Shown here: positions 1 through 64,000 of the stretch, piece by piece
Numbering within the stretch: position 1 is the stretch's first letter
Layout of the letters: each line of letters opens with the position of its first letter
From: Rhodothermus bifroesti
GTDB lineage: Bacteria > Bacteroidota > Rhodothermia > Rhodothermales > Rhodothermaceae
Length of the DNA: 64,000 bases
Assembly (NCBI RefSeq): GCF_017908595.1
Contig: NZ_JAGKTL010000002.1
Coordinates: 186,001-250,000, forward strand
Direction of reading: 5' to 3'
Program-made: the position numbers and the translations under genes
The notes under the pieces: generated by a model
What the model saw: only the letters and a program-made list of their open reading frames with translations
Told to the model about the DNA's origin: nothing
Database searches by the model: none

Positions 1-723
1 CACGACGATGACTCGTCCCCCTTGGCGCGTTGCATCGCACCGGGCGCGTTCCATAACCGCTTCGTCCAGCTCGAAGCCCGGCGGATGCGTCACCACAACT
101 TCCATCCCCAGACGTGCTGCCATAAGCAAGGCCGAGTTTGGTACAGCCATCGGTAGTGGGCGTGGGTGATAGGCCCAGCTCAGCACAAAGCGTCGCCCTT
201 GCAAGTTTCCGCCAAGATGATCGACAATCGTGGCCGCATCGGCCAGCGCTTGGCAAGGATGGTAAAAAGCGGATTCCAGGTTAATGACGGGCACGGTAGC
301 AATTTGGGCGATCTTGTGCAGCAGTACATCGTCGCGATCTTGGGCATAGTCGGTTTGCGAGGCAAAGACGCGTACCCCAAGCGCATCGTAGTACTGCGAT
401 AGCACCCCAATGGCTTCGCGGATGTGCTCTGCTTCTGGGCCATCCATGACGACGCCGTCGCGCCACTCAATTTGCCAGGTACCTTGACCAGCAACCAGCG
501 TGGTGGCGTGGGCCCCAAGCTGGATAGCGGCCAGTTCCATAGAGGTACGGGTGCGCAGCGAAGGATTGAAAAACAGCAGGCCCAGACTGCGGTTGCGAGC
601 TACATGACTGTAGGCATTTTTGCCTTGTCGGTAATGCTCTAGCGTACGGTTTAGGCAGGCGTTCCAAATGTGATCGTCAAGGTACTGCCAGTCCAGCAAG
701 TGGCGAGGTGGTGGAAGTTCCAT
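1..723 (-). CDS. argF': N-acylornithine carbamoyltransferase (ArgF'), C-terminus outside window
   Basis: This is a transcarbamylase of arginine synthesis, expected to move a carbamoyl group onto N-acetyl-ornithine (or N-succinyl-ornithine). About 241 residues are present; the family has roughly 310-340, so the C-terminus lies left of the window. The carbamoyl-phosphate loop reads FFNPSLRTRTSME near residue 50. The stretches WRDGVVMDG and SWAYHPRPLPMAVPNS are typical of the acylornithine branch (Xanthomonas/Bacteroides type) and not of ordinary OTC. An IEW segment before WRDG looks more like the acetyl-ornithine than the succinyl-ornithine enzymes, but this substrate call is inference. Its ATG overlaps the argD stop by one base (TGATG), so the two are probably translationally coupled. 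It is the last gene visible in the arg operon. Confidence 0.88.
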   Translation of the reverse strand, partial: MELPPPRHLLDWQYLDDHIWNACLNRTLEHYRQGKNAYSHVARNRSLGLLFFNPSLRTRTSMELAAIQLGAHATTLVAGQGTWQIEWRDGVVMDGPEAEHIREAIGVLSQYYDALGVRVFASQTDYAQDRDDVLLHKIAQIATVPVINLESAFYHPCQALADAATIVDHLGGNLQGRRFVLSWAYHPRPLPMAVPNSALLMAARLGMEVVVTHPPGFELDEAVMERARCDATRQGGRVIVV

Positions 724-1916
724 CAGGCCGTAGTGGTTTGAGGTTGGTTTACAGAGGTAAGCACGTGAAGGAACGTATCGATGAACATTTCAATGGCCTC
801 GTCCGGCGTGTTCAATGGAGGCATCAGCCGAATGACATTCGGATGGCTTGCATTACCGGCCAGAATGCCAGCTTCTCGCAGCCGGCTAAGTACCGGTGCG
901 GCCGGACGGTCTAGCTCGAGCCCAATCAGGCAGCCGCGGCCACGCACGGCTACCACATGATCGGCTACGCCATCGCGAATGCGCGCAAAAATTTGTGGTG
1001 CCCGTTTCATTAAGCCTTCCTCACGCAGCGTTTCGAGTGTAGCTGTAACAGCGGCCATGGCCAACATGCCGCCGCCAAAGGTGGTGCCTTGATCACCATA
1101 GCGCACTGAAGCAGCAATGGCATCCGAAACGAGCACGGCGCCAACCGGTACACCTGAGCCTAAGCTTTTAGCCAGCGTGATCAGGTCGGGCCGAATGCCA
1201 TACTGTTCGGCGATAGAAAAGGTGCCGGTACGTCCAACGCCCGTTTGCACCTCATCGAAAATAAGCAATGCGTTGTAGCGGTCGCACAGGGCACGCAGGG
1301 CGCGGTAGTACGCTACGGGAGCCTCGTAGACGCCCGCCATGCTCTGGATGGGCTCTAGGATGATCGCTGCAATATCATCCCGCTGTGCAAGCAGCTGTTC
1401 CACAGCCTCTAAGTCCCCCAGAGCAACAAAATGCGTGGGGGGCAGCACGGCCAGATACGGCTTGCGGTAGCCTATCGGTTCAGTAACTGCCAGGCTACCC
1501 AGCGTGCGACCGTGAAAGCCTCCTATAAGGGCAATGACTCCAGGTTTGCCAGTGTAGGTTCGGGCTAGTTTGAGGGCTGTTTCGTTGGCTTCAGTACCCG
1601 AGTTGCAAAAGAATACATGCCGCAGGCCTTCGGGAGCCATTTCAGCTAGCAAGGCTGCAGCACGGGCCCGTACGGGACTGTAGACCACATTGGAGTAAAA
1701 AAGTAACTGTTCAACTTGCTGCTTAAGTGCTGTCACCACGCGGGGAGGGCAGTGCCCTAGCAGCGTAACACAGTGGCCACCGTAAAAATCTAGGTAACGG
1801 TTGCCTTCGGCATCCCACACATAGCACCCTTGACCCTTGACCAGGGCTACAGGGTATTTACGGTAGGTAGGAATCTGATACGTGTCTTCCAAAAGAATCG
1901 TCTCTTGCGTGTTCAT
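723..1916 (-). CDS. argD: Acetylornithine aminotransferase (ArgD)
   Basis: A class III PLP aminotransferase of 397 residues that converts N-acetylglutamate semialdehyde to N-acetylornithine. Visible motifs are the glycine-rich NSGTEANETALKLAR, the aspartate motif FDEVQTGVGRTG and the PLP-binding lysine in LAKSLGSG. An in-frame start further upstream would place the N-terminus inside the argC terminator hairpin, so the ATG at 1916, preceded by GAAAAGG, is preferred. A six-codon frame (Met-Gly-Leu-Lys-Arg-Leu) lies directly upstream and its stop overlaps this ATG; it may be chance. The gene sits downstream of an intrinsic terminator that separates it from argC, leaving no room for a separate promoter. 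Its stop overlaps the argF' start. Confidence 0.93.
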   Translation of the reverse strand: MNTQETILLEDTYQIPTYRKYPVALVKGQGCYVWDAEGNRYLDFYGGHCVTLLGHCPPRVVTALKQQVEQLLFYSNVVYSPVRARAAALLAEMAPEGLRHVFFCNSGTEANETALKLARTYTGKPGVIALIGGFHGRTLGSLAVTEPIGYRKPYLAVLPPTHFVALGDLEAVEQLLAQRDDIAAIILEPIQSMAGVYEAPVAYYRALRALCDRYNALLIFDEVQTGVGRTGTFSIAEQYGIRPDLITLAKSLGSGVPVGAVLVSDAIAASVRYGDQGTTFGGGMLAMAAVTATLETLREEGLMKRAPQIFARIRDGVADHVVAVRGRGCLIGLELDRPAAPVLSRLREAGILAGNASHPNVIRLMPPLNTPDEAIEMFIDTFLHVLTSVNQPQTTTA

Positions 1917-1933
1917 AGCCTTTTCAAACCCAT

Positions 1934-1961
1934 AAAAAAAGCCGGGTCGTGGCGGCCCGGC
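1934..1961 (-). terminator. Intrinsic terminator between argC and argD
   Basis: On the minus strand a GCCGGG/CCCGGC stem with a nine-base loop is followed by seven T. It lies inside the arg operon, between the argC stop and the argD start, so it should cut the amount of argD-argF' message or act as a second control point. The T tract runs almost directly into the argD ribosome-binding region. Confidence 0.75.
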
Positions 1962-1966
1962 TGCGG

Positions 1967-2998
1967 TCAAGTGAGCAATGTTTCGGGGGTAGGGGTAGGG
2001 AGCAGCCCAGCCGTTTGGGGGAGTCCCAACAGCAAGTTTAGGTTTTCAATAGCTTGGCTGGCGGCGCCTTTGAGCAGGTTGTCGAGGGCAAAACCGATCA
2101 CCAGCTGTTCCTTCCCAACAACCCAGCCGATGTCGCAAAACGGGGTGTAGATGCTATAGCGCAACTCAGGTAGCTGCCCAGGCCAGAGCCGCACCAAGGG
2201 TGCATGGCTATAGGCTGCTGTAAACCAACGCTCAACCGTTTCAGCATCGATCTCTGTAGCAAGCGGCACAATGGCCGTCCCCCAGATGCCGCGCGTCCAG
2301 GGTCCAGAGGCCGGAACGAACCCGATACGGAGGCCTGTACCTACCACCTGCTGCACTTCGGGCAGATGCTGGTGGGCTAGCACTTTGTAGGCACGCACGT
2401 TGCCATCACGCTCAGGGAAGTGTGTGGTAGCTTTAGGCTGCGTGCCTGAACCTGAAGCGCCAGTAAGGGCAGTGACGGCCACCTGCGCCTGTGGCACATG
2501 CTGGCTCAGGGGCCAAAGCGCCAGGGCTAGACCAGTGGCAAAGCATCCTGGATTCGCCAAAAGGCGTGTTCCTTCAGGATAGGGCGCGTAGACATCGACC
2601 AACCCATAAACAAAGCGCGGCAGCAAATCTGCGGCTGGATGCTCAAATCCAAACCATGTAGGATAGACAGCCGCCTCCCGAAAGCGGAAATCTGCACTTA
2701 AGTCGATAATCACGCCCTCGTAGCCGCTTTCAAGCAAGCGACTGGCTGTGCGTGCCCCTTGACCATGCTCGGCTGCAATCAAAATAGCGTCAAAGTCCAA
2801 AACGTCCAGCGTGGACTCATCCGCAAAGACCAAGTCGGTTTGGCCGCGTAACGTTGGGTGGGCATACCACAAGGGTTTGCCCGCAAACGTACGGCTTGTC
2901 ACTGCAGCCAGCGTGCAGTAAGGGTGTGCCTGCACAAGCCGGATGAGCTCTCCGCCTACGTAGCCTGCACCGTGAAAAATCGCAATGCGTTTCGCCAT
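1967..2998 (-). CDS. argC: N-acetyl-gamma-glutamyl-phosphate reductase (ArgC)
   Basis: NADPH-dependent reductase of 343 residues that makes N-acetylglutamate semialdehyde. The N-terminal dinucleotide fold shows HGAGYVGGEL near residue 7, and the active-site cysteine is in NPGCFATG around residue 150. A GTG 15 bases upstream is possible, but the ATG at 2998 has AGAGAAG ahead of it and gives the usual short N-terminus. Sixteen bases separate it from the upstream P-loop gene, and a strong terminator hairpin follows its stop. It is the third gene of the arg operon. Confidence 0.95.
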   Translation of the reverse strand: MAKRIAIFHGAGYVGGELIRLVQAHPYCTLAAVTSRTFAGKPLWYAHPTLRGQTDLVFADESTLDVLDFDAILIAAEHGQGARTASRLLESGYEGVIIDLSADFRFREAAVYPTWFGFEHPAADLLPRFVYGLVDVYAPYPEGTRLLANPGCFATGLALALWPLSQHVPQAQVAVTALTGASGSGTQPKATTHFPERDGNVRAYKVLAHQHLPEVQQVVGTGLRIGFVPASGPWTRGIWGTAIVPLATEIDAETVERWFTAAYSHAPLVRLWPGQLPELRYSIYTPFCDIGWVVGKEQLVIGFALDNLLKGAASQAIENLNLLLGLPQTAGLLPTPTPETLLT

Positions 2999-3014
2999 AG
3001 CTTCTCTAGACACT

Positions 3015-4109
3015 TCAGGCGATCGTTACTGCAACCCCATTTCCATTGCTATAATGGGGTAAAGGGCGTACAGCTGTGCGCACGGAGCGCGCAATGAGCT
3101 GGCCCAAAGCTTCGGCATCTTGTCGGGCATTGAGGGCTGGAATGCCCATGGCGTGCTGAATGTAACGCTTGCCGACAGCGTTGTCGGTAACCGGACCGGT
3201 AATCACCGTAATTGGGGCTTGGTAGCGCGTGCGAAAGAGCTGATCCGCTGCCCAAGCGCCAGCTAAATCCGTAGCGGCCACCACATGCGCCCGTGTAAAG
3301 CGTTGCAGCTCTTTGTCGAGCAGCAGCTCATCAACGCCGTAGTAGCCAATAAAACCATCACCCAGCTCGACGACAATTACGTCGGGCGCGAAAGTATTCA
3401 GGTGCGCAATCAACCCTTTGGCTAGGGGGGCCATTTCTTTGTTTGTGGAAGAAACCACGCCTGCATCAATAAACGTCACGCTGGCAATTGCACCGTGCTC
3501 TTCCATCATCCGGGCGTCGCGCAGCAGTGCTGCACCGGTGAGTTTGCCAGCTGCAACGCGCAATCCGTGTTCGGTGAGGTAGCGAATGATCTGGGCTGCG
3601 GCAAACGTTTTTCCCGTATTCATCGAGGTGCCGCTAACGATCACCAGCGGCGCCGAATGCGTGAGCGAAAATTGCGGTTCGATAGCGTGATCCTGCACGC
3701 GGGCATGCCGCTTTTGGCCGTTGACATCCACCAGCACTGCCCCAAGCACTTCAACACGCAGGGCTGGACCCAGATCGGGGTGGTCGGAAGTGCATTGGCC
3801 TAGGATGCCTCCCATGTTGAGCACATTAAGCACATCGCCGACCTGAATGCGGCGAGGAATGCGGCCGCTATAGCCCTTAAGCGCTTGGCGTTCACCTAAG
3901 GCACCAATAATCAGATCACCCCGCCGAATAGGTTGAAACGTGCCGTCGGTGCACTCTAGCAAATTATACGTGGTCTTTTCTTCGAGAGCGCGTACAACCA
4001 GGCAGTAGCCCTCTTCCGCGACGATGTAAGCGGTCAGTTCTACCTCGTGGCTAAGCCGGCAAGGAGCCGTGCTGGATCCAATTTTGTCCACTGTGAGATA
4101 CTGGTTCAT
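3015..4109 (-). CDS. P-loop protein of unknown function in the arginine operon (DUF1611/DgcN-like)
   Basis: A 364-residue protein not confidently recognised. The N-terminal ~135 residues look like a beta-rich domain. The C-terminal half has a Walker A-like loop GTSMNTGKT near residue 160, then AAGKLTGAALL, VVELGDGF and AATDLAGAWAADQL. The order of P-loop, K-L-T-G and V-V-E-x-G-D-G recalls the C-terminal domain of DUF1611 proteins. One DUF1611 member, DgcN, has been reported as a D-glutamate N-acetyltransferase. In Bacteroidota arg clusters, the slot between argG and argC usually holds an N-acetyltransferase supplying N-acetylglutamate, so this protein could fill the same step; that is inference only. 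It has no signal peptide or membrane segment. It starts 18 bases after argG and ends 16 bases before argC, so it is clearly part of the operon. Confidence 0.7.
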   Translation of the reverse strand: MNQYLTVDKIGSSTAPCRLSHEVELTAYIVAEEGYCLVVRALEEKTTYNLLECTDGTFQPIRRGDLIIGALGERQALKGYSGRIPRRIQVGDVLNVLNMGGILGQCTSDHPDLGPALRVEVLGAVLVDVNGQKRHARVQDHAIEPQFSLTHSAPLVIVSGTSMNTGKTFAAAQIIRYLTEHGLRVAAGKLTGAALLRDARMMEEHGAIASVTFIDAGVVSSTNKEMAPLAKGLIAHLNTFAPDVIVVELGDGFIGYYGVDELLLDKELQRFTRAHVVAATDLAGAWAADQLFRTRYQAPITVITGPVTDNAVGKRYIQHAMGIPALNARQDAEALGQLIARSVRTAVRPLPHYSNGNGVAVTIA

Positions 4110-4127
4110 GGCTGCGGGGATTAGGGT

Positions 4128-5357
4128 TTATGCGGCCGTCTGGTTTTCTATTTCTGAAGGCGTGGCTGCTTTGCGTACCAAGGCAGCCAATAGGGCTTGC
4201 ACCCCATAAATGCGGGTAAAGCCTTGGGCATCGCGTCCGTCCCAAAGGCGGTTTTGTTCACCGTAGGTCGCAACACGCGCGTTAAAAAGGGAGTAAGGGC
4301 TGTCGCATCCAAGCACTTCGATGTTGCCCTTAAAAAGGCGCACGCCTACGGTGCCCGTAACGACGGTTTGGGAAGAATCCAAAAAAGCTTCAATGTCGCG
4401 CATTACAGGATCAAAGTACTGGCCTTCGTGCAGCAGCATGCCGTAGAAGTCGGCAAGATGATCTTTTTGATACCGCTGCCAGCGCGTAAGCACAATTTTT
4501 TCTAGCTCTCGGTGTGCCGTGATCAGAATCAGTGCAGCTGGCGCTTCAAAGCCCACGCGGCCTTTGATGCCTAGGATGGTGTCGCCTACATGAATACCCC
4601 GGCCTACACCATGTGCAGCTCCTAGCTGGTTTAGGCGCTCAATCAGCGTGACCGGATCGAGAGCTTCGCCATCAAGTGCGGTTGGAATGCCCTGCGTGAA
4701 CGTAAGGGTAAGCTCCAGGGGGGTGTCGGGGGCTTGGGCTGGCGAGACTGTATCGGGATAAGCCTCGTCGGGTAGCGGATCGGTGGTGGTATGCGTCTCC
4801 CGGCCGCCGATCGTTGTGCCCCAAAGACCTCGGTTGATGGAATAAGCAGTTTTCTTTTCCGGTACTGCAATGCCGCGCTCACGCAGATAGGCCGTAGCCG
4901 CCGCGCGACTTAGGCCTAGCTCTCGAATAGGCGTCAGAATTTCCAAGTCGTCGGCTAAGATGCGTAGGGCGACGTCAAAGCGCACCTGGTCGTTTCCAGC
5001 CCCTGTCGAGCCATGGGCAATCGCCCGCGCACCAAGCTGACGGGCTAGCTCGACTACCTTACGCGCTTGCACAATGCGCTCTGGCCCGACGCACAGCGGA
5101 TAGACGCCACCCCGCAACACGTTGCCCTTGATCAGGTAGCTCAGATGATCCCGGAAGAGCTCATAGCGACCATCCAGGGTGAAGTGCCCAGCTGCACCAA
5201 GCCGCTGGGAAAGCGCCTCAATTTCAGCAAGTGCTTCTGCGGTAAATCCACCCGTATTCACCGTTACCGTGTAAACCGGCTCCTTGTACGTCTCCCGCAA
5301 ATACGGGACGCAAAATGAGGTGTCTAAGCCACCGCTGAAGGCCAAAACAATCGACAT
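4128..5357 (-). CDS. argG: Argininosuccinate synthase (ArgG)
   Basis: ATP-dependent ligase of citrulline and aspartate, 409 residues, a normal length for the family. The N-terminus carries the PP-loop motif AFSGGLDTS at residues 6-14, and VTVNTGG, HGSTGAGNDQVRFD and YSINRGLWG follow as expected. The ATG is 18 bases downstream of the T tract of an attenuator terminator, so transcription of this first structural gene depends on readthrough of that element. No clear Shine-Dalgarno sequence is seen, which is common in this lineage. Confidence 0.95.
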   Translation of the reverse strand: MSIVLAFSGGLDTSFCVPYLRETYKEPVYTVTVNTGGFTAEALAEIEALSQRLGAAGHFTLDGRYELFRDHLSYLIKGNVLRGGVYPLCVGPERIVQARKVVELARQLGARAIAHGSTGAGNDQVRFDVALRILADDLEILTPIRELGLSRAAATAYLRERGIAVPEKKTAYSINRGLWGTTIGGRETHTTTDPLPDEAYPDTVSPAQAPDTPLELTLTFTQGIPTALDGEALDPVTLIERLNQLGAAHGVGRGIHVGDTILGIKGRVGFEAPAALILITAHRELEKIVLTRWQRYQKDHLADFYGMLLHEGQYFDPVMRDIEAFLDSSQTVVTGTVGVRLFKGNIEVLGCDSPYSLFNARVATYGEQNRLWDGRDAQGFTRIYGVQALLAALVRKAATPSEIENQTAA

Positions 5358-5374
5358 CGCTGGGTTAGTTTTCA

Positions 5375-5417
5375 GGTTAAAAACGAAGGGCGCCAGCTCC
5401 TTTTGGAACCGGCGCCC
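5375..5417 (-). terminator. Attenuator terminator (regions 3:4) ahead of argG
   Basis: In the minus-strand RNA, 13 bases at 5405-5417 pair without a gap (allowing G-U pairs) to 13 bases at 5388-5400 around an AAAA loop, followed by UUCGUUUUU. Region 3 (5405-5417) repeats the sequence of region 1, so region 2 can pair with either. The element lies in the argG leader behind an arginine-rich leader peptide. Confidence 0.88.
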
Positions 5418-5535
5418 TGTCTATCGAAAATCGCTTAAATCAACGCAAACTCATGCTGTTGCAAGACAGGATACGCCGGTTCCACCCCCGCGGGGGCGAC
5501 GGGGACGTCGCACAGGTCGGATGGGTCGAACCGGC
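5388..5535 (-). promoter_or_regulatory. Arginine attenuator: alternative pairing regions 1-4
   Basis: Minus-strand regions: 1 = GCCGGTTC at 5528-5535; 2 = GGAACCGGCG at 5474-5483; 3 = GGGCGCCGGTTCC at 5405-5417; 4 = GGAGCTGGCGCCC at 5388-5400. Region 2 pairs with region 1 over 8 bp (plus 3 bp after one mismatch) or with region 3 over 10 perfect bp, and 3 pairs with 4 to form the terminator. Region 1 covers leader codons 10-13 and the arginine codons begin at its edge. The leader stop codon lies beyond region 2. This is the layout of trp/his-type attenuation: a ribosome stalled at the first arginine codons masks region 1 and frees 2:3; a ribosome that reads through covers region 2 and lets 3:4 terminate. 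Confidence 0.85.
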
Positions 5536-5564
5536 AGCATCACAATCATAGACTGCAACAACAT
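5451..5564 (-). CDS. Arginine-rich leader peptide of the arg operon (37 aa)
   Basis: A 37-codon open frame (ATG at 5564, TGA at 5451-5453) lies between a good promoter and the attenuator. Its middle reads VRPIRPVRRPRRPR, seven arginines within 13 codons (codons 13-25). In order the Arg codons are CGA, CGA, CGA, CGT, CGT, CGC, CGC. The start would be only a few bases after the predicted transcription start, so translation may be leaderless; ATGs at codons 6 and 9 are alternatives that keep all Arg codons. No Shine-Dalgarno sequence is visible. The peptide itself probably has no function beyond ribosome stalling. Confidence 0.8.
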   Translation of the reverse strand: MLLQSMIVMLPVRPIRPVRRPRRPRGGGTGVSCLATA

Positions 5565-5572
5565 GATGCGCG

Positions 5573-5603
5573 CAAGAATACGGCGATTCTATCGCAATGT
5601 CAA
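5573..5603 (-). promoter_or_regulatory. Promoter of the arg leader/argG operon
   Basis: Minus strand: TTGACA (5598-5603), 17-base spacer, TATTCT (5575-5580) continuing as TATTCTTG. It fits both the general sigma-70 form and the Bacteroidota form TTG-N20-TAnnTTTG with one mismatch. It starts 29 bases after the folD stop and predicts a transcript start near 5568. Confidence 0.8.
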
Positions 5604-5631
5604 GTGTTTCAATCGGTTTTTAATCATTCGC

Positions 5632-6534
5632 TCACAGAGGGCGTGCCTTATACGTATACGTATATCGCTGCTGCGCAGCATAAAGGGTATTGCGTAGCAG
5701 CAAAGCAATCGTCATGGGACCTACACCCCCGGGTACTGGGGTAATCCATCCAGCTTTTTGCGAGACAGCCTCAAAGTCCACGTCGCCTACGAGCCGATAG
5801 CCGCGGGGATGCGCAGGATCCTCAACACGGTTGATGCCCACATCGATCACTACAGCACCGTCGCGCACCATATCGGCCGTAATGTAGCGCGGCTGACCTA
5901 TGGCAGCAATCAAAATATCGGCCTGTTGGGTTAGCGCAGCCAGGTTAGACGTGCGGCTATGACAGACAGTAACCGTGGCATCGATGCCGCGCTGCAGCAA
6001 AAGGACAGCCAGCGGACGCCCCACAATGTTGGAGCGCCCCACAACAACCGCATGTTTGCCCGCTGTTTCAATGCCGCTGCGCCGCAATAACTCCAAAATA
6101 CCTGCCGGTGTAGCAGGCACAAAGCCGGGTTCACCTAAAAGCAGCCTTCCAGCATTAACGGGGTGAAAGCCGTCTACGTCTTTTTCAGGACGGATTGCAT
6201 GTAGGATGCGGCTGGGGTTGATGTGTGCGGGTAGGGGGAGCTGTACCAGAATGCCGTCGACGCTTTCATCGGCATTAAGCCGCTCGATTTCGGCCAGCAA
6301 TTCGGCTTCGGTAAGGTGGGTATCGAAATGCAACGTTTCGCTGGCAATACCTACTTCGGCAGCAGCCTGGGTTTTTCCGCGCACGTAGGAAGCCGAAGCT
6401 GGGTTGTCGCCTACCAGAATAACGGCCAGATGGGGCGCGCGGTGTCCAGCTGCCACCCAAGCAGCCACTTCAGCTTTTACTTCGGCCCGCACCTGAGCCG
6501 CAATGGCTTTCCCGTCAATTAACTGAGCCACCAC
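5632..6534 (-). CDS. folD: Bifunctional methylene-THF dehydrogenase / methenyl-THF cyclohydrolase (FolD)
   Basis: A 300-residue cytosolic folate enzyme converting 5,10-methylene-THF to 10-formyl-THF with NADP. Visible motifs: SYVRGKTQAAAEVGI with the catalytic lysine near residue 57, GILVQLPLP, VVGRSNIVGRPLA and PVPGGVGPMT. The start is GTG at 6534; a second GTG follows at 6531. The last ~15 residues extend a little beyond the usual end. It stands back to back with porU, with a 244-base gap to the preferred porU start, and its 3' end abuts the arg promoter. No terminator is seen before that promoter. Confidence 0.94.
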   Translation of the reverse strand: MVAQLIDGKAIAAQVRAEVKAEVAAWVAAGHRAPHLAVILVGDNPASASYVRGKTQAAAEVGIASETLHFDTHLTEAELLAEIERLNADESVDGILVQLPLPAHINPSRILHAIRPEKDVDGFHPVNAGRLLLGEPGFVPATPAGILELLRRSGIETAGKHAVVVGRSNIVGRPLAVLLLQRGIDATVTVCHSRTSNLAALTQQADILIAAIGQPRYITADMVRDGAVVIDVGINRVEDPAHPRGYRLVGDVDFEAVSQKAGWITPVPGGVGPMTIALLLRNTLYAAQQRYTYTYKARPL

Positions 6535-6642
6535 GGTGTTTTCTAATATCCGCCTGTCGCAACGCAGGCTAAAACTAAGGCATGCGTTGGGAATAAGAAA
6601 TGCACCCAGAATTCTTCACGTGGGGGGATATAACCAATGGTC

Positions 6643-6673
6643 TTGTGTTCCTTCTTGCTCGGCGGTATTTTTG
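6643..6673 (+). promoter_or_regulatory. Predicted porU promoter
   Basis: TTGTGT at 6643-6648, 17-base spacer and TATTTTTG at 6666-6673, an exact match to TTG-N20-TAnnTTTG. It lies about 100 bases before the preferred porU start in the 244-base gap after the divergent folD. No other clear signal was found in that gap. Confidence 0.65.
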
Positions 6674-6778
6674 AAACAACTCAGCTCACCGATCTTAAGC
6701 CTGCGTATTGCTGCACGTGCTACTACGGCATCTAAAGAAGGTCAAAATGCTCGTTGTATAACCAACGGGCACGTATGC

Positions 6779-9700
6779 ATGCGCAGGAAGGGGATTGCTT
6801 GTTGGCTTAGGCGCAGCCTGCTTTTTTGGGGGCTCATCGGGGCTGTTGTGGCCAAGGCGCAACAGGTAGAAATGCGCCAGCTTGGCGCAACCGCTCAGGA
6901 GCAGCTTTGGGAAGTAACCGCTACGTGGCCGCTGTCATTACAGGCTGCGCTCGATTCGTCCAGTAGGCGCAGTTTGACGCCTGCTGCCGTGATCGCCGCT
7001 ACCTGGGGTAGGTGGGAGGTTTCAGAGACCGTAAAGCTTCCTACGCTGGCCTTTCCACAAGTGGAGATCGTGCAAGCCGATTATGAGGAGACGCCGCTGC
7101 CTGCCGAAGGCGCTTCTTGGACTACAGCAGCCGAACTCAACTTGCCCCCTGTTGAAGTGATTGGCTTGGGGATGGAGCGACGCCAGGCGGCAGCTACATT
7201 ACATGTGCGTCTGTTGACCTACGACGAAGCACGCCAAGTGCTACGGCGCTACCGCCGACTGGTTGTGCGCCTTCGCCATACGGCCGCCTACGTGCTGCAG
7301 GAACAACAGCGGGGGTTGGCCAGCAATCCGCATCTTTCGGTTACCCGAAGTGTGCTGGCTGATGGGCTGATTTTCAAGATCCCTGTGCGTGAAGAAGGCC
7401 TCTACCGCATTGACCGTGCGGTGCTGAGCGAGCTGCTCGCCCGCGTAGGCCGCTCGCTGAGCGAGATTGATCCACGTCAGCTGCAGCTTTACGGCAATGG
7501 CGGCGCGCCGCTGCCAGCGCTCAATAGCGCCCCCAGACCAGCCGACCTTATCGAAAACCCTGTCTGGCGCGTGGGGCTTGACGATGGATCGTTCGATGCT
7601 GGCGATGCCTTGATCTTCTATGCAGCTGGTCCCCAAGGCTGGACCTACAACGCGCAGCGTGGAGAGTGGGAACATTATACCCATCCGTTCTCCAACGAGA
7701 ACTACTACTTTCTCAAAATTGGCGATCGTGAAGGACGTCGGCTGGAGATGCAGCCGTTTCCAGAAGATGCTGCAGCGCAACCTGTAACGCAGCTGGTGGG
7801 ACGCTTGGTGGTCGATCCCGAGGATTTTCTTTGGAGCAAAGAAGGCCTTGCCGAAGGCAAGGGCAGCGGCTTAACCTGGGTCAGCGTGCCCATTAGTCCT
7901 GCTGGCCGTTTACGCGTGCTGCAAAACGCTACGCCCCCGGGCTTGAGCGCAGGCACGGTCACTTACCGGGCACGCGTAGCTATCCAGTCCAATCCAGCGG
8001 CCTCGGTGCAGTTTGTTTCACGCGGGCAAGTGCTGGCTACAGTTTCGGCCGGTGTGACCTTCCCTGATCCTGAAAGTCCGGTAGCCCGTGCAACAGAGGC
8101 CACTTTTTCGCAAGCACTGGCTACGGCTTCGCCCCTAGAGCTCGAAATGACGCTAACCAACCCCGGGGGCGACCCCCGCGCTGCCTTGGAGTGGCTGCGC
8201 GTCTTTTACCCAATGCGGCTTGCAGCTTCGAAGGGCTACCTGCGGTTTTTTACGCCACCAGGCCAGGCTGGCATTTTTGCGTTTGTGCTGGAAGGCTTTT
8301 CTGCAATGCCCCAGGTGTGGGATGTAACCGAGCCTGGTAACCTTATGCGGCTAGAAGTGCGCCCGACTGCAGGCGGCTATGAAGTGCGCGTAGCTGCAAC
8401 AGATCCTCGACAGCCCCGTGAGCTGGTAGCGTTCACGCTGGAAGCTGTGCGTACGCTTGATGTTGCTGGTGCGCGTCGGGTAGCTAACCAGAATCTGCAC
8501 GGCCTTGAGCAGTATCCTGATCTGGCCATCATTACCGCCGATACATTTCGGGTCTATGCCGAAGAACTGGCTGAGCACCGGCGCCGTGAAGGCTTGCGCG
8601 TGGTTGTAGCAACGGTTGAGCAGATCTACAATGAGTTTTCCGGTGGCGTACCCGATATGCGGGCCGTGCGGGATTACTTAAAGTTTCTCTACGATCGCGC
8701 TCCCACAGAACAGCAGTTGTTGCGCTATGCGCTGTTTTTCGGCGACGGTCACTTCAACTATCGTGGGCTTTGGCGGCAGCCTACGCTCCGCAATTGGGTC
8801 CCTTCCTACCAGACGGTCGATTCGTACCACCCGATTAATTCGTATACCAGCGACGATTACTTTGGGCTTTTAGATGACGATGAAGGACTGTGGCTCGATT
8901 TTGGGGCCGGCGCTTATAGCGCCGAACGCCTGGACCTGGGCATTGGACGGCTTCCAGTACAAACGCCCGAGGAGGCCCGACAGGTGCTCGACAAGATTTT
9001 TCGCTATGAAAGCTCCGAAACGTTTGGCGCTTGGCGGTTGCGCTATACCGTAGTGGCCGACGATGGACCTACCGGCGTGGCTGCGCAGCAAAACGACCTC
9101 GACCTGCACGTGCAAAATATCGACGTTGTAGCTGAAGAACTCAAGCAACGCTTCCCAGGGGTAGATGTCCAAAAAATTTATGCCCTTTCTTATCCACGGG
9201 TGTTTATGGGCATCTGGCGCATCCCAGAAGCACGGCAAGCGATCCTAAGAGCGCTTGAGGAAGGAACACTGGTCATCAACTACAGCGGTCACGGTAGCAG
9301 CGATGTGCTGGCCCAGGAAGAAATCTTTACCAAAGACGACGCTGCAGCCCTCACCAACCGGGACCGATTGGCCATTTTTATTACGGCTACCTGCAGTTGG
9401 GGACGCTGGGATATGACCGAAACGCAGAGTGGGGGTGAGGTCCTGTTACTTAATCCCAACGGAGGAGCAATAGCCGTGTTCTCCACTGTGCGGCTTGTTT
9501 ATACTTCTCCCGACAGCAGTGTGCTCAACGTGGGACTAAACCGCATGCTCAATCAGTATTTGTTCACGCCAGAAGCCGACGGACAAATGCCGCGCTTGGG
9601 AGATGCATTGCGCCGCACAAAAAATACGCGAGCAGGGCTGCAAAACAACAACCGGCGATTTAATCTGCTAGGTGATCCTACGCTGCGCGTGGGCTTTCCT

Positions 9701-10810
9701 GCCCGACGCGTCGTTATCGAAGCAATCAACGGACAACCGCCTAGCAACGAGCAGCCTGTACCGGTGCGCGCCCTTGAGCGCGTGACGATCTCGGGCTACG
9801 TGCAAAATGCTACCGGCGCCATCGACGCCACGTTTGCCGGCCTAGCTACGCTGACCGTTTTCGATGCCGAACGTCAAAAACCACTGCCCTACTGGCGCTA
9901 CATGCCTGCGCCCTATTACCTGGTACGGGAAGACCTTATTTGGCGCGGCCAGGTCGACGTGCGCAATGGACGCTTTGAAGCCACGTTTGTTGTGCCTAAA
10001 GACATCCTCTACAGCAATCAACGCGGCCGTCTTTCGGTCTACGCGCAAAGCTCTGCAATGCATGCCGCTGGCTTTACCGAAGGGTTTGTGGTAGGCGGTA
10101 CCGCTGCCAACATCCCAGACGACCAAGAAGGCCCAGAAATTACACTCTACCTCAACGACACTACGTTTGTCTCAGGAGGGCTGGTACCGCCCAACCCTAA
10201 ACTGTTGGTGTTTCTTTACGACGCTTCGGGCATCAATACAGTAGGAGCTGGTCTAGGACACGAGTTGCTCTTAATCATCGATGGCAATGAGGCACGCGCC
10301 CAGAACCTAAGCCAGGCTTTCCGCAGCGAGCCAAACTCCTACCAGCGCGGCCGTGTAGAGTGGACGCTGGGCGATCTGGCCCCAGGACCCCATACGCTTA
10401 CGGTGCGCGCTTGGGACGTACTGAACAACGTCAGTACAGCCTCGTTGGATTTTATCGTTAGCGACGATCGCCGCCTGGAGCTACGTAATATTTTTAACTA
10501 TCCGAACCCCACAACGGGACCTACGCGTTTCGTCTTTGAACATAATCAACCCGCTGGTACGCCCGCACGCGTGCAGTTGCGGATCTACACGCTGGCCGGA
10601 AGACCTGTACGCACCCTGGACGGCAATGAAACCCTTCCGACCGGAAAGTTGCCTGCTAACCTGGTCATGATTCCTTGGGATGGTAGAGATGAAGACCACG
10701 ATCGGCTGGCTACAGGAATCTACTTGTATCGCCTTCGTGTGGAGATAGAACGACCCGATGGCTCGCGCCAAGTAGCCGAGCATATCGATCGTGTAGCCAT
10801 CATTCGGTAA
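6779..10810 (+). CDS. porU: T9SS C-terminal signal peptidase PorU (C25 gingipain-like)
   Basis: A 1343-residue surface protease that, in the T9SS of Bacteroidota, removes the C-terminal sorting domain of cargo and attaches it to the cell surface. An N-terminal signal peptide ends near VVAKA-QQ. The C25 domain is in the middle: the catalytic histidine is in INYSGHGSS (His838) and the cysteine in TATCSWGRWD (Cys872). A FlgD/sorting-like C-terminal domain starts around FNYPNPTTGPTRF and includes WDGRDEDHDRLATGIYLYRL. The open frame extends 81 codons further upstream almost to folD, but that part lacks protein-like character, and the ATG at 6779 directly precedes the signal peptide. porV follows after 65 bases, a pairing typical of T9SS loci. 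Confidence 0.9.
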   Translation: MRRKGIACWLRRSLLFWGLIGAVVAKAQQVEMRQLGATAQEQLWEVTATWPLSLQAALDSSSRRSLTPAAVIAATWGRWEVSETVKLPTLAFPQVEIVQADYEETPLPAEGASWTTAAELNLPPVEVIGLGMERRQAAATLHVRLLTYDEARQVLRRYRRLVVRLRHTAAYVLQEQQRGLASNPHLSVTRSVLADGLIFKIPVREEGLYRIDRAVLSELLARVGRSLSEIDPRQLQLYGNGGAPLPALNSAPRPADLIENPVWRVGLDDGSFDAGDALIFYAAGPQGWTYNAQRGEWEHYTHPFSNENYYFLKIGDREGRRLEMQPFPEDAAAQPVTQLVGRLVVDPEDFLWSKEGLAEGKGSGLTWVSVPISPAGRLRVLQNATPPGLSAGTVTYRARVAIQSNPAASVQFVSRGQVLATVSAGVTFPDPESPVARATEATFSQALATASPLELEMTLTNPGGDPRAALEWLRVFYPMRLAASKGYLRFFTPPGQAGIFAFVLEGFSAMPQVWDVTEPGNLMRLEVRPTAGGYEVRVAATDPRQPRELVAFTLEAVRTLDVAGARRVANQNLHGLEQYPDLAIITADTFRVYAEELAEHRRREGLRVVVATVEQIYNEFSGGVPDMRAVRDYLKFLYDRAPTEQQLLRYALFFGDGHFNYRGLWRQPTLRNWVPSYQTVDSYHPINSYTSDDYFGLLDDDEGLWLDFGAGAYSAERLDLGIGRLPVQTPEEARQVLDKIFRYESSETFGAWRLRYTVVADDGPTGVAAQQNDLDLHVQNIDVVAEELKQRFPGVDVQKIYALSYPRVFMGIWRIPEARQAILRALEEGTLVINYSGHGSSDVLAQEEIFTKDDAAALTNRDRLAIFITATCSWGRWDMTETQSGGEVLLLNPNGGAIAVFSTVRLVYTSPDSSVLNVGLNRMLNQYLFTPEADGQMPRLGDALRRTKNTRAGLQNNNRRFNLLGDPTLRVGFPARRVVIEAINGQPPSNEQPVPVRALERVTISGYVQNATGAIDATFAGLATLTVFDAERQKPLPYWRYMPAPYYLVREDLIWRGQVDVRNGRFEATFVVPKDILYSNQRGRLSVYAQSSAMHAAGFTEGFVVGGTAANIPDDQEGPEITLYLNDTTFVSGGLVPPNPKLLVFLYDASGINTVGAGLGHELLLIIDGNEARAQNLSQAFRSEPNSYQRGRVEWTLGDLAPGPHTLTVRAWDVLNNVSTASLDFIVSDDRRLELRNIFNYPNPTTGPTRFVFEHNQPAGTPARVQLRIYTLAGRPVRTLDGNETLPTGKLPANLVMIPWDGRDEDHDRLATGIYLYRLRVEIERPDGSRQVAEHIDRVAIIR

Positions 10811-10818
10811 ACGTGGTC

Positions 10819-10847
10819 TTGTTTTTGTGTAATAAACTGGATAATAA
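10819..10847 (+). promoter_or_regulatory. Possible secondary promoter for porV
   Basis: TTGTTT at 10819-10824, a 17-base spacer and TAATAA at 10842-10847 lie in the 65-base porU-porV gap. The spacing is that of the other promoters here, but the -7 part does not match TAnnTTTG, so it is a weaker call. Confidence 0.35.
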
Positions 10848-10875
10848 CAGATTGACGCTTAAACGCAAAAAAGCC

Positions 10876-12045
10876 ATGCGTATGATGTCGAAGATGGTGC
10901 ACGTTTTGCACACCACGCGCGGTCTACTTTTGACCCTGGCCGGATGCTGCTTGGCAGTGGCGGCACAGGCCCAAGTGGGAGGCGCTGCAGTGCTTTTTTT
11001 GCAGATTGAGCCCGATAGCCGTGCTGCTGGCATGGGAAATGCCGGCGTTGCTGTAGCCGATAATGCCTATGCGCTCTTTTGGAATCCGGCCGGGCTAGCC
11101 TTCCAGCCACAAGCCGTAGAGGTGTCGATTACGCACTCCAACTGGCTCCCTGAATTCAATGCCGGTCTCTACTATGAATACTTGGTCGGCCGTTTTTCTT
11201 TAGGACGTTGGGGGAATATGGGGGCGCACGTAACACTGCTTAACATGGGGGAGCACGAGTGGCGTGACGAAAACAACAACCCCCTAGGCACTTTCCGTTC
11301 CTATGATGTGGCGGCCGGACTCTCTTATGGTTACCAGATTCATGATCGGCTGGCCCTAGGCGTGGGCTTACGCTACATCTACTCTAACCTGGCCTCGGGT
11401 ATCGAAGTCGAAGGTCGTGAGACCAAAGCCGGCAAATCTTTTGGCCTGGACATAGGGCTTTTGTACCGCACACGTCCTTTTAGCTTAGGCGGGCAAGCTA
11501 GTGGGCAGTTTTCAGCTGGCTTTAATTTGAATAACATGGGCCCCCAGATCCAGTACTCTGATGGAGCACAGAAAGACCCTATCCCCACAAACATCCGCTT
11601 TGGCTATGCCTTTACGTTTGACCTCGATCCCTACAACCGAATCACGTTTGCCAACGATTTTACTAAGCTGCTAATCCGGGTGCGCAGCGATTCAACAGGT
11701 TCTCGAGCCGACCCTTTCTACAAAGCGATCTTTACCGCTTGGCGTCCTATTCAGGTACGCGAAAATCCTTACAATGAGCAAGAAGCACGCTACCGCACGC
11801 TAAGCGTTTGGGAGCAACTGATGATCGGCTTAGGCGTCGAGTACTGGTACAACCAGCTCTTTGCGTTGCGTACAGGCTTTTTCTACGAAAACCCTTATAA
11901 CGGAAATCGGCAGTTTATGACGTTTGGGGCCGGTCTGCGCTATAACATCGTTGGGGTCGACTTTTCCTACGTGTATGCCCTTAAAGAAAACCACCCCCTG
12001 GCCAACACCATGCGTTTTTCGTTGCTCTTGAACTTCAAGAAGTAG
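10876..12045 (+). CDS. porV: T9SS outer-membrane protein PorV
   Basis: A 389-residue outer-membrane beta-barrel of the PorV/FadL-like family. In T9SS it shuttles cargo and works with PorU in the attachment complex. A signal peptide ends at VAAQA-QVGG. The diagnostic early segment reads SRAAGMGNAGVAVADNAYALFWNPAG, of which AGMGNAGVA and FWNPAGLAF are the family signature. The rest is alternating aromatic/polar beta-strand sequence ending in MRFSLLLNFKK, a typical barrel end. A GTG start 63 bases upstream is possible, but the ATG at 10876 gives a normal signal peptide. A strong terminator follows. Confidence 0.9.
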   Translation: MRMMSKMVHVLHTTRGLLLTLAGCCLAVAAQAQVGGAAVLFLQIEPDSRAAGMGNAGVAVADNAYALFWNPAGLAFQPQAVEVSITHSNWLPEFNAGLYYEYLVGRFSLGRWGNMGAHVTLLNMGEHEWRDENNNPLGTFRSYDVAAGLSYGYQIHDRLALGVGLRYIYSNLASGIEVEGRETKAGKSFGLDIGLLYRTRPFSLGGQASGQFSAGFNLNNMGPQIQYSDGAQKDPIPTNIRFGYAFTFDLDPYNRITFANDFTKLLIRVRSDSTGSRADPFYKAIFTAWRPIQVRENPYNEQEARYRTLSVWEQLMIGLGVEYWYNQLFALRTGFFYENPYNGNRQFMTFGAGLRYNIVGVDFSYVYALKENHPLANTMRFSLLLNFKK

Positions 12046-12072
12046 CCCTGGAAACCAAAACGTAAAAAGCGG

Positions 12073-12106
12073 GCGCTTGCCTTTGTGGCAAGCGCTTTGT
12101 TTTTTT
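12073..12106 (+). terminator. Terminator after porV
   Basis: A perfect 9-bp stem GCGCTTGCC/GGCAAGCGC with a TTTGT loop is followed by a T-rich tail. It closes the porU-porV unit and precedes the next gene by 40 bases. Confidence 0.9.
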
Positions 12107-12145
12107 AGCGCATGCATGCAAAGCCTTTCGCAGGAGGGTAGCGCT

Positions 12146-13378
12146 ATGGCTCGTCTGCTCAGTTATGCACTCGCCCTAGAACAAAACATATCGGCAAACT
12201 GGATTATCAGCCGACGTGCCGACTTGCTCTGGTTTATCGGAGGCGCCTTGGCTGGCTATGCCTTGTTTTTTATGCATGCTGGTTTGGGCTGGGATATGGT
12301 GACCATTTGGTTTTTGTGGGTGGTCTTGCTGGATAGCCCGCATTTTTTTGGTACGATTAGCCGGACGTACCTCGATAAGCAGGAATTCCAACAACGCAAA
12401 AAGTTGCTTACCTGGAGCCTGCTCTGGTTTGCTGCAGGACCGTTTACTATCCTGCTTTCGTGGGGATTGTTTGAGTTAGGCATAGCAAACTACCTCCTTC
12501 CCTGGAAGGCTTTTCTGGTGTTTTTTGGACTATGGGCTTATTGGCATGTTGTCCGGCAGCACTATGGCTTTATGCGTCTTTATCAGCGCAAAAATGGAGA
12601 GTTTAACCCAATCGATTACCGAATCGACAGCGCTTTGCTTTACGGCGGCTTACTGCTCCCCTTTGTGGCGTTTGTGGTACGTCACCCCGAAGCCCGGCGC
12701 GGATTGGGGTTGCCTGAAACATTGCCCGACTATCCACCTCTGCCACATGGAAGTCGGTGGGCCGCACTGACAGACGTGCATTACCTAAGGGCTGTCGCTT
12801 GGGAACACTGGGTGGTGGCATTGACGGCAGCTGCTGTGGGCACCCTGGCCGTGATCTTTCTAACCCGCCAGCTGGTTAAGCTTCGCCGAGGTGAGAAAAT
12901 CAATTTGCCTAAGGTGTTGTTTATGCTGGCCGTAGTGCCGTTGCATGTGTACGTGTGCTATTCGCCTGCGGTATTAACTGCGCCCCTGTTGGCTTTTGGC
13001 GCTTTTGTGACCATTTTCCACGATATCCAGTACCACGCCATCGTTTGGTTTCATCATCGCAATCGCTATCACCGACCTGGTGTGGATCAAAGACAATTTG
13101 GGTTAGCACCCAAAATCTCGCGCAACTTGCTTACGTACTTTGGGTGTGCCATCTTCTTTGCGGCCGTTTTCCGCATTTTAGGTTGCACGTTTGATGTGCA
13201 TCCGGGCTGCGTGCCGTTTGTGATCACCAGCGAAGTGCCGCTTTTTGGTGGATTGCATACGGATGCCTTGTTGAAGGCTTTTCTGATTGGCTTTCCGCTG
13301 CACCACTACTTTGTGGATCAGTACATCTGGAAACCAAGCAAAAGCAAGGAGCTGCAGCGCGACCTAAAGCTCACCTAA
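12146..13378 (+). CDS. Histidine-rich multi-pass membrane protein, unknown function
   Basis: A 410-residue integral membrane protein with about eight hydrophobic segments. I do not recognise a named family. Conserved-looking histidine clusters sit at the membrane edges: DSPHFFGT near residue 65, HVVRQHYGF near 135, FHDIQYHAIVWFHHRNRYH around 295-315, and LHHYFVDQYIW near the C-terminus. Such spaced histidines can bind metal, as in membrane desaturases and hydroxylases, but no canonical desaturase triad is evident. The ATG at 12146 has CAGGAGGG upstream and was chosen over an earlier in-frame start inside the porV terminator. The gene is flanked by terminators on both sides, so it is probably transcribed alone. 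Confidence 0.75.
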   Translation: MARLLSYALALEQNISANWIISRRADLLWFIGGALAGYALFFMHAGLGWDMVTIWFLWVVLLDSPHFFGTISRTYLDKQEFQQRKKLLTWSLLWFAAGPFTILLSWGLFELGIANYLLPWKAFLVFFGLWAYWHVVRQHYGFMRLYQRKNGEFNPIDYRIDSALLYGGLLLPFVAFVVRHPEARRGLGLPETLPDYPPLPHGSRWAALTDVHYLRAVAWEHWVVALTAAAVGTLAVIFLTRQLVKLRRGEKINLPKVLFMLAVVPLHVYVCYSPAVLTAPLLAFGAFVTIFHDIQYHAIVWFHHRNRYHRPGVDQRQFGLAPKISRNLLTYFGCAIFFAAVFRILGCTFDVHPGCVPFVITSEVPLFGGLHTDALLKAFLIGFPLHHYFVDQYIWKPSKSKELQRDLKLT

Positions 13379-13400
13379 ACCCTTATGAGGGTAAGCTCGG

Positions 13401-13431
13401 GGGCAGGCCTGCAAGCCTGCCCTTTTGTTTT
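13401..13431 (+). terminator. Terminator after the His-rich membrane protein gene
   Basis: An 8-bp stem GGGCAGGC/GCCTGCCC with a 6-base loop is followed by TTTTGTTTT. Confidence 0.88.
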
Positions 13432-13502
13432 GGTAAGCCCTTGCATTATGCCCTGCCATTTCGGTTCTTTGGGCAACGTTGACAGCCAACACGACGCACA
13501 AT

Positions 13503-14807
13503 ATGCCTTGGTATCGAAAGCTTCACTGGCAGATCATCATTGGCTTAGTCCTGGGACTGCTTTTGGGCCTTTGGGCAGCAGCCCAAGGATGGGGCAGTTG
13601 GGTAGATCGTTGGATTGCTCCGCTGGGTACGGTTTTTATCAATTTGCTCAAGCTCATCGCGGTGCCGTTGGTGCTGGCATCGCTCATTGTAGGAGTAACG
13701 TCGCTATCAGACTTGCGGCGCCTTTCGCGTATTGGTACCAAGACGATCGCGTTGTATATCGCAACGACAGTCGTGGCCATTACGCTTGGCCTGGTGCTGG
13801 TGAATCTGCTGCAGCCAGGACACACCGTGCCCGCAGACATGCGCGAGCGTCTGCAGTCGGCCTACGCTGCTGATGTTGAAGCGCGTGCTGAACTAGCCCA
13901 GCAGACACGTGAGCGCGGCCCGCTGCAGCTTTTGGTGGATATCGTACCGGAAAACGTTTTTAGCGCTGCAGCAGATAACCGCAATATGCTGCAAGTCGTC
14001 TTCATAGCACTGCTGTCTGGAATAGGATTACTCCTCATTCCTCAAGAAAAAGCGCGACCAGTGATCGCCTTTTTTGATGGCGTCAATGCCCTGGTCATTC
14101 GCTTAGTCGAACTGATCATGCGTACGGCACCCGTAGGCGTATTTGCCCTTATGGCAGGTACGATTACCTCTATTGCGCACGACAATCTAGAACAGGTGCT
14201 AGAGTTGCTGACTGCCCTGGGGTACTACAGCCTGACCGTGCTTTTGGGCCTGGTGCTGCATACGCTGGGTACCTATCCTCTCTTGGTTAAGTTTGGAGCG
14301 GGCATGCCCCTTAGGGTCTTTTTTGGCGGTATTGCACCGGCTCAGCTTGTGGCTTTTTCCACCTCTTCAAGCGGAGCGACGCTGCCAGTAACTATGGAGT
14401 GTGCCGAAAAAAACTTGAAGATTCCCGAAGAGGTGTCTTCGTTTGTTTTGCCCCTGGGGGCTACGATTAACATGGACGGCACGGCCCTTTACCAGGCTGT
14501 GGCATCGGTGTTTATCGCTCAAACGTTAGGCTTAGGATTGGATCTAGGAGCACAGCTAACCATCTTGCTGATGGCCGTGCTCGCCTCTATTGGCACAGCC
14601 GCTGTGCCCAGTGCTGGGATTGTCATGCTGGTCATTATTTTAGAGTCGGTAGGCGTGCCTAGTGCCGGCATTGCCCTGATTTTGGGGGTAGACCGCATCT
14701 TAGACATGTGCCGCACGGTCACCAATGTCACCGGCGACTTGACCGTTGCCTCTGTGGTGGCCGCAACAGAACACAAGCCTGCTGCTTTACCGAGCCAAAC
14801 ACCCTAG
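13503..14807 (+). CDS. Dicarboxylate/amino acid:cation symporter (DAACS, GltP/DctA type)
   Basis: A 434-residue inner-membrane carrier of the SLC1/DAACS family, taking up glutamate, aspartate or C4-dicarboxylates with Na+ or H+. Signature elements: the re-entrant loop STSSSGATLPVT near residue 295, the NMDGT motif in GATINMDGTALYQ, and ASIGTAAVPSAG in the second re-entrant loop. A central polar insertion (residues ~115-150) after the fourth membrane segment is longer than in E. coli GltP. A TTG 24 bases upstream is an alternative start. A possible promoter (TTG at 13441, 20 bases, GTTCTTTG) lies upstream. Substrate cannot be told from sequence alone. Confidence 0.88.
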   Translation: MPWYRKLHWQIIIGLVLGLLLGLWAAAQGWGSWVDRWIAPLGTVFINLLKLIAVPLVLASLIVGVTSLSDLRRLSRIGTKTIALYIATTVVAITLGLVLVNLLQPGHTVPADMRERLQSAYAADVEARAELAQQTRERGPLQLLVDIVPENVFSAAADNRNMLQVVFIALLSGIGLLLIPQEKARPVIAFFDGVNALVIRLVELIMRTAPVGVFALMAGTITSIAHDNLEQVLELLTALGYYSLTVLLGLVLHTLGTYPLLVKFGAGMPLRVFFGGIAPAQLVAFSTSSSGATLPVTMECAEKNLKIPEEVSSFVLPLGATINMDGTALYQAVASVFIAQTLGLGLDLGAQLTILLMAVLASIGTAAVPSAGIVMLVIILESVGVPSAGIALILGVDRILDMCRTVTNVTGDLTVASVVAATEHKPAALPSQTP

Positions 14808-14820
14808 ATCAGTTAAGCAT

Positions 14821-15018
14821 TCAGTTTCGCGTGGTGTATTGCCGAAACCGAACCCAGATGCGGCAGGCCATGTCCCCATCCCCAAAAGGCTGGTTAAAGT
14901 GGCGGTAGGCAATCCAGCCCATTCGGTCTGAAACCACCTGAAGACGTTGGGATAACTCTTCTAACTGCGCAGAAAGCTGCCGAAAAGCCTGCGCCAGACG
15001 TTTATTGGGGTGTTCCAT
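14821..15018 (-). CDS. Small coiled-coil protein (65 aa), unknown
   Basis: A 65-residue polar protein. Its first half is a probable helix/coiled coil (RQLSAQLEELSQRLQVVSDR) and its second half is basic and aromatic. The start is well supported by AAGGAGAAG eight bases upstream of the ATG at 15018. It converges on the symporter gene with a 13-base gap. No family is recognised. The 116 bases upstream, up to the DUF1080 gene, hold no clear promoter that I can identify. Confidence 0.55.
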   Translation of the reverse strand: MEHPNKRLAQAFRQLSAQLEELSQRLQVVSDRMGWIAYRHFNQPFGDGDMACRIWVRFRQYTTRN

Positions 15019-15134
15019 GAGGCGCTTCTCCTTGCTACGCTCAACTTCAAGCCGAATTCAAAATGCAAGCGCCCCGGTCCAAAAATATGCGTCTTTGGCG
15101 CAAGCTTACACAGCTTATCGGCGCATGTTACCGG

Positions 15135-15773
15135 TTACGGATGAGATAGCGGCCGCACGCTGATTTCTTTGAAATACACCACATCTTCGGGACCGTGATT
15201 TTGCAGGCCGATATAGCCTTCCAAGGGGCGCGGGCCGCGGTCGGGTTCATACCAAATTTTCTTGGGGGGAACGGGATCGCCTTCGGTATAGTCGGTTACC
15301 AATACGCCATTTACATGCACAACGGTGCGGGGGCCGTCGAGCGTGATCTCCATCACATTCCACTCACCTGGCTTGCTTGGGCGCGCCTTAGCCTGGGTGA
15401 GTGAGTAAAGCACGCCCGTGCAATGATAGTCGTCACCGTGGTCGTCGATTTGCACCTCATAGCCGCGATTTACGGGCATCCAGGGTTCCGTAGGAGGCTC
15501 AGGAATGCGAATAAACACGCCGGAGTTTTTGCCTTCTGGGTTTTTGTAAACGACCCGGATGACCACGTTGCCAAATTTCCGGCCTGTATACCACAGCAGG
15601 CCCATGCCCCCTTCGGTTTTGAGCAGACCGTTCTCTACAACAAAGCGTCCTTCGCCTACGTGCTGCCATCCGTTCAGATCCTTGCCGTTAAACAAGGGCG
15701 TCCAAAGCGTGTCTTGTGCTGCAGCAGCTGTGGTGACCAAAATCAAAAGGCTGCTCAAGATTAGCAGGCGCAT
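15135..15773 (-). CDS. Secreted DUF1080 (3-keto-disaccharide hydrolase-type) protein
   Basis: A 212-residue exported protein with a signal peptide ending at TTAAAA-QD. The single domain is the concanavalin-like DUF1080 fold (PF06439). It shows the usual opening FNGKDLNGWQ, then LWYTGRKFGNVVIRVVYK, SGVFIRIPE and the ending GYIGLQNHG. Members act on carbohydrates or are parts of larger sugar-active proteins; the substrate here is unknown. It lies 31 bases downstream of the terminator behind tRNA-Arg, on the same strand. Confidence 0.85.
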   Translation of the reverse strand: MRLLILSSLLILVTTAAAAQDTLWTPLFNGKDLNGWQHVGEGRFVVENGLLKTEGGMGLLWYTGRKFGNVVIRVVYKNPEGKNSGVFIRIPEPPTEPWMPVNRGYEVQIDDHGDDYHCTGVLYSLTQAKARPSKPGEWNVMEITLDGPRTVVHVNGVLVTDYTEGDPVPPKKIWYEPDRGPRPLEGYIGLQNHGPEDVVYFKEISVRPLSHP

Positions 15774-15800
15774 GGCTCTAGCAAGATTGGGTTTACTTGA

Positions 15801-15831
15801 AAATACAAAAAGCCGATCTGTACCGATCGGC
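15801..15831 (-). terminator. Terminator after tRNA-Arg
   Basis: Minus-strand stem GCCGATC/GATCGGC with a 6-base loop, then TTTTTGTATTTT. Confidence 0.8.
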
Positions 15832-15835
15832 CTTG

Positions 15836-15908
15836 TGCGCCCGGCAGGATTCGAACCTGCGACACCCAGCTCCGGAGGCTGGTGCTCTGTCCCCTGAGCT
15901 ACGGGCGC
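15836..15908 (-). tRNA. tRNA-Arg (anticodon CCG)
   Basis: A complete cloverleaf on the minus strand: acceptor GCGCCCG/CGGGCGC, D-arm beginning TAGCTCAG, anticodon stem CCAGC/GCTGG with loop CTCCGGA giving anticodon CCG, and T-arm GGTTCGAATCC. The discriminator base is A and CCA is not encoded. It reads CGG codons, so it does not serve the CGA/CGT/CGC codons of the arg leader peptide. A terminator follows immediately. Confidence 0.96.
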
Positions 15909-16000
15909 TTTTGCTGAAGGCTAAATATAGCAGCTAGCCGTGGGGAAATCTATGCATTCGTGGTGAATGCGCATGCTAAAGCGTGCGTACGCTACGGTCT

Positions 16001-16025
16001 GGGAACGCGTTCCCTAAACGTTTAG
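16001..16025. promoter_or_regulatory. Two abutting perfect palindromes (operator candidate)
   Basis: A 14-bp palindrome GGGAACGCGTTCCC (16001-16014) shares one base with a 12-bp palindrome CTAAACGTTTAG (16014-16025). Both have a central CG like LacI-family operators. They lie 36-60 bases before the CPBP protease start, where a promoter should be. Confidence 0.55.
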
Positions 16026-16060
16026 GTTTGGTTCTGTCGTATCTTTCCCCCTAACGAGCT

Positions 16061-16999
16061 ATGTGTGATAAGACAATGCCTTCTACAACCTGGCTTAACG
16101 GGCCTTTTGAACGGGCGCAGTGGCCGCCGTTGCTGACGGCCGTACTTGCCTTGTTTTTGGCATTTGTGCTTTTTCAGCTGGTTATCAGTCCTTTAGCGTT
16201 GATGATGGGGGTTGTATGGGCAGGAGAGCCGCCGGAAGCCTTGATGGATTTGCCTGGGCTCATGCGTCGCTGGCCGGGAATGCTGCTTGCAGCAAACACA
16301 GCAGGCCAGCTTTTGGGCTTGGCACTGCCAGCGTTGGTGCTTGCGCGGCTGCACACCTCCCAGGTTGATCGATTCCTGCGCCTGCGGTCCCTATCGACCT
16401 ATACCGTGGTTTGGGCCCTGCTAGGATGGATTTGCCTCCTGCCGGTGGTGCAGTGGTTGGGGCAGGTAAATGCGGCGTTGCCCCTACCCGAAGCATTGCG
16501 GGCATTCGACGAGCTGCAAATGGCTTTGATCATGGCTGCTTTGGAAGGGGGTCTTGGCCTGATACCTAATCTACTGATGCTGGCTGTAGTCCCAGCCTTT
16601 TGCGAGGAGGTGCTTTTTCGGGGCTATGTGCAGCGTCAGGCTGAGCGTGGCCTGGGGATAGTTGGAGGAATTGTGTTTTCGGGTTTGGTTTTTGGGTTTT
16701 ACCATTTGCGCCTGACGCAGGTGCTACCGCTTTGCTTGCTGGGGATCTATTTGGCCTATTTGGTTTGGAAAAGTGGAAGTCTTTGGATTGCGGTGATTGT
16801 GCATTTAGCCAATAATGCTTTTTCGGTGCTTTTGGCTATGTTCGCACGTCAGCGGGGGATAACGTGGCAAGCGATAGAGGCCTGGGCCGTCCCCTGGTAT
16901 ATGGTAGTGGCCGGATTGATTGGCTTTGGCCTAGTGGTCTATGTGCTTCAAAAGTCTCAGCATTCCTCGACATCTATGGGCATCAGCGATGAAGCGTGA
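16061..16999 (+). CDS. CPBP family intramembrane metalloprotease (CAAX/Abi)
   Basis: A 312-residue multi-pass membrane protein. The three family motifs are present: EEVLFRGY (motif 1, EExxxR, near residue 185), FGFYHL (motif 2, near 212) and HLANNAF (motif 3, near 249). These form the intramembrane glutamate/histidine active site of CAAX-processing-like and bacterial immunity-linked proteases. Its target is unknown. A second ATG 15 bases downstream is an alternative start. It ends inside the start of the DUF2007 gene, so CPBP, DUF2007 and cdsA form a tightly packed operon. Confidence 0.87.
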   Translation: MCDKTMPSTTWLNGPFERAQWPPLLTAVLALFLAFVLFQLVISPLALMMGVVWAGEPPEALMDLPGLMRRWPGMLLAANTAGQLLGLALPALVLARLHTSQVDRFLRLRSLSTYTVVWALLGWICLLPVVQWLGQVNAALPLPEALRAFDELQMALIMAALEGGLGLIPNLLMLAVVPAFCEEVLFRGYVQRQAERGLGIVGGIVFSGLVFGFYHLRLTQVLPLCLLGIYLAYLVWKSGSLWIAVIVHLANNAFSVLLAMFARQRGITWQAIEAWAVPWYMVVAGLIGFGLVVYVLQKSQHSSTSMGISDEA

Positions 17000-17288
17000 C
17001 TGGATCGAGGTGTTTCGCTGCAGCACCGACTATGAAGCTGACATGGTGCGGGATCGGCTAGACGACGCTGGCATTCCTGCCGTGGTTTTCACGCAGCGAG
17101 ATCATGTTTTTAACCTCAATGTGGGCAGCTTGGCACAGGTAAGCGTGCACGTGCCTGTAGCGTTTGCTGAAGCAGCTCGCCGCCTGTTGGAGACACCTGT
17201 AGATGAAGCAGCGCTGCGCCGCGCCGCTGAAGAAGCCGGCCGTGCTGCATCAACGGCAGATCCGGATACTCCCGATGCCGAAGCATAA
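16989..17288 (+). CDS. DUF2007 domain protein (putative signal-transducing protein)
   Basis: A 99-residue soluble protein. The first ~70 residues match the DUF2007 pattern: EVFRCSTDYEADMVRDRLDDAGIPAV, followed by a short beta strand and VHVPVAFAEAARRLL. The last third is an Ala/Glu-rich helix. DUF2007 is related to the GlnB-like fold; its function is not established. The ATG at 16989 overlaps the CPBP gene by 11 bases, and the cdsA start lies inside its 3' end. Confidence 0.75.
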   Translation: MKRDWIEVFRCSTDYEADMVRDRLDDAGIPAVVFTQRDHVFNLNVGSLAQVSVHVPVAFAEAARRLLETPVDEAALRRAAEEAGRAASTADPDTPDAEA

Positions 17289-18120
17289 GCGCGCATCAGC
17301 GACTGCTTCGAACTTGCTGTTGCGGGTCGTTACGGCGCTCGCAGGGATCCCCTTGCTTATTGGAAGCCTTTGGCTAGGGGGGCAAGTTTTTGTCCTGATG
17401 GTGCTCGTTTTGTCTGTTGCAGGTATGGCAGAGTGCTACCAGCTGTTGGCACGCGTTGGCCTGCCTGCTTACCGAAGTGGTGGTTTTGTGCTGGGGATGC
17501 TGTTAACGCTTTTGCCGGTATGGCCGGCTGCTTTGCCGCTAGCCATCGTCTGGGGTGTAGGGCTACTGGTACGTGCGCCCTTTCGCAAGCCCGCTTTAGA
17601 GATGCCGCTACGTTTGGTTGCAACGCTCTTCGGGGCCGTCTATCCAGCTGGCTTGTTTGGCGCGTTGCTGGCGTTGCGCTTACACCCAGGTCCAGAGGCA
17701 CCCCAAGCTTTTTGGCTAACACTGGGGCTATTCGTTATCATCTGGGCTACCGACACGTTTGCTTATGTTGTGGGGCGGCTTTGGGGCCGACGCCCGCTGG
17801 CGCCGCGCATTTCTCCAAACAAGACATGGGAAGGTGCTGCAGGCGGACTGGCTGGTGCCTTGCTCGTAGCCATAGGGTGGAAGCTTTGGGCAGTAGACTT
17901 TCTGGCTTGGCCCCACATGCTTGTGCTGGGCATCTTGTGCGGCGCCGTAGGTCCTTTGGGAGACCTGGCCGAGAGTCAACTCAAGCGCGCAGCTGGGGTA
18001 AAAGACTCGAGCAATCTGTTGCCCGGACATGGGGGCGTGCTGGACCGTTTTGACGCTTTGCTGGTGGTTGCACCACTGATTTATTGCTACTTGCGGTGGG
18101 TGGTCGGGTTTTACGGATAA
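17275..18120 (+). CDS. cdsA: Phosphatidate cytidylyltransferase (CdsA)
   Basis: A 281-residue inner-membrane enzyme that makes CDP-diacylglycerol from phosphatidate and CTP, the branch point of phospholipid synthesis. Several hydrophobic helices precede the C-terminal signature, which reads SPNKTWEGAAGG and later GDLAESQLKR, SSNLLPGHGGVLDRFDAL. The ATG at 17275 overlaps DUF2007 by 14 bases. An in-frame ATG 72 bases upstream lies deep inside DUF2007 and is not used here. Confidence 0.93.
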   Translation: MPKHKRASATASNLLLRVVTALAGIPLLIGSLWLGGQVFVLMVLVLSVAGMAECYQLLARVGLPAYRSGGFVLGMLLTLLPVWPAALPLAIVWGVGLLVRAPFRKPALEMPLRLVATLFGAVYPAGLFGALLALRLHPGPEAPQAFWLTLGLFVIIWATDTFAYVVGRLWGRRPLAPRISPNKTWEGAAGGLAGALLVAIGWKLWAVDFLAWPHMLVLGILCGAVGPLGDLAESQLKRAAGVKDSSNLLPGHGGVLDRFDALLVVAPLIYCYLRWVVGFYG

Positions 18121-18183
18121 CCTATGGAACGGCCCATGATTGCCCCTGTATAAATTTCAACGTTAAATGGCCATGAGCACGTA

Positions 18184-18387
18184 ATGGGTATCTTTTTCCC
18201 AGAGCGTAGGGCGCCGCGGCGTTTTTCCTATGAGCCGCGTTATTACAACCCAGAGCGAGAAGAGCGGCTGCGACGCCGCTTGCGTATCGAACGCCGCGCG
18301 CTTTCTAAGCGACGCCATCCACGGAGCCTGATTTACTTTCTTATTTTGCTACTTATTGCGTTGTATGTATACAATGCACTGGGCTAA
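18184..18387 (+). CDS. Small basic single-pass membrane protein (67 aa)
   Basis: A 67-residue protein with an arginine-rich N-terminal half (REERLRRRLRIERRALSKRR) and one C-terminal hydrophobic helix (LIYFLILLLIALYVYNAL). The layout predicts a tail-anchored protein with a positively charged cytoplasmic part. No named family is recognised. It sits between cdsA and mutL on the same strand, 63 and 21 bases away, and is likely cotranscribed. Confidence 0.65.
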   Translation: MGIFFPERRAPRRFSYEPRYYNPEREERLRRRLRIERRALSKRRHPRSLIYFLILLLIALYVYNALG

Positions 18388-18408
18388 CCAAACGAGCAAG
18401 CAGTAGGC

Positions 18409-20217
18409 GTGGAAAAAAGCGACTTTCATCTCCTGTCTGAGGCAGCGGAGCCAGATGGCCTCATTCGGGTTATGCCGGAGTCCCTGGCCAACAAGATTGC
18501 TGCCGGGGAGGTGGTGCAGCGTCCTGCCTCGGTTGTCAAGGAGCTGGTTGAAAATTCGCTGGATGCCGGTGCTCGAGAGATCACCATTGTGCTCAAAGAT
18601 GCGGGAAAGACGCTCGTGCAGGTGATCGACGATGGGTGCGGTATGGGTCCTGTCGACGCTTGCCGATGCTTTGAGCGCCACGCCACAAGTAAAATTCGCA
18701 CGATCGAAGACCTGACGCGCATCCGAACGTTGGGCTTTAGAGGTGAAGCGCTGGCTTCGATTGCAGCCGTAGCCCGTGTTGAACTAAAAACCAAGCGCCG
18801 CAGCGATCCAGTAGGCTTCCGGGTGCAGATCGAAGGGGGCAAACAGCTTGCAGCTGAGCCCTGCGCAAGTGCCGACGGCACCTCGGTGGCTGTACGCAAC
18901 CTGTTTTACAACGTACCTGCCCGCCGCAATTTTCTGAAATCGTCGGCTACGGAATTCAAACATGTTATTGAAATCTTTCAGGTGCTGGCGCTTTCACACC
19001 CTGAGGTAGGATTTACTTTGATACATGACGATGTTGAAATCTATCGCCTGTCTGCGGAGACGGACCCTTCGCCTGGTGAGCGCCTTCGGCGTCGCATTGG
19101 AGCACTTTTCGGCCCTGAATACGCCCTAGAGCTCATTCCTGTCGATGAAGCTACCAGTTATCTTACAGTGCGGGGATTCCTAGGGCGGCCTGAACTCTAT
19201 CGCAGAAGCCGGGGAGAACAGTTCTTTTTTGTCAACCATCGCTGGGTGCGGCATCGCTACTTAGAGCATGCGGTCTCTAGCAGCTATGAGCAACTCCTAC
19301 CGGAAGGAGCGCATCCATTTTTTGTGCTGTTCCTTGAGCTAGATCCGCGGCATGTCGATGTCAACGTGCATCCAACCAAAGCTGAAGTGAAGTTCGATGA
19401 TGAACGTGGACTTTACGGCGTGCTGCGGGCTATTGTGCGTCGGGCACTGGGTATGGCTGAACGCATACCCCAACTTGAACCCCAGGCGGCACAGCCTCTT
19501 TGGGTATCGCTAGCGCAACCTTTGAAAGGTGCCTCTATGGTGCCCGGAGAAATTCGTCAAGGCATTTATGACGCTCCTGCACCTGAACCGGAAACGGCCC
19601 AGCTGCTCCCCTCTAGCATTCATCCTGAGGCTGAAGGCGAAACCCCCGAGCACGATACGCTGCTGTGGCAGGTACATGATCGGTATATTCTTACGCAGAT
19701 TCGCTCAGGCCTACTGCTGATCGATCAAAATGCAGCACACGAGCGCATCCTTTATGAGCGCGCTTTGCGTAGCCTAGAAAGCGGCTTTGGGCTTTCTCAG
19801 CAACTGCTTTTCCCACAAACGCTTGAGTTCAACCCAGCGGATTTTACCTTACTGGAAGAACTGCTGCCTGAGCTTCGGGCTTTAGGGTTTGATCTGGAGC
19901 TGTTTAGTGGCAGAACTGTGGTGGTACGTGGCGTTCCCGATGGGATTCGTCCGGGTGACGAGCGTACGATGCTTGCTGACCTGCTTGATCAATACAAAGC
20001 GCAACAGGCCTTGCGACTTCCAAGTCGGGAAAACCTAGCCCGCAGCATGGCCCGTCGCAATGCTATTCGGCCAGGCGCACGCTTGAGCGAGCATGAAATG
20101 CGCACCCTTATTGATCAGCTCTTCCTTTGCGACATGCCTTATGCCTCTCCCAGCGGCCGGCCTACCATGGTGCGTATTACGCTGGAGGAGCTCGATCGGC
20201 GTTTTGGTCGTTCTTAA
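18409..20217 (+). CDS. mutL: DNA mismatch repair protein MutL
   Basis: A 602-residue GHKL-ATPase that couples MutS mismatch recognition to downstream repair. N-terminal motifs are complete: NKIAAGEVVQRPASVVKELV, ENSLDAGA, DDGCGM and TLGFRGEAL. The C-terminal dimerisation domain is present, but the endonuclease motifs are altered: DQHAxxE reads DQNAAHE, and the zinc motif CPHGRP reads SPSGRP. It therefore probably lacks the nicking activity of most bacterial MutL proteins. The start is GTG at 18409; ATG at 18472 would begin directly at MPESLANKIAAGEV and is a shorter alternative. Confidence 0.93.
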   Translation: MEKSDFHLLSEAAEPDGLIRVMPESLANKIAAGEVVQRPASVVKELVENSLDAGAREITIVLKDAGKTLVQVIDDGCGMGPVDACRCFERHATSKIRTIEDLTRIRTLGFRGEALASIAAVARVELKTKRRSDPVGFRVQIEGGKQLAAEPCASADGTSVAVRNLFYNVPARRNFLKSSATEFKHVIEIFQVLALSHPEVGFTLIHDDVEIYRLSAETDPSPGERLRRRIGALFGPEYALELIPVDEATSYLTVRGFLGRPELYRRSRGEQFFFVNHRWVRHRYLEHAVSSSYEQLLPEGAHPFFVLFLELDPRHVDVNVHPTKAEVKFDDERGLYGVLRAIVRRALGMAERIPQLEPQAAQPLWVSLAQPLKGASMVPGEIRQGIYDAPAPEPETAQLLPSSIHPEAEGETPEHDTLLWQVHDRYILTQIRSGLLLIDQNAAHERILYERALRSLESGFGLSQQLLFPQTLEFNPADFTLLEELLPELRALGFDLELFSGRTVVVRGVPDGIRPGDERTMLADLLDQYKAQQALRLPSRENLARSMARRNAIRPGARLSEHEMRTLIDQLFLCDMPYASPSGRPTMVRITLEELDRRFGRS

Positions 20218-20247
20218 GGCAGTAGTGCTTGTAGCTTCAAGTGCCGC

Positions 20248-21630
20248 ATGCTAGTCGAAAAAGTTCGACGTTTTATTGAGCTGCACGGCTTGCTTCGCCC
20301 CGGAGAGCGACTGCTGGTAGGTGTAAGTGGAGGTGTCGACTCGGTAGTGCTGCTCGAAGTGTTGCGCCAGCTAGGCTACAGTCTTATTGTGGCGCATGTG
20401 AACTATAAACTACGGGGTGCGGATTCTGATGCTGATGAAGCGTTTGTGCGCGCACTTTGTCGCCAGTATCGAATCCCCATCCGTGTTGCGCGGCTAAATC
20501 TTAAAGCCAAAGTGCGGGGCGGTTCGATTCAGGCGGCTGCACGCCGTGTGCGCTATGCGTTTTTTGCCCGCGTGGCGCAGCGTGAAGGTATCGAAGCTGT
20601 TGCCGTTGGGCACCATCAGGATGACCAGGCCGAAACCCTATTGCTGAATTTGCTACGGGGTAGTGGTCTAGAAGGCCTGATTGGCATGGCACCGGTCAGA
20701 CCGTTCGAGGTCGGTCAGAAGTTGCGCCTAGTGCGACCGTTGCTTAGCGTAACGCGCGCGGAAATCGAATCTTGGGCGCGTGCTAAAGGACTATCGTGGC
20801 GCGAAGACGTGAGCAACACCTCCCTGAACTATCGTCGAGTGCTGGTGCGCCAGGTGGTGTTGCCTTTGCTTCGGCAGCATTTTGGGCCTAACGTGGCTGA
20901 GCGCTTGGCGCACACCGCTGAGCTGTTGCGTGCTTACTGGCAGAGTACGTTTGTTCAGGTGCTTATGCAGCACTGGCTGAGCGCCTCCGAGTCTGATGCA
21001 GTCGGGGGATACTTACGCCAAGAAGCGCTTGCGGCAATGCCTAGGGTATGGCAGCAGCGATTGATCTTAGAGGCGCTCAAGCGATGGTTGCCTGGCGCGC
21101 CGCGTCACCGGCGCTTGGCCTGGCAGGTACTTCGACTACTCGAGGCGCAGCCTGGCCGGCGACTCAAGCTGCCCCAAGGAACGATCTGGCGTGACCGGAA
21201 GGGATTGCGTTTTCGGCGTTGCGCCCCGGCTGCGTCCATAAGCGAAGAGGGTATGCTGGAGCCGGGAAGGCCGCTTGTGCTTGAAGGAGGTGTTTTCGAG
21301 GCCGTGCTTCTTTCTCAAAAGCCTGCTTGCTTGAATGCCGGAACGCCTCAAGTAGTGTATGTGGATGCCGATCGGCTTCAATGGCCGCTTTGGGTGCGAC
21401 GCTGGAAGCCTGGTGATCGGCTGCAGCCGCTAGGAATGCAGGGACATAAAAAAGTGAGCGATTTGCTGACCGATTTGCGCGTGCCTGTGGATCGGCGTGC
21501 TCATAGCTACGTGGTATGCCAAGGGGAGGAGATTGTGTGGGTAGCAGGATATCGCCTTGCGGAGCCGTTTCGTGTGCGCCCAGAGACGGTGCACATCGCC
21601 CAACTTCAGTTTACCCCTATCGAAGACTAA
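20248..21630 (+). CDS. tilS: tRNA(Ile)-lysidine synthase (TilS)
   Basis: A 460-residue enzyme that modifies C34 of the CAU-anticodon tRNA-Ile with lysine so that it reads AUA. The PP-loop SGGVDSVVLLEVL lies near residue 29, followed by VAHVNYKLRGADSDADE and VGHHQDDQAETLLLNLLRGSG. The C-terminal substrate-binding domain (PGDRLQPLGMQGHKKVSDLL) is complete. It starts 30 bases after mutL. Confidence 0.94.
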   Translation: MLVEKVRRFIELHGLLRPGERLLVGVSGGVDSVVLLEVLRQLGYSLIVAHVNYKLRGADSDADEAFVRALCRQYRIPIRVARLNLKAKVRGGSIQAAARRVRYAFFARVAQREGIEAVAVGHHQDDQAETLLLNLLRGSGLEGLIGMAPVRPFEVGQKLRLVRPLLSVTRAEIESWARAKGLSWREDVSNTSLNYRRVLVRQVVLPLLRQHFGPNVAERLAHTAELLRAYWQSTFVQVLMQHWLSASESDAVGGYLRQEALAAMPRVWQQRLILEALKRWLPGAPRHRRLAWQVLRLLEAQPGRRLKLPQGTIWRDRKGLRFRRCAPAASISEEGMLEPGRPLVLEGGVFEAVLLSQKPACLNAGTPQVVYVDADRLQWPLWVRRWKPGDRLQPLGMQGHKKVSDLLTDLRVPVDRRAHSYVVCQGEEIVWVAGYRLAEPFRVRPETVHIAQLQFTPIED

Positions 21631-21735
21631 GTACTTCGCTTTCGGTTTGCTCTCTTGAAAAGATTTATGTCTAAACGAAGGCCAGATTGTTATATTCCAA
21701 CAGAGGAAAGATGATTAAGCAAAGACGGCTTAGGT

Positions 21736-22305
21736 ATGGCTTGCACGTTTTTTTCTCATGCGGTTCCAGAAGTGGTAGAATGTCACGGTGAGCGGTTTCG
21801 GCTTTTTTTGGATGCGGCAACGATTCAGAGACGCGTAGCTGAGTTAGGGCAAGAAATTAGTCGGGATTATGCAGGTAAGCGGCCTATCTTAATTGGCGTG
21901 CTGAATGGTGCTTTTGTGTTTTTAGCTGATCTGATTCGGGCTATCACGATTGACTGCGAGGTCGATTTTTTGAAGTTGTCTTCATATGGGGCTGAGAAAG
22001 TCTCCAGCGGTCAAGTTTATGAGCTCAAGAAAATTGATGCGGATATTCGAAACCGACATGTGTTGGTTGTCGAGGATATTGTGGATACGGGTTTATCCAT
22101 GCAGTTTATGCTGGAGCGGCTCAAAGCGCACGAGCCGGCTTCACTGGCGACAGTAGCTTTACTCCATAAGGCAGAGGCCACACGGGTTGAAGTGCCCCTA
22201 GATTATGTAGGCTTTAGGATCCCCAATCAGTTTGTAATTGGATATGGCCTAGATTATGGCCAACTAGCGCGCAATTTTTCTTCGATCTATGTACTTGAGA
22301 ATTAA
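21736..22305 (+). CDS. hpt: Hypoxanthine phosphoribosyltransferase
   Basis: A 189-residue purine-salvage enzyme that joins hypoxanthine (and often guanine) to PRPP. The PRPP loop is VLVVEDIVDTGLSM near residue 115. The N-terminal part has LIGVLNGAFVF and the C-terminal part has YVGFRIPNQFVIGYGLDY, both typical. The coding sequence is more AT-rich than the preceding mutL and tilS. It is the last gene before the CRISPR leader; a 105-base gap separates it from tilS and holds no promoter I can identify with confidence. Confidence 0.93.
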   Translation: MACTFFSHAVPEVVECHGERFRLFLDAATIQRRVAELGQEISRDYAGKRPILIGVLNGAFVFLADLIRAITIDCEVDFLKLSSYGAEKVSSGQVYELKKIDADIRNRHVLVVEDIVDTGLSMQFMLERLKAHEPASLATVALLHKAEATRVEVPLDYVGFRIPNQFVIGYGLDYGQLARNFSSIYVLEN

Positions 22306-22546
22306 AGATTAGGACTATTCAAGGTGGCGTCGAGTCTTATCCGTTGGCAATCTTTGGAGGATAGCAAAAGAGGCAAGTTGTATTTCTTTTTTAATAAAAT
22401 ATTGTTTTTGTTTGTCTTAAATCAAGTCGTCGATCAGCCGGGGTTTAAGAGTGAACTGTAGGTCGACGACGTTGTGGTCTTGACATGTTCCTGAAAACCG
22501 CTTAAAATTCCCTAAGAATAGCTGATTTTGCTCTTTGAGGCGCTGG
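22306..22546 (+). promoter_or_regulatory. CRISPR leader
   Basis: An AT-rich, non-coding stretch between hpt and the first repeat. It contains a T/A-rich run (22380-22420), an inverted repeat GTCGTCGA (22426-22433) / TCGACGAC (22463-22470), and a good promoter pointing into the array. Its position at the end with intact repeats, opposite the degenerate terminal repeat, identifies it as the leader. Confidence 0.8.
22480..22508 (+). promoter_or_regulatory. Pre-crRNA promoter
   Basis: TTGACA (22480-22485), a 17-base spacer and TAAAAT (22503-22508), about 38 bases before the first repeat. It supports rightward transcription of the array. Confidence 0.75.
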
Positions 22547-25500
22547 GAAATAATCGCACCTTTGTGGTATTGAAATCTAAAACGTCCGTCGACGCAGTGT
22601 TAAATTCGTCTAGAAATAATCGCACCTTTGTGGTATTGAAATTCTTCACGTCTTGACGCGACGGTTGGAATGCTATTGGAAATAATCGCACCTTTGTGGT
22701 ATTGAAATGCCGTTGTTGATGGTATGCGCGGTCGTAACGTAAATGAAATAATCGCACCTTTGTGGTATTGAAATTCGTTGGGCGGGTCGGCGTATATCGT
22801 TGACGGAAGAGAAATAATCGCACCTTTGTGGTATTGAAATTTTCGAGTCGTGGCGGTTGGGCAACGCGGAACACCAGAAATAATCGCACCTTTGTGGTAT
22901 TGAAATTATTCAAGCACTTGCGGAGTCGTATCGTCGGCACCGGAAATAATCGCACCTTTGTGGTATTGAAATTTACGATCAGCGAGGCAGATAGCGACGA
23001 GATCCCGGAAATAATCGCACCTTTGTGGTATTGAAATGGCAGAAAGGGTTTCACCTGCAGCTCCCCGCAGGAGAAATAATCGCACCTTTGTGGTATTGAA
23101 ATTTTTCTACAGCACCTATGCGTTCGGAGAAGACGGCGGAAATAATCGCACCTTTGTGGTATTGAAATGTCCCTCGAGGATTTCTTCCCATTCACTGAAG
23201 ATCGTGAAATAATCGCACCTTTGTGGTATTGAAATTCGTCGCCGTAATAAGCCTCAACTACCCCTTGAAGCGGAAATAATCGCACCTTTGTGGTATTGAA
23301 ATAACTGATGTGGAGTATCTCGATACGCCCTACCTCGGAAATAATCGCACCTTTGTGGTATTGAAATTTCGTGGGAGCAAAGCTTAAGTGAAGCAACAGC
23401 CTTGAAATAATCGCACCTTTGTGGTATTGAAATTTGTTTTATTTGATCAACCACTCCACGACCCTATCGGAAATAATCGCACCTTTGTGGTATTGAAATA
23501 GACTTTTTCCACTCTCTTTTGGGGGTGGAAACGTCGAAATAATCGCACCTTTGTGGTATTGAAATGAACGTAAGTAATACAACGTTCGCTCATGAATATC
23601 GGAAATAATCGCACCTTTGTGGTATTGAAATAAGCTCGATGGTCTATTTTTGAACTAGCTTTGCGTAGAAATAATCGCACCTTTGTGGTATTGAAATTGT
23701 AGTCATCACTGCGTTGTACGCTAACAAGCCAGAAGAAATAATCGCACCTTTGTGGTATTGAAATACCGGAGAGACGGCTTTCATTCAGACGCGCAAAGAA
23801 GAAATAATCGCACCTTTGTGGTATTGAAATGCACGATCACGCTCACATGGCGTGGCTCGAGATCTGGAAATAATCGCACCTTTGTGGTATTGAAATACCA
23901 GCTCGGCGCCGAAGACGTGCTGCGCCACGTCGAGGAAATAATCGCACCTTTGTGGTATTGAAATAGAGACGCTGCTGGTCTCTCAGGATCTATGCGATGG
24001 GAAATAATCGCACCTTTGTGGTATTGAAATCGGTTACGGCCACGCTTTTCGTTTCTCCTGCAAAAGGAAATAATCGCACCTTTGTGGTATTGAAATGTCA
24101 GAATGATCAGCGATCCCGCCGGGATGGTAAGCGGAGAAATAATCGCACCTTTGTGGTATTGAAATGTGCGATCCGATCTACCGGCACCTTCCAGAGTCCC
24201 GGAAATAATCGCACCTTTGTGGTATTGAAATTACGTGGTGAGTTATGTACATAATGCGCATTTTAGTGAAATAATCGCACCTTTGTGGTATTGAAATTGC
24301 TGGGTTGAAGCGCCACCCACCAGCTGCGCTGTGGAAATAATCGCACCTTTGTGGTATTGAAATAGGGGTGCGGCGGCCCAGCCGGGCCTGGCCCAACTCG
24401 GAAATAATCGCACCTTTGTGGTATTGAAATAGCAAACTCCTTCAAAATTTCAGCCATCAAGTCCGGAAATAATCGCACCTTTGTGGTATTGAAATGGGCT
24501 TTGGGAGCGGGTCCGAAAAGAGGCGTATGCCGGAAATAATCGCACCTTTGTGGTATTGAAATAAAGCACGACAGGGTGAGGGGTTAAGTTGATGAGTTGA
24601 AATAATCGCACCTTTGTGGTATTGAAATGGCTGACTCTTCAGCCAAGAGCTCCTCGACAGGGTTGGAAATAATCGCACCTTTGTGGTATTGAAATTCAAG
24701 CATCGCAAAATCGCTTCGCCGGCGGGGCTTTAAGAAATAATCGCACCTTTGTGGTATTGAAATAAGTGAACTCGAGGCGCCGGAGGTACAACAGGCGCTG
24801 GAAATAATCGCACCTTTGTGGTATTGAAATGCGCAGATAGTAGCGACGCACGTTTGCCGGTACCTCGAAATAATCGCACCTTTGTGGTATTGAAATTCTG
24901 TCGGGCGGAACAACTCAGCGGAGCTTATTAATGAAATAATCGCACCTTTGTGGTATTGAAATCGAATTGCGGGCTGCGTTGGTCTGCGAATTTGAAAAGG
25001 AAATAATCGCACCTTTGTGGTATTGAAATAGCCATAAAACGCGCGGAGATGCACTTGGATCGTCGGAAATAATCGCACCTTTGTGGTATTGAAATGTACG
25101 TGTTTTTGCGTGGCATCGTGGATCCAAAACTGGAAATAATCGCACCTTTGTGGTATTGAAATCGGCGCGCCCGAGGCGTTTCTTCTTCTCCTCATCGAGA
25201 AATAATCGCACCTTTGTGGTATTGAAATTGAGGAGGGGAAGCGTGTAATTACTAACGCGTTTTTGAAATAATCGCACCTTTGTGGTATTGAAATATAGAC
25301 AAAATGTTAATCAAAGAAACATTGCGCATCGAAATAATCGCACCTTTGTGGTATTGAAATTGGGATGATGTTCGCAGTGCTCGCCGCGCTGTTCAAGAAA
25401 TAATCGCACCTTTGTGGTATTGAAATCTGTTTTATATTGCTACTATCTATCAACCAAACGGAGAGAAATAATCGCACCTTTGTGGTATTGAAATTTTTAA

Positions 25501-27657
25501 AGCTCTTTTTAATTGCCGGGCACGGCCATTTGAAATAATCGCACCTTTGTGGTATTGAAATTTCATTTGGGAAGAAGAAACGTTAAACATAGATCAAAGA
25601 AATAATCGCACCTTTGTGGTATTGAAATGTACCCATACTTTCGGTACTTGCGCGCAATATAAAGGAAATAATCGCACCTTTGTGGTATTGAAATTCTGCA
25701 TTATGTAAAGTATATTTAACGCTTATATATGAAATAATCGCACCTTTGTGGTATTGAAATTGTGCACGTATGCCTGGATGCGGGGGCTCCAGGGTGGAAA
25801 TAATCGCACCTTTGTGGTATTGAAATAAGCCGAGCGCTCGGAAGGTGGCGCGTATGCTTGAGAAATAATCGCACCTTTGTGGTATTGAAATAAAGAGATC
25901 GTTCGAATGGAAGCGCTTTTATCACCGAGAAATAATCGCACCTTTGTGGTATTGAAATAAGAGAATGTGGCGCCCGTCGACGCGCACCTTGAAGAAATAA
26001 TCGCACCTTTGTGGTATTGAAATACATAAGTAGTAACTTTTATAATTAAACGTAAACGTAGAAATAATCGCACCTTTGTGGTATTGAAATTGGCGTCCTC
26101 GACTCGGACCACCACGTCCTCCAGCGGAAATAATCGCACCTTTGTGGTATTGAAATTATGATGTAAGTGAACTACACGTTTTCGTTTATCGAAGAAATAA
26201 TCGCACCTTTGTGGTATTGAAATAGGCGAGGCTAAGAACCGGTTGGTCCTCCATGCCGGGAAATAATCGCACCTTTGTGGTATTGAAATTAGTTTGATCG
26301 CAAATGTTGATTTTCAGAACAACTAGAAATAATCGCACCTTTGTGGTATTGAAATCGGAGGGGGCGGTACGAGACGCCGATGGCCGCATTGGAAATAATC
26401 GCACCTTTGTGGTATTGAAATCGCCTCGAGCATGACGGCTTTTATCGGCACATTCAGAAATAATCGCACCTTTGTGGTATTGAAATGGCCGGCGGCGGTC
26501 TCGGTCTCCCGCGTCCAGGCAGGAAATAATCGCACCTTTGTGGTATTGAAATGGTAGCGCTGCAGCAGAGCGCTCGGGCTCTGGAGGAGAAATAATCGCA
26601 CCTTTGTGGTATTGAAATCGGCGCTCGGCGCGTCGGCGCCGACGCGATAGAGGTGAAATAATCGCACCTTTGTGGTATTGAAATGAATCGTCGTGTGGCT
26701 TCGCCCCTCGATTAGCGTGCGAAATAATCGCACCTTTGTGGTATTGAAATGGCTGAGCGCAGCAACCCGGGCGCGCGTGGCGTCGTGAAATAATCGCACC
26801 TTTGTGGTATTGAAATAGTGCGCCGCACGTGCCTGCGCAGATAGTAGCGACGGAAATAATCGCACCTTTGTGGTATTGAAATACACGCTTGATGAGGGCC
26901 GTCTGACCCAGGGCATAGCGAAATAATCGCACCTTTGTGGTATTGAAATTTATTTTATAAGGTCAGACAAAAACTGCCAGGGCCGAAATAATCGCACCTT
27001 TGTGGTATTGAAATGGATGGCGGCATTCACGCCATCCTCAATGGCCTCCAAGAAATAATCGCACCTTTGTGGTATTGAAATGTATTCAAACGGTTGTCGT
27101 TCGTTTGACCGTTTGGAGAAATAATCGCACCTTTGTGGTATTGAAATCAGCGTGCTTGCGATCAAGGAAAATGATGCCCATAGTGAAATAATCGCACCTT
27201 TGTGGTATTGAAATGATGGAAGAGTCGGTAGATCAAAACAAGGCCCTCGGGAAATAATCGCACCTTTGTGGTATTGAAATCCCCCCTCCCCCCTGCCTCC
27301 CCCCAGGGCCGCTGGGGAAATAATCGCACCTTTGTGGTATTGAAATAAATACCGCGGAGAAGGACGCTCTATATAGACAACAGAAATAATCGCACCTTTG
27401 TGGTATTGAAATACGGACATCGTTGGACATTTCATTGTCAACAAAGATGAAATAATCGCACCTTTGTGGTATTGAAATGGAGGCGGCCTCAAACGCCCGC
27501 GTCCACCAATGTCCGAAATAATCGCACCTTTGTGGTATTGAAATCTGTTGTCGCTGACTACATTCTGCATAATCCCGGCAGAAATAATCGCACCTTTGTG
27601 GTATTGAAATCGAGGAGCCGTTCCCAGAAATAATCGCAATCTTTATGGCATTGGAAT
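22547..27657 (+). CRISPR. CRISPR array, 77 intact 30-bp repeats plus one degenerate repeat
   Basis: The repeat is 30 bp, beginning GAAATAATCG and ending GGTATTGAAAT. I counted 77 apparently identical copies from 22547 to 27610 (mean period ~66) with 35-39 base spacers, then a 16-base truncated spacer (27611-27626) and a 31-base degenerate copy (27627-27657). The repeat 3' end ATTGAAAT matches the usual 8-nt 5' handle of Cas6-processed crRNAs (type I or III). With the promoter-bearing leader at left and the decayed repeat at right, the array reads on the plus strand. The repeat has little self-complementarity (only ACC/GGT), as in many I-A/I-B/III repeats. No cas gene is present in the 22 kb to the left or 36 kb to the right. 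Subtype cannot be fixed from the array alone. Confidence 0.98.
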
Positions 27658-27751
27658 GAAAGCAAGTGAAAGAATTGTGATTTAGTGGGACTGGGATTTG
27701 TGATTCGTAATATTGAAATGATCATTATTAGGCGGACTAATCTAAGAAAAT

Positions 27752-29788
27752 ATGAGAAACGCTATCTGGGGGCTAGCTCTTCTAGGTGTCACAGTAGTTG
27801 GAGGCTGCAGAAGCAATGTCCAACAGCTACGCTTGGCACCTATCTTTGCAGATCATATGGTGCTACAACGCCAGCAGCCCATACGTGTCTGGGGTTGGGC
27901 AACACCGCAGACAGCCCTCCTCATACGCCTCGACACCCTCGAAGTGCAAGCCCAAGCCGATGCCAACGGTCGATGGATGGCTACATTGCCCCCTCTTGAA
28001 GCTGGAGGACCTTATACCCTGGAAGTGCAAGCAGGGTCTAATACCTTAATCCTGCGAGATGTGCTTATTGGGGAAGTCTGGCTCGCCTCAGGGCAGTCTA
28101 ATATGGAAATGCCGCTCGTCCCTCGCGTCGCCGGTTGGTCACCCAACGATTCCGTCTTAGGAGCAACCGAAACCATTCTGCAAGCCAACTGCGCTTCCAT
28201 TCGGTTGCTTACCGTAGAACATACTGTAGCTTTAACACCTCAGGAAACGTTCAATAACACCTGGCAAATTTGTTCTTCAGAGACGCTCCCTACCTTCAGC
28301 GCAGTAGCCTATTTTTTTGGCCATAGGCTTCATGAAGCCTTAGGCGTCCCAATCGGGCTCATCCTAAGCAGCTGGGGAGGTACACCCGCCGAAGCCTGGG
28401 TTGACCGCGAACACTTACGCAAACTGCCTGACTTTCAAGACCTTATTGCTCGTTTAGAAGCAGCCGAACCAATACTCCGCGAACTGGAAGCCTGGCGCGC
28501 CCGGCTTGAGCAGCGCGAAGTGCCCTCGGATACCACTTTCTGGTCCACACTCGAGCTAAATGATGCCCTCCATGCCCACACACCGCTTAGCGATACGCTC
28601 ACAATGACCCTTCCTAGCCGCTGGGAAGATACAGCGCTAGGGGCCTTCGACGGCGTGGTCTGGTTCCAGAAAACCGTTGAAGTCCCTGAAAACTGGATAG
28701 GCCACGAGCTCATCTTGGAGCTCGGACCCATAGATGATATGGACCGCACCTATTTTAACGGGCAGCAAGTAGGCGGCTACCAACAGCTAGGCTATTGGGA
28801 AACGCCCCGTCGCTACCGCATTCCACCTGAGCTGGTCAAGCGCCAGAACCTGGTCGCCGTGCGCGTTATCGACACCCAGGGCGGTGGTGGTCTCTGGGGA
28901 AGCCCTAAACAGCTTCGACTCTATCCCAAAAATCAGCCAGAGGCAGCCTTGTCGCTAGCTGGGCCTTGGCGTTATCTGCCCGTGGCTGAACTGGTAGGAC
29001 GTCGGCTTTATGTTTTTGGCAGAGGCGCACTTAGCTACGCCGGCAGGCCCAAACTGCCAGTTCCTCTTGGGCCTAGTACGCCTAGTACGCTCTTTAACGG
29101 CATGATTTCTCCACTCATTCCATTCAGCATGCGCGGTGCTATCTGGTACCAAGGTGAATCAAACGTAGGGCGTGCCGGCCAGTACGAACGGCTCTTTCCT
29201 ACGCTCATTCAATGCTGGCGCGAACACTGGGATCTAGGCGAATTCCCATTCTACTTTGTACAAATTGCTCCGTACGACTACGGCCCACAGGCACGCTCCC
29301 AACGCCTGCGCGAAGCACAGCTACGCACCATGCTTAGCGTGCCCTATACCGGTATGGTTGTAACCATCGACGTGGGCGACGAGCGCAACATTCACCCTGC
29401 CCGCAAACGAGAAGTGGGAGAACGCCTAGCAAGATGGGCGCTGGCGAATACCTACGGCTTTGAAGGCATTACCTTCTCCGGACCCATCTATGAGCGCATG
29501 GTACGCGAGGGCAATCGCATTCGGCTTTACTTTCGCTATGCTGACGAAGGCTTGCTACTGCGACCAACTGCTGATCGGAACGCCTTCGTTATTGCCGGAG
29601 CTGACCGCGTCTTTTATCCCGCCCACGTGCGCATCGAAGGCAGCACACTGGTTGTCTGGAATCCAAACGTCCCTAATCCCCAGGCTGTGCGCTATGGCTG
29701 GTCGAACGCGCCGCGCGCAGTGCTTTTCAACCGAGCTGGTCTGCCAGCCTCTCCGTTTCGAACCGATGATTGGCCGGAGGGAGATTAA
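27752..29788 (+). CDS. Sialate O-acetylesterase family lipoprotein
   Basis: A 678-residue exported esterase of the SGNH-like sialate O-acetylesterase family. It removes acetyl groups from sialic acids or, in many environmental members, from plant polysaccharide side chains. A lipobox (VVGGC, Cys near residue 19) predicts a lipoprotein. The catalytic serine is in ASGQSNMEMP near residue 115, and the second conserved block is AIWYQGESNVGRAGQY around 465. A galactose-binding-like/jelly-roll insert (GFDGVVWFQKTVEVP-like region) lies between. It starts 94 bases after the CRISPR array. That gap is AT-rich, with no promoter I can name. Confidence 0.88.
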   Translation: MRNAIWGLALLGVTVVGGCRSNVQQLRLAPIFADHMVLQRQQPIRVWGWATPQTALLIRLDTLEVQAQADANGRWMATLPPLEAGGPYTLEVQAGSNTLILRDVLIGEVWLASGQSNMEMPLVPRVAGWSPNDSVLGATETILQANCASIRLLTVEHTVALTPQETFNNTWQICSSETLPTFSAVAYFFGHRLHEALGVPIGLILSSWGGTPAEAWVDREHLRKLPDFQDLIARLEAAEPILRELEAWRARLEQREVPSDTTFWSTLELNDALHAHTPLSDTLTMTLPSRWEDTALGAFDGVVWFQKTVEVPENWIGHELILELGPIDDMDRTYFNGQQVGGYQQLGYWETPRRYRIPPELVKRQNLVAVRVIDTQGGGGLWGSPKQLRLYPKNQPEAALSLAGPWRYLPVAELVGRRLYVFGRGALSYAGRPKLPVPLGPSTPSTLFNGMISPLIPFSMRGAIWYQGESNVGRAGQYERLFPTLIQCWREHWDLGEFPFYFVQIAPYDYGPQARSQRLREAQLRTMLSVPYTGMVVTIDVGDERNIHPARKREVGERLARWALANTYGFEGITFSGPIYERMVREGNRIRLYFRYADEGLLLRPTADRNAFVIAGADRVFYPAHVRIEGSTLVVWNPNVPNPQAVRYGWSNAPRAVLFNRAGLPASPFRTDDWPEGD

Positions 29789-29810
29789 CTTTATGCCACT
29801 TGCTTTGAAA

Positions 29811-29847
29811 AAGGGACCGTGCATACCTTAAACGGTCCCTTTTTTAT
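29811..29847 (+). terminator. Terminator after the esterase gene
   Basis: A 9-bp stem AAGGGACCG/CGGTCCCTT with a 13-base loop, then TTTTTATTT. Confidence 0.88.
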
Positions 29848-29860
29848 TTGAGGCAAGGCG

Positions 29861-30646
29861 ATGAAGCACTTTTACTGGACGCTTTTCCTGATCGGATTTC
29901 TAGCAGGATGCAGCCTGCTGTTCCCAGAGAAAAATGAATCTAACCCCCAAGCAGAAGATGAGCCCACGGCTACAGTATGCGATCGGTGGGGCTCACGGGA
30001 TGTCGCCGGAGGCCGCTATCGGGTGATCAACAATGTATGGGGCGCCGAAACAGCGCAGTGTATTGAAATAGGCTTGGAAACGGGCAACTTTATCCTTACG
30101 CGGGCTGAGCACAGCAACGGCGATAATGTAGCTGCCTATCCAGCCATCTATTTAGGATGCCATTGGGGCGCTTGCACGAGCCAGTCGGGCCTACCCCTTC
30201 GGGTTGAGGCGATCTCCAGGCTTCAAAGCAACTGGAGACTTACACCCATTAGCTCAGGTCGCTGGAATGCTGCCTACGACCTTTGGTTTAGCCCGTCGCT
30301 TACTTCAACAAATGGCTATAGCGGCGGGGCTGAACTCATGATTTGGCTCAACTGGCGAGGTAACGTGATGCCAGGGGGAAATCGGGTAGCGACCGTCTCT
30401 CTGGCCGGCGCTACCTGGGAAGTATGGTTTGCCGATTGGGACTGGAACTACATCGCCTACCGGCGTACAACACCCGTCACGGAAGTGACCCAGCTCGACC
30501 TAAAAGCTTTTATTGACGATGCGGTAGCGCGCGGCTACATCAGCCCAACGTGGTATCTGCATGCTGTAGAAACCGGCTTTGAACTTTGGGAAGGGGGTAG
30601 GGGGCTCAAAAGTAGCGATTTTAGCGTTACTTTGACCGCACGCTAA
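29861..30646 (+). CDS. celA: GH12 endo-beta-1,4-glucanase lipoprotein (Cel12A-like)
   Basis: A 261-residue secreted cellulase that cleaves internal beta-1,4-glucan bonds. The sequence closely follows Rhodothermus marinus Cel12A as I remember it, e.g. GGRYRVINNVWGAETAQCIE, AAYPAIYLGCHWGACTS and DWDWNYIAYRRTTP. The catalytic pair is visible: nucleophile Glu158 in GGAELMIW and acid/base Glu237 in AVETGFELWEGG. The N-terminus is a lipoprotein signal (FLAGC, Cys17) followed by an acidic linker to about residue 38. The differences from R. marinus suggest a different Rhodothermus-like species. A terminator separates it from the esterase, so it is probably transcribed separately. Confidence 0.94.
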   Translation: MKHFYWTLFLIGFLAGCSLLFPEKNESNPQAEDEPTATVCDRWGSRDVAGGRYRVINNVWGAETAQCIEIGLETGNFILTRAEHSNGDNVAAYPAIYLGCHWGACTSQSGLPLRVEAISRLQSNWRLTPISSGRWNAAYDLWFSPSLTSTNGYSGGAELMIWLNWRGNVMPGGNRVATVSLAGATWEVWFADWDWNYIAYRRTTPVTEVTQLDLKAFIDDAVARGYISPTWYLHAVETGFELWEGGRGLKSSDFSVTLTAR

Positions 30647-30765
30647 AGTGAAACTTTGGGCCACATACTTGGTGTCTAAAGCTTGTAAAGCCTTTGTGTA
30701 GCGATCCTTTGCAGCCCTACGCTACGGCATTTCTTTCATGCTTTAAAAACGTAAAAGGGATGACC

Positions 30766-31056
30766 ATGGCAACGTATCTCATCTTCACGCGGCTGGGCCC
30801 CGATGCATTCAGAGATCCTAACGAGTTTCGGCAACTGGCTGAACGCGTCTCTTCAGAAATCCAAAAGCGCTGTCCCGGCGTAACCTGGAAAGAAAGCTAC
30901 GTGACGCTGGGGCGTTTTGACATTGTAGACATTGTGGAAGCTGCTGATCAAAAGGAAGTGGAGCGTGCAGCCATGCTCATTCGAGCATTGGCACGAGCCA
31001 CAACCGAAACTATGCCTGCTACGCCCTGGAAAACGTTTTTGGCCCATTTAAGCTAA
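30766..31056 (+). CDS. GYD domain protein
   Basis: A 96-residue soluble protein of the GYD family (alpha/beta barrel dimers). The opening MATYLIFTRLGPDAF, the central YVTLGRFDIVDIVEA and the helix with ALARATTETMPATPW are characteristic. The biochemical role is not established. The ATG at 30766 is preferred over one six bases earlier because AAAAGGGA then has normal spacing. The 119 bases upstream contain no clear promoter. Confidence 0.78.
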   Translation: MATYLIFTRLGPDAFRDPNEFRQLAERVSSEIQKRCPGVTWKESYVTLGRFDIVDIVEAADQKEVERAAMLIRALARATTETMPATPWKTFLAHLS

Positions 31057-31088
31057 AAGTCTTCAGGCTACGTGATGCAGTAGCCTGA
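31055..31088 (-). terminator. Terminator hairpin overlapping the 3' end of the deacetylase gene
   Basis: A perfect 9-bp stem TCAGGCTAC/GTAGCCTGA with an 8-base loop includes the stop codon of the HDAC-like gene. The minus-strand tail AGACTTTT is short. It sits at the convergent junction with the GYD gene. Confidence 0.55.
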
Positions 31089-32094
31089 GCTCGTAGAGCA
31101 GGTCGCGTACGTCGACAGCCTCGTGGGGTGAGGGACCCAAGGCATCAGCGATGGGTGCTAAGGGATCCTGCAAGCGCACTAGGGTGGCTTCTACGCAGGC
31201 TGCTAAAGCTTCAAGGTCGTAGCCGCCCTCAAGCGCTGCCACTAGGCGGCCGTCGCAACAGGCATCGGCCCATTCCATGAGCTCATAAACCAGGGCAGCG
31301 TAGCCTGTTACGCTGAGCTGCATGGACCCTAGCGGATCGCGCCAGTGGGCATCGTATCCAGCCGAAAGAAAAATCACCTCAGGCCGAAAGCGGCGTACTA
31401 CAGGGCCTAACAGGCGTCGAAAAGCCTCTAGGTAGCCCTCGTCTCCGGTATAAGCCGGAAGCGGCACGTTTACGGTAGTGCCACGGCCACGTCCGGTACC
31501 GATTTCCTCGGCCCGACCCGTGCCAGGATAATGGGGAAACTGATGCACACTCAGAAAAAGCACATTCGGATCTTCGTAAAAGACTTCCTGCGTGCCGTTG
31601 CCATGATGGACGTCGAAATCCACAATAGCCACGCGCTCAACACCAAAGGTTTGCTGCACCCAACGTGTAGCAATAGCTACGTTCGAAAACAGGCAAAAGC
31701 CCATGGCCCGGTCAGGCGTTGCATGATGACCTGGGGGACGAACCGCCGCAAAGCCATTGCTGGCCCGCCTTTCAAGTACGGCTTGCGTAACGGCTAGAAG
31801 TGCACCCACAGCTTCCAGCGCAGCTTCTAAGCTACCTGGCTGTAGATAAGTGTCGACGTCGAGTCGGAGAGGAGCATGCGCTACTGCTTGCTGCAAGCGT
31901 TCAATGTAGGTGCGTCGGTGTACCAAGCGAATAATTTCCCAATCTATAGGAAGAGGCTGCTGAAGCGCTAGCCGGTCCCATAGCTGCGCAGTGGTCAAGC
32001 GCTCTCGGATTGCTTCCAGGCGTTCCGGTCGCTCCACATGTCCGGTTTCTGCATGGGCCGTGTGCGTGGCATTCCAGGCAAAGGCGGTCGTCAT
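31063..32094 (-). CDS. Histone-deacetylase-family protein (AcuC/HDAH type)
   Basis: A 343-residue zinc amidohydrolase of the class II HDAC-like family. In bacteria these remove acetyl groups from protein lysines, acetylpolyamines or other small molecules. The tandem histidines are in RPPGHHATPD near residue 127. The metal site is DFDVHHGNGTQ near 165 plus SAGYDAHWRDPLG near 250. The C-terminal ALEGGYDLEALA is also typical. It lies downstream of the NUDIX gene on the same strand with a 75-base gap that holds an inverted repeat. The true substrate is unknown. Confidence 0.9.
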   Translation of the reverse strand: MTTAFAWNATHTAHAETGHVERPERLEAIRERLTTAQLWDRLALQQPLPIDWEIIRLVHRRTYIERLQQAVAHAPLRLDVDTYLQPGSLEAALEAVGALLAVTQAVLERRASNGFAAVRPPGHHATPDRAMGFCLFSNVAIATRWVQQTFGVERVAIVDFDVHHGNGTQEVFYEDPNVLFLSVHQFPHYPGTGRAEEIGTGRGRGTTVNVPLPAYTGDEGYLEAFRRLLGPVVRRFRPEVIFLSAGYDAHWRDPLGSMQLSVTGYAALVYELMEWADACCDGRLVAALEGGYDLEALAACVEATLVRLQDPLAPIADALGPSPHEAVDVRDLLYELRLLHHVA

Positions 32095-32113
32095 ACAGCA
32101 ACGGCGCTTTGTT

Positions 32114-32129
32114 GGAGAAAACTTTCTCC
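32114..32129. repeat. Inverted repeat between NUDIX and deacetylase genes
   Basis: GGAGAAA-AC-TTTCTCC, a perfect 7-bp dyad with a 2-base centre, about 20 bases before the deacetylase start. It has no T tract, so an operator or mRNA end structure is more likely than a terminator. Confidence 0.4.
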
Positions 32130-32169
32130 TAAAAAAGTAAGCCGATGCAAGTTTGGCAATTAAGCAAGA

Positions 32170-32826
32170 CTACGTAGAATTGGCCATATGAATGTGCGAT
32201 AAGTCACGCAGCAGCGCCAGAAGTTCCGCAAGGATCATGGCGGTTGCACCCCAGATGCGATGCGATTCGACCTCGAAAAACGGGACCTGCGTGCGCTGCC
32301 CTCGGATATCCCAAAGCTCACACCGTTGCGCATGAGGATCCAGTAGCCGCTCCAGCGGTACCCGGAGCACTGCTGCAACTTCCTCTGGGCAAGGCTTAAG
32401 GGGAGGAAGGGCCTGGAGGCTGCCTACAAACGGATAGACGCAAAAATGGGATACAGGAATATAAAGCGGCGTTAAGGCGCCTAGCAGCGTGATGCTTGTG
32501 GCCAAGATGCCCAGTTCTTCTTCGGTTTCGCGCAAAGCGGTTTGCCAGAGGGGTTCATCGGCTTCGCGCCGGCCTCCTGGAAAGCTAATCTGCCCTCCAT
32601 GGGCTTTGAGATTCGCCGGACGCACAATCAGTAGCACCATGGGGTGCGATAGCTCAGGGTAGATGGGCACTAGCACAGCAGCTTCTTGGCACATTTTGCG
32701 CTCAGCCCGAAACTGCTCAGGATCTTGACGGTGGGCTGGCGCCATCGTCAGTTGCGCCTGTGTGCCAGGCAAAGGGCCTTGGAGCCGCTGGCGTAAAGCG
32801 TCGATGACCTCATGAAACGTCAGCAT
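32170..32826 (-). CDS. NUDIX hydrolase (CoA pyrophosphatase type)
   Basis: A 218-residue pyrophosphatase. The Nudix box is intact: GGRREADEPLWQTALRETEE followed by ELG, near residues 85-110. The preceding LKAHGGQISFPGG and the following LGALTPLYIPVS are characteristic of the CoA diphosphatase subfamily (NudL/YeaB). It is 24 bases downstream of the secreted-protein gene, likely in one transcript. Confidence 0.85.
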   Translation of the reverse strand: MLTFHEVIDALRQRLQGPLPGTQAQLTMAPAHRQDPEQFRAERKMCQEAAVLVPIYPELSHPMVLLIVRPANLKAHGGQISFPGGRREADEPLWQTALRETEEELGILATSITLLGALTPLYIPVSHFCVYPFVGSLQALPPLKPCPEEVAAVLRVPLERLLDPHAQRCELWDIRGQRTQVPFFEVESHRIWGATAMILAELLALLRDLSHIHMANST

Positions 32827-32850
32827 GGCCCTCCAAACGCGCTGGTGGCG

Positions 32851-33558
32851 CTAACGGGTTCCCGCAGCTTCCAAGCGATAGTCGCGATAGTACACTTCTT
32901 GCGTGATGAGCATGGTGTAGCGACGCATGCGGCGACGCATTGGATGCATCCATTCGATGTAGCGGTACTGGGGCAGATCCAGCCCATGCAGACGTGTAAA
33001 CCGAGTCAGAATAACCCTAGGGGGAGCAGCAGGTCGCCAGCGCACGAGCAAGCGGCTCTGTAGCAGCCGTCCATCCTGTTGCGCAAACCAGAGCGTAGCA
33101 CGCTCGGCAGGACTAGGGCCAGGAGGGTGCAGTTCGACGCGCCAGCAGGGCGCAGCCTCAACGGTGTCAGCGATTGCCGGAGCGTGCGCTAGCCAGCGTG
33201 TCCAAGCATTGCGCAGAGGCATCACATGGGCCAGTGCGTGGAGCTCGGCTTCAGCAAAGGCAGGGACTGGTGGCGTAGGTACCCGATTGTTGATGTCAAG
33301 GGAGCGTACTTGCCAGCCCATGACATCGGCCTCCAAGTACGCTTCAGCGGCGATCTGCCAGCGACGCACGCCAAAAGGACTGTCCAGTTTACGGTGGATT
33401 TCAAGCGTCACGCGCAGTGCTTGCCAGCGGCTCCACGCTTGCCGCTGCGCGTGCAGCCAGCGCTCCATAAGCGTATCCGCTGGGAGGCCCTGCGCATAAA
33501 GACCAGGGCCTAGCCATAGAAAAAGCATTCCAGCCAGACACAAACGACGCGCGCGCAT
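32851..33558 (-). CDS. Exported protein of unknown function (235 aa)
   Basis: A 235-residue protein with a signal peptide (RRLCLAGMLFLWLGPGLYAQ). The body has alternating beta-strand character and resembles the LolA/LolB-like periplasmic lipid-carrier fold in pattern only: WRVELHPPGP, LWFAQQDGRLLQSRLLVRW, VILTRFTRL, TMLITQEVYYRDYRL. No family is confirmed. The chosen ATG at 33558 begins just before the signal peptide; an in-frame start 72 bases upstream would bury it. The gene is divergent from the two-component pair, across a 153-base region with two inverted repeats. Confidence 0.65.
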   Translation of the reverse strand: MRARRLCLAGMLFLWLGPGLYAQGLPADTLMERWLHAQRQAWSRWQALRVTLEIHRKLDSPFGVRRWQIAAEAYLEADVMGWQVRSLDINNRVPTPPVPAFAEAELHALAHVMPLRNAWTRWLAHAPAIADTVEAAPCWRVELHPPGPSPAERATLWFAQQDGRLLQSRLLVRWRPAAPPRVILTRFTRLHGLDLPQYRYIEWMHPMRRRMRRYTMLITQEVYYRDYRLEAAGTR

Positions 33559-33572
33559 AAGCAAACGGTCTA

Positions 33573-33603
33573 GGCCAGCTACTTCCTTTATCGATAGCTG
33601 GCC
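33573..33603. promoter_or_regulatory. Inverted repeat in the divergent region upstream of the two-component system
   Basis: GGCCAGCTA (33573-33581) and TAGCTGGCC (33595-33603) form a perfect 9-bp dyad with a 13-base gap, immediately upstream of the exported-protein start. There is no T tract. Confidence 0.45.
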
Positions 33604-33613
33604 TGGCAAGATG

Positions 33614-33630
33614 TTGCCAATATGTGGCAA
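33614..33630. promoter_or_regulatory. Dyad TTGCCA-N5-TGGCAA, operator candidate
   Basis: A perfect 6-bp dyad with a 5-base centre, 82 bases before the response-regulator start. On the minus strand it runs into TACTTTTG (33628-33635), a -7-like box for the exported-protein gene. It could be a binding site for the adjacent OmpR-type regulator, but OmpR-type sites are usually direct repeats. Confidence 0.4.
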
Positions 33631-33711
33631 AAGTACACTTTTTTGTCATCGCGGGAGCATTTTTTTCGTTTGAAACGATGCTACCTTAGATGCAACGCTG
33701 AAGGGCTTGCT

Positions 33712-34413
33712 ATGGCTGCGCAGCTCCTTATTGTTGAAGACGACGAAGCGCTACGAACGCTCCTCGTCGAGCGCCTGCAGACTGAAGGGTATGCAGTAAA
33801 GGCCGTGGCTTGTGGCGAAGCGGCCTTAGAAGAGGTTGCCCGAGCAGTGCCGGACTTGATCATACTGGACTTGATGCTGCCCGGTATGGATGGTTTAGAA
33901 GTATGTCGCCGGCTTCGAGTGCGTTATCCGGCAGTTTATGTGCTTATGCTCACAGCGCGGTCGAGCGAGCTTGACCGGGTTGTTGGATTAGAGGTAGGAG
34001 CAGACGATTACGTCACCAAGCCGTTTAGCCTAAACGAGCTGGTGGCACGTGTTCGCGCTGGGCTGCGGCGATTACAGCTCGACCGCGAAGCAACAGTAGA
34101 AGAGCCGCTTGTGTTTGGCAGCTTGCGGATCGATCCCGTGCGGCGGCAAGTTTGGCGTGACGAGCAGCTTGTGCATTTGACCGTTCGAGAGTTTGACCTG
34201 CTTTGTTTTTTGGCGCGGCATCCCGACCGTCCGTTCACACGGCTGCAGCTTCTACGGGAGGTGTGGGGTATTGATTATCCAGGATATGCCCGCACCGTCG
34301 ATTCGCACGTGCAGCGTCTGCGTGCTAAAATTGAACCGCTGCCCGGCTCGCCGCGCTATATTCGGACGGTCTGGGGCGTGGGCTACAAGTTCCAGGCCGA
34401 AGAAGAGGCATGA
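33712..34413 (+). CDS. OmpR/PhoB-family response regulator
   Basis: A 233-residue DNA-binding regulator. The receiver domain has the acidic pocket VEDDEAL and the phosphorylated aspartate in DLIILDLMLPGMDG (about residue 53); the lysine is in DYVTKPFS. The C-terminal winged helix includes LTVREFDLLCFLARH and YARTVDSHVQRLRAKIE. It overlaps the kinase gene by four bases (ATGA), so the two form a cognate pair. A possible promoter (TTG at 33643, 19 bases, TTCGTTTG) lies upstream. The stimulus is unknown. Confidence 0.92.
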   Translation: MAAQLLIVEDDEALRTLLVERLQTEGYAVKAVACGEAALEEVARAVPDLIILDLMLPGMDGLEVCRRLRVRYPAVYVLMLTARSSELDRVVGLEVGADDYVTKPFSLNELVARVRAGLRRLQLDREATVEEPLVFGSLRIDPVRRQVWRDEQLVHLTVREFDLLCFLARHPDRPFTRLQLLREVWGIDYPGYARTVDSHVQRLRAKIEPLPGSPRYIRTVWGVGYKFQAEEEA

Positions 34414-35867
34414 GCTTTTGGCGACGCTCTGTGTTTGGCCGGGTTGCGCTGCTGCTGAGCGGCGCCCAGGTGCTGGTTGCTTTGCTGGCTGTGGGGCTGA
34501 GCGCTTACTTTGCCCGCACGCGTAGCCTGGGGCTTGCCGCAGCAGGTATTCGCCTACGGTTAGATGCCCTGGCTGAAGAAATCGAGCAGCGCGTAGATCT
34601 TGACAGGGCTGACTTGGCGCATCTGCCGCTTCCGGTGCAGCTCGACCTGAGCGCGCGCTTCCCAGATCCGGTGTTGCTGCTGGACTCGCTGGGACATTTG
34701 GTAACCATTATCTGGCCTGATTCTGAGCTGTTTGGGCCTTATCCAAACACTTTGCCCGTTTTACCGTCTGAGGTGGCCTCCTGGCTGCGTGCCGATGAAG
34801 TGGTTGTGCAGCTTGAGGGCGACGGTTGGGCGCTGGCTCCGCTGTACCGCCTAGACGGGCGGCGCGCAGGTAGCGTACTGGTAGCACCACTGAGGCGGTC
34901 GTTGGCACGAGAGCTTTCAGGAACACAGGCAGCCTACTATCGCGCCTTGGCGCTAACGCTGGCAGCAGCTGTCTTGCTAGCGCTGCTGCTGGGAGCCTTG
35001 TTCACCCGCGCACTGCTGAAGCCCCTTAGACAGGTGGTGGCCGAAGTGCAGCGACTAGGCGCAGGAGACCTGAGCGCTCGGTTGCCTGTTGCACGGGACG
35101 ATGAGTTTGGCCGTCTGGCCCGCGCTGTCAATGAAATGGCTGAAGCTGTTGCACGCAGTGTTACCCTCTTGCAGGAAACCGACCGTATGCGCCGCGAGCT
35201 GATTGCCGGTATTGGTCACGATCTGCGCACACCGCTGGCTACGCTGCTCGGCTACCTGGAGGAGGCGCAGCGGCACCTTGAGGCAGGTCGCCTGGAGGCT
35301 ACCCAAGCTGCTCTAGAGGTGGTCCAAGCACGCGGCCGGCACCTTGGAAGGCTAATCGAAGACTTGTTTGAACTAAGCGTATTGGAGCGTCCAAAACCGC
35401 CCCTACACCTTGAGCCCGTACCGCTGGCCGAGCTGCTTGAAGAAACCGCACGCGCACACCGGAAGCTATTTACAGCAGCCGGCATCAAGCTGCAAACGTC
35501 GTGGCCTGCTGAGCTGCCTGTCCTTGAAGCCGATGGTGCCCGCCTGCGGCGCGTACTGGACAATCTGCTCGACAATGCCCGACGGCATACCCCCTCGGGC
35601 GGAACGGTAGTGCTTAGCGCAGAAGTCACGGAAACCATGGTGCGTTTGGCTGTGCACGATACCGGGGAAGGTCTAACCCCAGAGGAGCAGGCGCGACTGC
35701 TGCGTTTCCCTACTACGGAAACACAACCGCAGGGCACGGGGCTGGGCCTTCGGGTAAGCCAGGCTATCGCGCGGGCCCATGGGGGCTGGCTCGAGGTTAA
35801 AAGTAGCCCTGGTCAGGGCAGTACGTTTACCCTTGTACTACTGCGCCAAGAAGTGCAGTTTGACTAA
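34410..35867 (+). CDS. Membrane sensor histidine kinase
   Basis: A 485-residue kinase. Layout: a membrane helix near residues 12-32, an extracytoplasmic sensor of ~140 residues, a second membrane helix (LALTLAAAVLLALLLGALF), a HAMP domain to ~240, and a HisKA domain with the phosphorylated histidine in GIGHDLRTPLATLLG. The ATPase domain follows with NLLDNARRHTP, DTGEGL and GTGLGL. It is translationally coupled to the upstream regulator. Its stop overlaps the stop of the convergent multi-PAS kinase. Confidence 0.92.
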   Translation: MSFWRRSVFGRVALLLSGAQVLVALLAVGLSAYFARTRSLGLAAAGIRLRLDALAEEIEQRVDLDRADLAHLPLPVQLDLSARFPDPVLLLDSLGHLVTIIWPDSELFGPYPNTLPVLPSEVASWLRADEVVVQLEGDGWALAPLYRLDGRRAGSVLVAPLRRSLARELSGTQAAYYRALALTLAAAVLLALLLGALFTRALLKPLRQVVAEVQRLGAGDLSARLPVARDDEFGRLARAVNEMAEAVARSVTLLQETDRMRRELIAGIGHDLRTPLATLLGYLEEAQRHLEAGRLEATQAALEVVQARGRHLGRLIEDLFELSVLERPKPPLHLEPVPLAELLEETARAHRKLFTAAGIKLQTSWPAELPVLEADGARLRRVLDNLLDNARRHTPSGGTVVLSAEVTETMVRLAVHDTGEGLTPEEQARLLRFPTTETQPQGTGLGLRVSQAIARAHGGWLEVKSSPGQGSTFTLVLLRQEVQFD

Positions 35868-38800
35868 ACAAAAGCTTGTGCTTCGGCAAGGCTTGAAAGC
35901 GGGGCAGGGGGGAGCCTCACTTCAAACGTAGTACCGCGACCTTTTTCCGAAACCACACGGATTTGGCCTCCCATGAGCTCAACCAACCGGCGAGCAATCG
36001 ACAGCCCTAGACCAACGCCTTGGTGCGTCTGCGTTAGGCCTTCCCGCTCTTGCCGAAAAGGTTCAAAAAGATGAGGTAGAAATGCCGGATCGATGCCACA
36101 ACCGGTATCCTCCACAGCTAGCCAAACCCTTCCGTCTCGGCTTCCGGTATGCACGCGTACATAGCCAGCATCGGTGAATTTGATGGCATTCGAAAGCAGG
36201 TTGACCACTACCTGGTGGAGACGGACAGGGTCGGCCATAGCAAGCGGCGGATTTCCTAGCCTGAGCTCTAGCGACAGCCCCTTTTCCACCGCCAAAGGGC
36301 GCATAAGCTGGACAGCCTGTTCCACAACCTCATTAACCTCGACAGGGCAAAGCTTAAGTTCTAACCGGTTTGCTTCGATCTTGCTTAGGTCTAACAGATC
36401 GTTTAGCAGGCTAAGAAGTCGCCGACCGGAGCGGTCGATAATTTGAGCAAATTCGCGCAGGTCTTCTTGGCCTCGAGCAGCCAGCTCTTCATCCAGGAGC
36501 TCCGCAAAGCCTAAAATGCCCGTCAGTGGCGTGCGAATCTCATGACTGATGTTGGCCAAGAAGGCCGACTTAAGACGGCTAGCTTCTTCGGCACGTTCCT
36601 TGGCTTCCTCCAGCTGCCGTTCGGCTTCTACAAGTTCAGTCACATCCGCCATCAGGCCAATGTAACCCACATGTTGGCCTTGCTCGTCGTAGAGCAAATC
36701 GATGTGCACCTCATCCCAGAAGGTTGACCCATCCTTACGATAATGCACAAGCCGAGCGTGGGCAGCGCGTCCGCGCAGCAGCCGTAGTCGCATGCAGCGA
36801 AGTGTTTCGCGGTCGGTTTGCGGACCGTGCAGCAGGTGCTCAATGTTTTTACCACGCACTTCCTCAAGAGTATAGCCCGTCAGACGCGTGAAGGCATCAT
36901 TGACCCAGACGAGGTTGCCCCGGGTATCGGTTAAGGCCACGCCTTGTGAAATTTGGGCAACTACGCGCGCCAGGCGCTCGCGCGTTTCCCGCAACAGGGA
37001 TTTTTCCATACCCAAGCTGGCCAGCTGGGCCAGACGGGCAGCGATGGCCTGGTCATCGGCACTTGGCGAGCGAACTGTTTCAAAACACAAACCCATAACG
37101 CCTAAGAGTTCCTCGCGGCTACCGATAAGGGGTAAAGCCCAGCAGGCGCGTATGCCCGTTTGGCCGCGCAGCGACCGCAGCTTGGCCCAAGAGGGATCGC
37201 TTTCGATGTCGGCGGTCCAGACGGGCTGGCGAGAGGCTAGCGCCTTTCCTAGGCTGTTGTCAAAGCCAATGGGCTGACCCTCAAATGCTGCCGTAAACGC
37301 CGGAGGAAGGTTGGGCGCTGCACACAGGCGCAGTTTTCCTTCTTCGTAGAGCCATACCGAGGCCAAAGCACCAGGCACAAAACGTTCGGCCAGATGGCAA
37401 AACTGCGTGCACAGTGCTCGCCGTGAAGCCCCAGCAATAAGTTGTTCTAAAAATTGCCCTTCTGCTTCTAGCAAGGCCTGCAACTGCCGTATTTCGGTAA
37501 TGTCGCGCGCAATGCCAGCAATGAGTCGGATGCGACCGTCAGGGTCAGGGATAGGTACAAGTTGGGTGAGCCAAGTACGCCGTCCTGCGGGTAGATCTAG
37601 CGTTTCCTCGTATTGGACGGGATGGCCTGCCTCCAGGCATCGCCGATAATTGCTGATCACATGGGCTACCAGCTCGGGAGGCAAAACTTGGTCGAGAGGA
37701 CGGTTCCAGAGCATCTCCGGCGTGAGGCCTGTTTTGCGCTGATGGGAAGGATTGGTGGCCTCGACCAGAAATTGCCCATCTTCGGTAACGCGAATCCAGA
37801 AAATAGCGTCTTCGGTGTGGTTGTAGAGCCCCAAATAGCGGCGGCGCTGCTCAAACAAGTCGGTAAGATCGATGAGTGTGCCTTCGATAAACTCGGTGCC
37901 ATCCTCTTCTCGGACAATGTGGACATTTTCGATGCCCCAGAGCCTACGGCCATCTCGCCGTCGCAGCTGAATCTCATAGTTAACCAGACAACCTTGCTGA
38001 CGTAGTGCTTGGATAAAGCTTTCCCGATCGGCTTGATTGAAGTAGAGGATGGCAGCACTCTGGCCGTTGAGGGCTTCGGGATCCTCGTATCCCAGCATGC
38101 GGGCTAGGGCAGGATTAACAGCCAGGATGCGCCCGTCGAGTGTGGTGCGGTAGTAGCCGGCGACGCTGTGTTCGAAGAGCCGGCGGTAGCGGGCTTCGCT
38201 TTGCCTTAGGCGTTCTGTCGCCCGTACTTCGTCGTCGACGTCCAGCACAGTCCCCAAAATAGCTGGCTTACCGTTGTGCATAATGCGCCGCCCGCGCACT
38301 TCTACGTAGCGAATGCTGCCGTCTTTATGTTTGCCTCGGAAGCGATAGCGCGCTTCTTCGACCTGGCCTGAGAGTCGCTCGCGCAGGTTTTTAATTACAA
38401 GGGGTCGATCAGCTTCTGCCACAAGTTCTAAGACTGACGTCCCTTCGATTTCTTCTGGAGTATATCCAAAAATGGCGGCGGCTTGGGGATTAGCTAGCAC
38501 AATCTTGTCCCCCTGGAGGAGGTAAATGCCGGCCAAGCTGGTTTCAAAGAGGGCGCGATAGAGCGTTTCGACCTCGCGGAGTGCTTGCTCTTCGCGCAGG
38601 TCTCGGAAAATACCTAGTATCAGTTTTTTCTTTTCGATCGGAAAGACGCGAGCCAAGATTTCGACAGGCACCCAGCTGCCATCCGCACGCGCAATCAAAA
38701 GGCCGCGTTCACGTGCAGCGCCAATTTTTACCGTTTCCAGAAATTTTTGCCAATAATGCTCGGCTAGCTCAGGAGGATGCAGCGCTGTAACAGACATGCT

Positions 38801-38962
38801 GCAAAGCTGCGCTCGGCTGTAGCCCCAAAGCCGCTCGGCTGCGGGATTGGCTTCCAGAACCTGGCCCGTTTCTGGGTCAGCAATTAAAACCGCTTCGGGG
38901 GTGTGCTCATATAGAGCCTGATAAATGGTTGCGTGCAGGCTGGTCTGGGTGGGGTACTCCAT
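35864..38962 (-). CDS. Multi-PAS/GAF sensor histidine kinase (soluble, 1032 aa)
   Basis: A large cytoplasmic kinase with no membrane segment. Domains in order: PAS (~10-120), PAS (~130-240), PAS (~255-365), PAS (~375-490), GAF (~500-655), a LOV-like PAS (~665-790), HisKA with ANISHEIRTPLTGILG, and HATPase with NLLSNAIKFTD, DTGCGID and GVGLGLSIARR. The LOV-like domain has the late signature YRKDGSTFWDEVHI, but where photoactive LOV domains have GRNCRFLQ it reads GKNIEHLLHG, so the flavin-bonding cysteine is absent. No receiver domain is present, so the partner regulator is encoded elsewhere. It follows ppk1 by 46 bases on the same strand. Confidence 0.9.
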   Translation of the reverse strand: MEYPTQTSLHATIYQALYEHTPEAVLIADPETGQVLEANPAAERLWGYSRAQLCSMSVTALHPPELAEHYWQKFLETVKIGAARERGLLIARADGSWVPVEILARVFPIEKKKLILGIFRDLREEQALREVETLYRALFETSLAGIYLLQGDKIVLANPQAAAIFGYTPEEIEGTSVLELVAEADRPLVIKNLRERLSGQVEEARYRFRGKHKDGSIRYVEVRGRRIMHNGKPAILGTVLDVDDEVRATERLRQSEARYRRLFEHSVAGYYRTTLDGRILAVNPALARMLGYEDPEALNGQSAAILYFNQADRESFIQALRQQGCLVNYEIQLRRRDGRRLWGIENVHIVREEDGTEFIEGTLIDLTDLFEQRRRYLGLYNHTEDAIFWIRVTEDGQFLVEATNPSHQRKTGLTPEMLWNRPLDQVLPPELVAHVISNYRRCLEAGHPVQYEETLDLPAGRRTWLTQLVPIPDPDGRIRLIAGIARDITEIRQLQALLEAEGQFLEQLIAGASRRALCTQFCHLAERFVPGALASVWLYEEGKLRLCAAPNLPPAFTAAFEGQPIGFDNSLGKALASRQPVWTADIESDPSWAKLRSLRGQTGIRACWALPLIGSREELLGVMGLCFETVRSPSADDQAIAARLAQLASLGMEKSLLRETRERLARVVAQISQGVALTDTRGNLVWVNDAFTRLTGYTLEEVRGKNIEHLLHGPQTDRETLRCMRLRLLRGRAAHARLVHYRKDGSTFWDEVHIDLLYDEQGQHVGYIGLMADVTELVEAERQLEEAKERAEEASRLKSAFLANISHEIRTPLTGILGFAELLDEELAARGQEDLREFAQIIDRSGRRLLSLLNDLLDLSKIEANRLELKLCPVEVNEVVEQAVQLMRPLAVEKGLSLELRLGNPPLAMADPVRLHQVVVNLLSNAIKFTDAGYVRVHTGSRDGRVWLAVEDTGCGIDPAFLPHLFEPFRQEREGLTQTHQGVGLGLSIARRLVELMGGQIRVVSEKGRGTTFEVRLPPAPLSSLAEAQAFV

Positions 38963-39008
38963 AGGAGCAAAACATTGTATGCTGCCTCTTGAGGCTACTG
39001 CACAAACC

Positions 39009-41207
39009 TTATTCCAAAGGTGGTTTAGCCCTTTCGAGCAAGTGGGGGCAGACCCACTGCATCAGGCGTTCTTGAAAGCCCAGAGGTTGGGTGCCAGGCG
39101 GCGGAGAGCGGCGAAGGTAGTGGCCGTCGGCCTGGAGTTCCCAGGCAGTATAAGCGTCTTCTAAGGCCCACTGCAAGATGCGCAAGAGTTGTTGCTGCAG
39201 TGCAGGATTTTCGATAGGGACCAGCACTTCGACCCGATCGTCTAGGTTGCGCCGCATCCAGTCGGCGCTGCCGATGTAAAAGCGTGGTGTGCCCCCATGG
39301 TGGAAGTAGTAGATGCGGCTGTGTTCGAGAAAGCGGCCAACGATGCTGCGTACGCGGATGGTTTCGCTATAGCCTTTGAGTCCTGGTCGCAGGCGGCAAG
39401 GGCCGCGTACGATTAGGTCGATAGGTACGCCGGCCTGAGAGGCTCGGTAGAGTTCTTGGATAAGGTCGAGATCGTCAAGGCCGTTCATTTTGGCGATAAT
39501 CCGACCGTTGCCCTGCTGTTCTTGATAGTGAACCTCGTCCCGAATCAGCTGCACAAGGGCTGGTCGCAGGTTGCGTGGAGCAACGAGCAGTTTTTGGTAG
39601 TGCTGTTCAGGCGCGTAGCCTGTTAGAAAATGAAAGAGGTTTACCAGGTCGTGCCCGATGGCAGGTTGGCTGGTCAGGAATCCCAAGTCGGCATATAGCC
39701 GAGCGGTTTCTGGATTGTAGTTTCCAGTACCGATATGGCTGTAGGTACGCAGGCCGTCGGGTTCTTCCCGCACTACGAGGCTCACTTTTGCATGGGTTTT
39801 GAGACCGGTTACGCCGTAGGTGACGTGCACGCCAGCTCGCTCGAGCTGCTGACCCCATTCTAGGTTGTTTTCTTCGTCGAAACGGGCTTTGACCTCGACC
39901 AGTACGGCCACCTGCTTGCCTTGTTCGGCAGCGCGCATGAGCGCTTTCATAATCGGGGAGTCGCTTGAGGTGCGATAGAGCGTTTGTTTGATGGCCAGTA
40001 CGTGAGGATCGCTGGCAGCCTCTTCTAGAAAGCGCTGCACCGTGGCCGTAAACGATTCATAAGGATGATGCACGAGCACGTCGCGCTGTCGGAGCAGGTC
40101 AAAAAGCATTCGACGTTCTCGGCCTTCTGTTTCCTGCAGCAAGAGCATGGGGACGACAGGCTCCCAGGGTTTGTATTTGAAGTTGGGTAAGTCAAGTTCG
40201 GCCAGTGCTGCGCAGTCGCCCAAGTTAAGTGGACCGTTGGCTTCGTAGAGATCTGCCTCGCTGAGTTCAAGCTCAGCCATTAGGCGGTGTCGCACCGTCG
40301 GCGGCATGTCTTTTTCCAACTCCATGCGCACTACGGGGGCAAAGCGCCGCTGCCGCAGTTCTTCGGTGATCATGGCGATCAGGTCTTCGGCTTCCTCTTC
40401 GGCACGCAGCACGTCGGCATTTCGTGTGATGCGAAAAGTCCAGGCACCCAAGACTTCCATCCCGCGGAACAGCTCGTGTAGGTGGTGGCGCACAACCTCT
40501 TCCAAGGGCACAAAATGCAGCGGTGCGTCTAAAGGGACCCAACGGCCTCGGTCGGTTGGGATTTTGACGTGGGCAAAATATTCGGTATCCTGCTGGGGAT
40601 GCCGCAGCAAAACGGCCATCGACAGGCTAAGGTTGGCAATCAACGGAAACGGTTGGCCAGGCGTGACGGCCAAGGGGGTAAGTACAGGAAAGACTTTTTC
40701 TCTGAAGTACTGGCTAAGCTGCACGCGCTGCTTGGCGGATAGGTCTGTGTAGTCGAGGAGATAGACGCCAGCTTCCCGAGCTAGTGCTGGACGCAGCACT
40801 TCACGCCAGAGCTGGTACATGGCGTCGTACATAGGACGAATGGCTTCTCGAATGAGCTGTAGTTGTTCCGAGGGGGTGCGGCCGTCGGGTGAACGCTGGC
40901 GTACACCGGCCGCTTCCTGGCGCTTAAGGCCACCGTAACGCTTGCGAAAGAACTCGTCGAGATTAGTGTAGGTGATCGCCAAAAAGCGCACGCGCTCTAG
41001 CAGGGGAACGTGAGCATCAAACGCCTGGGCAAGCACGCGCCAGTTAAAATCGATCCAGCTGAGCTCCCGGTTGAAGTAAAGCCGAGGGTCGTTGAGGGGT
41101 TGGCCAGGTGGTACAGAACGAGGGCGGGTGGCCCGCGGTACTGCAAATCCTGGTGCCGCTTGTCCATCGGTTACCGATGGAGCACGTGTGACGGTCTGAC
41201 GCGGCAT
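39009..41207 (-). CDS. ppk1: Polyphosphate kinase (Ppk1)
   Basis: A 732-residue enzyme that reversibly polymerises the gamma-phosphate of ATP into polyphosphate. The N-terminal domain starts with FNRELSWIDFNWRVLAQA. The catalytic part includes SHIGTGNYNPETARLYAD with the HxxxxN-type phosphohistidine region, and VSLVVREE, GADW-like IGSADWMRRNLDDRVEV. The first ~40 residues are an extra, probably disordered tail. A large hairpin lies directly upstream of its start, close to the AGGACGGAG ribosome-binding site. Confidence 0.94.
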   Translation of the reverse strand: MPRQTVTRAPSVTDGQAAPGFAVPRATRPRSVPPGQPLNDPRLYFNRELSWIDFNWRVLAQAFDAHVPLLERVRFLAITYTNLDEFFRKRYGGLKRQEAAGVRQRSPDGRTPSEQLQLIREAIRPMYDAMYQLWREVLRPALAREAGVYLLDYTDLSAKQRVQLSQYFREKVFPVLTPLAVTPGQPFPLIANLSLSMAVLLRHPQQDTEYFAHVKIPTDRGRWVPLDAPLHFVPLEEVVRHHLHELFRGMEVLGAWTFRITRNADVLRAEEEAEDLIAMITEELRQRRFAPVVRMELEKDMPPTVRHRLMAELELSEADLYEANGPLNLGDCAALAELDLPNFKYKPWEPVVPMLLLQETEGRERRMLFDLLRQRDVLVHHPYESFTATVQRFLEEAASDPHVLAIKQTLYRTSSDSPIMKALMRAAEQGKQVAVLVEVKARFDEENNLEWGQQLERAGVHVTYGVTGLKTHAKVSLVVREEPDGLRTYSHIGTGNYNPETARLYADLGFLTSQPAIGHDLVNLFHFLTGYAPEQHYQKLLVAPRNLRPALVQLIRDEVHYQEQQGNGRIIAKMNGLDDLDLIQELYRASQAGVPIDLIVRGPCRLRPGLKGYSETIRVRSIVGRFLEHSRIYYFHHGGTPRFYIGSADWMRRNLDDRVEVLVPIENPALQQQLLRILQWALEDAYTAWELQADGHYLRRSPPPGTQPLGFQERLMQWVCPHLLERAKPPLE

Positions 41208-41216
41208 CTCCGTCCT

Positions 41217-41260
41217 TTGATCGGGATGATGAAGCTCTGCAACTTCAAAAACCCGATCAA
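41217..41260 (-). promoter_or_regulatory. Hairpin in the ppk1 leader
   Basis: Perfect 9-bp outer stem TTGATCGGG (41217-41225) / CCCGATCAA (41252-41260), with an inner TGAAG/CTTCA stem. It lies in the M4 protease-ppk1 gap, nine bases before the ppk1 ATG, and its end abuts the ribosome-binding site. It has no T tract, so it looks like an mRNA control or stability element and not a terminator. Confidence 0.5.
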
Positions 41261-41290
41261 GCGCGCTTTGTTGCGCAAGACGGTTGCCGA

Positions 41291-44200
41291 CTAGGGCGCG
41301 ATGATTACCGTGCGCTTGAGCTGATGGCTCGCCTGGCGCAGCACGAGCTGGTAAGCACCAGCTGCTAGTTTGGGCAGCGAAAGCACGACTTGCTGCCAGC
41401 CGCGTGCGGCCTCAAGAGTCTGGTTCCATACTTCCTGGCCTAAGACGTCGTAAATTTGAATCCATAACGTTCCTGCCTGCGGCACGCCGATCTGCAGCGT
41501 AAGGCTTTGCCGCACAGGATGCGGATACCAGGCTTTCAGCGTCAGCTGTTCCGGTAGTGCAGGCCATGGGGAGGCGTCGCTGAGCGTCTGGCGCACTTCA
41601 ATCGTAACAGAGTCGCGGCCCACGGCACCCCAAGGATCAACAACGTAAAGGCGGACGGTGTAGCTGCCCGGAGATTGGAAGGTATGCGTTGTACGTTGGC
41701 CGCTGCCGGTAGCTCCGTTGCCAAATTCCCAGCGGAAGGTTAAGCTATCCCCGTCGGGATCTGAAGAAGCCGAAGCATCAAACGTGACCGTCAAAGGAGC
41801 AAGGCCTACGGTGGAATCTGCCCGCAAGACCGCAACAGGCGGTCGGTTTTGGCGGTCTTGGCCGAGCTGGCCTAGCCATACGGCATTGAAGGGCACGCCA
41901 CCAAAAATTTGACTAATGTCGATAAAGCCCAATTGCTGCGTATCATCGAACACGAGCCATCCTTTACTGGGGCTGGTCACCATGAGCAGCCTTCCGTCGG
42001 GAGAAAAGCAAGGACGCAAGGGGTCAATCACCTGTCCACCGGTGCGTTCGGGGAAACCTAAGGCCAACAGGCGTTTTTGCTCGTAGTCGAGGAGCACAAC
42101 ATCGGCTGTGTCGCCGATCACCACGTTGAAGGCGATCACATCCGGATTGGTCGGAAAGTACATCGGATTCCCAATGCTAATCTGGGGATTCTGTGCTGGA
42201 ATAAGGCTGTAGATCTCAAAGTTTTGCGCAAAGTCCACCTCGTAGGCTGACCAGTAACTCATGGGTTGACCGCCGAGCTGCATGCGGTTCAGGGCGTCGA
42301 ACACAATGCGTGGAAGGGCTGGGTTGGGCGACCAGTTAACTACGTCGGGGAAGGCGATGGTTTTAACCTTCACGTACATCGTGCTGGTAGGCTCCAGCGG
42401 AAGCTGGAAGACCTGCTCACCATTCCAAAAGTACAGCGTGGGGTCATTTTCATAAGCAGAGACGATTGCAGCTACGCTACCATCTGGACTGATCGAGGCA
42501 TTCCACAGATCGCCCGGCTCCCTTAGGTAAAAGTCGAAGCTGTAGATTTGGCCGCTTGTAAGGTCGATGGCGGTAAGCTGGCCATTGGCGTCAACAAACC
42601 AAAGCGAGCGGCCATCGCGCGTGCCTGAGAGTTGGGCCACGTCCAGCGCTCCGTTTTCAAGTTCGGTAAAGCGTGCTTGGACAGCATCAATCAGAGCTAG
42701 CTGGGGGTTTTGTGGCTGGGTAAGATCTAGGACACCGATTTCTCCCGCGTACTGATATCCAAAAGGATCCCAGAGTACAAAGAAAATCAGCGAAGTTTGG
42801 ACCTGAGGAGCCGGCAGGTCGTTTCCGGGGTTGCCGCCTTGGCCAACGTCCAAAGTGATGCCAACAGCATCAAAGGCCTGGCGTACGGTTTGCAATTCTG
42901 CTCCCTCTCCGTAGAGGTCACGTGTAGATTGTTCAATGGCCTGCCGCAAGTCGCCAAACTGACTATTGCGCGTCAGGTATTGGCTTAAGGCCCGGTAGTA
43001 GATCTGGCCAGCTTTTTCTGGGCCGATTTGTTCAATGATCATGGAGGCGGCTCGGTTGGGAATGCCGCTGTTGATGTGTACGCCACCGTTGTCTTGGGTG
43101 ATGTCCAGGTTAAGGTATGCCGACATGTGTGCAGGTTGGCGGCTTAGGACGTGATCGCCATTAGGATTTTTTAGGTCGCGCAGTGCTCGCTTACCGGTCT
43201 CTGGCCGAACGATGCCCTCACCGAGCAAAAAGTCTCCTGTAGCCAAAGCGGCAAAGACATCGGCAAAGGATTCGTTTAGCGCGCCTGGCTGGAATTGGTA
43301 GACCAGGTTGGCAGTGTGTTCGATCACGCCGTGCGCCATTTCATGCACGCCAACATCGGGATTGCCAGCTAGAGGAAGAAACTCTCTATTCCCGTCTCCG
43401 TAGGCCATGACGCGGCCGTTCCAGAAGGCGTTATCCATAGGCTGGCCGCCATAGGTGACGTGAACCACGGAGAGCAGGGTGCCGCCTTGACCGTCGATAG
43501 CATTGCGATTGAAGTGTGTGCGGAAGAAAGTAAACGCCAGGTAATGGTTCCAGTGGGCTGAGACTGCCACAGGGTCGGTCCAGGTATTGTTGGGTGAGCT
43601 TACTTGGCTAAGATTGGTATTGGAGCTGAGGTCTTGATTTTGGGCATTGAGCACGACGGCCCCGCCTTTGGGTTCTCTGGGTAGACGCGAGGCAGAGAGG
43701 TCCAGCGAAGGCAAATCCCAAATCATGTAGTAGCCAGAATCCGGATCATGATAGACCCGAAGCGTTCGGCTATTGCCAAGCACATCCTGCGCTTGGGCAT
43801 CAACAAAGCTGCCCTGCAGGGCAAAAGGTGCAGCAACGGTGATTTTAGGTTCATCGGGAAGGGTATGCGCTTCGAGGGGTTTGAGCGTGCAGTGCGTAGC
43901 AAAGCTGTGCAAGATGGTACCTGTTTGGGCATCGATCAAATAGGTGTAGCGCTCTAACCAATTAGGGCGAATGTCTACTTCATAGGCCAGCCGCCACCCG
44001 AGTTCGTTGTGGCGAAACAGCACAAGCTGGGGCTCAGCTTCGTCGAGCTTTAACGCCTCGCGGAGTGCTGGGCTAGGTGTGCGCCAGCGCCCTTTTTGGC
44101 GTAGGTCATGGGTGGCTTGCGCGTAGGCTTCGGTAGCTTTGAGGTGGGGTGTAAGCTCAGATAGACCCGTAGGGGTAGGCTCGTAAGCCCCGTTAAGCGC

Positions 44201-44752
44201 ATAAATCTGGCCGCTGGCGTCTAAATGCACGCGCAGCTCGCTAGCCCAAATGGGATAGCCTCGGTAGTGTTGTGCAAAGCGCAGATGGGTGTAGCCCAGC
44301 GCATCTTGGCTGATTTCTTGAAGTTTCAACTCCGCTTTGGGATCCTCTAGCCGCAGTAGCCAGCGATGTCGATGGAGAAAGTCAGCAACCTGGAGGGCGG
44401 CGTCTTGAGGGCGTTTACTAGCTATCTGTTCCAATTTTCCGAGCATCCAACGGACAGTCCCGTTGGGTGCGCGGTAAAGCTTGGGACCTTCAAGGGTTTG
44501 CAGCCGAGGCGACTTTTTGGCTGGCAGTGGTTTCAGTGACAGCTTGCCTACGGGACGGCCGTAGCGCAACAGAGAGCCCTGCGAGGGGCGCAACACGTGC
44601 TGGAGCTCCTGAGGAGTTCTAATCAGGGGAAAATCTAGGCGTTGAGGTAAGGGCGGGAGCGGGCGCTTCTCTTGTTTCAGAGGCTGCGCCTGAAGGGGAA
44701 GCATGATAAAAAACACTCCTGCCAGGAAAAGCCACCTGAAGATGCGCTTCAT
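41291..44752 (-). CDS. Secreted M4 (thermolysin-like) metalloprotease with PKD and T9SS sorting domain
   Basis: A 1153-residue exported protease. Order: signal peptide ending near LPLQAQ; a propeptide with FTP/PepSY-like character (~50-290); the M4 catalytic domain with HEMAH at 470-474, the third zinc ligand Glu494 in NESFAD, and HINSGIPNRAA with NSG; a beta-propeller-like segment (~640-960); a PKD domain (LTVTFDASASSDPDGD, then FRWEFGNG); and a C-terminal sorting domain (WYPHPVRQSLTLQIGVP to LVLRQASHQLKRTVIIAP). The sorting domain marks it as cargo of the PorU/PorV system encoded in this window. Its ATG overlaps the stop of the upstream lipoprotein gene (ATGA). Confidence 0.92.
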   Translation of the reverse strand: MKRIFRWLFLAGVFFIMLPLQAQPLKQEKRPLPPLPQRLDFPLIRTPQELQHVLRPSQGSLLRYGRPVGKLSLKPLPAKKSPRLQTLEGPKLYRAPNGTVRWMLGKLEQIASKRPQDAALQVADFLHRHRWLLRLEDPKAELKLQEISQDALGYTHLRFAQHYRGYPIWASELRVHLDASGQIYALNGAYEPTPTGLSELTPHLKATEAYAQATHDLRQKGRWRTPSPALREALKLDEAEPQLVLFRHNELGWRLAYEVDIRPNWLERYTYLIDAQTGTILHSFATHCTLKPLEAHTLPDEPKITVAAPFALQGSFVDAQAQDVLGNSRTLRVYHDPDSGYYMIWDLPSLDLSASRLPREPKGGAVVLNAQNQDLSSNTNLSQVSSPNNTWTDPVAVSAHWNHYLAFTFFRTHFNRNAIDGQGGTLLSVVHVTYGGQPMDNAFWNGRVMAYGDGNREFLPLAGNPDVGVHEMAHGVIEHTANLVYQFQPGALNESFADVFAALATGDFLLGEGIVRPETGKRALRDLKNPNGDHVLSRQPAHMSAYLNLDITQDNGGVHINSGIPNRAASMIIEQIGPEKAGQIYYRALSQYLTRNSQFGDLRQAIEQSTRDLYGEGAELQTVRQAFDAVGITLDVGQGGNPGNDLPAPQVQTSLIFFVLWDPFGYQYAGEIGVLDLTQPQNPQLALIDAVQARFTELENGALDVAQLSGTRDGRSLWFVDANGQLTAIDLTSGQIYSFDFYLREPGDLWNASISPDGSVAAIVSAYENDPTLYFWNGEQVFQLPLEPTSTMYVKVKTIAFPDVVNWSPNPALPRIVFDALNRMQLGGQPMSYWSAYEVDFAQNFEIYSLIPAQNPQISIGNPMYFPTNPDVIAFNVVIGDTADVVLLDYEQKRLLALGFPERTGGQVIDPLRPCFSPDGRLLMVTSPSKGWLVFDDTQQLGFIDISQIFGGVPFNAVWLGQLGQDRQNRPPVAVLRADSTVGLAPLTVTFDASASSDPDGDSLTFRWEFGNGATGSGQRTTHTFQSPGSYTVRLYVVDPWGAVGRDSVTIEVRQTLSDASPWPALPEQLTLKAWYPHPVRQSLTLQIGVPQAGTLWIQIYDVLGQEVWNQTLEAARGWQQVVLSLPKLAAGAYQLVLRQASHQLKRTVIIAP

Positions 44753-45174
44753 GGCTGCTGCTGCAGACTTTGGTTAAGGCTATCGTAAAGGTTCTGAAGA
44801 GTGCGGGCAGTAGCCTGCGTGTCGGAAGGCTCCCATGCCCAGTGCAGCGTGTCTTGCTGTAGATAGAGCGTAATAAAACGGGTGTAGTTGGCCCAGTTTG
44901 TGTAAGGAGGTAAGGCTTGAAGCTGTTGGTAGAGGGTTTGTAAGGTTTGCTGTTGCGCAGAGTTCAATTTCCACGTTTTTTGTGACTGGCGGCTTTGACC
45001 AGGCCATTGTGACCATTCCTCAACCGTCCCGTTGGCATAGGCCGTATAGCCATGCTGTGCTCCTGTAAACCCCCCGCCTTCTCCCCAGGAGAGTTGGGGC
45101 AATTTATCTTTGCACCCATAACTTACCAGCAGCAACGAAAGGCAAGCAGCTAGCATAGAAGAGCACCGTTGCAT
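44749..45174 (-). CDS. Lipoprotein with GGGFTG motif, coupled to the M4 protease
   Basis: A 141-residue lipoprotein. The signal ends in LLLVSYGC with the acylated cysteine near residue 21. The mature part begins SWGEGGGFTGAQHGYTAYANG and continues as a Gln/Thr/Leu-rich helical domain (QTLYQQLQALPPY, ATARTLQNLYDSLNQSL). The GGGFTG stretch occurs in uncharacterised Bacteroidota lipoproteins; no function is known to me. It overlaps the protease start by four bases, so it may assist or restrain the protease, which is inference. The ATG at 45174 was chosen because it starts the lipoprotein signal. Confidence 0.7.
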   Translation of the reverse strand: MQRCSSMLAACLSLLLVSYGCKDKLPQLSWGEGGGFTGAQHGYTAYANGTVEEWSQWPGQSRQSQKTWKLNSAQQQTLQTLYQQLQALPPYTNWANYTRFITLYLQQDTLHWAWEPSDTQATARTLQNLYDSLNQSLQQQP

Positions 45175-45232
45175 GGTCAAAGGCCCTTTGACAGTTGGCA
45201 AGACGGCCTAGGTGGATAAGCCTGCCTATGTA

Positions 45233-45263
45233 CAAAAGTAGGCCGACGTTTTTCGCTGCGCAA
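45233..45263 (-). promoter_or_regulatory. Promoter of the lipoprotein-M4 protease operon
   Basis: Minus strand TTGCGC at 45258-45263 and TACTTTTG at 45233-45240 with exactly 20 bases between TTG and the box. It fits the Bacteroidota form without mismatch. Confidence 0.65.
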
Positions 45264-45281
45264 TCACCCGAATGGGTGATT
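45262..45281. promoter_or_regulatory. Inverted repeat overlapping the -33 element (operator candidate)
   Basis: AATCACCC-GAAT-GGGTGATT, a perfect 8-bp dyad with a 4-base centre. Its edge overlaps the TTG of the lipoprotein/protease promoter, which is the position of a repressor or activator site. No T tract follows on the minus strand. Confidence 0.5.
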
Positions 45282-45360
45282 TTAAAGCTCGTCTGAGGCG
45301 AAATGCAACGGTACCCTAAATACCGTAGAACGGATAGCGACCGTCACGCTGTGGAGATAA

Positions 45361-45390
45361 AACAAAAGCCCGGTCCTAAAAAACCGGGCT
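45361..45390 (-). terminator. Terminator after tRNA-Asp
   Basis: Minus-strand stem AGCCCGG/CCGGGCT with a T/A-rich loop, followed by TTTTGTTTT. The stretch between it and the lipoprotein gene (45175-45360) holds only the promoter and dyad described there. Confidence 0.85.
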
Positions 45391-45398
45391 TTCAAAAG

Positions 45399-45472
45399 CG
45401 GTCCGGACGGGACTCGAACCCGCGACCTCCGGCGTGACAGGCCGGCGTTCTGACCAACTGAACTACCGGACC
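45399..45472 (-). tRNA. tRNA-Asp (anticodon GTC)
   Basis: Minus strand: acceptor GGTCCGG/CCGGACC with discriminator G, D-arm TAGTTCAGTTGGTCAGA, anticodon stem CCGGC/GCCGG with loop CTGTCAC giving anticodon GTC, and T-arm GGTTCGAGTCC. CCA is not encoded. Confidence 0.96.
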
Positions 45473-45610
45473 AATAGAAGCGGCTTGCAAGCTACTGCAC
45501 TTGACCCCTCTAGGGCAAGTGCGCGTCGTTGAAGCTTTTGCGGATTGCCTTGGGGCTCAAAAGCAAGCTATACACGCTGCAGAATGGGTAAAGGTTTCGG
45601 CGCTCGGGGT

Positions 45611-46303
45611 CTAGTCGGGCCGGATGGTAATGTGCGGCGTGCTGTCCTTTGGATCCTCAAGCGGTTCTGGATTGGGCATGATCCAAGCCAAAATCAGGTA
45701 CAGCACGATAAATGGAAAGCCACTCGAGAAAATAGCGCCCAGCACAAATGCTGCCCGAACCAGTGTAGGATCGACGTTAAAGTATTCCGCGATGCCGCCG
45801 CATACGCCCGAAATCATTCGGTCGCGCGACTTTCGGAGTCGTTTTTTGCCTACTTGCTCTAGTGTTGAGGCAGCACTTTCGGCAGAGGTGCTTAGCGTAG
45901 CGCTTAGGTTTTCAAAAATTTTCTTAGACGGCTCAAACAACTCGCTAAAAGGCTTCTTAGAGGCCCGCTTACGTGGCTTCCTGGGGCGCGGCCGCCAGGA
46001 GAGTAGACCAAACCCGATAAGTATAATCAAAAGGCCAGCTACCCAGGGTAAAAATCCCGCCAGTACGCTTACATCTATGCCTTCCCACAACCCAAGTTGT
46101 TGGAGTACGTAAAGCGTTCCTACAAGGAGGAGCAAGAGTCCTACCAGGGTGGGCAAATTCCATATGGACTCGTTGCGCGCAGCTGCCGCTTCTTCCGCAA
46201 ACAGAAGCCGCTCCAGTTCCTCATCCGACAGTTGCTCCAGCTCAAGCGTTCCGGTTGGATTGGTTTCTGAGCGCAAAGGCTGTTGTTGCATATGGGTTGT
46301 CAT
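45611..46303 (-). CDS. PspC-domain membrane protein
   Basis: A 230-residue protein. An acidic N-terminus ([16 protein letters not shown]) is followed by two membrane helices (residues ~48-105), a basic cytoplasmic segment ([14 protein letters not shown]), and a C-terminal PspC domain: [13 protein letters not shown]-like [20 protein letters not shown], then a hydrophobic helix ending AWIMPNPE. PspC proteins take part in phage-shock/envelope-stress responses. The PspC domain is C-terminal here, unlike the short stand-alone form. The 138 bases between it and tRNA-Asp contain an imperfect inverted repeat (GCACTTG/CAAGTGC) and no coding sequence. Confidence 0.83.
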
Positions 46304-46366
46304 AGGGCTTGGGTTGTAGCCGCTCTAGCAGTACCCATGCATTGGTACGCATGAGCTTTAGGGAAG

Positions 46367-46957
46367 TTACGGCAGGCGGAGGATTTCGTGTTCTGTCACC
46401 AAAATACGTATAGGCACATCGTGCGCCTCGGGCGGAACAAAGTCAACCAAGCATGCAGCGTATACTGGACAGATGGTACAAGCAGCAAGACCGCGTAAAA
46501 AGGCGTCGTAATATCCCTTGCCGTAACCAAGGCGATAGCCATTGCGGCCGGCACCTAAGGCGGGTACGAGCACGACGTCGAGTGTTTCTGGTGGAACGCG
46601 AGGGGTATTATAGGGTTCTTGCAACCCCCATGGGCCGGTGGCCAGCTGCGCTATTGTCTGAAAACGCCGGGCTTCCAGCATTGGCGTACCTGTCGCTGTC
46701 GATACCACAACCGGCAGCGCCACTTGCACGCCGCGTTCCCAGAGCCAAAAAGCAAGTGGGCGCAGGTCGATCTCCCGGCGTTCCAGCAGCGGCCAGTAGA
46801 GCATCACCGTCTGGGCCTGCAAAAGCTCAGGAAGCTGCATAAGGTGATGTACCATAGCCTGGCTGCAGGCTTGATGGGCCTCGGCGCTTAGGTTCATGCG
46901 AAACGCCCGAAAACGCTCACGAAGCGCTGCTTTACGCTGTGCTGCTATCGTTTCCAC
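46367..46957 (-). CDS. 5-formyltetrahydrofolate cyclo-ligase
   Basis: A 196-residue enzyme that converts 5-formyl-THF to 5,10-methenyl-THF with ATP, a folate salvage step. The ATP/folate loop GRNGYRLGYGKGYYDAFL near residue 135 is the family signature; the N-terminal KAALRERFRAFR is also typical. The start is GTG at 46957. It is divergent from the AhpD-like gene with only a 20-base gap, so any promoters must overlap the neighbouring coding ends. Together with FolD it serves one-carbon metabolism. Confidence 0.9.
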   Translation of the reverse strand: METIAAQRKAALRERFRAFRMNLSAEAHQACSQAMVHHLMQLPELLQAQTVMLYWPLLERREIDLRPLAFWLWERGVQVALPVVVSTATGTPMLEARRFQTIAQLATGPWGLQEPYNTPRVPPETLDVVLVPALGAGRNGYRLGYGKGYYDAFLRGLAACTICPVYAACLVDFVPPEAHDVPIRILVTEHEILRLP

Positions 46958-46977
46958 CCCAAAAAAAGCCTGTAAAC

Positions 46978-47355
46978 ATGGAAGCTTCAGCTATGCCGCC
47001 TGACCGGATTGCCGCCTTTGAGGCTTACCGGGAGCGCATGCATCGTCGCATTTTTGAAAAAAACCACTTGGGCATCAAACGGTTCTTTCACTTAGACGAA
47101 ACAGCCTACCATGATGGTGCTCTGGACCGGCGCACCAAGGAGTTGCTGGGTTTGGTTGCTTCTATGGTGCTGCGCTGCAACGAGTGCATCGACTACCATT
47201 TGATCAACTGCGTGCGTCTGGGTATTAGCGACGAAGAGCTCGATGATGCCATGAACATTGCGCTCGTGGTAGGAGGATCGATCGTGATCCCGCATTTGCG
47301 ACATGCTGTCGAAACGGTCGACCTGCTGCGCAGTCGTGAAAATCCTACGGAATAA
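46978..47355 (+). CDS. Carboxymuconolactone decarboxylase/AhpD-family protein
   Basis: A 125-residue all-helical protein of the CMD/AhpD family. The redox-type pair is in LRCNECIDYHLINC (CxxC followed by H), as in AhpD-like alkylhydroperoxidase proteins. The N-terminal KELLGLVASMV and the central ISDEELDDAMNIALVVGGS are typical. The ATG at 46978 was chosen; a second one, five codons on, is possible. The exact substrate is unknown. Confidence 0.82.
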   Translation: MEASAMPPDRIAAFEAYRERMHRRIFEKNHLGIKRFFHLDETAYHDGALDRRTKELLGLVASMVLRCNECIDYHLINCVRLGISDEELDDAMNIALVVGGSIVIPHLRHAVETVDLLRSRENPTE

Positions 47356-47400
47356 TATGCTTGGGGCCATGCTGCGGTGATCTTAGGGGCTGCTTGCGCG

Positions 47401-47431
47401 TTGCACATCGGACGTAAAAACCCTATTTTTG
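47401..47431 (+). promoter_or_regulatory. Promoter of the ffh-rpsP-rimM-trmD-rplS operon
   Basis: TTGCAC (47401-47406), a 17-base spacer and TATTTTTG (47424-47431), an exact TTG-N20-TAnnTTTG match 30 bases before the ffh start. Confidence 0.72.
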
Positions 47432-47461
47432 CCTTCCTGCAACGAGGGCAGGGGCTGCACC

Positions 47462-48814
47462 ATGTTTGAGAGTCTTACCGAAAAGCTGGAAGCTGCGCTA
47501 AGGTCGGTTACCGGACAAGGGCGCATTACGGAGCTCAACATCGCTGAGACGATGCGCGAGATCCGTCGTGCGCTGCTTGAGGCGGATGTTAACTATGAAG
47601 TGGCGCGGGAGTTTACCGAACGCGTTAAAGAAAAGGCGCTGGGCACCAAAGTCCTAGCCTCGGTTTCTCCAGGGCAGCAGCTTGTAAAGATTGTCTACGA
47701 TGAGCTGGTGCAGCTTTTGGGTGCGGAGCAGGTCGACGTCAAGCTAAGCCAGCAGCCCCCAACCATTATTTTGGTGGCGGGTTTGCAGGGTTCGGGGAAG
47801 ACGACTTTCTGCGCTAAGCTGGCTCATTATTTTAAAAAGAAAGGTCACGCGCCCTTATTGGCTGCTGCTGATGTTTACCGGCCAGCGGCTGTTGAGCAGC
47901 TCAAAACCTTAGCGGCAACCATTCCCGTTCCTGTCTATGCGCTTGAGGAAGACGGCCGCGTGGTGCAGGATGCCGTTCGCGTAGCCCGCGAAGCTGTGGC
48001 ACAAGCGCGACGCACGGCGCGGGATATTGTGATCATCGACACCGCCGGCCGCTTGCACATTGACGAAGCAATGATGCGGGAGGTTGAGCAGATCAAAGCT
48101 GCGGTTCGCCCGCATGAAATCCTGTTTGTGGTTGACAGCATGACCGGGCAGGATGCGGTCAACACAGCTAAAGCCTTTAATGAGCGGTTGGACTTTGATG
48201 GTGTCGTGCTGACCAAGCTCGATGGCGACACGCGTGGCGGGGCAGCGCTTTCGATCCGCTCGGTGGTTCGCAAGCCCATTAAGTTTGCCTCAACGGGCGA
48301 AAAGCTCGATGCGCTCACGCCGTTTTATCCAGACCGCATGGCGCAGCGCATTCTAGGCATGGGCGATGTCATTTCGCTTGTTGAGCGTGCGCAGGAGCAG
48401 TATGATGCCCGACAGGCCGAAAAACTTCAGCGTAAGCTGCGCTCGGCTGATTTCAACCTAGAGGATTTTTACGAACAGCTCCAGCGCATCAAAAAGATGG
48501 GCTCGATTCGCGAGCTGGTCGGTATGATTCCGGGCCTTGGCCGTCAGGTTAAGGATGTGGAGATAGACGATGAAGCCTTCAAGCATATTGAAGCCATTAT
48601 TTTGTCGATGACGCCGGAGGAACGCCGGCATCCGGAAATCATTGATGCCAGCCGTCGTCGGCGTATTGCGCGGGGGTGTGGCTTGGAGGTGAGCGACGTG
48701 AATCAGCTTTTGCGCCAGTTTCAGGAGATGAAAAAGGTGATGAAGTCGATGTCTAAACTTATGGGCAAGGGGCGGGCTATCGACCTTCGGGCGTTGTTGG
48801 GTGGACGGATGTAA
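47462..48814 (+). CDS. ffh: Signal recognition particle GTPase (Ffh/SRP54)
   Basis: A 450-residue GTPase that binds signal sequences on ribosomes and delivers them to FtsY. N domain 1-90; G domain with G1 [14 protein letters not shown] near residue 105, [10 protein letters not shown] (G3), [10 protein letters not shown] (G4) and GTGEK-like [12 protein letters not shown] (G5); and a methionine-bearing M domain from ~300 with GMIPGLG and the RNA-binding [10 protein letters not shown]. The ATG at 47462 was chosen over an upstream in-frame start because it matches [13 protein letters not shown] of the family. It leads a ribosome/translation operon. Confidence 0.95.
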
Positions 48815-48848
48815 CTGTTGAAAAAAATAAGCCTAAGCTGAGAACGAT

Positions 48849-49388
48849 ATGGCGGTCAAATTACGTTTGCGTCGATTGGGTCGGAAGAAGCTTCCGATTT
48901 TTGCCATTGTTGCAGCCGATGCACGGGCGCCGCGCGATGGTCGTTTTATTGAAGATCTGGGGCGTTATCGGCCTTTGGAGGAGCCTTCGCACGTTGAGCT
49001 GAAGCTAGATCGCGTGCTTTATTGGCTCGAAAAAGGAGCGCAGCCTACCGAGACGGTTGAAAGCATTCTTCGGCGCGAAGGGGTGTTGCTGGCGCTGCAC
49101 TTGCGGCGTAGGGGTGTTCCAGAAGAGGAAATCCAAAAGGCGGTGGCGGAGCATCGGGCTCGGCGCTACGCCAAGCTGCAAGCGCAGGCCAAGGTGACTG
49201 CAGCCGATCGAAAGCGCGCAGCGCTCGAAGCTGAGCGGCAGCGCATTGCTGCTTTAGAGGCTGAGCAGGCGCGCAAGAAGGCTGAGGCTGAGGCGCGTAA
49301 AGCTGCTGAAAAGGTGCAAGAGGAGGCCGCACCGACAGAGGCTGCTGCTGAGGCATCGGCTGAGCATCCAGAGCAGGGTGCTGAATAA
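48849..49388 (+). CDS. rpsP: 30S ribosomal protein S16 with long C-terminal extension
   Basis: A 179-residue S16. The core (1-80) is standard: AVKLRLRRLGRKKLPIFAIV, DGRFIEDLGRY, RVLYWLEKGAQPTETV. The ~95 residues beyond are an Ala/Glu/Lys-rich helix (ERQRIAALEAEQARKKAEAE) followed by an acidic tail. Long S16 extensions are common in Bacteroidota relatives; their role is unclear. Confidence 0.94.
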   Translation: MAVKLRLRRLGRKKLPIFAIVAADARAPRDGRFIEDLGRYRPLEEPSHVELKLDRVLYWLEKGAQPTETVESILRREGVLLALHLRRRGVPEEEIQKAVAEHRARRYAKLQAQAKVTAADRKRAALEAERQRIAALEAEQARKKAEAEARKAAEKVQEEAAPTEAAAEASAEHPEQGAE

Positions 49389-49421
49389 TTTGATCGGGGC
49401 AAAGCGGATCGTAGGGAGGCC

Positions 49422-49958
49422 ATGGCAACCGGCCCAGATGACCTGCTGCGCATGGGCTATGTTGTACGTGCGCATGGCGTTCGGGGTGCCTTTAAGGTGA
49501 TTCCCGAGACCGACGATCCAACACGCTTTGAGCATTTGGAAGTCGTCTACCTGGGGCGCTCGGCAGCTGAAGCGCGTCCGCTACGGGTACAGCAGGTGCA
49601 GTACCAGCCTACGCGCCGTGGCTTGCTGGTCCTACTGCAGGTGGAGGCCATCGCAGACCGAGACGCTGCTGAGGCGCTTCGGGGACAGGGGGTGTATGCG
49701 CGTGCCAGCGACCTGCCCCCGCTAGAGGAAGGAGAATTTTACCTGCATGATCTGATTGGGCTGCAGGTAGAGACCGAGGTGGGGGAGATCGTGGGTACCG
49801 TGGCCGAGGTGCTAGAAATGCCGGCACACCTGATCTACGTGGTGACACGGCCGGGCCGCCCGCAGGCGCTTATTCCTGGGGTTGAAGCCTTTGTCCGTGA
49901 GCTAGACTTTGAGCGTCGGCGGCTTGTGGTGCGTTTAATAGAAGGGTTATTGCCGTGA
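49422..49958 (+). CDS. rimM: Ribosome maturation factor RimM
   Basis: A 178-residue factor binding S19 and needed for 30S assembly. The N-terminal beta-barrel opens with GYVVRAHGVRGAFKVIPETD, and the C-terminal PRC-barrel has EGEFYLHDLIGLQV and ALIPGVEAFVRELD. A clear GGGAGG precedes the ATG. Three bases separate it from the possible upstream start of trmD. Confidence 0.94.
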   Translation: MATGPDDLLRMGYVVRAHGVRGAFKVIPETDDPTRFEHLEVVYLGRSAAEARPLRVQQVQYQPTRRGLLVLLQVEAIADRDAAEALRGQGVYARASDLPPLEEGEFYLHDLIGLQVETEVGEIVGTVAEVLEMPAHLIYVVTRPGRPQALIPGVEAFVRELDFERRRLVVRLIEGLLP

Positions 49959-49979
49959 CGATTGTTGGGAGGAGGGGCG

Positions 49980-50696
49980 ATGCGTATCGATATTGTGACC
50001 GCTTTCCCCGACTTGGTTCGGGGACCCTTGGAATACAGCATCTTGCGCCGAGCCCGGATGCGCGGCTTGGTGGACATTCGGGTGCACGATCTGCGCGATT
50101 ACACCACCGACCGGCATCGGCAAATTGACGACTATCCGTACGGGGGCGGCAGTGGGATGGTGCTTAAGCCTGAGCCCATTTTTCGCTGCATCGAAGCCAT
50201 CCAGGCCGAAGCCGCCCGCCAAGGCCAAACCATTGACGAAGTGATCTATCTAACGCCCGACGGCCAGGTCTTTACTCAGGAGCTGGCCACGCGGCTTTCG
50301 CTTTGCCAGCAGCTGATTCTGCTTGCTGGGCACTATAAGGGAGTAGATCAGCGCGTGCGCGATGCGCTGGTTACCATGGAACTGTCTATTGGCGACTATG
50401 TGCTTAGTGGTGGTGAGCTGCCAGCACTGGTTGTGGTCGACGCAATTGTGCGCCTGATTCCTGGCGTGCTAGGGGATGCAAGCTCGGCGCTTTCTGATTC
50501 CTTTCAGGACGGTTTGCTCGATGCGCCGGTTTACACGCGGCCGGCGGTCTATCGGGGGATGGCTGTGCCCGAGGTGCTGCTTTCAGGCGACCACCAGCGC
50601 ATTGCTGCCTGGCGCGAGGCCCAACGTCTAGAAAAGACGCGTCAACGTCGCCCAGATTTGCTTGAAAAACTAGAGCTGACAACAAACGACGAATAA
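49980..50696 (+). CDS. trmD: tRNA (guanine-N1-)-methyltransferase (TrmD)
   Basis: A 238-residue SPOUT methyltransferase that makes m1G37 and prevents frameshifting. Motifs: [11 protein letters not shown] at the N-terminus, [29 protein letters not shown] and the trefoil-knot [16 protein letters not shown]. The ATG at 49980 has GGGAGGAGGGG upstream; the in-frame start six codons earlier is less likely. Confidence 0.95.
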
Positions 50697-50710
50697 AACG
50701 GAGAAAGGTT

Positions 50711-51088
50711 ATGTCGGATGCGATCCTTCGCCTTGTAGAGGCTACGCAGCTTCGGGATGACATCCCGGAGTTTAGCCCTGGCGATACGGTTAACGTGCAC
50801 GTACGCGTGATCGAGGGGGACAAAGAGCGCATTCAGCAATTTCAGGGGGTGGTGATCTCCATTCGGGGCAGCGGTGCACGCAAGACATTCACTGTTCGCA
50901 AGATCTCGAACGGTGTAGGCGTGGAGCGTATCTTTCCCATGCATTCCCCCAAGATCGCCAAGATCGAGGTTGTGCGTCGGGGGCACGTGCGGCGTGCCAA
51001 GCTCTACTATTTGCGGCAGCGCCAAGGCAAAGCTGCACGTATCAAGGAAAAACGCTACGTGCCTGGCGAAGAGGAATCAGGTGCTTAA
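50711..51088 (+). CDS. rplS: 50S ribosomal protein L19
   Basis: A 125-residue protein at the subunit interface. [30 protein letters not shown]-like [13 protein letters not shown] and [12 protein letters not shown] are the family signature. A GGAGAAAGG ribosome-binding site precedes the ATG. It is the last gene of the operon and is followed by a terminator. Confidence 0.96.
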
Positions 51089-51140
51089 CGGAGCTCTGGC
51101 CCCCAGCCGGCGTTTAAACCCTTGGGTTGGGCTCAGCAGG

Positions 51141-51174
51141 CCGCCGACCGGAAGTTGCCGGACGGCGGTTTTTG
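51141..51174 (+). terminator. Terminator after rplS
   Basis: CCGCCGACCGG/CCGGACGGCGG stem with a single mismatch and a 6-base loop, followed by TTTTTG. Confidence 0.85.
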
Positions 51175-51214
51175 TTGGCAGCAACCTCGAAGGACACCTG
51201 CCTAAAACATCGCT

Positions 51215-52039
51215 ATGATACATTTAGCTGTTTGGGATCTACTGCCGGCAGAATTTTTCGTCTCGGGCTTGGCTTCAGTACGGCTGCCCTTTGCAGTTAC
51301 CCGTTGTCGGTCGTACCAGGCGCTCGAACAGCTGCTTGGCGGTGAAGTGGATGTGGCGCTGCTCCCAACGCTTGACGTGTTGTTGCACAACGATCAGGTC
51401 GATGCGCTACCTGCTGTAGCCCTTTCTTCTTGGAAGCATCCTTATGCCCGTTTGGTGCTTCGCCAAGGGTTTCTACAAGTCGAGACGTTGGCGCTCGATC
51501 CACGCTACGCCCAGGAAGCGTTTATCGCGCAAGTCGTGCTGAAAGAGCACTACAACCAAACGCCTCAACCTGTAGCCTACGAGGGTGCCACGCGTGAAGA
51601 ATTGCTGGCTGGCGATGAAGACGCTTGCCTCATTGTGGGTAATGATGCCCCCACGCTACAAACCAGTGCTCTGGTGCTTGATTTAGGACAGGAGTGGTAC
51701 GAACTGGCTAATTACCCTATGGTTTGGGGCCTTTTTGCTGTACGTAAAGGCGAGGGTTCTCCAGCACTGGTAAAGGCTCTGCGCCGACTAGCCAAAGCTG
51801 CCGACGAGCAACGCGACGTGTGGGCCCGAGCCCGTGAGACCATTCCTGAGCTCTATACCTACTTTCTAGAAAACCTGAGACTCCGTTTTGATGACCTTGC
51901 GATGGCTAGTTTGACTGAGTTGCGCGAATACCTGTTTTATTTCCAGATTACCGACGAGGTCCCTGACCTGCCTCTTTACACGATCCCAGAGGACGAGGAA
52001 GACGAAGAGGAAGACGAAGACGAGGTGCCCCTGCTCTAA
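51215..52039 (+). CDS. MqnA-like (chorismate dehydratase/periplasmic-binding fold) protein
   Basis: A 274-residue protein without a signal peptide. It has the order of the MqnA/MqnD family: a short first strand (AVWDLLPAEFF), LLGGEVDVALLPTLDVLLHND near residue 45, SSWKHPYARLVLR, a DEDACLIVGNDAP segment near 140, and WYELANYPMVWGLFAVRKG near 165. MqnA converts chorismate in the futalosine menaquinone pathway, so this may serve respiration. The family match is by pattern only. The final ~20 residues are an unusual acidic tail made almost wholly of Glu and Asp. smpB follows after 14 bases. Confidence 0.68.
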   Translation: MIHLAVWDLLPAEFFVSGLASVRLPFAVTRCRSYQALEQLLGGEVDVALLPTLDVLLHNDQVDALPAVALSSWKHPYARLVLRQGFLQVETLALDPRYAQEAFIAQVVLKEHYNQTPQPVAYEGATREELLAGDEDACLIVGNDAPTLQTSALVLDLGQEWYELANYPMVWGLFAVRKGEGSPALVKALRRLAKAADEQRDVWARARETIPELYTYFLENLRLRFDDLAMASLTELREYLFYFQITDEVPDLPLYTIPEDEEDEEEDEDEVPLL

Positions 52040-52053
52040 GGTTCTTCAATGCT

Positions 52054-52518
52054 ATGGCCGATCCTATCAAGCTTGTTGCTACCAACCGTAAGGCGCGCCA
52101 CGAGTACCACATTGAAGAAACGATTGAAGCTGGATTAGCGCTGAAGGGCACCGAAGTTAAATCGCTACGCGAAGGCCGCGTGAACCTGCAAGACGCCTAT
52201 TGCGCTCCAGAAAATGGCGAAATGTATCTTTACAACTGTCATATTTCGCCGTATCGGCACACCGGCGCACATGATAACCACGATCCCTTGCGGCCGCGCA
52301 AGCTGCTTATGCATCGGCGTGAGATTTTGCGCTGGACGCAGGCAGCGCAGCAAAAAGGCTATACCATTATTCCGCTGAGCATCTATTTCAAAAAAGGTAA
52401 GGCCAAAGTTGAGCTTGCCCTTGCCCGAGGGAAAAAGCTCTATGACCGCCGGGCAGACATTGCCGAGCGCGAAGCCCAGCGACGCTTGGAACGGGTGCTT
52501 AAAGGTCGTCGTGGATAA
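52054..52518 (+). CDS. smpB: SsrA-binding protein (SmpB)
   Basis: A 154-residue partner of tmRNA in trans-translation. N-terminal NRKARHEYHIEETIEAGL and LKGTEVKSLREGRVNLQDAY, then the C-terminal KVELALARGKKLYDRRADIAE are diagnostic. The tmRNA gene itself was not found in the window. Confidence 0.95.
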   Translation: MADPIKLVATNRKARHEYHIEETIEAGLALKGTEVKSLREGRVNLQDAYCAPENGEMYLYNCHISPYRHTGAHDNHDPLRPRKLLMHRREILRWTQAAQQKGYTIIPLSIYFKKGKAKVELALARGKKLYDRRADIAEREAQRRLERVLKGRRG

Positions 52519-52539
52519 TCCAAAATCCCTAGAAGTTTT

Positions 52540-53781
52540 ATGCCGTCCTTCCCTCCTGTAGAAGAACAACTGCGCCAAATTCGACGCGGCGTTGTCGAAA
52601 TCATCCCGGAAGAGGCGCTGGTTGAAAAACTGCAGCGCTCTTATCAGACCGGCAAGCCTCTCGTGGTCAAGTTAGGCTGCGATCCCAGCCGTCCAGACCT
52701 GCACTTGGGGCATGCTGTCGTGCTGCGTAAGCTGCGACAGTTTCAGGATCTTGGGCATCAAGCGGTGCTGATCATCGGCGACTTTACCGCCATGATTGGC
52801 GACCCCACGGGACGTTCCAAAACGCGTCCGGCCCTGACACTTGAAGAGACTCGGGCTAACGGCCGTACCTATTTTGAGCAGGCAGCCAAGATCCTGGATC
52901 CCCAACGTACCCAGATCCGCTATAATTCAGAATGGCTGGATCGGATGACTTTCCGGGCGGTGATCGAACTGGCTGCTAAGTACACGGTGGCGCGTATGCT
53001 GGAGCGCGACGACTTTGAAAAACGCTACCGCATGGGTGAGCCGATCAGCATTCACGAGTTTCTCTATCCGTTGGCGCAGGCTATGGACTCTGTCGAGATC
53101 CAAGCCGATATCGAGCTGGGGGGCACCGATCAGCGCTTTAACTTGCTCGTGGGGCGCGATATTCAGCAGGCCTATGGCCAAGAACCCCAGGTGTGCTTAT
53201 TGATGCCCATTTTGGAAGGGACCGATGGCGTCGAAAAGATGTCCAAGTCGCTGGGCAACTATATTGGGATTACAGAGCCGCCCGAGGAAATGTACGGCAA
53301 GGTGCTTTCGATCCCGGACCATCTCATCTATCGTTACTTTGAGCTGGCGACCGATGTCCCCACTGAAGCCCTTCCCGAAAAGCGAGCTTTTGCCGAACGT
53401 GACCCGCGAAATGCTAAGCACGAGCTAGCCTGGACGATCGTTCGCATGTACCATGGCGCGGAAGCTGCGGATCGGGCCCGCGCGCATTTTGAGCGGACGA
53501 TCATCCGGGGTGAGGTGCCTGAAGATTTGGAGCCATTCCGACCTGTACCCGACGAAGGCACGCGCATTGGGCTGCTCAACCTCATAACACAGGCGGGTTT
53601 GGCTAGTTCTAACAGCGAAGCCCGGCGTCTGGTGCGGCAAAATGCAGTCTCAATTGATGGGGAGCGGGTAACCGATGAGCGGCTAGTCATTGATCTGGCC
53701 CAGCGCGCACCCTTCGTGCTGAAGGTGGGCAAGCGGCGCTTTGCACGGATTATCTGGGACGAAGCCGAGCAGCCTGCCTAA
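52540..53781 (+). CDS. tyrS: Tyrosyl-tRNA synthetase (TyrS)
   Basis: A 413-residue class I synthetase. The HIGH-type motif is DLHLGHAVVLRK near residue 50 and the KMSKS motif is VEKMSKSLGN near 235. The C-terminal S4-like domain (TQAGLASSNSEARRLVRQNAVSIDGERV) is complete. The form is the TyrRZ-like class with a short connective peptide. It converges on purE with one base between. Confidence 0.95.
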   Translation: MPSFPPVEEQLRQIRRGVVEIIPEEALVEKLQRSYQTGKPLVVKLGCDPSRPDLHLGHAVVLRKLRQFQDLGHQAVLIIGDFTAMIGDPTGRSKTRPALTLEETRANGRTYFEQAAKILDPQRTQIRYNSEWLDRMTFRAVIELAAKYTVARMLERDDFEKRYRMGEPISIHEFLYPLAQAMDSVEIQADIELGGTDQRFNLLVGRDIQQAYGQEPQVCLLMPILEGTDGVEKMSKSLGNYIGITEPPEEMYGKVLSIPDHLIYRYFELATDVPTEALPEKRAFAERDPRNAKHELAWTIVRMYHGAEAADRARAHFERTIIRGEVPEDLEPFRPVPDEGTRIGLLNLITQAGLASSNSEARRLVRQNAVSIDGERVTDERLVIDLAQRAPFVLKVGKRRFARIIWDEAEQPA

Positions 53782-53782
53782 A

Positions 53783-54298
53783 TCATTCTTGGGGCCTAAA
53801 GCGCGCCTGGACACGGGCGTCCATCTGCTCGACTTTTTCGATCAACGCTCGCTTGTACGCCAGTAGGCGCTCGAGTAAGGCCGGATCGCCCGTGGCCAGG
53901 ATCTGAACCGCCAGCAAGGCGGCATTCTGGGCTTGCCCTATGGCAACGGTAGCGACAGGTACGCCTCCAGGCATCTGGACGATCGAAAGCAAGGAGTCCT
54001 GGCCTTGCAGATGCCGCGTAGGAATCGGTACCCCAATGACCGGCAATGGGGTAGCCGAGGCGAGCATACCCGGTAGGTGAGCAGCTCCACCGGCGCCGGC
54101 AATGAGCACCTTCAGGCCACGTAGATGGGCCGTCTGGGCATATTCGAGCATGTGATGGGGAGTGCGATGGGCCGAAAGCACCCGGATCTCATAAGGCACT
54201 TCGAAGGCTTCCAGCACCGTAGTGGCCTCTTCCATGATGGGCAGGTCCGATTCGCTGCCCATGGCAATTCCTACCAGTGGGTTAGGTGAAGAAGGCAT
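53783..54298 (-). CDS. purE: 5-(carboxyamino)imidazole ribonucleotide mutase (PurE, class I)
   Basis: A 171-residue purine enzyme that turns N5-CAIR to CAIR. The signature [16 protein letters not shown] is at residue ~9, followed by [15 protein letters not shown] and [12 protein letters not shown]. It is 13 bases downstream of purK, the enzyme that makes its substrate. The ATG at 54298 avoids overlap with purK. Confidence 0.95.
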
Positions 54299-54311
54299 AA
54301 TGCGAGGGTGG

Positions 54312-55460
54312 TTATAGCCGTGTCGCAATCAGGGAGGCTGCTGTTTCGGCCCGATGTCGCACTTCGTTGGCGTCGCGGCCGGTAGCGGTCACATGTCCCA
54401 TTTTACGTCCTGGCCGCACAGCCGTTTTGCCATACAAATGGATAAAGACACCCGGGATGCGTAGCGCCTCGGGGAGGCCGCTGAGATCCAGTTGGTCACT
54501 ACGTCGCTGACCGAGGATATTGACCATAACGGCTACAGGCTCTCGCAGCTCGGGCGATCCTAGCGGCCAATCTAAGATGGCGCGCACGTGGTTTTCAAAC
54601 TGCGACGTGTAGCACCCCTCGATCGTGTAATGGCCGGTGTTATGTGGCCGCGGGGCTAGTTCGTTAATGAGGAGACGCCCATCGCTCAGCTCAAACAACT
54701 CTACAGCCATAATGCCAACACCGCCTATGGCTTCGACAGCAGCACGTGCTAGGCGTTGTGCTTCCGTAGCCACGGCGTCAGGTACATCGGCAGGTGCTTG
54801 CACCAGGTAGCAGCGATGCTCGCGTTGTTCGGTGTAGACCACAGGGTAGAGCACTTCCTGACCACTAGGGCTTCGGGCCACTAAAACGGCCAGTTCGCGC
54901 ACGAACGGTACCCAGGCCTCTACCAGCAGGCCGTCTGCTTGAGCCAGGCGCGCCCAGCCGTTGGCCAATGCTTCGGGGGTGTGGGCAGTAAAGTTGCCAT
55001 AGCCATCGTAAGAACCGCGATAGCGTTTGAGTACGACCGGGTACCCCAGTCGCTCTGCGGCAGCAAGGGCTTCCTCTAGCGTAGTGCAGCAAGCAAAATC
55101 CGGAAGGGGTAAACCCGCTTTTGCCAGCACACGCTTTTGCGTTCCTTTATCCCGAATCCACTTGATCGTTTCAGCCTTAGGCCAGAGTGCTGTGTCTTTG
55201 GGGAGGACAGGTTCTAGCAGATCAGCTGGTGCCCATTCGCTTTCAACGGTTACCACGGTGCAGCCCGAGGCAAAGTGGCGCAACACGGCCGGATCCTGCC
55301 AGTCACCTACCATCGTCTCGCCAAGCGATTCGGCCGAACCTGTAGGCTCTGGCACAAGAAAGCGCACCTGCAAACCCATGCGCAAGGCAGCCATCGCGGT
55401 CATGCGACCCAGTTGGCCCCCACCAAGAATGCCGATAACTGGGATGCACTGGGTAGGCAT
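54312..55460 (-). CDS. purK: 5-(carboxyamino)imidazole ribonucleotide synthase (PurK)
   Basis: A 382-residue ATP-grasp enzyme. It opens with [20 protein letters not shown], and the ATP-grasp part includes [17 protein letters not shown] and [26 protein letters not shown]. It carboxylates AIR with bicarbonate. A promoter of the local consensus form lies 45-75 bases upstream. Confidence 0.95.
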
Positions 55461-55504
55461 GGCCTGGGTTGGTCGTTGAAGACAACAATGGGTAAAGACC
55501 TGCG

Positions 55505-55535
55505 CAAAAATACGGGCAGTCTATGCGCTAGGCAA
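55505..55535 (-). promoter_or_regulatory. Promoter of purK-purE
   Basis: Minus strand TTGCCT (55530-55535), 17-base spacer, TATTTTTG (55505-55512): an exact TTG-N20-TAnnTTTG match. Confidence 0.7.
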
Positions 55536-55579
55536 TTGGCTTTTTGCAAAGGGTCTGGGAAAGTAGGTTGAATGCGACT

Positions 55580-58006
55580 TTAGGACGCTGAACGAAGTGA
55601 GCGAAGCATCGCCTCTAGTTCAGCTTCACTTTGCACCAGCACGCGGCGGGCCTTAGAGCCTTCAAACGGACCTACAATGCCGGCAGCTTCCAGCTGGTCG
55701 ATGATGCGGGCTGCACGGGTATAGCCAATCGAAAGGCGGCGTTGTAGGAGCGAGACCGATCCCTGCTGGCTGCGCACGATAATCCGTGCCGCTTCTTCAA
55801 AAAGTTCATCGTGCGTTTCGTTTTCGTCGGGGGCAGGCTCGTCTGAACGCGTTTCTTCGACAAGCGGCAGCCAGTAGGGACCAGGGCCTGGCTGCTCACC
55901 GATAAAGCGCGTAAGGCGTTCAACTTCGTCGATCGAAACAAAAGGTCCCTGCAAGCGCACCAGTTGACTTCCCATCATGAAGAGCATATCACCATTGCCA
56001 AGCAAGCCTTCAGCCCCATTTTGGTCGATGATGGTGCGTGAATCAACTTTGGTAGCTACTTGATAGGCGATGCGTGCAGGAAAGTTGGCCTTGATCAAAC
56101 CCGTAATGACATCCACCGAGGGGCGCTGCGTAGCCAGCACGAGGTGGATGCCTACGGCTCGGGCCATTTGGGCCAGGCGGGCAATGGGTCCTTCGATGTC
56201 TTTGCCTGCGGTCATCATCAGGTCGGCCAGCTCATCAATCACCACTACGATGTAGGGCAGGTGGCGATGGCCTTCCTCAGGGGAAAGGGTGTTTTCTTTC
56301 AGGCGTCGGTTGTAGTCTTTGATGCTGCGCACGCCGGCTTTAGAGAGCAGGTCATAGCGCAACTCCATTTCGCGCTCGCAGCTTTTGAGCACGCCCAGCG
56401 CTTGCGATACGTCGGTAATGATCGGGTCTTCAGCGCCTTCGGGCAGCGCCAGAAAGTGATCGACCACAGCTGCGTATTGCTGGAGCTCGATCTTTTTGGG
56501 GTCGATCATCACGAACTTGAGGTTAGCCGGATGGCAAGCGTAGAGCAATCCCGTAATGAGCGCGTTGAGCCCGACGGATTTGCCCGAGCCGGTTGATCCT
56601 GCAATCAGCAAATGGGGCAGGCGCGTCAGGTCTTGAATAAAGACTTCGCCCTCAATGGTTTTTCCTAAAGCGATGGGCAGCTCCATTTGGGCATCCCGAA
56701 AACGGGCTGTGCCAATAACGTCGCGGACGCGGACCAGCTCGCGCCGCCGGTTGGGAATTTCTACGCCGATGGCCGATTTGCCGGGAATGGGCGCAATCAT
56801 CCGAATACCTGGGGCAGCCAAGGCCATGGCCAGGTCGTCGGACAGCGAGGTGATTTTGCTGATCTTGACGCTTGGTGCCGGCGTGAGTTCGTAGAGGGTG
56901 ACGGTAGGGCCGACAATGGCGTTGATTGAGGCGATCTGGATGTTGTAGGTGCTGAGCTTTTCTAGCAGCGTGCGTTTGTTTTCTTCCAGCTCTTCGTAAT
57001 CGATTGTCCGTTCTGGCTGATCCGCTCCGTCGAGTAGATCGAGTGGGGGTGGCGTATAGGGGAAGTCGGCGTCGAGGCTTTCTTGGGGACGTTCGATGGG
57101 GTCGGCGCGTTCTTCTTCGATACGCTGGCGAATGGTGAGCGTAGGCTCAGCACTTGGGGGTGTTGCTGGCACCGTCGGCTCCGAAGTAGCGGGAGGTTCT
57201 GCACCGTGAAGGAGTGTACGTAGCAATTCGTGTCGGGGGATGGCGGCTATAGTAGGAGGTGGAGGCGTTGGGGGTGGGGTTGGTCGCGTTTCAGGTTCTG
57301 GGGTGGTTGGTTGGGGAGGACGAGCAGTGTGCTGGGCACGTTGGTGCTGCCATTGCCTCCAGTGCTGGCGTATTTGCACCCAGGCCCTGCCCGTGAGGTC
57401 CTCGAGGCGGTCGAACCATCGCTGCAGGTCGTGGTCGATCAGCAGCAGCGTGATGCAAGTGAATCCTAGAAGCAGCAGTAAAAGCGAACCAATGGTGCCA
57501 AACAGCTGGTGCATCCAGCCAGCCAGGGCAAGTCCCAGACGGCCACTCCAAGCATACAGGTCAAATTCGAAAACCACCGTCAGCCATCCAAAGGCAGCAG
57601 ACAGGAGGGGCATGAGCAAAAGGAACAACCCAGAAAGAAACGCCAGTTTTCGCGCGTGGCGGCGTCGAAAGATTGCGTAGCCCCAAGCAAGCAATAGGCT
57701 GGTAAAAAGTAGGGAGGGGTAGCCGAAAAGCTGTGCAACGAATACGTAGGCCAACGTAGCCCCTACCAGGCCCAGGGCGTTTTCGGCTCGGTTGTTTCCA
57801 GGGTCGAGCGCGGCTTGCAGTGAGAAGTGGCGGGCCAAGGCATTGTCGCTGGGATGGTAACTGATCAGTGCCAGCGTAAGCAGCAGCGCCAGCACCATGA
57901 GCACCAACCCCAGTAGTTCGCGCCGGCGCTCTGGCGTGATCCGCGGCTTGCGATTTTGTGACGCAGCCTGCTTTTTGCGGCGGCGTTTGGAGGTTAAGGT
58001 TGCCAT
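55580..58006 (-). CDS. ftsK: DNA translocase FtsK/SpoIIIE
   Basis: An 808-residue septal DNA pump for chromosome dimer resolution and segregation. Four to five membrane helices occupy ~25-190. A proline/threonine-rich linker (~225-290) precedes the alpha-beta motor with Walker A GSTGSGKSVGLNALI near residue 470 and VVVIDELADLMM (Walker B). The C-terminal gamma winged helix, which reads KOPS-type sites, is present (LLQRRLSIGYTRAARIIDQL). A GTG six bases upstream is an alternative start. It follows comB by 53 bases. Confidence 0.94.
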   Translation of the reverse strand: MATLTSKRRRKKQAASQNRKPRITPERRRELLGLVLMVLALLLTLALISYHPSDNALARHFSLQAALDPGNNRAENALGLVGATLAYVFVAQLFGYPSLLFTSLLLAWGYAIFRRRHARKLAFLSGLFLLLMPLLSAAFGWLTVVFEFDLYAWSGRLGLALAGWMHQLFGTIGSLLLLLLGFTCITLLLIDHDLQRWFDRLEDLTGRAWVQIRQHWRQWQHQRAQHTARPPQPTTPEPETRPTPPPTPPPPTIAAIPRHELLRTLLHGAEPPATSEPTVPATPPSAEPTLTIRQRIEEERADPIERPQESLDADFPYTPPPLDLLDGADQPERTIDYEELEENKRTLLEKLSTYNIQIASINAIVGPTVTLYELTPAPSVKISKITSLSDDLAMALAAPGIRMIAPIPGKSAIGVEIPNRRRELVRVRDVIGTARFRDAQMELPIALGKTIEGEVFIQDLTRLPHLLIAGSTGSGKSVGLNALITGLLYACHPANLKFVMIDPKKIELQQYAAVVDHFLALPEGAEDPIITDVSQALGVLKSCEREMELRYDLLSKAGVRSIKDYNRRLKENTLSPEEGHRHLPYIVVVIDELADLMMTAGKDIEGPIARLAQMARAVGIHLVLATQRPSVDVITGLIKANFPARIAYQVATKVDSRTIIDQNGAEGLLGNGDMLFMMGSQLVRLQGPFVSIDEVERLTRFIGEQPGPGPYWLPLVEETRSDEPAPDENETHDELFEEAARIIVRSQQGSVSLLQRRLSIGYTRAARIIDQLEAAGIVGPFEGSKARRVLVQSEAELEAMLRSLRSAS

Positions 58007-58059
58007 GCCCACAAGATAAGGCCAAAAGCGGCGCAGAGCCAGGGCATGTACGCCAGCGG

Positions 58060-58806
58060 TCAGGAACTAGATTCAGCCAGACGCCCAGACCACCGAACGA
58101 GCCGGTTTTCTTGGTAATAGGGTAACACGGGCAAGATGTCGAGTTGTAGGCAGTACTCCACATCGGCACCGTAGCCTTTGGCGGTGAGCCATCGCGCATG
58201 GTTACTTTGGCGCAGCGCCTCGGCCAGCGCGTCACGGTCATGCAGGTACTGTGTCAGGGCAATGTGTGCAGCATCGCTGACCTGCTCTGGCTCTTGGCCG
58301 TTCCAGAGCCGATGTAGGATAAGGCCGGCGCAGAGCGTGTCGTCCAGCGTAACCCGGTCGTGGTTCCCAGCGCAGATGATCGTTAGGTCTAGCCCGGCCT
58401 CGCGGATAAACTGGACGACACGGTCAGCATTCAAAAAGCCACCTACAATTAAATGTCGTGCTTCTCGGGCGTTCCATAGCGCTCGGGTACCGTTAGAGGT
58501 GTTGAGGATGATGGTCTTGTCGTGCACCACGTCCGGCGTATATTCCAAAGGAGAGTTGCCCAGGTGGTAGCCGTCGATACGATCGCCATCGCGTTCCCCG
58601 CCCAGTAAGTAGGTGCTAGGGTCTAGGTTCATTGCAATCTTTCCGGCCTGATCCATATCGGCTACCGGGATCACGGCTCGGGCTCCATTAGCCAAGGCCG
58701 TGATAATGGTGGAAGAAGCCCGTAGGACGTCGATCACCACGACCGTGCGCCCCTCTACATCTTCTTCGGTTACGTGACTGCCAGTGAGAAAGACGTCGAC
58801 GTTCAT
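58060..58806 (-). CDS. comB: 2-phosphosulfolactate phosphatase (ComB family)
   Basis: A 248-residue Mg-dependent phosphatase of the ComB family. The opening VVVIDVLRASSTIITALANGA, the core LLGGERDGDRIDGYHLGNSP and TIILNTSNGTRAL are diagnostic. ComB acts in coenzyme M synthesis in methanogens; its bacterial role is less certain and may concern sulfolactate. A -7-like box TAATTTTG is visible upstream on the minus strand but lacks a matching TTG. The 122-base gap to gcvT otherwise shows nothing clear. Confidence 0.86.
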   Translation of the reverse strand: MNVDVFLTGSHVTEEDVEGRTVVVIDVLRASSTIITALANGARAVIPVADMDQAGKIAMNLDPSTYLLGGERDGDRIDGYHLGNSPLEYTPDVVHDKTIILNTSNGTRALWNAREARHLIVGGFLNADRVVQFIREAGLDLTIICAGNHDRVTLDDTLCAGLILHRLWNGQEPEQVSDAAHIALTQYLHDRDALAEALRQSNHARWLTAKGYGADVEYCLQLDILPVLPYYQENRLVRWSGRLAESSS

Positions 58807-58928
58807 GCCAGTCTTTGCTGCCTACTACACCCCAAGGGAAGGTAGTCCTGCGCTATAGTTTAGAGCGCTACGTATTCTGTGGACCCAAAATTACGAACAG
58901 TAGTGGGCATTGCCTGTGGCTGACTTGG

Positions 58929-60056
58929 CTATTTTTTGTGAAGTGCCACAAAAGGGGGGCGATGCACGCGTGCTGGAACGACATGCTGGCGAATTTGGAC
59001 GCCCAATGGCTGTCCTGGCTCTGTATAGGCGGGGTGATTGGGCACGTAGCCTAGGGCAATGCCCTGTTGGCGTACGGGAGAGAGGGTGCCACTGGTGATT
59101 TGCCCTATAGGTGCGCCTTCAGCATTGACAATGCTATAGCCGGCGCGAGGAATGCCCCGGTCTTCCAAGATTAAACCAACTAGCCGCCGGCGCGGCCCTT
59201 CGGTTCGGATGCGCTGCAGGGCTTCGCGGCCGATGAATTCGCCTTTATCCAATTTAACCACCCAGTCTAGGCCAGCTTCCAGCGGGTTAGTCGTGGTGTC
59301 CAGCTCGTGTCCGTAGAGGCAGTATCCCGCTTCTAGGCGCAGCGTATCGCGTGCGCCTAGGCCAGCGGGTTTAAGGCCTAAGTCGTAGCCGGCCTCAAGT
59401 AGGGCATCCCAAACCGTGCCGGCTTGCTCCGCTTCGCAGTAGATTTCTAGGCCTGGTTCTCCTGTGTATCCAGTGTGCGAAAGCACAGCCCAGCGGCAGC
59501 CTACGAAGGTCCCAGGTGGCATCACCTGAAAGTGGTAGTAGCGGAGCGTTTCGGGTGTGAGCTCAGGCACCAAGCGGCGGGCGATCTCAAAGGCCCTTGG
59601 GCCTTGCAGTGCTAGCAGTGCGATGGCCTCCGAGCGGTTTTCCAAGTGTGCACCCATGGGATTGTTCGCCTGCATCCAGGCAAAGTCCTTTTCGATGTTG
59701 GCTGCGTTGACGACCAGCATGTAGGTTTCGGCATCGAAGCGGTAGACCAGAAGGTCATCCACAACGCCGCCTTCGGGAGTGCACATGACGGTGTAGAGCG
59801 CGCGGCCGTCGTAAAGCCGGGCTGCATCGTTGGTCACCAGGTGCTGCACAAAGGCAAGCGCATGCGGACCGCGCACAAAGATCTCGCCCATGTGCGATAC
59901 ATCAAACAAGCCTGCCGCCTGGCGTACGGCCATGTGTTCTTCTAAGATACTGGTATACTGAAGCGGCATTTCAAAACCGCCAAAGCCCATCATGCGGGCG
60001 CCTAAAGCCACGTGGCGGTCGTAGAGGGGGGTGCGTTGAAGCGGTGCGTCTGTCAT
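58929..60056 (-). CDS. gcvT: Aminomethyltransferase, glycine cleavage system T protein (GcvT)
   Basis: A 375-residue folate enzyme that moves the methylene group of the H-protein adduct to THF. Typical stretches: MMGFGGFEMPLQY, GLFDVSHMGEIFV, HTGYTGEPGLEIY, LGARDTLRLEAGYCLYGHEL and the C-terminal GYSIVNAEGAPIGQITSGTLSP. The ATG at 60056 is four bases after the tyrA stop; an upstream in-frame start lies inside tyrA. Genes for the P and H proteins are not in the window. Confidence 0.94.
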   Translation of the reverse strand: MTDAPLQRTPLYDRHVALGARMMGFGGFEMPLQYTSILEEHMAVRQAAGLFDVSHMGEIFVRGPHALAFVQHLVTNDAARLYDGRALYTVMCTPEGGVVDDLLVYRFDAETYMLVVNAANIEKDFAWMQANNPMGAHLENRSEAIALLALQGPRAFEIARRLVPELTPETLRYYHFQVMPPGTFVGCRWAVLSHTGYTGEPGLEIYCEAEQAGTVWDALLEAGYDLGLKPAGLGARDTLRLEAGYCLYGHELDTTTNPLEAGLDWVVKLDKGEFIGREALQRIRTEGPRRRLVGLILEDRGIPRAGYSIVNAEGAPIGQITSGTLSPVRQQGIALGYVPNHPAYTEPGQPLGVQIRQHVVPARVHRPPFVALHKK

Positions 60057-60060
60057 AGCG

Positions 60061-61173
60061 TTATTCTTCAGGTCTGCGGGCTTCAATGCCGGCCTGGCGA
60101 AGCACCCAGCAGGCGCGTTCGGCGTCGGTTTCTGTTGCAAAGCCTAGTCGGAAGGTACCTCCTGTGCCTTCTCGGACTTTCAGCAGTTCGATGTCTTGAA
60201 TGTTGAGGTCGGCTTCGTAGAGGGCTTTGGTGATGCGAAACAGAGCCCCAGGGCGATCTTCGATGCGTACGTACACATCGGCTAGCGGATGGAGAAAGCC
60301 TTTGCTGTCGCGGGGAATACGTGCGCGGAGCTGGCGTGCCTGCGCAAAGGCTTCGGCTAAAGCATCGGCGTTTTCTTCGATAAGGCGGTTGCGTAGTCGC
60401 TGAAGGTTAGCTGCAAAATATCCCAACGCGTCCAGCAGCGGCCCTGCGTTGGCAAAAAGCACATCGCGCCACAGGTCGAATGGTGAGGAGGCAATGCGGG
60501 TCATATCCCGAAACCCCCCAGCCGCCAGCCGCAAAAATGCATCGTCTCCCTTGCTTAATTCAGCCGCGGTGTTGACCAGGAGCACAGCCAATAGTTGCGG
60601 CAAATGGCTGACCGCAGCGGCAACAGTGTCGTGGTGTGCTGCGTCGAGCACCAAAACACGCGCGCCCAGTGCCCGGATGAGCTCGAGAAAGTCTGCGTGC
60701 TGCGTTTGCAGCGTTTGGGTTGAAAGCGTGCGTGGTGGACAGAGCACGTAGGTGGCGTTTTCAAACAGGAATGGGTCGGCGTTGGCTAATCCACGTCGTT
60801 CAGAGCCAGCCATGGGGTGGCCGCCGATAAAGGTCACCGTATCGGGCAGCAGCGCTTCGGCATGGGCTAAGATGGGCTGTTTTACACCCCCAACGTCGGT
60901 CACCCGTGCACCTGGTTGCAGGTGTGGGCCGATCTCTTCAAGCAAGTAAAGAATCCCCTGCAGGGGTGCGGCAAGCACCACCAAATCGGCTTGGGCAACG
61001 GCCTCAGCTACGTCCTCGCTGACGGCGTCCACAACGCCAAGTTCTCTGGCCTTGGCTAGCACCTCACGCCGGTCGAAGCCGGTCAGGTGCAGCTCTGGCC
61101 GTGTACGTTTCCAGGCCATGGCCAGCGAGCCTCCAATAAGGCCCAGGCCACAGATGGTGATCCGCTGGATCAT
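60061..61173 (-). CDS. tyrA: Prephenate dehydrogenase with C-terminal ACT domain (TyrA)
   Basis: A 370-residue NAD(P)-dependent enzyme that makes 4-hydroxyphenylpyruvate for tyrosine. The Rossmann opening is ITICGLGLIGGSLAMAW, and the catalytic-region motif is IGGHPMAGSERRG near residue 118. The C-terminal ~75 residues are an ACT domain (VYVRIEDRPGALFRITKAL), which suggests feedback control by an amino acid. It lies five bases after the amidinohydrolase gene and four before gcvT, so they are probably cotranscribed. Confidence 0.92.
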   Translation of the reverse strand: MIQRITICGLGLIGGSLAMAWKRTRPELHLTGFDRREVLAKARELGVVDAVSEDVAEAVAQADLVVLAAPLQGILYLLEEIGPHLQPGARVTDVGGVKQPILAHAEALLPDTVTFIGGHPMAGSERRGLANADPFLFENATYVLCPPRTLSTQTLQTQHADFLELIRALGARVLVLDAAHHDTVAAAVSHLPQLLAVLLVNTAAELSKGDDAFLRLAAGGFRDMTRIASSPFDLWRDVLFANAGPLLDALGYFAANLQRLRNRLIEENADALAEAFAQARQLRARIPRDSKGFLHPLADVYVRIEDRPGALFRITKALYEADLNIQDIELLKVREGTGGTFRLGFATETDAERACWVLRQAGIEARRPEE

Positions 61174-61178
61174 GGCGT

Positions 61179-62045
61179 TTAGAAAAACATCAGCTTTAGG
61201 CAGAAAACCGAGCCGCCAGATTTGAGAAATTCACTGGTATCCAGCTCGATCGGTTCAAACCCGGCAGCGCGCAGCTGTCGGACCGTTTCGTGACATCCTT
61301 TTTGGATCAACACATGGCGACCATCTGGGCAGTGTGCATTGCACGCCAGCAGTTCCCGCGCCTCGCGTTCGGGCACTTCAATGAGGTTAGGGATGTGCTG
61401 GTGCAAAAGTGCCCGGCTTTCCTTGTCAAAAGCCGCCGGTACGTACAGGGCCGAAACAGCGTCTAGTAGGCTGAGGCACGTGTCCAGGTGATAAAAATCG
61501 GGATCTACGAGTCGTAGGGCCAGGATCGGCACGTCGAGTTGGCGGCTGAGCCATTCATAGATAGAACGATCAGTGCGAAAGCCATACCCTCCCCAGAGCA
61601 AGGCATGACCTGGGTGCCAAAGGGCGTCTCCCATGCCTTCGAAACTACCGGGCACGGTTTCTGGGATTGAAGTCAACGTGTAGCCTTGCTGCGCAAAGAA
61701 GCGGGCCAAGTGGGGCACTTCGTCGCGGCGCTGAGGGGCGTGCATGCGGCTCAGCACCACGCCGCGCTTGCCGTCGGTGGTTTGGTAGGGCAGCGTTTGG
61801 TTGGCGCAGAAGACCATATCGGGCAGTTGGGGCACGCCCTCAAGCGTGTGAACCTTAAAGCCCAGCTGCTGGTAAGTTTGTCGTAGGGCTTCCCACTGGG
61901 CACGTGCCCGCTTGGGGTCTACTTGTCCAAGGTGGCCTTCCATATGCGGATTGATCACGTAAACCACGTCGAAGTGGTCGGGCGTGACCATCAGTACTTG
62001 ACGGGGAGGGGGCAAGGGCGGGAGTGTTTCAATTGAAACCACCAT
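61179..62045 (-). CDS. Dimethylarginine dimethylaminohydrolase / arginine deiminase-related protein
   Basis: A 288-residue member of the amidinotransferase (guanidine-modifying) superfamily. Conserved parts are MVFCANQT near residue 80, SFEGMGDALW near 145, the catalytic His in FYHLDTCLSLL near 178, and the nucleophilic cysteine in SGGSVFCLKL at the very C-terminus. These fit DDAH-type or related enzymes that hydrolyse a guanidinium group. The substrate (arginine, methylarginine or another guanidine) is not determined by the sequence. It starts two bases after the mscS stop. Confidence 0.85.
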   Translation of the reverse strand: MVVSIETLPPLPPPRQVLMVTPDHFDVVYVINPHMEGHLGQVDPKRARAQWEALRQTYQQLGFKVHTLEGVPQLPDMVFCANQTLPYQTTDGKRGVVLSRMHAPQRRDEVPHLARFFAQQGYTLTSIPETVPGSFEGMGDALWHPGHALLWGGYGFRTDRSIYEWLSRQLDVPILALRLVDPDFYHLDTCLSLLDAVSALYVPAAFDKESRALLHQHIPNLIEVPEREARELLACNAHCPDGRHVLIQKGCHETVRQLRAAGFEPIELDTSEFLKSGGSVFCLKLMFF

Positions 62046-62047
62046 CG

Positions 62048-63052
62048 TTAGTCACTTTCCAAGGGTTCTTTAGAGGGCGTGGAAGAAGGCGCGGTCGTGT
62101 CGATAATCTGTCTTGGGGGCAACGTTTTTTCTTCGCGTACGTAAATGGTGCGCCGTGGAAAGGGAATTTCAATGCCCAGCTCATCGAATGCCCTTTTGAG
62201 CCGTAGCCGCAGGTCTCGCTCAGCTTGGAACTGTTCGCCTGGGCGTACCTGTACGGCGACGCGAACCGTAACTGCCGAGTCCGCAAAGTTGAGGATGGCT
62301 TGCACTTCTGGCTTTTCTTCAAGCAAAATCTCTCGGTGCGCTTGGGCCCACTCGCTGGCTACACGCTCGATAACCGGCAACACGGTGTCGAGATCCTGCT
62401 CATAGGCTAAGCCAACTTCAACAATAGCCCGCACAAAGCCGATGCTGCGGTTGCCGAAAATGCGCAATTCACCCGCTGGGATCATGAGCAGTTCGCCGTC
62501 AAACTTACGTATCCGGATCAGTCGGACGCCGATGTGCTCCACGGTGCCTATGTCATTGCCGATGCGTACTAGGTCGCCCACATGAATCGTGTCGTCAAAG
62601 AGCAGAAAGACGCCACTGATGACGTCGCGCACTAGCGTTTGAGCGCCAAAGCCGATAGCCAAGCCAGCTACGCCAGCTGTGGCTAGTAAGGCACTAACGT
62701 TAATGCCCAGCTCGCTTAAGATCATGATGAGTCCAACGGTCCATAGCGCGTAGCGTGCTGAAGAGCTCAGCAAGTTGGCCAGGGTAGAAGCACGCTGGCG
62801 TCGTGGATGGGTTGCTGGCAAATCGGCCACGCGCTGCATCCATCGCTGGGCGACGCGATCGATGAGGCGCAAGCCAATAAGCACCAGTGCGGCAATAAAC
62901 AGGATGTGCAGCAGCAGGCTAAGCAACTTCATCCAGAGGGCTGGATTTTTGAGTTCAGCCCAGAAGGTGCTAAGCGTTGCTACAACCTGCAGCGAATCCT
63001 GCCGTAGCATTTCTTGTACCGTGGAGGTATCAGACTGCCGTAGCCATATCAT
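62048..63052 (-). CDS. Small-conductance mechanosensitive channel (MscS family)
   Basis: A 334-residue membrane channel that opens under membrane tension to release solutes. Three membrane helices span ~30-135. The pore helix and beta domain include VAGLAIGFGAQTLVRDVISGVF and the following DTIHVGDLVRIGNDIGTVEHIGVRLIRI. The C-terminal cytoplasmic domain ends in a disordered Pro/Ser/Thr tail. The ATG at 63052 is preferred; a TTG 33 bases earlier lies within the pgk terminator. Confidence 0.9.
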   Translation of the reverse strand: MIWLRQSDTSTVQEMLRQDSLQVVATLSTFWAELKNPALWMKLLSLLLHILFIAALVLIGLRLIDRVAQRWMQRVADLPATHPRRQRASTLANLLSSSARYALWTVGLIMILSELGINVSALLATAGVAGLAIGFGAQTLVRDVISGVFLLFDDTIHVGDLVRIGNDIGTVEHIGVRLIRIRKFDGELLMIPAGELRIFGNRSIGFVRAIVEVGLAYEQDLDTVLPVIERVASEWAQAHREILLEEKPEVQAILNFADSAVTVRVAVQVRPGEQFQAERDLRLRLKRAFDELGIEIPFPRRTIYVREEKTLPPRQIIDTTAPSSTPSKEPLESD

Positions 63053-63070
63053 GGGACTGGAAGGGCTTCC

Positions 63071-63101
63071 AAAACAACTCCCCAACGATACAGTTGGGGA
63101 G
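63071..63101 (-). terminator. Terminator after pgk
   Basis: A perfect 9-bp stem CTCCCCAAC/GTTGGGGAG with a 6-base loop, then TTGTTTT on the minus strand, just after the pgk stop. Confidence 0.88.
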
Positions 63102-63111
63102 CGAAGTACAG

Positions 63112-64000
63112 TTAGGATTTATCGGTGAGTGCAATTAAGCCAGGTAGTGCTTTACCTTCCAAGAACTCAAGCATGGCGCCTCCACCGGTCGATACGTGGC
63201 TTACCCGATCGGCATAGCCGGCTTGGGTAATGGCTGCAACGGAGTCGCCACCGCCAACAACGGTTAGGGCGCCTTGCTCGGTGGCTTCGGCCAAGGCTTC
63301 AGCTATGGCAAAGGTTCCTTTAGCAAAGTTAGGCATTTCAAAAACGCCCATAGGGCCGTTCCAGACCACTGTGCGGGCATTTCGTATTTCCTCACGATAA
63401 CGGGCAACCGTTTGGGGTCCAATATCTAGGCCCATAAGGCCTTCGGGAATGTCCCCCGCCACAACTTGTGCTGGAGCCTCGTTGGAGAATTCTGGAGCAA
63501 CGACGTGGTCGATCGGCAGCAGAATTTTACCTGCAGCCTGCTCGTAGAGGGCGCGGGCTTCCTCGAGACGGTCATCCTCCACGCGAGAGGCCCCTACTTG
63601 GTGGCCCAGGGCCTTAAGGAACGTATAGCTCATGGCGCCGCCGATAAGGAGTCGATCGACGCGGGGCAGCAGGTTTTGGATGACCCCGATTTTGTCAGAG
63701 ACCTTGGCACCACCCAAAATAGCCACGAACGGATGCTCCGGGTTATCCAGCAGTCGGCTCAGGTATGCGACCTCGCGTTGCATAAGGTAGCCCATTGCGG
63801 CTGACTTAACATAGTGGGCTACCCCTTCCGTAGAAGCATGGGCGCGGTGGGCTGAACCAAAGGCATCGTTGATGTACACGTCGGCCAACTCGGCCAATTG
63901 GCGGGCCAGTTCTGGATCGTTTTTGGTCTCGCCCGGATGAAAGCGGGTGTTTTCCAGTAGGAGCACACCCCCTTCAGGCATACTGTGAATGGCTTGGCGT
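63112..64000 (-). CDS. pgk: Phosphoglycerate kinase (Pgk), N-terminus outside window
   Basis: About 296 codons of a ~395-residue glycolytic kinase are present, so the first ~100 residues lie right of the window. The remaining part shows [61 protein letters not shown] and the ATP loop [14 protein letters not shown] with [20 protein letters not shown] near the C-terminus. An internal methionine near 63981 is not the start; the frame continues to the window edge. Confidence 0.96.

Follow-up and report, generated by a model that had tools for sequence, protein, structure and literature searches.

Upstream of argG in Rhodothermus bifroesti lies what is very likely a ribosome-mediated transcription attenuator, through which the charging of Arg-tRNA would control the arg operon. 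At the level of sequence, the evidence consists of a promoter, a small reading frame with a run of Arg codons, an intrinsic terminator, alternative RNA pairings, conservation among relatives, a codon bias and the absence of ArgR. The transcription start site, translation of the frame, ribosome stalling and the response to arginine are inferred. The features that define ribosome-mediated attenuators as a class are present: a frame rich in codons for the end product between the promoter and the first gene (its translation being inferred), an intrinsic terminator between this leader frame and the first structural gene and, in the window and its genus, mutually exclusive pairings of an RNA region 2 with either region 3 or region 1.

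All coordinates refer to the window, the whole stretch of 64,000 nucleotides that was analyzed, and the features described in it are on the minus strand, where the order is folD (5632-6534), promoter, leader frame, terminator and argG. The promoter (5575..5603) has a -35 sequence TTGACA at 5603-5598, a 17-nt spacer and a -10 sequence TATTCT at 5580-5575. The leader frame (5451..5564; peptide MLLQSMIVMLPVRPIRPVRRPRRPRGGGTGVSCLATA*) begins with an ATG at 5564, located 10 nt 3' to the -10 box and without a Shine-Dalgarno sequence, and runs for 37 codons to a stop at 5453-5451. Seven Arg codons occur within 13 codons (5490..5528); in order these are CGA, CGA, CGA, CGT, CGT, CGC and CGC, at positions 5528, 5519, 5510, 5507, 5501, 5498 and 5492. 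When the region upstream of the window's argG was shuffled with dinucleotides preserved, an ATG frame with at least seven Arg in 13 codons was found in only 4 of 2000 shuffles. The exact start codon is uncertain because three in-frame ATGs are present (5564, 5549 and 5540); the leader of one relative (G230, L111) is without the first of these.

Four pairing regions follow from the leader RNA. Region 1 (GCCGGTTC, 5528..5535) pairs with region 2 (GGAACCGGCGT-AT-CCTGTCT, 5464..5483), which can pair instead with region 3 (AGACAGG-GCGCCGGTTCC, 5405..5422). The core of region 2, GGAACCGGCG, is at 5483-5474 and that of region 3 at 5416-5405; region 2 extends to 5464, with CCTGTCT pairing to AGACAGG at 5422-5416, so that the antiterminator is a helix of 11 + 7 = 18 bp. 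Region 3 is also the 5' arm of the intrinsic terminator, in which it pairs with region 4 (5400-5389); this hairpin (5387..5418) has a 14-bp stem, is followed by the T tract TCGTTTTT at 5386-5379 and ends 29 nt from argG. The 1:2, 2:3 and 3:4 pairings are thus mutually exclusive in the window, the only place where the protector pairing 1:2 was checked. The 200-nt leader RNA folds at -103.6 kcal/mol (z = -8.9), and none of 200 shuffles was equally stable. The 2:3 helix persisted in folds that began at the stall site and took in all of region 3, with each of the ribosome edges assumed between 5540 and 5485. The original prediction had named this promoter, a 37-codon leader with seven Arg codons in 13, and four pairing regions ending in a terminator with a T tract, and all of these held at the positions it gave. 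Its 10-bp pairing of regions 2 and 3 proved to be part of a longer helix, and its 13-bp terminator stem is corrected to 14 bp.

The proposed mechanism is as follows. Transcription would start at the leader ATG or within a few bases of it, and a ribosome would load on the 5' end of the RNA. When charged Arg-tRNA is scarce, the ribosome is predicted to stall in the Arg run (5528-5501), where it would mask region 1 or sit just past it and leave the RNA from 5483 onward free. Region 2 could then capture region 3 before region 4 has been made; with the 2:3 helix formed no terminator would arise, and RNA polymerase would read into argG. When Arg-tRNA is plentiful, the ribosome would reach the stop codon (5453) and cover the 3' part of region 2, with region 1 holding the 5' part. 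Region 2 being occupied, regions 3 and 4 would pair and transcription would end before argG. If the leader is not translated at all, the 1:2 pairing would form and termination would be expected as well. The ribosome footprints used here are standard values.

The operon so controlled would have the order argG-X-argC-argD-argF'-argB, where argF' encodes N-acetylornithine carbamoyltransferase. Its first gene is argG, for argininosuccinate synthase (4128..5357), followed by gene X (3015..4109), argC (1967..3013) and an argD-type aminotransferase gene (723..1970) whose start codon is uncertain; argF' and argB are positioned at and past the left end of the window. Gene X encodes a P-loop protein of 364 amino acids that has no NCBIfam match and only a sub-threshold resemblance to CbiA/DUF1611, and no part in arginine synthesis can be assigned to it.

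ArgG was searched for in 114 Rhodothermales genomes, in 88 of which (hand count) the region upstream of argG was readable. An Arg-rich leader frame and a terminator precede argG in about 68 of these 88 genomes, again by hand count, and are retained in relatives in which the gene upstream is a different one. The two genomes of a sister order (f9) that were examined also carry an Arg-rich leader and a terminator, and the arrangement is therefore likely to be older than the order itself. No leader was found in any of the 16 readable genomes of family f7, and it is missing from genus g10 of family f4 and from genomes G217 and G220; in f7 and g10, argG and argC remain adjacent. A search of 77 argG loci from elsewhere, most of them in Bacteroidota, gave no similar arrangement above the reverse-strand control. 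In several f4 genomes (L010, L118, L137, L173 and others) a small gene resembling PadR-type regulators is located just upstream of argG. A PadR-like gene also adjoins argG in genus g10, where the leader has been lost.

The leader peptides themselves are diverged, and their only common feature is the presence of Arg runs (for example MTTQTVHTTRARRRARRERRTRTRM, MKTNFFPIALDSRFRRLPTRRIRRV and MPLASLRRPRRRP), which vary in place and number from one leader to another. Arg makes up 23% of residues in the leader frame as compared to 11% in the other two frames, and at least 6 Arg in 13 codons were found in 72% of leaders as compared to 1.5% of shuffles. Lys accounts for only 1.2% of leader residues; thus we infer that positive charge as such is not the property retained. 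The terminator is present in all 64 distinct leaders and ends no more than about 150 nt from argG. Among 38 distinct terminator hairpins, 10 of 12 pairs show changes on both sides, a level of covariation that none of 500 shuffles matched on any measure; 96% of terminator cells were paired in register, as against 31-46% when the arms were slid. Consensus folding revealed no RNA core conserved across families other than the terminator. When the 3' arm of the terminator was left out, consensus folding of f4 and of mixed-family leaders did not find a strong consensus, and we conclude that the sequence of the antiterminator differs among leaders. At their gathering scores, the Rfam covariance models matched only two tRNAs in the window, with no T-box, amino-acid leader or riboswitch among the matches.

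The strength of the 2:3 antiterminator varies by family, from strong to marginal. In the window's genus the structure is unambiguous, with z-scores from -2.6 to -4.9 and all five leaders significant at p<=0.015. In other families it is significant only in aggregate. Across families, the mean of the family z-scores is -0.90 (p 0.009), and regions 2 and 3 of the same leader pair at -14.0 kcal/mol as compared to -11.9 kcal/mol for between-family swaps, with only 0.05% of permutations as good. Individually, only 15 of 64 leaders exceed their shuffles at p<=0.05, and families f3, f40 and f46 have no 2:3 signal in the mean. When local duplexes were compared with long shuffled segments, the signal was weak in many families. 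In many leaders the hairpin is composite, with a second helix between the leader stop and region 3. The original reading, attenuation of the trp/his type, is supported by the Arg codons of relatives together with the covariation, the response to arginine being inferred. Retained Arg codons and covariation had been proposed as a check on that reading; the codons are retained and the terminator covaries, so this check was passed. The full four-region logic that it claimed has strong support in some families and in the genus of the window, and is individually weak elsewhere.

None of the 64 leaders has a Shine-Dalgarno-like 4-mer before its ATG, and the -10 box usually ends 8-10 nt before this codon. 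High-scoring promoters were found upstream of 65% of leaders as compared to 4% of shuffles. Because a Shine-Dalgarno sequence is lacking and the ATG follows so closely behind the -10 box, transcription would be expected to start some 0-4 nt ahead of the ATG, and the leader is likely to be near-leaderless, a conclusion drawn from sequence alone in the absence of a mapped start site. With a start that looks leaderless, one may ask how a ribosome that initiates directly on the bare 5' terminus would stay in step with RNA polymerase.

The Arg codons of the leaders are strongly biased. CGA accounts for 45% of them, as compared to 6% in the argG genes that these leaders precede and 12.5% in the genes of the window, and CGG for 6% as compared to 32% in argG. 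The composition of the leaders is not the cause of the CGA bias, since their other four-fold codons end in A in only 18% of cases (and in G in 31%). A Fisher test gives p ~1e-30 for this bias, a value inflated by the relatedness of the leaders. Among the tRNA genes that were read (not all 43), the tRNA-Arg anticodons were ACG, in one copy, CCG, CCT and TCT. A tRNA with the anticodon ICG reads CGT, CGC and CGA, and decoding of CGA is slow. The preference for CGA and the avoidance of CGG therefore point to tRNA-Arg(ICG) as the presumptive sensor, with the leaders read mainly by one isoacceptor, although this too is inferred from the sequences only. As found across 64 diverged leaders, the CGA bias is a natural source of data on the isoacceptor by which a cell gauges starvation.

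ArgR was not found in the R. bifroesti genome, nor in 112 of the 114 Rhodothermales genomes. One of the two genomes in which it is present is G217, which is without the leader. In G217 (C181, L156) an ArgR gene lies beside a divergent argG (50% identity) that has no Arg leader; possibly, operon and repressor were acquired together from elsewhere. G030 (C1) has 127-residue frames that match the ArgR DNA-binding domain at five places with equal scores; these are probably not ArgR but copies of a mobile element. Family f7 has neither the leader nor ArgR, and thus control of arginine synthesis without either is possible there.

The R. bifroesti genome also appears to have a textbook Trp attenuator of similar design, judging by the region upstream of trpE (L204, C4, 58516-58944), which makes the arginine reading more credible. 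The putative trpE leader, MMRHVAYHSAHYFGWWWFTASAVGCARA, has three tandem Trp codons and no Shine-Dalgarno sequence and is followed by a terminator; a -10-like TATCTT ends 7 nt before its ATG, and GCAGTGGGC can pair with either CCCACT upstream or GCCCACTGC downstream. The Trp attenuator, the leaderless-looking start and the CGA bias with its link to tRNA(ICG) were not part of the original prediction. No Arg- or His-rich leader was found upstream of carA, argH or hisG in this genome, and argH and hisG were without an upstream terminator as well. No second Arg leader emerged when the whole genome was scanned for exact TTGACA promoters with an ATG nearby. Two other loci should be mentioned. At carA (L205, C4, 77645-78706), there is a terminator, AAGCCTTCCC-AAGG-GGGAAGGCTT with a T tract, some 80 nt upstream of the carA match. 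Preceded by a small frame that is not Arg-rich, it could be a different, perhaps pyrimidine-linked, attenuator. At L184 (C1:508450), a TTGACA promoter and a 23-codon frame, MRQLQRAEAFLRLSQGRYGRYQL, precede a likely rplM ribosomal-protein gene.

Three other explanations were considered and rejected on this evidence. In the first, the leader would encode an arrest peptide: within the ribosome tunnel the nascent chain would itself detect a ligand, be it arginine, ornithine or some other, and the hairpins would respond to the arrest. In Salmonella, a role of this kind has been proposed for an Arg-containing leader upstream of speF, in which the Arg codons matter (PMC6386406). However, arrest peptides need specific residues, whereas here no residues other than Arg are conserved, and a synonymous bias toward CGA fits decoding and not peptide chemistry; we consider this explanation very improbable. 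In the second, the same terminator would be governed by a metabolite-binding riboswitch or a bound protein, the Arg-rich frame being a by-product of GC-rich pairing. The leader RNA is indeed highly structured, and in some genomes the Arg run falls within paired segments. Against this, the terminator is the only RNA core conserved across families and Rfam offers no match, the Arg enrichment is specific to one frame, and in most leaders the start codon is at a fixed distance from the promoter, all of which leaves little to recommend it. The last possibility, a plain folD terminator with a chance leader frame and an argG promoter further downstream, is suggested by the position of folD upstream on the same strand and is highly implausible given that a promoter sits between folD and the terminator, that leader and terminator persist beside different upstream genes, and that the Arg runs and codon bias recur in relatives.

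Attenuation by Arg-tRNA charging is thus the reading we retain, and it bears on a pathway that is the standard example of amino-acid biosynthesis run by a repressor and not by attenuation. An order-wide arginine attenuator in a group almost without ArgR implies that a sensor of tRNA charging can substitute for the regulator. A bolder reading, toward which the balance tips only slightly, is that arginine synthesis in Rhodothermales is controlled mainly by a leaderless arginine attenuator, which is ancestral, takes the place of ArgR and is tuned to tRNA-Arg(ICG). If so, the leaders would allow a direct test of the theory that the codons used in attenuators are those of the isoacceptor that is first to become uncharged.

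The arginine genes of E. coli are stated not to use attenuation (PMC6245113), and arginine attenuation was not seen in Actinobacteria (PMC1262725). In 2010, leader-peptide systems had, as far as the authors of one report knew, been shown only in Proteobacteria and Actinobacteria, to which Firmicutes were added in that report (PMC2965389). An arginine leader-peptide attenuator of biosynthetic genes was not found in the open-access literature that we searched, subscription papers being mostly outside this coverage. Within that limit, what is new is arginine as the amino acid, the apparently near-leaderless start, the codon tuning and the occurrence in a group almost without ArgR; the principle itself is known.

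Several known systems share parts of this arrangement. The arginine T-boxes of Firmicutes also sense the charging of tRNA-Arg and act through a terminator (PMC1262725), but they bind the tRNA directly and have no translated leader, and no T-box match is present here. The carA leader of Pseudomonas aeruginosa resembles ours in having a leader peptide and suspected attenuation before a gene common to arginine and pyrimidine synthesis; however, the attenuation reported there answers to pyrimidines, and its arginine control is transcriptional (PMC4997734). Salmonella orf34, in the speF leader, has consecutive Arg codons and alternative RNA structures that respond to arginine (PMC6386406), but it acts on ornithine decarboxylase via Rho and RNase G, whereas here an intrinsic terminator precedes biosynthesis genes. 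Mycobacteria have polycysteine attenuators (Canestrari et al. 2020, as cited in PMC9031893) in which, as appears to be the case here, a small frame without a leader carries the codons of the sensed amino acid in a contiguous run and controls downstream genes. They differ in the amino acid and in the phylum, and the citing review describes control over the translation of the downstream genes, where the present system has arginine and an evident transcription terminator. The attenuators of trp, his, leu, thr, ilv and phe are alike in having a frame rich in the end product, mutually exclusive hairpins and a terminator before the first biosynthetic gene, and from these the Rhodothermales leaders differ in their use of arginine, their lack of a Shine-Dalgarno sequence, their preference for CGA and their presence in an order almost without ArgR.
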